Source of the DNA: a virus
IMG/VR virus record: IMGVR_UViG_3300046163_000030
Location: 1 to 20,964 of that record
Length of the DNA: 20,964 bases
Direction: 5' to 3' (one strand)
Shown here in pieces: positions 1 to 20,964 of the stretch. The notes beneath the pieces are model-generated. The model saw only the letters and a program-made list of their open reading frames with translations, searched no databases and had not been told where the DNA came from. Every line of letters begins with the position of its first letter. Within the stretch, counting starts at the first letter, position 1. The position numbers were made by a program, and so were the translations under genes.

Positions 1-299
1 CCAGCAAGACCAGTACGGGGCTGAACATAAACGATAGTGTCGATATGATCAGGGCCCAGACTGCTGATGAGGCAATCGCCGCCCCGAACCTTACTACCAA
101 CCAAGCTAATCGTCTGGCGGACAACACGAACATTACCGTCATGTGCTCAGTAACATCTAGGTGTGCCATAAGGATCCTCCCAATCTTCAGCCAGTTCTAA
201 ATAATACTCTTTTGGATCTCCATAAAATGGATTAACGTCTCTATTGATTCCATCAATAACATGATTATTATGCGCCAAGCGGTGATACTCCCCAGTCAT
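1..299 (-). CDS. Unknown protein, runs off the left edge, reading frame uncertain
   Basis: I do not recognise this product. From an ATG at 299 a frame encodes about 50 residues (MTGEYHRLAHNNHVIDG at the start) and meets a TGA at 147-149. The same frame is then open to the window edge (AHDGNVRVVRQTISLVG onward), so a base error may have created the stop. A second frame, from an ATG at 169 behind a good ribosome binding site (GGGAGGA), is also open to the edge and would encode a hydrophobic peptide beginning MAHLDVTEHMTVMF. The two cannot both be right. Because neighbouring genes here are full of indels, I favour one soluble protein with an error near 150, but this is a guess. Its start overlaps the end of the upstream SGNH-like gene. 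Confidence 0.35.
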
Positions 300-1228
300 T
301 ACGTCTATAAAAAGGTGGAGCTATATGAAAACTAGAACCATGCTCCATATACGTACTAGCGTATTTTTCAGGATCCATAGTATACCATTCTTTTGGCGGC
401 ATAACAACTTTACCTTTAGACTCGTCGTACAAGCATTTCAATAAAATTCGTTCGTAAGATCCCAACGTTCTTTCCATGAGCCATAGAATGGAGTCTTCTT
501 ATAGAATCCTGATTTAGGTATACGTCTTCCTTCAAACTCTACAGGGACCGGAGCGGCAAACCATACATCGTCAGCCATCTGATTACCTTCTCTTACATAT
601 TCCTTTGATGTTATATTTAAGAGAAAAGCCAGGGTGACGCAGAATGTGATGCCTAATGTCAATAGAGCCAAGAGATATGGTAAGTCTGCCCAATGGTTCT
701 TGTATGTCTTGTCGAAGTCCCTTACGTATACTACCAAAAAGAGTCTTACCGTCAGTCCTATACACGCGATCCCCTGAATCACTAAAAGCGATAGTATGTG
801 AGTCTCCAAAAATGACACCATCAGTTTTTAGATCTTTCTGCTTAAGAGAAGTTATACTTCTGATTCGTTTAGATATAGCATTACACCACATAGGAGTTAT
901 GCCTTTATACGTTGTAGGAGCTTCAAGTCGTTTCTTTAGCATCTCTCCATAATCAGGCATATCCCAATCTAACGAAACAATGTTTTCACATGACATTACA
1001 AGATTGATTCTATCATAAACTTCTTTATTAGCACCGCCAAATAAATTTAAGCTACCACCAAAGTTAGCGCCATGATCTATATAGACCACATCTGCCTTTG
1101 TGACTTGTGGGTGTACATTTGTGATCAATAGATGCATTAAGCTGATCTCTCCACACCTGCGTCCACCCGTGCACGTGGGACTTTTCATTCTTTGGAATAT
1201 TTGATATAGGATTTGTAATTACATTCAT
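268..1228 (-). CDS. SGNH-hydrolase-like phage protein, frameshifted
   Basis: The product is visible only by joining frames. The start at 1228 (MNVITNPISN) forms a TAATG junction with the deaminase. From about 1137 the sequence continues in another frame (MHLLITNVHPQVTKADVVYI, then DHGANFGGSLNLFGG). In the middle is a GDSHTIAF stretch that resembles block I (GDSH/GDSL) of SGNH hydrolases, followed by LTISLGSIDIRHH. Indels near 610 and 440 shift the frame before the C-terminal part (KEYVREGNQMADD, then EWYTMDPEKYASTYMEH). It resembles a family I recall from marine T4-like phages, usually left unnamed. Esterase or acyl-transfer activity on a sugar would fit the KDO genes upstream, but that is inference. 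MHLLITN at 1137 is an alternative start with a GGAGAG ribosome binding site. Confidence 0.5.
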
Positions 1229-1704
1229 TATATAAACTCGTATAAGCACATTTGCTTCCTCAAACATAGAAGCAGACAATTCCCATGAATCGTTCCACCG
1301 TGCCTTATCGCCCCATCCCCTTATGTCTTCGCTAGCTGGCATGACTACTCTCTTTATTCCAACTTGAATAACTCCTTTAGCACACTCAGAACAAACAGGA
1401 AGGCCCAGTCACATATAAAGTAGATTGATCTAAGGAGACACCATTCCATGTTGCATTATAAATTAGATTTTGTTCTGCAGTGAACAATGTATTTGTATTT
1501 AGTCTCTCGATCCTGGTATCTTTCATCAGAATCAGAAACTCCTCTAGGCAATCCGTTATATCCCTGAGCTAATACTTGTCCTTTAATTCCAACAGCAACC
1601 GCTCCTATTCTCGTGGAAGGATCCTTAGACCAGGTACCAACCACACGCGCTAACTCTAAATAGCGGTGATCCCACTTACTTGACAAGGTGGAAGTGCTTT
1701 TCAT
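1228..1704 (-). CDS. cd: dCMP deaminase, frameshifted
   Basis: Deoxycytidylate deaminase converts dCMP to dUMP for dTTP supply. The N-terminal part (KWDHRYLELARVVGTWSKDP, then STRIGAVAVG and YNGLPRGV) matches the family. The zinc site is split by errors: an extra T near 1470 breaks HAEQN (seen as HCRTKSN), and an extra base near 1405 breaks GLPVCSECAKG. After correction the HAE and PxCxxC zinc motifs are both present, followed by MPASEDIRGWGDKARWNDSW. The likely end is a TAA at 1228-1230, reached by one more frame change just upstream. This gives a TAATG junction like several others in this genome and the usual RVY-type C-terminus. The start is ATG at 1704, overlapping the end of the dCMP hydroxymethylase gene. 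The two genes together handle dCMP, at the end of the KDO operon. Confidence 0.8.
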
Positions 1705-2359
1705 AGACGTGAAGGTTTTGTACCTGCCATGTAATAGAACCTTCTTCAATCTGAGCGCCATCATCATAAAGACTTAAACCGTTATAATCTCTGACTAATC
1801 TTTTCATTACTTCACGTTGCCACGCGTAATCATTCTTATATCCAAACACCACATCGTTAGAACGCATCTGAACTACAGAATGTAGAATACTATCACGAAT
1901 ATAGTAAGTGACGCTGTTAGTACAAATAAAATCCGATTTTCCATTTTCATTAAACTCCAACCAAATAGACGGCCTGTTATAAATCATGGAAGCGCGGCGA
2001 CCGTCAGGATTTTCTAGTAACTCATCCAGCACGCAGCCATATTGGTTATAATATTTGTCTGAAAAGATAAGATGTCCGTAATTAGAATTAATTTCGCCAT
2101 GCTTGTTTGCAGCATATTTCCAGGCTTGTGGTGGTTCATCACGAATGTCGTTAATGTTTGTAGACTGGCTATCATACCAATCTAATTCTTCTTGAACATA
2201 ATCATAACTGACTGTTCCAAAGATAGCTGCCTCATCAGCAATGAAAGATGCGCCAAGCATTTCTATTGTCTTAGCGCCAGTCTTATCAATTGTATATGCT
2301 TCGTCTTTTAGTTCATCAATAAAATACTGACGAATGTCACGGACTGCTGTCATTTGCAT
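1676..2359 (-). CDS. 42: dCMP hydroxymethylase (T4 gp42-like, thymidylate synthase fold)
   Basis: This enzyme transfers a hydroxymethyl group from methylene-tetrahydrofolate to dCMP, the first step toward hydroxymethylcytosine DNA. The 227-residue protein has the thymidylate synthase fold signature: NSNYGHLIF, YNQYGCVLDELLENPDGRRA, the catalytic cysteine in DFICTNSV (Cys146) and the substrate loop MRSNDVVFGYKNDYAWQ. The residue aligned with the Asn that selects dUMP in thymidylate synthase (E. coli Asn177) is Asp177 here. Asp at that place is the known hallmark of dCMP hydroxymethylase. Cys146 and Asp177 lie two residues before the T4 gp42 residues I recall (Cys148, Asp179). The start at 2359 overlaps the end of the cytidylyltransferase gene, and MQMTAV allows a start two codons later. 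A thymidylate synthase reading is possible but the Asp argues against it. Confidence 0.82.
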   Translation of the reverse strand: MQMTAVRDIRQYFIDELKDEAYTIDKTGAKTIEMLGASFIADEAAIFGTVSYDYVQEELDWYDSQSTNINDIRDEPPQAWKYAANKHGEINSNYGHLIFSDKYYNQYGCVLDELLENPDGRRASMIYNRPSIWLEFNENGKSDFICTNSVTYYIRDSILHSVVQMRSNDVVFGYKNDYAWQREVMKRLVRDYNGLSLYDDGAQIEEGSITWQVQNLHVYEKHFHLVK

Positions 2360-2759
2360 ATTGAACTCTCTTTCTCAAATCAGACGACGAGAACCTATGG
2401 TCTCGCTTATTAAAATAAAGTTGAATGCCACGTTTGCGACACTCATCCTTACCAGTAAAATCTTTATCCCTGTACTCTTCACCAAGAATACGTACATCAA
2501 TTGGATACATGTTTATTATATCACATAAATCAGATTCTGTACAATAAATAATTACCTCATCGACATATTTTATTGCTGCTAACTGAGCCTGTCTTTCTAC
2601 TATCGATTGAACAGGTTGATTCTTTTTTGGTCTATCAAGCGTAGGATCTACCTGTAAGCCACAAATCAAATAGTCACAGACAGACTTTGCTTCTCGTAGC
2701 ATAGCTATATGACCTGCGTGAAGCAAATCAAACGTTGATGCGGTAAATCCTACTTTCAT
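2337..2759 (-). CDS. Cytidylyltransferase-like nucleotidyltransferase (TagD/RfaE-C type)
   Basis: The protein belongs to the HIGH-motif nucleotidyltransferases that join CTP or ATP to a phosphorylated alcohol or sugar, such as glycerol-3-phosphate cytidylyltransferase and the C-terminal domain of RfaE/HldE. The signature is at the N-terminus: GFTASTFDLLHAGHIAML with HAGH at residues 14-17. RPKKNQPVQSIVERQ follows, and a C-terminal FSSSDLRKRV stands in for the usual SSTxIR. At 140 residues it is a stand-alone single domain. The start at 2759 makes a TAATG junction with the upstream gene; an ATG 12 bases earlier is less likely. Within a KDO cassette it may activate a second sugar or polyol phosphate, but the substrate cannot be read from the sequence. 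A promoter-like element lies inside the gene at 2515-2543. Confidence 0.8.
   Translation of the reverse strand: MKVGFTASTFDLLHAGHIAMLREAKSVCDYLICGLQVDPTLDRPKKNQPVQSIVERQAQLAAIKYVDEVIIYCTESDLCDIINMYPIDVRILGEEYRDKDFTGKDECRKRGIQLYFNKRDHRFSSSDLRKRVQYANDSSP
2515..2543 (-). promoter_or_regulatory. Intragenic promoter candidate (TGTACA-N17-TATAAT)
   Basis: On the minus strand, TGTACA (2543-2538) is followed by exactly 17 bases and TATAAT (2520-2515), with TGA just before the -10 box (extended -10). It lies inside the cytidylyltransferase gene, about 150 bases before the dCMP hydroxymethylase start. It could give that enzyme and the deaminase their own transcript. The match to the same element at intergenic sites is the main support. 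Confidence 0.5.
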
Positions 2760-2947
2760 TACGATCCCCATCCTGCATGGTTTTTACTCTGCATTCTTAC
2801 ATGTCTTGTTGGTAATTCATTTTCTAATTCACCCAAGCTCTCAAAGGATTTATTTAGTTCTAGCCATCGATCTAATTGCTTGTCATTATCAAATGACATT
2901 TCAGTTACCATGCCATTAGTACGATTTATAATAGATACCGTTTTCAT
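2759..2947 (-). CDS. Small hypothetical protein in the KDO cassette
   Basis: The 62-residue protein (MKTVSIINRTNGMVTEMSFD at the start) has no domain I recognise, no signal peptide and no membrane segment. It is mostly polar, with an acidic middle (ELNKSFESLGELENELP) and a basic end. It is translationally coupled on both sides: its ATG overlaps the cupin stop in TAATG, and its stop overlaps the cytidylyltransferase ATG in the same way. That placement suggests it is made together with the sugar-nucleotide enzymes and may assist one of them. No function is claimed. Confidence 0.7.
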   Translation of the reverse strand: MKTVSIINRTNGMVTEMSFDNDKQLDRWLELNKSFESLGELENELPTRHVRMQSKNHAGWGS

Positions 2948-3288
2948 TAAGCGTGACCTACGGTTTCCCGTTTAATATCGTTATGATTAAACTCGGCCCA
3001 ATATAATTCAAAAGCAACTCCATCTTCCAAACATTCAAACTGATGATAAACACCAGGCTTAACTTTAGTGTACATTCCAGGCTCAAGAATAGTCTCATCA
3101 ACTAGATCATAATCTTTTTGCCATACACGAATAAGCATGCGACCTGACTCAACATAAAAGCCATTCCATTTAAACTCATGGAGATGCTTAGAACAAACAC
3201 CACCTTTATTCATTTCAATACGATGAAACTCCAAAGCACCATTTGCTTCTACGAGTTCAGTATTTCCCCAAACTTTACCTGCTATCAT
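2947..3288 (-). CDS. Cupin-domain protein
   Basis: A single-domain cupin of about 113 residues. Cupin motif 1 is visible as CSKHLHEFKWNGFYVESG: the two His of HLH and a Glu further on are typical metal ligands. The second motif is PGVYHQFECLEDG, carrying the third His. Such small cupins include sugar-phosphate isomerases and epimerases and the C-terminal domain of mannose-6-phosphate isomerase, as well as plain binding proteins. Position between KdsB and a cytidylyltransferase suggests a sugar substrate, but that is inference from context. I chose the start at 3288 (MIAGKVWG) because AAGGAA sits at proper spacing. The ATG at 3303 has less support. The gene overlaps the end of kdsB and couples to the next gene by TAATG. 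Confidence 0.75.
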   Translation of the reverse strand: MIAGKVWGNTELVEANGALEFHRIEMNKGGVCSKHLHEFKWNGFYVESGRMLIRVWQKDYDLVDETILEPGMYTKVKPGVYHQFECLEDGVAFELYWAEFNHNDIKRETVGHA

Positions 3289-3952
3289 TCCATTTCCTTG
3301 CATCTTCTGGTGTGTTAATTTCTATTCCGTTAAATGTTACTGGATGAACACTAATGTCCCAGCCATTTTTTAACCAACGCAATTGTTCTAATTGCTCAAC
3401 TTGTTCTTCACGAGTACCAATCAAGTCTGGATATGATTGTAACGCTTCGCGTTGATAACCATATATGCCTAAATGCCAATCACCATAACCAGTCATTCCC
3501 CTACCAAACCATAAGCACTTACCATTGCCTCTTACTAATTTAACGGAATTAGGGTTGTTCTGTTCTTCTTCAGGCATCATTGTACAAACTGTTGATACCT
3601 TATACTTCATTAGTTGTATTCGGGTTTTTTCAATCATATCGGCAGTTACATCTGGCATATCGCCTTGGACATTAATAAATTGATCATACCGATTTAAAGC
3701 GTTCCATCTTAATGCGCCAGAACATCTTTCAGTTCCGTTTGCATATTCTGCTTTCTCAATCCAGCATCTGTGAGGACCAAACAAATCAAAAATACGGAGA
3801 TCATCAGTAAGAATGTAAGTGTCTAATCCTGTTCCGATACATGTATTATATACACGCTCGATCATAGTCATACCACCAAGATCTACGAGTGGTTTGCCCG
3901 GAAATCTACTTGACTCATAACGAGCCGGTATAAGAATAGCGGTCGATATCAT
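3275..3952 (-). CDS. kdsB: CMP-KDO synthetase (3-deoxy-manno-octulosonate cytidylyltransferase)
   Basis: The enzyme activates KDO with CTP to CMP-KDO, the donor for lipopolysaccharide inner-core assembly. At 225 residues it is slightly shorter than the E. coli enzyme (about 248). The nucleotide-binding N-terminus ILIPARYESSRFPGKPL is near-canonical, followed by YILTDD (usually a VATDD-like motif), NGTERCSGALRW (usually SGTDR) and INVQGDMPDV (usually NVQGDEP). The C-terminus has GIEINTPEDARKW, where family members commonly have an Asp-Thr-Pro-Glu-Asp pattern; here Asn replaces the first Asp, which can bind metal. These deviations could mean a shifted substrate, for example another 2-keto-3-deoxy sugar. 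The gene overlaps kdsA upstream by about 38 bases and the cupin downstream by about 14. Confidence 0.87.
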   Translation of the reverse strand: MISTAILIPARYESSRFPGKPLVDLGGMTMIERVYNTCIGTGLDTYILTDDLRIFDLFGPHRCWIEKAEYANGTERCSGALRWNALNRYDQFINVQGDMPDVTADMIEKTRIQLMKYKVSTVCTMMPEEEQNNPNSVKLVRGNGKCLWFGRGMTGYGDWHLGIYGYQREALQSYPDLIGTREEQVEQLEQLRWLKNGWDISVHPVTFNGIEINTPEDARKWNDSR

Positions 3953-4688
3953 TTATCACCTCTTCAAAATCTTCTAGTCTTACCATGTTAGGTCCATCAC
4001 TTGGTGCGTTATCTGGGTCAGGATGAACTTCTAAGAAAAAGTTGCTAACTCCCAAAGCAGCCGCAGCACGAGCAAGACCTGGAACGTAGTCACGATTACC
4101 ACCAGACGAGTTGCCGAGGCCTCCAGGCTGCTGACACGAGTGGGTCGCATCAAATACGATCGGTACATTATAGTTATCAAGCATGTACTGAAGGCCATTA
4201 AAATCGACCACAAGATTGTTATATCCAAAACTAGCTCCTCTTTCAGTTATCCATACTTCTTTAGCATCTTCGCATTTACTTAAGATTCCTGCGATGTCCC
4301 AAGGAGCAAGGAATTGTCCTTTCTTAATATTGACAATGCAATCAGTCATGCACGCCGTTTCAATTAAATCAGTTTGTCTAGATAAAAAAGCTGGTATTTG
4401 TAGAACATCTACCACTCTATGGCAACTAGATATTTGACCTTCCGTATGCACGTCAGTTAAAATCTTTAAGTTAATTATCTGTTTTTTCATACGCAAGAAA
4501 TCGTTAATTGTACGATTCTGGCCTACGCCTCTAAAGCCACTTGCGTGGCTTCTATTGGCTTTATCAAAACTTGCTTTAAAGTAATATTCCATATCGTACT
4601 TAGAACATACGTCTGCGCAGTGATTAGCGATCTCTAAGGATTGCTCGTATGATTCATGCTGGCAAGGCCCTGCAATTATTTTAATCAT
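3915..4688 (-). CDS. kdsA: KDO-8-phosphate synthase, metal-dependent type
   Basis: The enzyme condenses phosphoenolpyruvate with arabinose-5-phosphate to KDO-8-phosphate. All family blocks are present in order: IIAGPCQHES, YYFKASFDKANRS, FRGVG, LKILTDVHTEGQ, DVLQIPAFLSRQTDLI, NIKKGQFLAPWD, ITERGASFGYNNLVVDF, FDATHSCQQPGG and LEVHPDPDNAPSDGPNM. Cys9, His183, Glu220 and Asp231 match the metal ligands of the metal-dependent class (Cys11, His185, Glu222, Asp233 in the Aquifex enzyme as I recall it). In the metal-independent E. coli type the Cys is Asn. The chosen start at 4688 (MIKIIAGPC) has GGAG upstream and gives 257 residues. The longer frame from 4751 has no family support. It overlaps kdsB, so the pair should be co-translated. 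KdsC and KdsD functions are not in the window and may come from the host. Confidence 0.93.
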   Translation of the reverse strand: MIKIIAGPCQHESYEQSLEIANHCADVCSKYDMEYYFKASFDKANRSHASGFRGVGQNRTINDFLRMKKQIINLKILTDVHTEGQISSCHRVVDVLQIPAFLSRQTDLIETACMTDCIVNIKKGQFLAPWDIAGILSKCEDAKEVWITERGASFGYNNLVVDFNGLQYMLDNYNVPIVFDATHSCQQPGGLGNSSGGNRDYVPGLARAAAALGVSNFFLEVHPDPDNAPSDGPNMVRLEDFEEVINDIDRYSYTGSL

Positions 4689-4974
4689 GCTCTCCACCAC
4701 GTCCGCGGCCAAGATTTGTAAAATATTCAGGTTTACGTTTAGCAGTTTCAAATGTAGCTACTGTTACTACGATAGCAGCTAGCAGCAACATATGCAAAAC
4801 GGCACTTATACCAAAGGCCACCCAGCTACCTGCGATAATACCAAACACAATACACCACATCCAAGCCAGTATTTGCATGATCATATGTCGTGTAGCCAAG
4901 TCATTAATATTTTTCAAGGGATTTTTATCCATACACATTACTGTATCCCAACAGTCTTTCACCCAATATTTCAT
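4681..4974 (-). CDS. Small membrane protein, two predicted helices
   Basis: The protein of about 97 residues starts MKYWVKDCWDTVMCMDKNPL and carries two hydrophobic stretches (MQILAWMWCIVFGIIAGSWV and HMLLLAAIVVTVATF), followed by a polar, Gly/Arg-rich C-terminus (NLGRGRGGEHD). It most likely sits in the inner membrane as a hairpin. I chose the ATG at 4974 because the small upstream gene ends one base before it (TAATATG). The ATG at 5016 would overlap that gene fully. It overlaps the first bases of kdsA and so belongs to the same operon. The function is unknown. A role in delivering the KDO product to the envelope would be speculation. Confidence 0.75.
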   Translation of the reverse strand: MKYWVKDCWDTVMCMDKNPLKNINDLATRHMIMQILAWMWCIVFGIIAGSWVAFGISAVLHMLLLAAIVVTVATFETAKRKPEYFTNLGRGRGGEHD

Positions 4975-4975
4975 A

Positions 4976-5080
4976 TTATACATCCAATAGTTCTTTGATT
5001 CGTTTGTGAGCAGCATTTAGTTGCTCTTGTAAATACTTAACGTTGTCTCTTAATATTTTTATTTCTTCATCCTTCGTCAT
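4976..5080 (-). CDS. 34-residue coiled-coil peptide
   Basis: The short frame encodes MTKDEEIKILRDNVKYLQ followed by EQLNAAHKRIKELLDV and a TAA. Hydrophobic residues fall at heptad spacing (I, L, V, L, L, A, I, L), as expected for a short amphipathic or coiled-coil helix. Its ATG overlaps the end of the Nmad1-like gene, and its stop lies one base before the ATG of the membrane-protein gene. It therefore fills the only gap in this operon exactly. That packing, more than the sequence itself, supports a real gene. The function is unknown. Confidence 0.6.
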   Translation of the reverse strand: MTKDEEIKILRDNVKYLQEQLNAAHKRIKELLDV

Positions 5081-5411
5081 TTTTTCTGGTCCTATTTAAA
5101 AAATCCCTATTAGGATCTTGACCGTCAATCTTACCACGAGCGTATGCAACAGCAAACGAAGAATAGTTAATTAAATCTTTGAGTGAGTCTTCAACACCTT
5201 CAAAGTTAGGCTCATAGTTAGGATCATTCTCCATAGCTTCGAGTACAGACCACAGACGAATAGTCTTTGTGTTAATCAATTCCATAATTGACATAACGCC
5301 ACGTGGATAATAATCAGCTTGACGAATACGTGAGTTTTCGTTCTGATAGTCGTTAGATTTTCTTGCTTGAATTTCTGCACATTCTTGCAGGACTTTTAGT
5401 GATTCTTTCAT
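5067..5411 (-). CDS. Nmad1/DUF1599-like protein
   Basis: The 114-residue protein contains ARKSNDYQNENSRIRQADYY, then MELINTKTIRLWSVLEAM, SLKDLINYSSFAVAYARGK and DFLNR. This arrangement (K-x-x-D-Y near the start, K-x-x-R-L-W in the middle, D-L-I-N-Y near the end) fits the phage family named nucleotide modification associated domain 1, earlier DUF1599. That family is linked by genome context to modified-base biosynthesis. No reaction is established to my knowledge. It fits here because a dCMP hydroxymethylase lies in the same operon. Its ATG overlaps the stop of the GIY-YIG gene (ATGA), so the two are coupled. The family assignment is from memory of the motif pattern. Confidence 0.65.
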   Translation of the reverse strand: MKESLKVLQECAEIQARKSNDYQNENSRIRQADYYPRGVMSIMELINTKTIRLWSVLEAMENDPNYEPNFEGVEDSLKDLINYSSFAVAYARGKIDGQDPNRDFLNRTRKNDEG

Positions 5412-5869
5412 ATTGTAGATTCCCTATTAAAAGGTGGATTTAAATAGTCAATTAGTTTTCTTTCGATCATTGGTATTAGATCTTTTGAGTATTTAGTTAG
5501 ATCTATATATTTTATATTAATATCGATACTTTGTAAACCGTTATTTTCAATAAAGTTTAGTATTTTATTTCCTGAAGATTCTGCCTTATTATTGTTTCTA
5601 AAATTACTTAAATGGCAGTTAATTCTTTCGGCTATAGTCATCTGCTCGCCTTTACCGACATAAAGATAATCATTAATAGGAAGTAGTTGCCATAGATATA
5701 CTCCGTGCTTTTGAGTAGCTTTAGTTCTATCGTTACCGCTAGGATAAAGCTTTTCAGCTATTCTATTAGTATGGTATCTAAACGTTTTATATTGAACGCA
5801 TTCTTCTAAAAGCTCTTCAATATTAATATTATCTATTTGCTCTTGTATATGATCTATTTGTGTACACAT
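5408..5869 (-). CDS. GIY-YIG family nuclease
   Basis: The 153-residue protein has a GIY-YIG domain from about residue 55. The first strand is HGVYLWQLL (GVY for GIY), the second LYVGKGEQM (YVG for YIG). Then comes an Arg-containing helix (IAERINCHLSNF), and the metal-binding Glu is probably in IERKLIDYLNPPFN. The first 54 residues form an N-terminal extension rich in E, I and Q. The family includes homing endonucleases such as the T4 Seg proteins. Without a visible DNA-binding C-terminal domain, this one may be a repair-type or degenerate nuclease. The gene is more AT-rich than its neighbours (many AAT, TTA and ATA codons), as expected for a mobile gene. It has its own promoter and a GGAGG ribosome binding site, and it opens the operon that continues through the KDO genes. 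Confidence 0.8.
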   Translation of the reverse strand: MCTQIDHIQEQIDNINIEELLEECVQYKTFRYHTNRIAEKLYPSGNDRTKATQKHGVYLWQLLPINDYLYVGKGEQMTIAERINCHLSNFRNNNKAESSGNKILNFIENNGLQSIDINIKYIDLTKYSKDLIPMIERKLIDYLNPPFNRESTI

Positions 5870-5889
5870 GGTTTCCTCCGTTTGAAACC

Positions 5890-5918
5890 ACTATAACACA
5901 TTTCTTTTCATTTGTACA
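5890..5918 (-). promoter_or_regulatory. Promoter of the GIY-YIG/KDO operon (TGTACA-N17-TATAGT)
   Basis: In the intergenic gap upstream of 5869, TGTACA (5918-5913) is followed by 17 bases and TATAGT (5895-5890), with TGT before the -10 box. Transcription would start near 5883, about 14 bases before the ATG at 5869, followed by GGAGG. All genes down to 268 lie on the same strand without a clear gap, so this is probably the main promoter of that unit. Confidence 0.7.
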
Positions 5919-5926
5919 CAGTTATT

Positions 5927-6856
5927 TTAAATATTTTTGTAGACATATTCTAGTGCCCTATCTGCTTCTACGTCCATAGGACGATTCTCATACCAGTTAC
6001 CGGTTCCCATATCAAACTCTCGACACAGATTAGTTATCTCATGTGACGTGATTGGATATTGTCGTTCAACAGCTCTTGCCGCAACCGCAACCATTATCTG
6101 ATACATTTTATGATACCAACCAGTATTAGATATAATCTGATATTCACTAGCTAATTTCTTTGGCCAAAATGGACAGTCACGATAACTTGTCCATACAATA
6201 TTAGTATTATCTAGTTTTGATTTTTTGTGTTCAAGAACTTGTTTTTGTAAAGCTTCAGGGAGCCTGTCGATAAAGTTTTTGCTTGATTTTTGTGCGTACT
6301 CATATTTTGCCATGAGTTTGGCTGGATCAACATATTCGCCATTATCATTAGAGAAGATGAAGTTATAAGCGTTATCGTAAGTTGCAGGAATATAATACAT
6401 ACGAGATAAGTCTTTAGTCTGTTTATCTGCCATGTTACCAAGCTCTGAGTTGAGCGCATACCAGAAGTGCTTGATCTTATCTTGTTCAACCGGAGTTTGA
6501 AGCGGGAAAACCACACGAAACTTTGGAAATTCATGAGTGCTACTAGCGGTACTATAACACACATATGTGTAATTACCAAAGCGCTCATTAAGTTCATCTT
6601 CTAGTTTGCCCTTAAAAACGTGATCATCAACATCAATAGCAGCCCAACCTGCCCAAGCATCCACATTTTTGTTGGCCCTAGTTGTATCAGAAACGTATAC
6701 AGCTGGTGATATAAGTTGCGCATCTTTCTTACCTCTTAAAGGTTGTTTAGACAGTTTGTAGAAAAGCTCCGAGAACTGTTGCCAATTCTCGAAGTCCATC
6801 CTACGATGTGTTTTATTATCAAAGACGCTCTTAAAGAGCGTTAGCGAAATCGCCAT
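5927..6856 (-). CDS. Primase-polymerase-like (AEP fold) protein, tentative
   Basis: The protein of about 309 residues carries WAAIDVDDH near residue 73, followed about 30 residues later by YVCYSTASSTHEFPKFRVVF. This pair, an hDhD strand and then a Ser/Thr-His...Pro-x-x-Arg-hh strand, is typical of archaeo-eukaryotic primase superfamily domains in plasmid and phage replication proteins. The C-terminal third (YHKMYQIMVAVAARA onward) is helical, like a PriCT-type module. I chose the start at 6856 (MAISLTLFKS), which has AGGG at good spacing; the ATG at 6868 lacks one. It overlaps the MazG-like gene and lies in the polymerase operon, which supports a replication role. It is distinct from the T4 gp61 primase family. 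A catalytically inactive relative cannot be excluded. Confidence 0.5.
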   Translation of the reverse strand: MAISLTLFKSVFDNKTHRRMDFENWQQFSELFYKLSKQPLRGKKDAQLISPAVYVSDTTRANKNVDAWAGWAAIDVDDHVFKGKLEDELNERFGNYTYVCYSTASSTHEFPKFRVVFPLQTPVEQDKIKHFWYALNSELGNMADKQTKDLSRMYYIPATYDNAYNFIFSNDNGEYVDPAKLMAKYEYAQKSSKNFIDRLPEALQKQVLEHKKSKLDNTNIVWTSYRDCPFWPKKLASEYQIISNTGWYHKMYQIMVAVAARAVERQYPITSHEITNLCREFDMGTGNWYENRPMDVEADRALEYVYKNI

Positions 6857-7241
6857 GGTTACCCTCATGATCAGGACCCTGCCAGTCAGCAGGTTTAATT
6901 AAGTCTGGTAAACCAAATGGATTAGGTCGGCCAGGTTTCACTCCAGATTCTTTTGACATATTTGCTTCATAGATAGCGTCCCATGCTTTATTAGCATCGA
7001 CACCAAATACGTCAAGCGTGCCAATAGCAAATACGCACATATCAATTAGCCCATCAACAATCTCTTCTGGATCTTTATTGTCAAATGCATCTAGCGTTTC
7101 GCCTAGTTCTTCTTGGCACATTGATAAACGAAACTTGAGATACGTAGCCATTAAATCTTTATTATCTTTATTTTTATCGAACCATTCTTTGACGCCAAAC
7201 TTATTATGCATCATATAAATGTCATTAGCCCAATCGCTCAT
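6831..7241 (-). CDS. mazG: MazG-like nucleotide pyrophosphohydrolase
   Basis: The 136-residue protein has the all-alpha NTP pyrophosphatase signature: QEELGETLDAF (Glu45 and Glu48) and EEIVDGLIDMCVFAIG (Glu60, Asp63, Asp67), which together form the ExxE...ExxD metal site. The C-terminus is Pro/Gly-rich (KPGRPNPFGLPDL). Enzymes of this superfamily hydrolyse (d)NTPs or phosphoribosyl-ATP to monophosphates; MazG-like genes are common in marine T4-like phages. Possible roles are clearing unwanted dNTPs, such as dCTP in a hydroxymethylcytosine phage, or lowering alarmone levels. The substrate cannot be read here. The start forms a TAATG junction with the upstream gene, and the end overlaps the primase-like gene. 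Confidence 0.8.
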   Translation of the reverse strand: MSDWANDIYMMHNKFGVKEWFDKNKDNKDLMATYLKFRLSMCQEELGETLDAFDNKDPEEIVDGLIDMCVFAIGTLDVFGVDANKAWDAIYEANMSKESGVKPGRPNPFGLPDLIKPADWQGPDHEGNHGDFANAL

Positions 7242-7453
7242 TAGTATATTTTCCTTACTTGATAATTAAATTGATCAGTAGTTTTAATGTTAATTTTATG
7301 ACCCTTCATGTCTCTGCCTTTAAGAGATGTTTGGTCAATCTTACTTAGTTCTGATAGTTCAAAAAACTGTGTTCTCTTAGTACCATCATTTTCATTGTAC
7401 CATATTGTGACTTCGTATTTGTCATACAAAAGTCTTTTTAGCCAGTTTGTCAT
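7241..7453 (-). CDS. Small hypothetical protein downstream of DNA polymerase
   Basis: The 70-residue protein (MTNWLKRLLYDKYEVTIWYN at the start) looks like a small beta-rich protein with alternating charged and aromatic residues (RTQFFELSEL, INIKTTDQFNYQV). It has no membrane segment or motif I recognise. Its ATG overlaps the polymerase stop (ATGA), and its stop overlaps the MazG-like ATG (TAATG), so it is tightly coupled within the polymerase operon. It is real by packing. Function unknown. Confidence 0.75.
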   Translation of the reverse strand: MTNWLKRLLYDKYEVTIWYNENDGTKRTQFFELSELSKIDQTSLKGRDMKGHKINIKTTDQFNYQVRKIY

Positions 7454-9962
7454 ACAAAGAAATCCTCCAACGTGTTTGAGTTATCATAATTAATAAACCA
7501 ACCAGTCGGATCTAGAATCGGTTTGAGCGGGTCGCTAAACGTTTTAGAAAACTGTAAGTCGTAATCCACAAATTTCTCTAGTCCAAATTCTTTTGGCAAA
7601 TAGTCTGGAAAGGCAATGACATTCTCATGAATCGGATTAGGAGTCTTGAGATAGCAAAACTTTATCTTCTCGCCATTCTGAATCTTGGCATATTTCTTAT
7701 GCAAATTATATTTATCAATAAGACCATTATACAACAAACTGCCACGAATGTGAATAGGCGTTCCCTTTTTATATGCGATTTTTTCACCTTTTTTTGTTGC
7801 CCACTTAGTTACTTCACGGGCACCACGTGGAAAAGATATATTTTCAGGAGGAAGAGAACGAAACTCATTATAGAAATTTGTAATAAAGTCTTGCGTGTCA
7901 TTTTCGTTACCGCTAATAATAATCTTAAACGCTTGCTTAAATTTATCGCGTACTACTTCTGGAGTCGAAGACTTAATAGCTTCAATGCCCATAATCTTAA
8001 GTTTTGGCTCAGCATATTGAACGCCTTCGGAATTATGAACGTTTAAGATATAGCGTTTCTTTGCTGTCCATATACCACGATCGGCAATAACTTCTCGGCC
8101 CATTTCCATGCGAGGTTTGTATGCGTTCATCTTGTCAAATAGTTTAGCATACGATTTACTCAACACCTTTTCAAAATGATCTGAGCAGATCTGATCAAGA
8201 AACTTAACAGGATCTTTTGGCTTAAATTTATTTACCAGATCGCCCATGTTAATATACAAAGAATCAGTATCGATAGCGATAACATAGTCAACATTATCAG
8301 TCTTGAGTACATTGTTCATCTCCTCATTAACGGCTTTTTCAGCCCATAGTACAGAAAGTTGGCCAGATAAAGTAATACCCTCTGCCATACGCATATCAAA
8401 ATATCTGAAATATTTGTTACCGAGTGCGCCATAGAGAGAATTTAGTAGAATCTTAATAGCCATTTGACGATTGTTATATCGGTTGATTTCTCGCTCTAGT
8501 TCAACGGTTTTGTTTTTCTGGTACTTTTGCTCAACGCTAAGCATTTCTTTTTTGATCTGACTGCGCTCTGAGTAATAGGCCTCAATAATTTTAGGCAAAA
8601 TACCTTGGAATTCTTTATGATAAGTTGAGCCATTGGCTGCCACCGAATGTTGGGATGAAACCTTATTGTCTAGCTCAAGATAATAATCAACACCAGACCG
8701 CTCTGTTTGACCTATAAGCGTCTCTGGTGACATATTGTATTGTACAATCAGGTTTGGATACAGAGAATTAAGATCGAAGGATACGACCCAGTCATGTAGA
8801 CCAACTTGAGGTTCTTTTACATAACCGCCAGGATATGGGTTTTTAATCTTTTCATTGTTAGGCGGAATTGCAATCTTTTTCTTATTTAGCTCGCGATAGA
8901 TAATAGAATCCCATATAGCCGTAGTGCCAAAGGTGTCGGCAAGATTAACACCACCACGATAAGCCATAGTCTGTGCTAGCTGAATAAGACCCATCTTCTC
9001 TTCGATGCGATTAACCAGCTGAACGTCTTTGATGTTATAGTCTATAAACTTTTGATGATCTTCTTTATACAAGGTATATAGATTGCCATGTTCTTCGTAA
9101 GATAACTTCTTTTCACCGAGAACAACGTGAGCAATGTGATCAAGCTTGTATGATTCTTGTGTGCCATATGAATAACCAAATTTCTTAAATAGTTCGAGAT
9201 AGTCGGCCTGTTGTATGCCAACAATTTCATAGCCGTATTGAGTACGGCCTGTGATTTCTGTATTACGTTCGTTTACCATATTCCATGGTGACAAGCGTTT
9301 TACCGCTTCAATAGTTCCAATGCGTGCGATACGATTGATGAGATAAGGAATATCGAAAAAGCGACTGTTCCAGCCGGTAACAATATCTGGCCGGTTATCA
9401 CACCAAAACTTGTGGAAACTGGCTAACAACGCTTCTTCACTATCAAACTTACGATATTGAATAAGGTCGCCATGCATTTCAATGGAGCATTTTTCATAGT
9501 CGTAATCTCCTAAGCCCCAGACGTGATAGATTGAAGGACTGACTAGATTTTAGAGCAATAGAAATAATCGGCTGAATTGCTTCTTCTGGTTTTGGAAAGC
9601 CATCGTCAGACATAACCTCAATATCAAAATTAACGATATTAACTTGATTTGTATGGAACTTAATTTCATCTGGATACATGTCTGTAATACATTGCTGAAT
9701 GTAATTTGTGTTACCATAGACTTTAATCTGATCGACGTCTTTGTATTGATCGATAAAATTCTTAGCATCTCTCATTGTAGAAAACCCTATAGGGCTCAAC
9801 TGGAGCTCCATCAGAGGCAAGCCACTTCGGTTTTTTATTTTTGCTTGGAATGAAAAGGGTGGGCGCAAACTTTATTTTCTTTTCGACACGTACGCCATGG
9901 TCGTTATAGCCGCAATATAGGATCTGAGTCCCATAGCGATTGACTGATGTATAGAATGACAA
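7450..9962 (-). CDS. 43: Family B DNA polymerase (T4 gp43-like), two frameshifts
   Basis: This is the replicative polymerase with 3'-5' proofreading; after correction it has about 837 residues, somewhat shorter than T4 gp43 (898). The N-terminus is MSFYTSVNRYGTQILYCGYN. Exonuclease motif I is VNIVNFDIEVMSDDG and motif II lies around GWNSRFFDIPYLINR. Polymerase motif A is SFDLNSLYPNLI, motif B KILLNSLYGALGN and motif C IAIDTDSLYI. The frame breaks twice. A CCC at 9791-9793 seems one base too long (VEPIGFSTMRDAKNF is then restored), and about one extra base near 9540 separates the exonuclease start from YHVWGLGDYDYEKCS. Downstream of 9477 the frame is intact. The gene has its own promoter at 9987-10015 and follows a strong terminator. 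Its stop overlaps the next ATG. Confidence 0.95.
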
Positions 9963-9986
9963 ATTAAACCTCCAACGAATAAGTAT

Positions 9987-10015
9987 ATTCTATCATACTT
10001 TGCGAGGAATGTAAA
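9987..10015 (-). promoter_or_regulatory. DNA polymerase promoter (TTTACA-N17-TAGAAT)
   Basis: TTTACA (10015-10010) is followed by 17 bases and TAGAAT (9992-9987), with TGA before the -10 box. The start point would be near 9980, then GGAGG and the polymerase ATG at 9962. It sits immediately after the terminator of the upstream unit, so polymerase transcription is independent of it. Confidence 0.75.
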
Positions 10016-10016
10016 C

Positions 10017-10037
10017 AAAAAAAGGCGCCGAAGCGCC
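10017..10037 (-). terminator. Intrinsic terminator with UUCG loop
   Basis: On the minus strand GGCGC-TTCG-GCGCC is followed by seven T (10023-10017). This is a classic Rho-independent terminator with the stable UUCG tetraloop, 12 bases after the stop of the last gene in the Hsp20-pseudoazurin unit. On the plus strand the same hairpin is followed by AATTTG and a T run, so weak bidirectional action is possible, but no plus-strand gene needs it. Confidence 0.9.
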
Positions 10038-10048
10038 AATTTGTTTTT

Positions 10049-10270
10049 TTATTCTCCTAATCCTAAACAAGGAATAAGGATGGATTGTTTACAATTATCT
10101 GGATAAGCAATCGCTGATCCAAGAATAGGCATTCCAACCATACCAATAATAATAATTAGGAATGCCCAGCCAAGACCTTTTGTAGTACAATAATTATGAT
10201 GAGGTTCCTCAGTCATTTTCATAAAATCTCCTGCTGTGGTAAATTTTAAGTCTTGCATTTCATTATTCAT
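10049..10270 (-). CDS. Small single-span membrane protein
   Basis: The 73-residue protein has a polar N-terminus (MNNEMQDLKFTTAGDFMKMT, then EEPHHNYC), one hydrophobic helix (GWAFLIIIIGMVGMPILGSA) and a short tail with two Cys (DNCKQSILIPCLGLG). The N-terminal HHNYC could bind metal or haem, but this is only suggestive. Its ATG overlaps the stop of the DoxX-like gene (ATGA) behind a GAGAGGAAA ribosome binding site. It is last in the unit before the terminator. Being coupled to a DoxX-like protein and a pseudoazurin suggests a membrane redox partner. Function unknown. Confidence 0.7.
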   Translation of the reverse strand: MNNEMQDLKFTTAGDFMKMTEEPHHNYCTTKGLGWAFLIIIIGMVGMPILGSAIAYPDNCKQSILIPCLGLGE

Positions 10271-10674
10271 GTTCTATTTCCTCTCAATGCAAAATACATT
10301 CCGCCAACCCAAAGTAGTACATGCAGATTGTCATACCATAAGACATCCCAGAAGCTTTCGGGTTCGCCTGTCCATATAACACCTGTCATAATACTGGCAA
10401 TAGTAATACCACTGAAACGTGTGATAATATCGCCAAACTCTTTCGTGCGCTTAGTGTAGTCTGCTATACCACCGACCAATAAGCCAGCGGCCGCCCCAAG
10501 CTCTCCAAATACAACAAACGACCAAACTAATAGTGTAAGTTCTACTGGAGAGTCTTCAAGGTTGATTGGCCACTTATTCATTCCTTGTTGAAAAAACACA
10601 ACAATGATTGGAATGCGTAGTAGCCAATGAGTCATACAGAACTCTGGGATTTTGTTTACAAAGTTTCTAAACAT
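10267..10674 (-). CDS. DoxX-like four-helix membrane protein
   Basis: The 135-residue protein has four hydrophobic segments: LLRIPIIVVFFQQGMNKW, LLVWSFVVFGELGAAAGLLV, FSGITIASIMTGVIW and LHVLLWVGGMYFAL. The pattern, with QQGMNKW after helix 1 and GELGAAAGLL in helix 2, fits the DoxX family (R-x-x-x-G-x-x-F-x-x-x-G, then E-x-x-x-G). DoxX was named for a subunit of the archaeal terminal quinol oxidase and related thiosulfate:quinone oxidoreductase; most bacterial members have unclear roles in redox balance. It starts three bases after the pseudoazurin stop and overlaps the next gene. The pair suggests electron transfer between a quinone-linked membrane protein and a periplasmic copper carrier, which is inference. 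Confidence 0.75.
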   Translation of the reverse strand: MFRNFVNKIPEFCMTHWLLRIPIIVVFFQQGMNKWPINLEDSPVELTLLVWSFVVFGELGAAAGLLVGGIADYTKRTKEFGDIITRFSGITIASIMTGVIWTGEPESFWDVLWYDNLHVLLWVGGMYFALRGNRT

Positions 10675-10677
10675 AAC

Positions 10678-11109
10678 CTAGAGCTCTTTCAAAAGGGCTT
10701 TCAGTTTCTTCTTTGACTTACCTTTTACTTTGGCTTTGGACACATCATTGTCTCCATCACCTACAACTACAATACCAATCATGCCCATTGATTTGTGCGG
10801 GGAACATTGATATACGTAGACGCCTGGTGTGTCAAATGTCATTTCAACTTCTTTGTTGAGCTTTGACTTACGTGGTGCATCCCAACCATCTGGCCCAGCA
10901 ATGAATTCAACATTGTGGCCTTTTGCTGTTGGCACCCAAGTAATAGTATCGCCAATATCAATACGTGCGATGTCTTCTGAGTAAACCATCTTAGCGCCAT
11001 CGTCACGTTTATTTAACATTTCGATAGTCATATTTTCTGCTAATGCAGCTTTTGCCCCAAAGGCAATAACTAAAAACAGACCTGCTACTAATAAAATATC
11101 CTTTTTCAT
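10678..11109 (-). CDS. Pseudoazurin (type 1 copper electron carrier)
   Basis: A periplasmic blue-copper protein of 143 residues. It starts with a signal peptide (MKKDILLVAGLFLVIAFGAK, then AALA before EN; cleavage expected after Ala24). The mature domain has the pseudoazurin pattern: TIEMLNKRDDGAKMVYSED, IDIGDTITWVP, GHNVEFI (His65), TPGVYVYQCSPHKSMGMIG (Cys102, His105, Met110) and VVVGDG. All four copper ligands (His, Cys, His, Met) are present with normal spacing. The C-terminus is a Lys-rich tail (KAKVKGKSKKKLKALLKEL). Cellular pseudoazurins carry electrons from the bc1 complex to nitrite or nitrous oxide reductases and other acceptors. The start at 11109 is chosen because GAGAGG lies six bases upstream; the ATG at 11115 leaves no room for one. 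An intact copper site implies selection for function. Confidence 0.92.
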   Translation of the reverse strand: MKKDILLVAGLFLVIAFGAKAALAENMTIEMLNKRDDGAKMVYSEDIARIDIGDTITWVPTAKGHNVEFIAGPDGWDAPRKSKLNKEVEMTFDTPGVYVYQCSPHKSMGMIGIVVVGDGDNDVSKAKVKGKSKKKLKALLKEL

Positions 11110-11127
11110 AATCATCCTCTCATTAGA

Positions 11128-11358
11128 TTATTTCTTTTCAGAAACAAACTCATACAATTTTTCAGCTTGCGCTTTAATTTCTTCTGGAGTAATTGCTTTG
11201 GGAATATACTTTTCATACGCTTCCCTCATCTGATCAGCATTTTCCTTATGCATGTCCATCATCTGGTGTGCTAGGTTAATCTGATTTTCATATGCTTTGT
11301 CAAGCATATCTTTTGCCATGTTCAATACGTCATAGCGGATTTGGAATGGATTTGACAT
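11128..11358 (-). CDS. Small helical hypothetical protein
   Basis: The 76-residue protein (MSNPFQIRYDVLNMAKDMLD at the start) is predicted fully helical, with many Met, Glu and Lys, and ends KAQAEKLYEFVSEKK. Similar short proteins occur in marine T4-like phages as I recall, without known function. It has AGGAG before the ATG. The preceding spacer is a CA-rich simple repeat (11363-11382 on the minus strand), probably only an unstructured leader. It lies in the Hsp20-pseudoazurin unit. Confidence 0.75.
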   Translation of the reverse strand: MSNPFQIRYDVLNMAKDMLDKAYENQINLAHQMMDMHKENADQMREAYEKYIPKAITPEEIKAQAEKLYEFVSEKK

Positions 11359-11385
11359 GTGTGTGTCTCCTGTGTGTGTTTGTGT

Positions 11386-11586
11386 TTAACTAAAATGTCT
11401 TTCTAACATTTCAATTCTGTCTGTAGCCATAGCCATCTTGTCTAGTTCTTCTTGAATTGCTTCGACAATATCGCTATGTTCACCAATGCCTACACTCTGA
11501 TTCATGTAGACCATAATATTTGTTTTTGCACGTTCTAGTTCACCTTCGGCATGCATACGTGCTGCTTTTACAAGTTGTTCTTTCAT
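11386..11586 (-). CDS. Small helical hypothetical protein
   Basis: The 66-residue protein starts MKEQLVKAARMHAEGELERA and contains VGIGEHSDIVEAIQEELDKM. It is predicted helical, acidic and cytosolic. The pattern (GIGEHSDI followed by an E-rich helix) resembles conserved small proteins of marine T4-like phages, but I know no function. I chose the ATG at 11586 because AGGAG lies just upstream. The longer frame to 11613 would pass through that site. Confidence 0.75.
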   Translation of the reverse strand: MKEQLVKAARMHAEGELERAKTNIMVYMNQSVGIGEHSDIVEAIQEELDKMAMATDRIEMLERHFS

Positions 11587-11603
11587 AATATCTCCTAGGG
11601 GTA

Positions 11604-11624
11604 AGAGGGCCATTACAGCCCTCT
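11604..11624 (-). other. RNA hairpin between two small genes
   Basis: AGAGGGC and GCCCTCT form a perfect 7-bp stem with a 7-base loop in the gap between the stop at 11630 and the ribosome binding site of the next gene. There is no U run after it on the minus strand, so it is unlikely to be an intrinsic terminator. It may be a processing or stability element that sets relative expression within the unit. Confidence 0.55.
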
Positions 11625-11629
11625 ATAAG

Positions 11630-11803
11630 TTAGTTACGCAATTTGGCAACTTCCATCATGCACGCTTTGCTCTCCTCGTGGTATCCCAATCGGGCCAGCT
11701 CTGCCGCCGCTTTGGAATATCCCACAACTTGGATCGTACGATCTAGTGAAGACCACAAACCCGATAAGGGCGAGAATATAGTAGACATTACTGCTGTTGT
11801 CAT
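11630..11803 (-). CDS. Small hypothetical protein coupled to the DUF1127 gene
   Basis: The 57-residue protein (MTTAVMSTIFSPLSGLWSSL, then DRTIQVVGYSKAAAELARLG) has a hydrophobic N-terminal third and a helical end (YHEESKACMMEVAKLRN). SKAAAELARLGYHEES recalls the short helical repeat style of DUF1127-type proteins, but I cannot assign it to that family. The ATG at 11803 is chosen because it makes a TAATG junction with the DUF1127 stop and has GGATGG upstream. An ATG nine bases earlier is possible. Function unknown. Confidence 0.65.
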   Translation of the reverse strand: MTTAVMSTIFSPLSGLWSSLDRTIQVVGYSKAAAELARLGYHEESKACMMEVAKLRN

Positions 11804-12057
11804 TAAACCCATCCTTGCAAATTTTGATTTACTTTGACGTGTTCAATAGACGATTTATACCTAGCGATCTCATAGATCTCGCCGCGGCTAATGCCAATGT
11901 CTGCTAAGTCATAATCAGATAGATTGCTTAGAGCTTTTTCAGTTTCACGAATTGCTTTACGTTCAATTCGATTATTGTAAATGCTTTTTAGCGCTTCAAT
12001 AATTAGTTCAACTGCCCTTGTTGAGTAGCTGTGTGCTGTTAGTATTGCTTGTGTCAT
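11803..12057 (-). CDS. DUF1127-family small protein
   Basis: The 84-residue protein (MTQAILTAHSYSTRAVELII at the start) carries a C-terminal DUF1127 core: an Arg/Lys-rich helix (NRIERKAIRETEKALSNLSD), then YDLADIGISRGEIYEIA. This Leu-x-x-Asp-x-x-Leu-x-Asp-hGh-xRxxI pattern is typical. In Proteobacteria, small DUF1127 (YjiS-like) proteins are reported to influence RNA turnover and phosphate or stress responses, acting as short Arg-rich RNA-related proteins. Finding one on a phage suggests manipulation of host RNA metabolism, which is inference. The start at 12057 is supported by GAGG upstream. The gene overlaps the end of hsp20 by about 50 bases. Confidence 0.8.
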   Translation of the reverse strand: MTQAILTAHSYSTRAVELIIEALKSIYNNRIERKAIRETEKALSNLSDYDLADIGISRGEIYEIARYKSSIEHVKVNQNLQGWV

Positions 12058-12481
12058 GTTCGACCTCGTTAAATTTTCCAATTGTAATTTTACGAGGACG
12101 CTGATCTTCTGGGATAACATATTGCAATTCAATTGCCAAAATGCCATCTTGAATATCTGCTCCGTTTACGTGTACGTGTTCGGACAGCCTAAAGGTACGC
12201 TTAAATTTCTTTGTCGAAATGCCACGATGGATAAACTCTCTACCTTTAGAGACGTGCTCTCCCTTTACTGTCAAAGTCCTATCTTTAACTTCGATATTAA
12301 TTTCATCTTTTGTAAACCCAGCAATAGCCAATTCAATCAGATAATCTGTCTCTGTGGCTCTAATAATATTGTGAGGGGGATAGTGGTCTTGAGCATGTTT
12401 TGCAGTGAACTCTAGTTCATTAAAAAGATGATCGAAACCCACAAAAGATGACCGCGGGAAAAGTGTTTGTAAGCCTGTCAT
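12008..12481 (-). CDS. hsp20: Small heat-shock protein Hsp20 (alpha-crystallin domain)
   Basis: This is an ATP-independent chaperone that holds unfolding proteins. The 157-residue protein begins MTGLQTLFPRSSFVGFDHLF. It has an alpha-crystallin domain from about residue 38: NIIRATETDYLIELAIAGFT, INIEVKDRTLTVKGEH, FIHRGISTKKFKRTFRL, VHVNGADIQDGILAIEL, then PRKITIGK. The usual A-x-x-x-n-G-v-L motif appears as GADIQDGILAIEL. Hsp20 is a frequent accessory gene of marine T4-like phages, thought to aid capsid or tail folding. The ATG at 12481 is clear: AAGGAG stands eight bases ahead. The gene follows an overlapping early/late promoter pair and opens the unit that ends at the terminator at 10017. 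Confidence 0.93.
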   Translation of the reverse strand: MTGLQTLFPRSSFVGFDHLFNELEFTAKHAQDHYPPHNIIRATETDYLIELAIAGFTKDEINIEVKDRTLTVKGEHVSKGREFIHRGISTKKFKRTFRLSEHVHVNGADIQDGILAIELQYVIPEDQRPRKITIGKFNEVEHDTSNTNSTQLLNKGS

Positions 12482-12518
12482 TGTTATCTCCTTTTGAGCA
12501 AGCAAGATTAGTATGGGC

Positions 12519-12530
12519 CAGAATATTCTG
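12519..12530. promoter_or_regulatory. Perfect 12-bp palindrome downstream of the hsp20 promoters
   Basis: CAGAATATTCTG is a perfect inverted repeat starting about 10 bases downstream of both -10 elements, so it would be in the first transcribed bases of the hsp20 mRNA. It could be an operator for a dimeric repressor or a short 5' hairpin. No binding protein is known from this window. Confidence 0.4.
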
Positions 12531-12539
12531 CACCCGTAG

Positions 12540-12547
12540 TATTTATA
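12540..12547 (-). promoter_or_regulatory. T4-type late promoter (TATAAATA) of hsp20
   Basis: A perfect TATAAATA, the T4 late -10 consensus recognised by gp55-RNA polymerase, lies about 60 bases upstream of the hsp20 ATG in a true intergenic gap. The window encodes gp55 itself. Transcription would start near 12533 and cover Hsp20 to the small membrane protein. Confidence 0.7.
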
Positions 12548-12572
12548 TAGTGGTTGCTATGTCAAATGTACA
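12544..12572 (-). promoter_or_regulatory. Early-type promoter of hsp20 (TGTACA-N17-TATATA)
   Basis: TGTACA (12572-12567) is followed by 17 bases and TATATA (12549-12544). The -10 box shares bases with the late element TATAAATA, so the two would start at nearly the same point. This -10 is weaker than in the sister sites and lacks the extended TGn. Confidence 0.5.
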
Positions 12573-12582
12573 TAGCCGCTAT

Positions 12583-12762
12583 TCATTTTTTACGTCTTTT
12601 TCCGTAACCTAGTCTATTCATAATAACCATGCGTTCATCATGCGTATATTTTATCCAGCAAGTTATTTCTTCACTGGTTCGCTTACATGCAATGCAAATC
12701 CCGGTGTCAGGGTCTAAAGTGCAGATCCCAACACAAGGAGTTACATAGAGACTTTCGGTCAT
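12583..12762 (-). CDS. DUF1289-family small Cys-rich protein
   Basis: The 59-residue protein reads MTESLYVTPCVGICTLDPDT, then GICIACKRTSEEITCWIKYT and a basic end (MNRLGYGKRRKK). PCVGIC, the second C-x-x-C pair (CIAC) and the Trp after an E-x-I helix match DUF1289, a family of predicted Fe-S or zinc proteins common in Proteobacteria. Here a Cys directly precedes the conserved Trp (CW), where I recall other members carrying a different residue. It starts three bases after the RegA stop and ends just before the hsp20 promoters, so it closes the replication operon. The function of the family is unknown. Confidence 0.8.
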   Translation of the reverse strand: MTESLYVTPCVGICTLDPDTGICIACKRTSEEITCWIKYTHDERMVIMNRLGYGKRRKK

Positions 12763-12765
12763 TTA

Positions 12766-13176
12766 TTACTTATTTCCGATATTATATTTAGGACAAAGCT
12801 CCCATTGATCTTTCTCTTTAAACGGAATAATCTTTATTTGTCTTAACGGGGCTAGTAGTTTAGCTTCTTCCGTATTCTGAATCTCAACTAATCCCCAATC
12901 AGACATTAGCGTCGTAATAGTATTTCTACGAGCTACGTCATTTTCTTCGAGATTAGCTTTCTTACCATCAAGTAAGAATAATTCTTTAAAATGTACAATA
13001 AAATATCTGCCTTGCTTATGTAATATATGGCAAGATTGAAATAATTTTTTATCTTTTCGGGATGCGACACCTATGCGTGTCAGCGTTTCACGAACCTTTA
13101 AGAAATCATCCGGCTCGCGTAGAGTTATTTCCAGCATTGTAGCTGGAGACCACTCAACTATTGTTGTTTCTTCCAC
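12766..13176 (-). CDS. regA: RegA translational repressor
   Basis: RegA binds early phage mRNAs near their start codons and blocks translation, including its own and the clamp-loader messages in T4. The core is unmistakable: MLEITLREPDDFLKVRETLT, RIGVASRKDKKLFQSCHIL, YFIVHFKELFLLDGKK, then DVARRNTITTLMSDWGLVEI and a C-terminal WELCPKYNIGN. From the internal ATG at 13137 the protein has 123 residues, nearly the T4 length (122). A GTG at 13176 with AAGGTG upstream would add 13 residues (start EETTIVEWSPAT). I keep the longer form because of its ribosome binding site, but the start is uncertain. The gene overlaps the gp62 end, keeping the T4 order 44-62-regA. Confidence 0.94.
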   Translation of the reverse strand: MEETTIVEWSPATMLEITLREPDDFLKVRETLTRIGVASRKDKKLFQSCHILHKQGRYFIVHFKELFLLDGKKANLEENDVARRNTITTLMSDWGLVEIQNTEEAKLLAPLRQIKIIPFKEKDQWELCPKYNIGNK

Positions 13177-13540
13177 CTTTATTCACCTTCTTCTTTAACC
13201 CATTTATTTGTTCGGGTGACAGAAGCGGTAATATTTGACGAGCTTTTTCATTACTATAGCCATAATATTTTTTAACCACTTCGACGTCACTCTCAATTTG
13301 AGGCTTTATCCATTTAGAAAAGCGTTTGCGCTTTCTAACCATATTTATAAGAAAGTCGAATTGTAGTTTATTATCAAGGTGGTGATAACGATTCATCTCA
13401 TTAGCTAGTATAGCTGTATCATTAAAATAAGAAAGCGATCGGTTGACCATAAAACTGTTATAAGCTTTTTCTGTTATGTCATCTGTTATAACATTTTTTT
13501 TACTAGTATTAATAGAATTTAAATAATCAAATGGGTTCAT
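13154..13540 (-). CDS. 62: Clamp loader small subunit gp62
   Basis: Gp62 joins four gp44 subunits to load the sliding clamp gp45. The 128-residue protein begins MNPFDYLNSINTSKKNVITD and contains NSFMVNRSLSYFNDTAILAN, HHLDNKLQFDFLINM and RKRFSKWIKP, a pattern I recall from cyanophage-type gp62. It is shorter than T4 gp62 (187 residues). Placement between the gp44 operon and regA agrees. Its ATG overlaps the stop of the glutaredoxin-phosphomannomutase gene (ATGA), so translation is coupled to that unusual insert rather than directly to gp44. A TATAAATA at 13342-13349 inside the gene is probably chance in AT-rich DNA. Confidence 0.9.
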   Translation of the reverse strand: MNPFDYLNSINTSKKNVITDDITEKAYNSFMVNRSLSYFNDTAILANEMNRYHHLDNKLQFDFLINMVRKRKRFSKWIKPQIESDVEVVKKYYGYSNEKARQILPLLSPEQINGLKKKVNKGGRNNNS

Positions 13541-14577
13541 AACTGTCCTTCAACTCCACTGTCTATTCCAGGCCATTCGTCTACAAACAATCTTTTGATT
13601 CCTTCTAAAAGTTCGAATGTTTCTTCAGGACCAGATACATGGAAGCATCGATGAGGAAAAGATTGTATTTGTTTAGCAAATGGAAAATCATTGCCACCTT
13701 CTTGAGTATCATCACCAAAGAAGATAATACTATTATACACTTCTTGTAGGGGTTTGTACACCTGTCCTTTATCTCTTCCTTCTTCACATACGTCAATGCC
13801 AGTCTCACCAGCTATTTGAGCAGAGTATGAGTGAAATACTTCGTTAAAGTCTCTTGCTAATTGTTCTCTTTCGTTAGTTTTCTCATCATATTTAATATAC
13901 TGCTGCCGCTGTTTCTTAGTACATCCTCGGCCAATGATTGAGAAGTTCATCATACCCGGCCGTAAGTCTATATGCTTTTTACCTGTACGAACTGGAAATG
14001 GACTTTCAGCTAGTCGTTGCTTACACCACTGTACCATCACCTTCGACATTGTAAATTCAGGTACAGACTTAACTAACTCATCATTTACCCACAACTCATT
14101 GCCAGCACACTGATAGCTACCTTTTGCAACTTTGGTTAGATCACCCAACTGTTCTTTAGTCTTAGCAAAGTCTGATCCAGTGAGAAAGTAAATGTCGACC
14201 TTCTTAGAAAGTTCCATCAGTATTTCTGCATAAGCAGGATCTATATTATCTCTACTAGGAGTAATAGTTCCATCAACATCGAACACAAGACAGTTATCTT
14301 TCTTGGTTGCTGCTACCGCGTCTTTTATACGTTGACCTAAATTTTCACCCGTTAGTTTTTTAGTATCAATGTCTTTATTAATCCATATGTCATGCCCAGG
14401 CACTCTCCAATATAACATAGGAACGGCTTTATGACCTTTCTTTTTTAGAAAGGCTTTAGCTTCTGGATCTTTAGTGATATCAACTGATTGAAAGTCTTCG
14501 GCGCCATCCATCTTACTGAGCATGCGCTTTAAAATCTCACAAAAGTGACATCTAGGTTGAGTGTATAGTATTAGCAT
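13537..14577 (-). CDS. Glutaredoxin-phosphomannomutase (HAD) fusion
   Basis: A 346-residue two-domain protein. Residues 1 to about 88 form a glutaredoxin: LILYTQPRCHFCEILKRML with the redox pair Cys10 and Cys13, and HKAVPML with the cis-Pro at 53. From about residue 95 a eukaryotic-type phosphomannomutase follows: NCLVFDVDGTITPSRDNI (nucleophile Asp100, acid/base Asp102), FLTGSDFAKTKEQLGD, LRPGMMNFSIIGRGC, GIDVCEEGRDK and IIFFGDDTQEGGNDFPF, matching the HAD IIB layout of human PMM2. The known reaction is mannose-6-phosphate to mannose-1-phosphate, feeding GDP-sugar synthesis. It lies between gp44 (TAATG) and gp62 (ATGA), so it is translated in the clamp-loader operon. The frame is intact. Substrate and the point of the redox domain are unknown; the thiol domain might switch the mutase or act separately. 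Confidence 0.9.
   Translation of the reverse strand: MLILYTQPRCHFCEILKRMLSKMDGAEDFQSVDITKDPEAKAFLKKKGHKAVPMLYWRVPGHDIWINKDIDTKKLTGENLGQRIKDAVAATKKDNCLVFDVDGTITPSRDNIDPAYAEILMELSKKVDIYFLTGSDFAKTKEQLGDLTKVAKGSYQCAGNELWVNDELVKSVPEFTMSKVMVQWCKQRLAESPFPVRTGKKHIDLRPGMMNFSIIGRGCTKKQRQQYIKYDEKTNEREQLARDFNEVFHSYSAQIAGETGIDVCEEGRDKGQVYKPLQEVYNSIIFFGDDTQEGGNDFPFAKQIQSFPHRCFHVSGPEETFELLEGIKRLFVDEWPGIDSGVEGQL
13732..13760 (-). promoter_or_regulatory. Intragenic promoter candidate (TGTACA-N17-TATAAT)
   Basis: TGTACA (13760-13755), 17 bases and TATAAT (13737-13732) lie within the phosphomannomutase coding region, about 190 bases before the gp62 start. It could drive gp62, RegA and the DUF1289 gene separately from gp44. 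Confidence 0.5.
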
Positions 14578-15518
14578 TAGTTAAACTCTACGTTTGCCAT
14601 AATTTCTGTCATACATGCTACAACGTTTAATTCATGATCTGCAACAAAAGCATGCTTATATTGATAGTCAGCCAGGATTAAAACTAGCTGAGGTATTGAT
14701 CTATTTTCTACAGTTTCAGTCATACTATCGTATAAACCACGAATATAGTTGAAGCATCTACGTCCATATTATTAGCGACCCAGTGCCTCATTTTCTTGAA
14801 GTCTTTTTCTTTTAGATGCTTGGAGAGAGCACCAACGGAAGTAAGGCCATTACTATTATCATTACCATTAATGCCGCTATCACTAAACCCACCTCTTTGT
14901 CCTTCATTTAACACCCTCCTCCAGTCTGGTGCATATTTCATAACAAGATTTGCCGCTGCGTTTTTTTCAAACGGAACGTTTTCCTGATCTAGTATATATA
15001 TAAATCGTTTAAAAAATTGTGCTGCTAGCTCGGCCATTCCTTTCTTCGTAGTGTTAAATTCGTATACACCACAACGAGAATGGAGTGGCTCGATAATACG
15101 GTTTTTAAAATTACAAGTAAGGATAAACCGGCAGTTATTGCTAAACTCTTCAATGAAGCCGCGAATGCGCAGGTTGTGTTGATTGTGGGTTTAGATAGTC
15201 TGCCTCGTCTAAGTATTACAACTTTAAAGCCGCCTTGTAAAGAAACAGCTGACGCAAATTGTTTTATTTTACCGCGAAGTGTATCTATGTTGCCTTCTTC
15301 TGACCCGTTGATTACAATGATAGTCTAGGCCTAGTTCGTTGCATAGCGCTTTCGCAACTGTGGTCTTACCTAAGACCGGCAGTACCGGTGAAAAGCATGT
15401 TAGGCAATTCACCGGTATCCGCCATTTTCTGAAACGTCATCTTTTAGTCGGGGAGGCAAAATTGTTTCAGAAATTGCTTTTGGCCGATATTTCTCGACCC
15501 ATAAAAATTCGTTGACAT
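14577..15518 (-). CDS. 44: Clamp loader ATPase gp44, heavily frameshifted
   Basis: AAA+ ATPase that opens and loads the gp45 clamp. Corrected length is about 314 residues (T4: 319). The rebuilt order is MSTNFLWVEKYRPKAISETI, LPNMLFTGTAGLGKTTVAKA (Walker A), VINGSEEGNIDTLRGKIKQF, KVVILDEADYL (Walker B, DEAD), PALRGFIEEFSNNCRFILTC (sensor 1 and arginine-finger region) and IIEPLHSRCGVYEF. An intact C-terminal stretch runs from about 15165 to 14745. At least eight single-base indels are needed, near 15505, 15435, 15371, 15320, 15210, 15166 and 14740, among others. Several are an extra A, others a T missing from a T run. No natural gene could work this way, so sequencing error is by far the best explanation. 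The true stop at 14577-14579 gives TAATG with the next gene. Confidence 0.9.
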
Positions 15519-15569
15519 AGTCTTTCCTTCATAATATAATATAGTAACACGTTCAATAGGAAAGTACAA

Positions 15570-15794
15570 TTATGTTTGTGCTTGCTCCTGCTGATAGTTC
15601 TCTGCCATTTGAATCATCTGTACACATTGATCACGTAGCTGTACCAATAGTAGAAAGCTCTTCACCTTTAAATCCACCACGTTGACACATAGTATCAATT
15701 ACAGCAATCATACTACGAGCAGCACGATTACTGTTTCATACATTGGAGCATGAGGATCTTCAACTTGCTTCTGTTCTTCTTTTTTATCTGACAT
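15570..15794 (-). CDS. Small conserved phage protein between gp45 and gp44, frameshifted
   Basis: Joining frames gives about 74 residues: MSDKKEEQKQVEDPHAPMYE, then NRAARSMIAVIDTMCQRGGF, KGEELSTIG and LRDQCVQMIQMAENYQQEQA. One indel lies near 15725 and another near 15622. The product is acidic, helical and soluble. Its ATG lies one base after the gp45 stop (TAATATG), which supports the start. I do not recognise a domain. By position it may be a partner of the clamp or clamp loader, but that is only context. The gap from its stop to the gp44 ATG (about 50 bases) is AT-rich and holds no clear promoter. Confidence 0.65.
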
Positions 15795-15795
15795 A

Positions 15796-16468
15796 TTATA
15801 CTCCGAAGGTTGATGTCTTTTCAAGGGCAATCCAATATTCAATGCCCATTTCTTTGTTAACAAAATGTGAAATTAATTTTGATGATATCCAACTTCATAA
15901 TCGCCCAGGATCATTTTTAGATTTGCAATATTAAATATAAAGTTAAAGTTATCTCAGTAAAGTCTCCACTCACATCGATGGAGAATGCATTTGACGTTGT
16001 GTTCTTACTATCTATAACAGATAATGTGAGCACTCCGTCTTTTCCAGTAATGGAAAATTCAGTATGGCCTAGAGTACTAGATGCTTTTTTAATTTTGTTT
16101 AGAGTGTCATTATCTAATACAAAATTTACATCAGTTGGTGGAGTAGCCACGTCCCGTGTGGGAGTAGTCAACATCTCTGGATCAGAGAAGAAATACTTAA
16201 CACGAGATCGGTTACTACTATCAGTGATAGTCACATAACTTTCTTCAAACGTTAAACGTGGCTCTCCAACCAAGCCAATAACACCTAGAAATTCATTAAG
16301 ATCATAGATGCCAAATTCTTGTGGAAACTCTTCTTCAAGAGTGGCTGAGGACAACACGTTACGTGCCTCAGTCATTGTTTTAATCTTATTGCCTTTTTGT
16401 ACTACAATATTAGGATTAATTGCAGCGTAGTTTTTCAAGACAGAAAGAGTTGATTCTTTCAGTTCCAT
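15796..16468 (-). CDS. 45: Sliding clamp gp45, two frameshifts near the C-terminus
   Basis: Trimeric DNA polymerase processivity clamp, also the activator of late transcription together with gp55. The intact part begins MELKESTLSVLKNYAAINPN, with IVVQKGNKIKTMTEARNVL, EFGIYDLNEFLGVIGLVGEP and the second-domain start PTDVNFVLDNDTLNKIKKAS. Near 15938 a T is missing from a T run: FTEITLTLYL should read on as FNFIFNIANLKMILGDYEV. A second missing base near 15897 precedes SSKLISHFVNKEMGIEYWIA, LEKTSTFGV and the stop at 15796. Corrected length is about 224 residues (T4: 228). The promoter at 16495-16523 lies directly upstream, and GAGG precedes the ATG. The next gene starts one base after the stop. 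Confidence 0.93.
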
Positions 16469-16494
16469 AATATACCTCGTTTGTTAATGATACT

Positions 16495-16523
16495 ATTATA
16501 CCACATTTTCCAGTGTTTGTAAA
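16495..16523 (-). promoter_or_regulatory. Sliding clamp promoter (TTTACA-N17-TATAAT)
   Basis: TTTACA (16523-16518), 17 bases and TATAAT (16500-16495), preceded by TGG (extended -10), lie just upstream of gp45. The -10 box overlaps the gp46 stop codon TAA at 16498-16496, so promoter and gene end share bases. It allows high clamp expression separate from the recombination genes. Confidence 0.75.
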
Positions 16524-18228
16524 TCTTTTATTTTGCTGAAATTCTTTTCTTTCACAAATTCTATCTTATCTTTAAATTTACCGTCAAGAATATCGCCTTT
16601 ATGTGATATAATAAACGTATTAGAATTCTCATCAAGAGAATGCAGAATCTTCATTAGGTTCTCAACACCATCATGATCTAAGCTTGAATCAAATGTTTCA
16701 TCAAGTAAGAGAAGATTTGTTGATATTGAGTTTTTCATTTTAGCAATCATTCTCCAAGTAAAGAGAAGCGCTAAATCAATACGTTGTTTCTCACCTTCTG
16801 AAAAAGAGTCATATGAAAACTGATCTCTATGGCGTGAGCGAATAGTTTCAGTAAAGCTTTCATCTAAGTCAAAGTGAACGTAAAAATCTAATATTTGGAG
16901 ATATTTGTTTACTAGTTTATTAATGACAGGAATGTATTGCTTAATAATCTTTGTCTTGATACCGGTGTCTTTAAGCATCTCTGACATAACATTATTATAT
17001 GCATATTCATCATTTAACTGAAACTTAGACATATTAAACTCATTAGCAGCATTTTGCAAAGCTTCTAATTCGTCTTTAGCTGCTTCAATATCACCAGTTT
17101 GATTTAATTCTGTCTCCAAATTTCGTATTTCGTTTTGGATCCTGGTGATTGCCTGATTGTTAGAATGAATGTCTGACTGCTTCGATCGCACTCCAGTGAG
17201 TTCATCTGTGATCCGGTCAATATTTGTTTGAATATCAGTCGACTTTTCAAAGGCATGGTCCATAGCTTCTTTAAGCTCTTTAGCTTTAGCTTTGGAATCA
17301 GCCAGCTTCGATGATCTGAGTTCATTACTAATATCTTGGCTGCACGTTGGACACGTCTCGTTATCTTCATAGAATTTCGAGTCTTTGACAACTTGGGACA
17401 TTTGCTGCCTGAACTGCCCTTGGTATTGGACAATCGATTGACGCTTGTCATGAACCTTGTTGAGTTCTTCTTCAAGTGGCTTTTGTCTTTCTTCAACTTC
17501 TTGCGATAGAGCTTCGCTTTTCATCCTGTAAATCCTTCAACCTCAGAATTTAATTCTTTAATACGAGAATCTTTTTTTTCTTTTTCAGAGTTGTTTAACG
17601 CTTTAATATCTGAGATATATTTTTTCTGCGTAGTAATTTTATTTGTTTCAACGTCAAGACTTAAAGGACAGATCTTTCATTTTATCTTTTAACGTAGTAG
17701 TCTTTTCTTTTAAGAGGCTATTCATTTTTGAGAACACGTTAATGTCCAGAAGATCTTCGATAACATCTCTCCGGTGCTGCGCAGGGAGCTGCATGAAAGG
17801 AACAACGATGACGAGCCCAGAACAACTATCTGGTGAAAGCTTTTATGATTAAGTTTCAGGATGTTTTGCTCGAGGATCTTCTGGTACTCTTTGGAATGAG
17901 ATGATTGATTAATCATATCACCATTCTTCCAAATCTCAAATACGTTAGGCTTAATGCCACGTACAATTTTGTATTGTGCTTTACCTATTACAAACTTTAC
18001 TTCAACAACACAATTCTTATTATTAATTGTGTTGACTAGCTGTGGTTTATTAATGTTGCGGTGTGGCTTACCAAATAGACCAAATGCAATAGCATCTAGC
18101 ATGGTAGATTTACCAGCACCGTTCTGGCCTACAATTAATGTAGACTTAGATTTATCTAGTTTAATATCAGTCCAAGTATTTCCGGTTGATAGGAAATTCT
18201 TAAACTTTAACGATGTAAATACGATCAT
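16496..18228 (-). CDS. 46: Recombination nuclease ATPase gp46 (Rad50-like), frameshifted
   Basis: The Rad50/SbcC-type SMC ATPase works with gp47 in DNA end resection for recombination-dependent replication. Order: MIVFTSLKFKNFLSTGNTWT, Walker A LIVGQNGAGKSTMLDAIAFG, Q-loop region FHQIVVLGSSS, then VPFMQLPAQHRRDVIEDLLD in a shifted frame. A coiled coil follows, with the zinc hook CPTC in NETCPTCSQDIS, then a second coil, the signature SFSEGEKQRIDLALLF, Walker B LLLDETFDSSLD and the His switch FIISHKGD. Three indels separate the parts, near 17803, 17665 and 17526. From 17524 to 16496 the frame is clean (342 residues). Corrected length is about 576 residues (T4: 560). The ATG overlaps the gp47 stop (ATGA). 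Two promoter candidates inside gp47 could also express it. Confidence 0.94.
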
Positions 18229-19286
18229 ACTGTTTCGATAGCCTGTGCTTCAGTCATAAGATTACGCATAGAAAGTTTTAGTCGGTCTTTGTCTAATTCT
18301 GTTTCTACTGCTTCAATATACGTATCTAACAATTCAGTAGTTTCTTCAATGGAAACAGATTCATCCTCTACGCTAGATCCTAAAAACTCGTCGAAGTTCT
18401 CAGCAATCTTAAGATCATGAATCTTTCTATTCTGTATTCTATCAACAAATCGATCAAATGTAAACAAATCTTTTTTATTGACGACTACAATTTTTACAAA
18501 CTTACCATCTAAATCAGTTACGTTGTACTTATTATAATCTGTTTCTTCGTCATTGTACACTATTTTTTGAAATAAAGTATGATTATTTTGTATGGCTTCT
18601 AGCTCACGTGTTTCTGTATCAAGGATATGAAAATGTTTAGGATCTCCAGCATCTGACCAGCTAAATTCCATTTGTGTGCCAAGATACGTTACATTGTCTT
18701 TCTGAGACTTTGTATGAAAATGGCCAGATAATACTCGTTCAAATCGTGATAATTCTTTGTGATCTAATCCATGAGGTGCGACAACACCACGCATAACATT
18801 AAAACCAGCAAACTCAAAATGTCCACCAATCCAATCACATTTAGCAGTCTTTAAAAACTCCATGGTTTTATCTTGATTCTCTGGACATATCCAAGGAACC
18901 ATACCCATCTTTAAAGAACCATAGTCCATAACCGTAGGTTCACGTATGATGTGAACCTCATTCATATAGTGACCTAATAGTTCTTTAAGTGAGTTTAAAT
19001 CGTTTGTATTTTTGTAGTAAGTGTCATGATTACCACAAATGATATCCATGCTTATCCGTTCCGCCCGTAGCCGTTCAAGAAAGATATGACGGTTGCGGTT
19101 AAGAGCCCTGAAGTTAATAAATTTCCGGTGATCAAAGTAGTCACCAAGGTGAATAATATGGCGAATACCCCGTTCCAAAAGAGTAGGAAAAAATACATCA
19201 TTATAAAATTTCTCTGCGTTATCGAGAAATATGTCAGAGCTATTGCGAATACCACAATGAGTGTCATTAATAATTGCTACCTTCAT
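18225..19286 (-). CDS. 47: Recombination nuclease gp47 (Mre11/SbcD-like)
   Basis: Metal-dependent nuclease subunit of the gp46-gp47 complex. The 353-residue protein has all calcineurin-like phosphoesterase motifs: AIINDTHCGIRNSS (Asp8, His10), IHLGDYFDHRKFIN (Asp49, His52), MDIICGNHDTYYKNTND (Asn and His of GNHD), DWIGGHFEF and LSGHFHTKSQ (GHxH). The C-terminal part (from about 235, TDYNKYNVTDLDGKFVKIVV) is the capping region, and the last 50 residues are Glu-rich. The length is near T4 gp47 (339). Both ends use ATGA overlaps, with gp55 upstream and gp46 downstream, so the three proteins are co-translated. Unlike its neighbours the frame is intact. Confidence 0.96.
   Translation of the reverse strand: MKVAIINDTHCGIRNSSDIFLDNAEKFYNDVFFPTLLERGIRHIIHLGDYFDHRKFINFRALNRNRHIFLERLRAERISMDIICGNHDTYYKNTNDLNSLKELLGHYMNEVHIIREPTVMDYGSLKMGMVPWICPENQDKTMEFLKTAKCDWIGGHFEFAGFNVMRGVVAPHGLDHKELSRFERVLSGHFHTKSQKDNVTYLGTQMEFSWSDAGDPKHFHILDTETRELEAIQNNHTLFQKIVYNDEETDYNKYNVTDLDGKFVKIVVVNKKDLFTFDRFVDRIQNRKIHDLKIAENFDEFLGSSVEDESVSIEETTELLDTYIEAVETELDKDRLKLSMRNLMTEAQAIETV
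18436..18464 (-). promoter_or_regulatory. Intragenic promoter candidate (TTTACA-N17-TAGAAT)
   Basis: Inside gp47, TTTACA (18464-18459) is followed by 17 bases and TAGAAT (18441-18436), with TGA before the -10 box, the same core as the gp55 and polymerase promoters. It lies about 210 bases upstream of the gp46 start. Confidence 0.5.
18531..18559 (-). promoter_or_regulatory. Intragenic promoter candidate (TGTACA-N17-TATAAT)
   Basis: Inside gp47, TGTACA (18559-18554), 17 bases and TATAAT (18536-18531). It is the second such element within 130 bases. It has no extended TGn, so it may be weaker than the one at 18436. Confidence 0.45.
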
Positions 19287-19861
19287 TTAAAAAAGCCAGT
19301 CAGATCAGAGTCTACCTTTTGTATAGGTCTACGGCGCTTCTTTTCTTTCTTGGCAAATACTTTAACTTCTGTGTCGTATTCTTTTACCTTTTCAATTCTA
19401 CCTTTTAGCATATCCATAAAGTTAGCTGACACCGCGTTATCAGTTTCATCTAATAAGAAAGCCTCTACTCCTGATTGAGACATATATTTAAATTTAATAT
19501 CTTGTTGCTTTTTTTCTTTAGCGATACGACGTAAGAAAGCATACCAAGAAATCTGAGTAAAGTATGCAAACGCATTAGGTTTGCCAGATCGAGTTGCTGC
19601 TTCTAGATTGTAATTTTCTACGGCTTTAAGACAATTTTCGACTGCGTCCATAACCATTTCTTCACGATACGTATATCGGATAAAGTTTGATTTATGGGAA
19701 AGTCCTTCTGCAATCTTTAGAAAACAAGATGCGATATAGTCAGGCACAATAGGAAGCTGTTCTTCCTTTTCTTTTGCTTCACGTACAATTGTGACATAGT
19801 CTACAACCGCTTGTGAAAATTGTGCATTGTTTACGTAGTGTGGTCTATCTTTAGGTTTCAT
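19283..19861 (-). CDS. 55: Late transcription sigma factor gp55
   Basis: Gp55 is the small sigma-like factor that directs host RNA polymerase to TATAAATA late promoters, activated by the gp45 clamp. The 192-residue protein (T4: 185) has MKPKDRPHYVNNAQFSQAVV, YIASCFLKIAEGLSHKSNFI, YTYREEMVMDAVENCLKAVE, NYNLEAATRSGKPNAFAYFT and QISWYAFLRRIAKEKKQQDI. These match sigma region 2 (the helix ending AYFTQISWYAFLRRI). A basic, Lys/Arg-rich stretch (FAKKEKKRRRPIQK) precedes the end SDLTGFFK, a hydrophobic tail like the clamp-binding C-terminus known in T4 gp55. It has its own promoter, GAGG before the ATG, and an ATGA overlap with gp47. Confidence 0.95.
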   Translation of the reverse strand: MKPKDRPHYVNNAQFSQAVVDYVTIVREAKEKEEQLPIVPDYIASCFLKIAEGLSHKSNFIRYTYREEMVMDAVENCLKAVENYNLEAATRSGKPNAFAYFTQISWYAFLRRIAKEKKQQDIKFKYMSQSGVEAFLLDETDNAVSANFMDMLKGRIEKVKEYDTEVKVFAKKEKKRRRPIQKVDSDLTGFFK

Positions 19862-19882
19862 AATATATCCTCAATATAATAT

Positions 19883-19911
19883 ATTCTATCACATTTGGGT
19901 ACGGATGTACA
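19883..19911 (-). promoter_or_regulatory. Promoter of the gp55-gp47-gp46 operon (TGTACA-N17-TAGAAT)
   Basis: TGTACA (19911-19906), 17 bases and TAGAAT (19888-19883), with TGA before the -10 box, stand in the intergenic gap directly upstream of gp55. Transcription would start near 19876, 15 bases before the ATG. Confidence 0.75.
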
Positions 19912-19913
19912 CT

Positions 19914-19942
19914 AAAAAAATAATTAATTTTAACTAAATTAA
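19914..19942 (-). terminator. AT-only hairpin followed by a T run, possible terminator
   Basis: On the minus strand TTAATTT-AGTTA-AAATTAA forms a 7-bp stem followed by TTATTTTTTT. It lies after the last upstream gene (stop at 20006) and before the gp55 promoter, where a terminator is expected. The stem is only A-T pairs, so efficiency is doubtful. Confidence 0.4.
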
Positions 19943-19945
19943 CTG

Positions 19946-19974
19946 TGTACAAACCATATAAACTGGTGTATAAT
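19946..19974 (+). promoter_or_regulatory. Plus-strand promoter candidate (TGTACA-N17-TATAAT)
   Basis: On the plus strand TGTACA (19946-19951), 17 bases and TATAAT (19969-19974) match the minus-strand promoters exactly in spacing. It points away from gp55, into the 3' end of the small gene at 20006-20302. I find no plus-strand gene behind it: no ATG in the first 80 bases and no long frame. It would make an antisense or small RNA. Confidence 0.5.
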
Positions 19975-20005
19975 TAAAGAGTAAGCACTGAGGGAGGACA
20001 GTATA

Positions 20006-20302
20006 CTATCCTATTGTGTTATCTCTTCCACCGGCCGGGATCCCACGATCCCGCATATCATAGATTATTTCTTCAATCTTTAATACAGCTACCTGATACA
20101 AATTGTCGACGTCCGAAAAATCTTCAGTTCTAATAGAACTTCCTATAGCTTTTAGTCTAGCTAACAAATCCGGATCAATATCGTAAGTTTCATATTCATC
20201 AACTATAGATTCTGCTTCTGTTAGCCAGAACGCCGCTGCTTCATGACGACCACTTTGATGATAAAATCCTACAAATCTATTTCTAATTTCTTCTAATGTC
20301 AT
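20006..20302 (-). CDS. Small hypothetical protein
   Basis: The 98-residue acidic protein (MTLEEIRNRFVGFYHQSGRH at the start) is predicted helical, with repeated short helices (EAAAFWLTEAESIVDEYETY, LLARLKAIGSSIR, VAVLKIEEIIYDMRDRG) that recall a helical-hairpin or TPR-like scaffold. I recognise no family. The start overlaps the end of the AT-rich upstream gene by 20 bases. The last codons contain a perfect inverted repeat (20036-20053, CGGGATC-CCAC-GATCCCG) without a T run. A plus-strand promoter candidate just downstream would transcribe antisense to this gene. Confidence 0.65.
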   Translation of the reverse strand: MTLEEIRNRFVGFYHQSGRHEAAAFWLTEAESIVDEYETYDIDPDLLARLKAIGSSIRTEDFSDVDNLYQVAVLKIEEIIYDMRDRGIPAGGRDNTIG

Positions 20303-20964
20303 TTATCTTGCCCGCAATCTGAGATCCTAAATAAGAAATAGTTCGATCTGTAAAATGAAAAGGAGATCGTCCTAAACGATGATGATCATCACCTTCTATC
20401 TTACTATCATCTATATTTATAACGCTAATTTTCTCACTAAATCCCTTTTTATAAATCCAGTTATATAATAGTTTTAATACTTTATTATGATGATTCCAAG
20501 AATAATCTCCTATGTTCATATTATTAAAGCTAGTAAGCATATAAGCATATTGATTTATTTTCGGCAAATCGTCATAAAAGCCATAAGTGTTATTATAATA
20601 TCTTTTAGCCGGAGGAATATTTAAAAGAATTACTTTGTTTTTAAATTTATCATATATTTTTTCACTAAATTTTTCTAATAGTTTTGCGTTTTTAAAATAA
20701 TCTTTAGCTATTTCACTATCATATACACTTGTGAAAAATTGCTTATTATTAATTTTACCGTATATATCTAATGGAAATTTATATCTCATTAGACTTTTTA
20801 AATATGGAATATTATTTCTATCATTGCAATTTGGTTGTAATTCTGGTATTAAAGTTATATGTTCAGATCCGTCATCATATCTAGTAGATGATTCAAATAA
20901 CATACTAATAACTATATATGTATCATCGTCAACAACACATTCGTCGATAAAATCTTTGTACATA
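20283..20964 (-). CDS. AT-rich gene of unknown function, possibly SGNH-like, 5' end at or beyond the edge
   Basis: At least 226 residues are visible. The first Met is at the window edge, so it may be internal. The part KNKVILLNIPPAKRYYNNTY and the end DDHHRLGRSPFHFTDRTISY, then LGSQIAGKI, recall the last block of SGNH/GDSL hydrolases, where a His near the C-terminus completes the active site (here FHFTD). The nucleophile block GDS is not visible and would lie upstream. The gene is clearly more AT-rich than gp55 or gp47 (many AAT, TTA, ATA and TAT codons), like the GIY-YIG gene, which suggests separate origin. An alternative is an unrelated phage protein with a chance match. It could modify a glycan by de-acylation if the SGNH reading is right. 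Confidence 0.45.
   Translation of the reverse strand, partial: MYKDFIDECVVDDDTYIVISMLFESSTRYDDGSEHITLIPELQPNCNDRNNIPYLKSLMRYKFPLDIYGKINNKQFFTSVYDSEIAKDYFKNAKLLEKFSEKIYDKFKNKVILLNIPPAKRYYNNTYGFYDDLPKINQYAYMLTSFNNMNIGDYSWNHHNKVLKLLYNWIYKKGFSEKISVINIDDSKIEGDDHHRLGRSPFHFTDRTISYLGSQIAGKINDIRRN

Follow-up and report, generated by a model that had tools for sequence, protein, structure and literature searches.

Why would a T4-like phage carry a gene for a pseudoazurin next to one for a DoxX-like membrane protein? Cyanophages keep photosynthesis running with electron carriers of their own. For the locus studied here, located in a stretch of 20,964 nucleotides of IMG/VR virus record IMGVR_UViG_3300046163_000030 (the window), an initial annotation proposed that the pseudoazurin-like gene (paz), the doxX-like gene and a gene for a small Cys-containing membrane protein form an electron-transfer module keeping host respiration or nitrogen-oxide reduction running during infection. 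Our comparison of viral and cellular sequences supports a phage-origin, multi-gene module resembling an electron-transfer system that recurs across many viral contigs and of which the window carries the paz-doxX-small gene version (Table 1). The main new fact is that phages related to the one studied here have, beside paz, a gene whose product is homologous to aa3-type cytochrome c oxidase subunit IV.

Table 1. Features of the paz locus and its surroundings in the window.
Feature	Position	Strand	Remarks
Two-TM protein, family 4	4681-5016	-	C-terminal GR..GGEHD; 5.7 kb from paz
gp43 family-B DNA polymerase, C-terminal part	7450-9477	-	N-terminus frameshifted; T4-like marker flanking the module
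Bidirectional intrinsic terminator-like hairpin	10024-10037	.	GGCGC stem and T tracts
Small single-TM protein	10049-10270	-	73 aa; three Cys, YCTT..(TM)..C..PC pattern; overlaps the end of doxX
DoxX-family membrane protein	10267-10674	-	135 aa; about four predicted TM helices
Pseudoazurin-like type 1 copper protein (paz)	10678-11115	-	145 aa; Sec signal peptide; Lys-rich C-terminal helix
Conserved phage protein directly upstream of paz	11128-11358	-	
PHROG 1811 protein	11386-11613	-	Upstream of paz, same gene run
DUF1127 protein	11803-12147	-	Frame overlaps hsp20; start uncertain
Hsp20 small heat-shock protein	12008-12505	-	First gene after the late-promoter-like octamer
TATAAATA, T4-late-promoter-like octamer	12540-12547	-	Upstream of hsp20, ~1.4 kb from paz

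The product of paz is predicted to be an intact, Sec-exported, pseudoazurin-like cupredoxin with a full copper site. Its signal peptide is of the Sec type, with the cleavage site placed by eye between ..AALA and EN. The protein matches Pfam Copper-bind (E 1.5e-16), and NCBIfam TIGR02375 (pseudoazurin) is its best model by far (3.1e-29), with a score of 101.1 bits that lies ~9 bits below the curated cut-off of 109.85. The plastocyanin model TIGR02656 reaches 3.8e-10 and 40.1 bits, below its cut-off of 87.85, so that paz does not qualify as a plastocyanin, and PHROG 515 (petE) is matched at E 3e-7 only. The closest PDB matches are pseudoazurins as well (7e-25), and the first 27 PDB fold matches of an AlphaFold model (pLDDT 79) are all pseudoazurins, ahead of any plastocyanin, with a TM score (target) of ~0.8 against pseudoazurin structures. 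Aligned to 1bqk, residues H67, C104, H107 and M112 correspond to H40, C78, H81 and M86 of Achromobacter pseudoazurin, and these four copper ligands are invariant in 76 of 76 distinct viral homologues, bearing out the initial annotation of a pseudoazurin with a signal peptide and all four type 1 ligands.

With the pseudoazurins of Achromobacter cycloclastes (1BQK) and Paracoccus pantotrophus (1ADW), the phage protein shares the fold, Sec export, the His/Cys/His/Met site and a C-terminal helical tail, and it is ~42% identical to the nearest solved pseudoazurins. Unlike known pseudoazurins, it is phage-encoded, falls slightly under the NCBIfam equivalog cut-off and groups mainly with viral sequences in the tree. 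Cyanophage plastocyanin is likewise a phage-borne small blue copper carrier and would be the photosynthetic counterpart of the role proposed here, but it belongs to another cupredoxin family that serves photosynthesis in cyanobacteria and, to our knowledge, has no adjoining oxidase subunit. We also observed that the mature part of paz in the window is close to that of related loci L016 and L020 while its signal peptide is unrelated to theirs and common to L001 instead, as if the signal and mature parts were recombining separately.

The three genes of the unit run head to tail on the minus strand from 11115 to 10049, followed by the hairpin. The DoxX protein of the window alone matches Pfam DoxX (PF07681) at E 0.019 and 16 bits, below the cut-off of 23.6, and 16 of the 17 aligned viral members do so at E<=0.1 (best 2.7e-8), which establishes membership at the level of the family and agrees with the DoxX-like neighbour described previously. 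The viral proteins resemble the DoxX family in this profile match of nearly all members and in their helical membrane character, yet form a distinct subfamily, at the base of which relatives from marine Alphaproteobacteria appear to lie. Residues H16, R20, E58, D115 and H118 are invariant in the aligned viral members; an AlphaFold model predicts helices at a pLDDT of 57, too poor to use. The small protein has, as annotated, one predicted TM segment and three Cys, and the latter are kept in most relatives. It has no family match over the cut-off in Pfam or NCBIfam, and PDB searches with it and with family 4 gave no meaningful match. The terminator reported after the unit is present as a bidirectional stem with T tracts, though a terminator scan of the window gave a number of matches at chance level.

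The T4 late promoter assigned to the unit fared less well: the octamer TATAAATA does exist, but it precedes hsp20 rather than the paz unit, and the three octamers of this type on the minus strand of the window, with 1.8 expected, are not above chance. The paz unit could be the tail of a late operon led by hsp20. Genes resembling regA, gp62, gp44, gp45, gp46, gp47 and gp55 (named by sequence resemblance) surround it. Since gp43 is frameshifted in the window, whereas L016 and L020, the closest contigs, have it intact (836 aa), indel errors in the assembly of the window are likely; gp43 (7450-9962) and the gp46-like (16496-18228), gp44-like (14720-15412) and dCMP-deaminase-like (1456-1767) genes are apparently split across frames. 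The paz, doxX and small genes are intact despite these frameshifts elsewhere. Between 2337 and 4751, the window encodes KdsA-like (DAHP synthetase family) and CTP-transferase (KdsB-like) proteins, a cupin and a small nucleotidyltransferase, possibly for phage modification of host KDO/lipopolysaccharide synthesis, and a periplasmic binding protein resembling the BMP family recurs upstream of the module in L164, L181 and L199. Family 4 adjoins paz in many related phages and is also found in OM43 phage Melnitz, weakly in C48C1, and in cellular Alphaproteobacteria; its presence in Melnitz and in cells means that it is not specific to the module. Cellular family 4 relatives in L405 and L407 lie near FolE-, BLUF- and fasciclin-like genes, a possible light or oxidative-stress cluster.

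The gene order hsp20-(DUF1127)-..-paz-doxX(-small-gp43) is common to L012, L016 and L020 and agrees with that of the window; as these contigs are independent, a chimeric origin of the locus is ruled out. In IMG/VR, at least 286 stretches carry close relatives of paz, at least 373 of doxX and at least 386 of the subunit IV homologue, all of them lower bounds, since the sets of related loci comprise the best 80 and their diversity is biased toward close relatives. Neither paz nor doxX has relatives among 50,697 annotated phage genomes, and no cultured phage was found to carry paz, doxX or subunit IV, with family 4 alone occurring there. When the neighbours of paz and doxX were clustered, three companions recurred: family 4, the small Cys protein and family 3, whose members are ~70 aa long with a single TM segment.

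Members of family 3 are homologous to subunit IV of aa3-type cytochrome c oxidase (Pfam COX4_pro_2, PF07835): 15 of 16 match this model at E<=0.1 and the best, at 3.6e-6, exceeds the curated cut-off; of three members considered individually, two exceed it. A profile built from the viral proteins only found one match each in 20 of 149 genomes of the Rhodobacteraceae group, all 20 of them canonical subunit IV proteins with an EKTF.GF-type motif and including that of a MED-G08 metagenome-assembled genome (MAG; Pfam 4.8e-11). The only PDB match of the viral protein is a weak one to a chain of Paracoccus cytochrome c oxidase (1qle_D, E 1.6). The phage form is thus like the alphaproteobacterial aa3 subunit IV in its TF.GF/EKTF.GF-type motif, its TM helix and the reciprocal profile matches, but it is without the N-terminal HKHG.MD and extends at its C-terminus by a further ~30 residues, which bear a conserved CN.GV. 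No match to the subunit IV gene was found in the window, whose record covers only part of a larger genome, and several other paz/doxX clusters have none within the stretch covered. In three contigs with gp43 93-94% identical to that of the window (L029, L031 and L067), subunit IV, the small gene, family 4, doxX and paz all lie between hsp20 and gp43, and L052 (gp43 95% identical) has the same five-gene run, cut at its start.

The COX4_pro_2 match to the viral proteins spans the TM segment and the TF.GF motif only and is followed by an invariant Cys in a lipobox-like context (VASC/VVGC), so that, judging by this motif, maturation could yield a lipoprotein instead. Such a context would suit a scenario without respiratory electron transfer, in which paz acts as a buffer for copper in the periplasm, or the membrane proteins have another part in infection, for example in superinfection exclusion, and the resemblance of a phage lipoprotein to subunit IV goes no further than a TM motif; the presence of family 4 in phages without pseudoazurin points the same way. 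We consider this very improbable, given that every cellular match to the viral profile (20 of 20) is a genuine subunit IV and that a carrier with a single copper is a poor copper store.

The subunit IV homologue and paz are closely linked. Within 3 kb on the same strand, paz is found in 72 of 75 contigs when starting from doxX and in 61 of 73 when starting from subunit IV alone, while starting from paz detects subunit IV in 58 of 69 and doxX in 56 of 70, compared with 14 of 54 for hsp20 and 10 of 50 for gp43 as controls; these counts include near-duplicate contigs, and grouping leaves 52 clusters. The small gene is co-localised with paz in 57 of 70 contigs. Gene order varies among the 52 clusters, which argues that the genes are linked by function and not just by common descent. 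Several loci have no space between subunit IV and paz, or between paz and doxX: the two genes touch or share a few bases. Both paz and DoxX are under purifying selection, with median dN/dS of 0.13 and 0.12, respectively; the median is 0.22 in subunit IV and reaches 0.34 in the small protein.

A phage homologue of an aa3 subunit beside paz favours a rewiring of aerobic respiration over nitrogen-oxide reduction. We propose, with a probability of roughly 0.55, that the genes form a respiratory module of T4-like marine phages in which electrons pass from bc1 via pseudoazurin to aa3, with subunit IV included in most relatives. During infection, a phage-encoded copper carrier that contains no iron would be exported to the periplasm and may there accept electrons from the bc1 complex or from periplasmic dehydrogenases and deliver them to the aa3-type cytochrome c oxidase of the host. 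In relatives encoding subunit IV, the phage subunit would join the oxidase or replace its host equivalent, and its ~30-residue C-terminal tail, predicted to lie in the periplasm, may assist docking of the carrier or lend stability to the oxidase. In the membrane, DoxX and the small protein might be partners in quinone or thiol redox chemistry or in assembly. The net effect would be to sustain respiration and proton-motive force with no need to make new heme proteins.

Pseudoazurin is the classic partner of NirK and NosZ, and paz could supply electrons to these nitrogen-oxide reductases or to another periplasmic enzyme such as sulfite dehydrogenase. The SAR11 locus L099 (4381-6381) has, as judged by eye, a host pseudoazurin gene related to paz directly behind genes for a sulfite-oxidase-like protein and for a cytochrome c of small size, which hints at a part in sulfite oxidation. 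For the phage module we find such a role quite unlikely, as the linked phage gene is a homologue of an aerobic oxidase subunit. By eye, no nitrogen-oxide reductase was seen in the window or near the module, and c-type cytochromes, searched for in 16 large viral records, had no match above the cut-off. Of the reading originally proposed, we retain the phage origin, the intact copper site and the multi-gene module, with aerobic respiration as the favoured process, and found nothing for its nitrogen-oxide branch.

The module might also protect the envelope from redox or (photo-)oxidative stress, with DoxX and the small protein keeping thiols or quinones reduced and paz serving as an electron sink or source. 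Mycobacterial DoxX proteins are part of an oxidative-stress membrane complex, Hsp20 is encoded upstream of the paz unit, and cellular relatives of the viral DoxX have suggestive neighbours by eye: an adjoining gene resembling type II NADH dehydrogenase (NDH-2) in L239 and L240, a CDGSH-like protein in L292 and photolyase-like genes in L292 and L295. The neighbourhood in L295 belongs to a more distant DoxX branch, however, and the recurring subunit IV homologue would be left unexplained, so we regard this function as improbable.

The proposed respiratory module could, finally, act with the opposite sign and throttle or redirect respiration, the phage subunit IV competing with that of the host and paz draining the cytochrome c route, which predicts lower oxidase activity or reactive oxygen and not more ATP. 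Phage homologues of subunits of host complexes can act as inhibitors, and the absence of HKHG.MD from the phage subunit and its new C-terminal tail would fit such an activity. An inhibitor needs no working pseudoazurin, though, and the retention of every copper ligand and the purifying selection on the carrier suggest active transfer, which makes throttling unlikely.

In a quick pseudoazurin tree, based on a short alignment and with many open forks, most viral sequences form a broad group beside marine Rhodobacteraceae, with Ascidiaceihabitans and Planktomarina as neighbours and a MED-G08 copy inside the viral group. Marine alphaproteobacterial copies likewise lie at the base of the viral group in the DoxX tree, not firmly resolved. 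In the MED-G08 MAG, 8 kb separate paz from doxX on a single contig, and the MAG also encodes a small-protein homologue lacking the Cys. Taken together, the trees and the MED-G08 genes suggest exchange with that lineage and make marine Rhodobacteraceae the likeliest hosts; the host is thus probably a marine alphaproteobacterium of the Rhodobacteraceae type. The phage-like pseudoazurin and DoxX genes of this MAG (L290, 635-1060 and 8878-9306) may reflect phage-to-host transfer. In the cellular loci that we examined, doxX is not beside pseudoazurin. Two phage-looking contigs with paz, binned with a Muricauda MAG (L084) and with Rhodobacteraceae Water_Bin34 (L088), are probably binning errors or come from infected cells. 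The phage with the gp43 closest to that of the window is C48C1 (61%). An origin from pelagiphages is not favoured, given that a paper on pelagimyophages (PMC7029224) does not mention copper proteins and that GC content is 37% in the window versus 29-30% in two SAR11 loci. In the SAR11 loci L142, L144 and L146, hsp20 adjoins the host pseudoazurin, as it lies near paz in phages.

In open-access full texts (subscription papers and preprints being outside the scope of our search), we found no paper on a phage pseudoazurin or a phage aa3 subunit. The pairing of a carrier with a relative of an oxidase subunit suggests that marine T4-like viruses rewire host respiration during infection, and a soluble carrier together with an accessory oxidase subunit makes for a directly testable system. 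We see about even chances that a large and widespread group of marine T4-like phages infecting heterotrophic Alphaproteobacteria remodels aerobic electron transport with its own carrier and oxidase subunit. If true, the main energy chain of marine bacteria that do not photosynthesise would be subject to rewiring by phages, and the module would be to respiration what the corresponding cyanophage genes are to photosynthesis.
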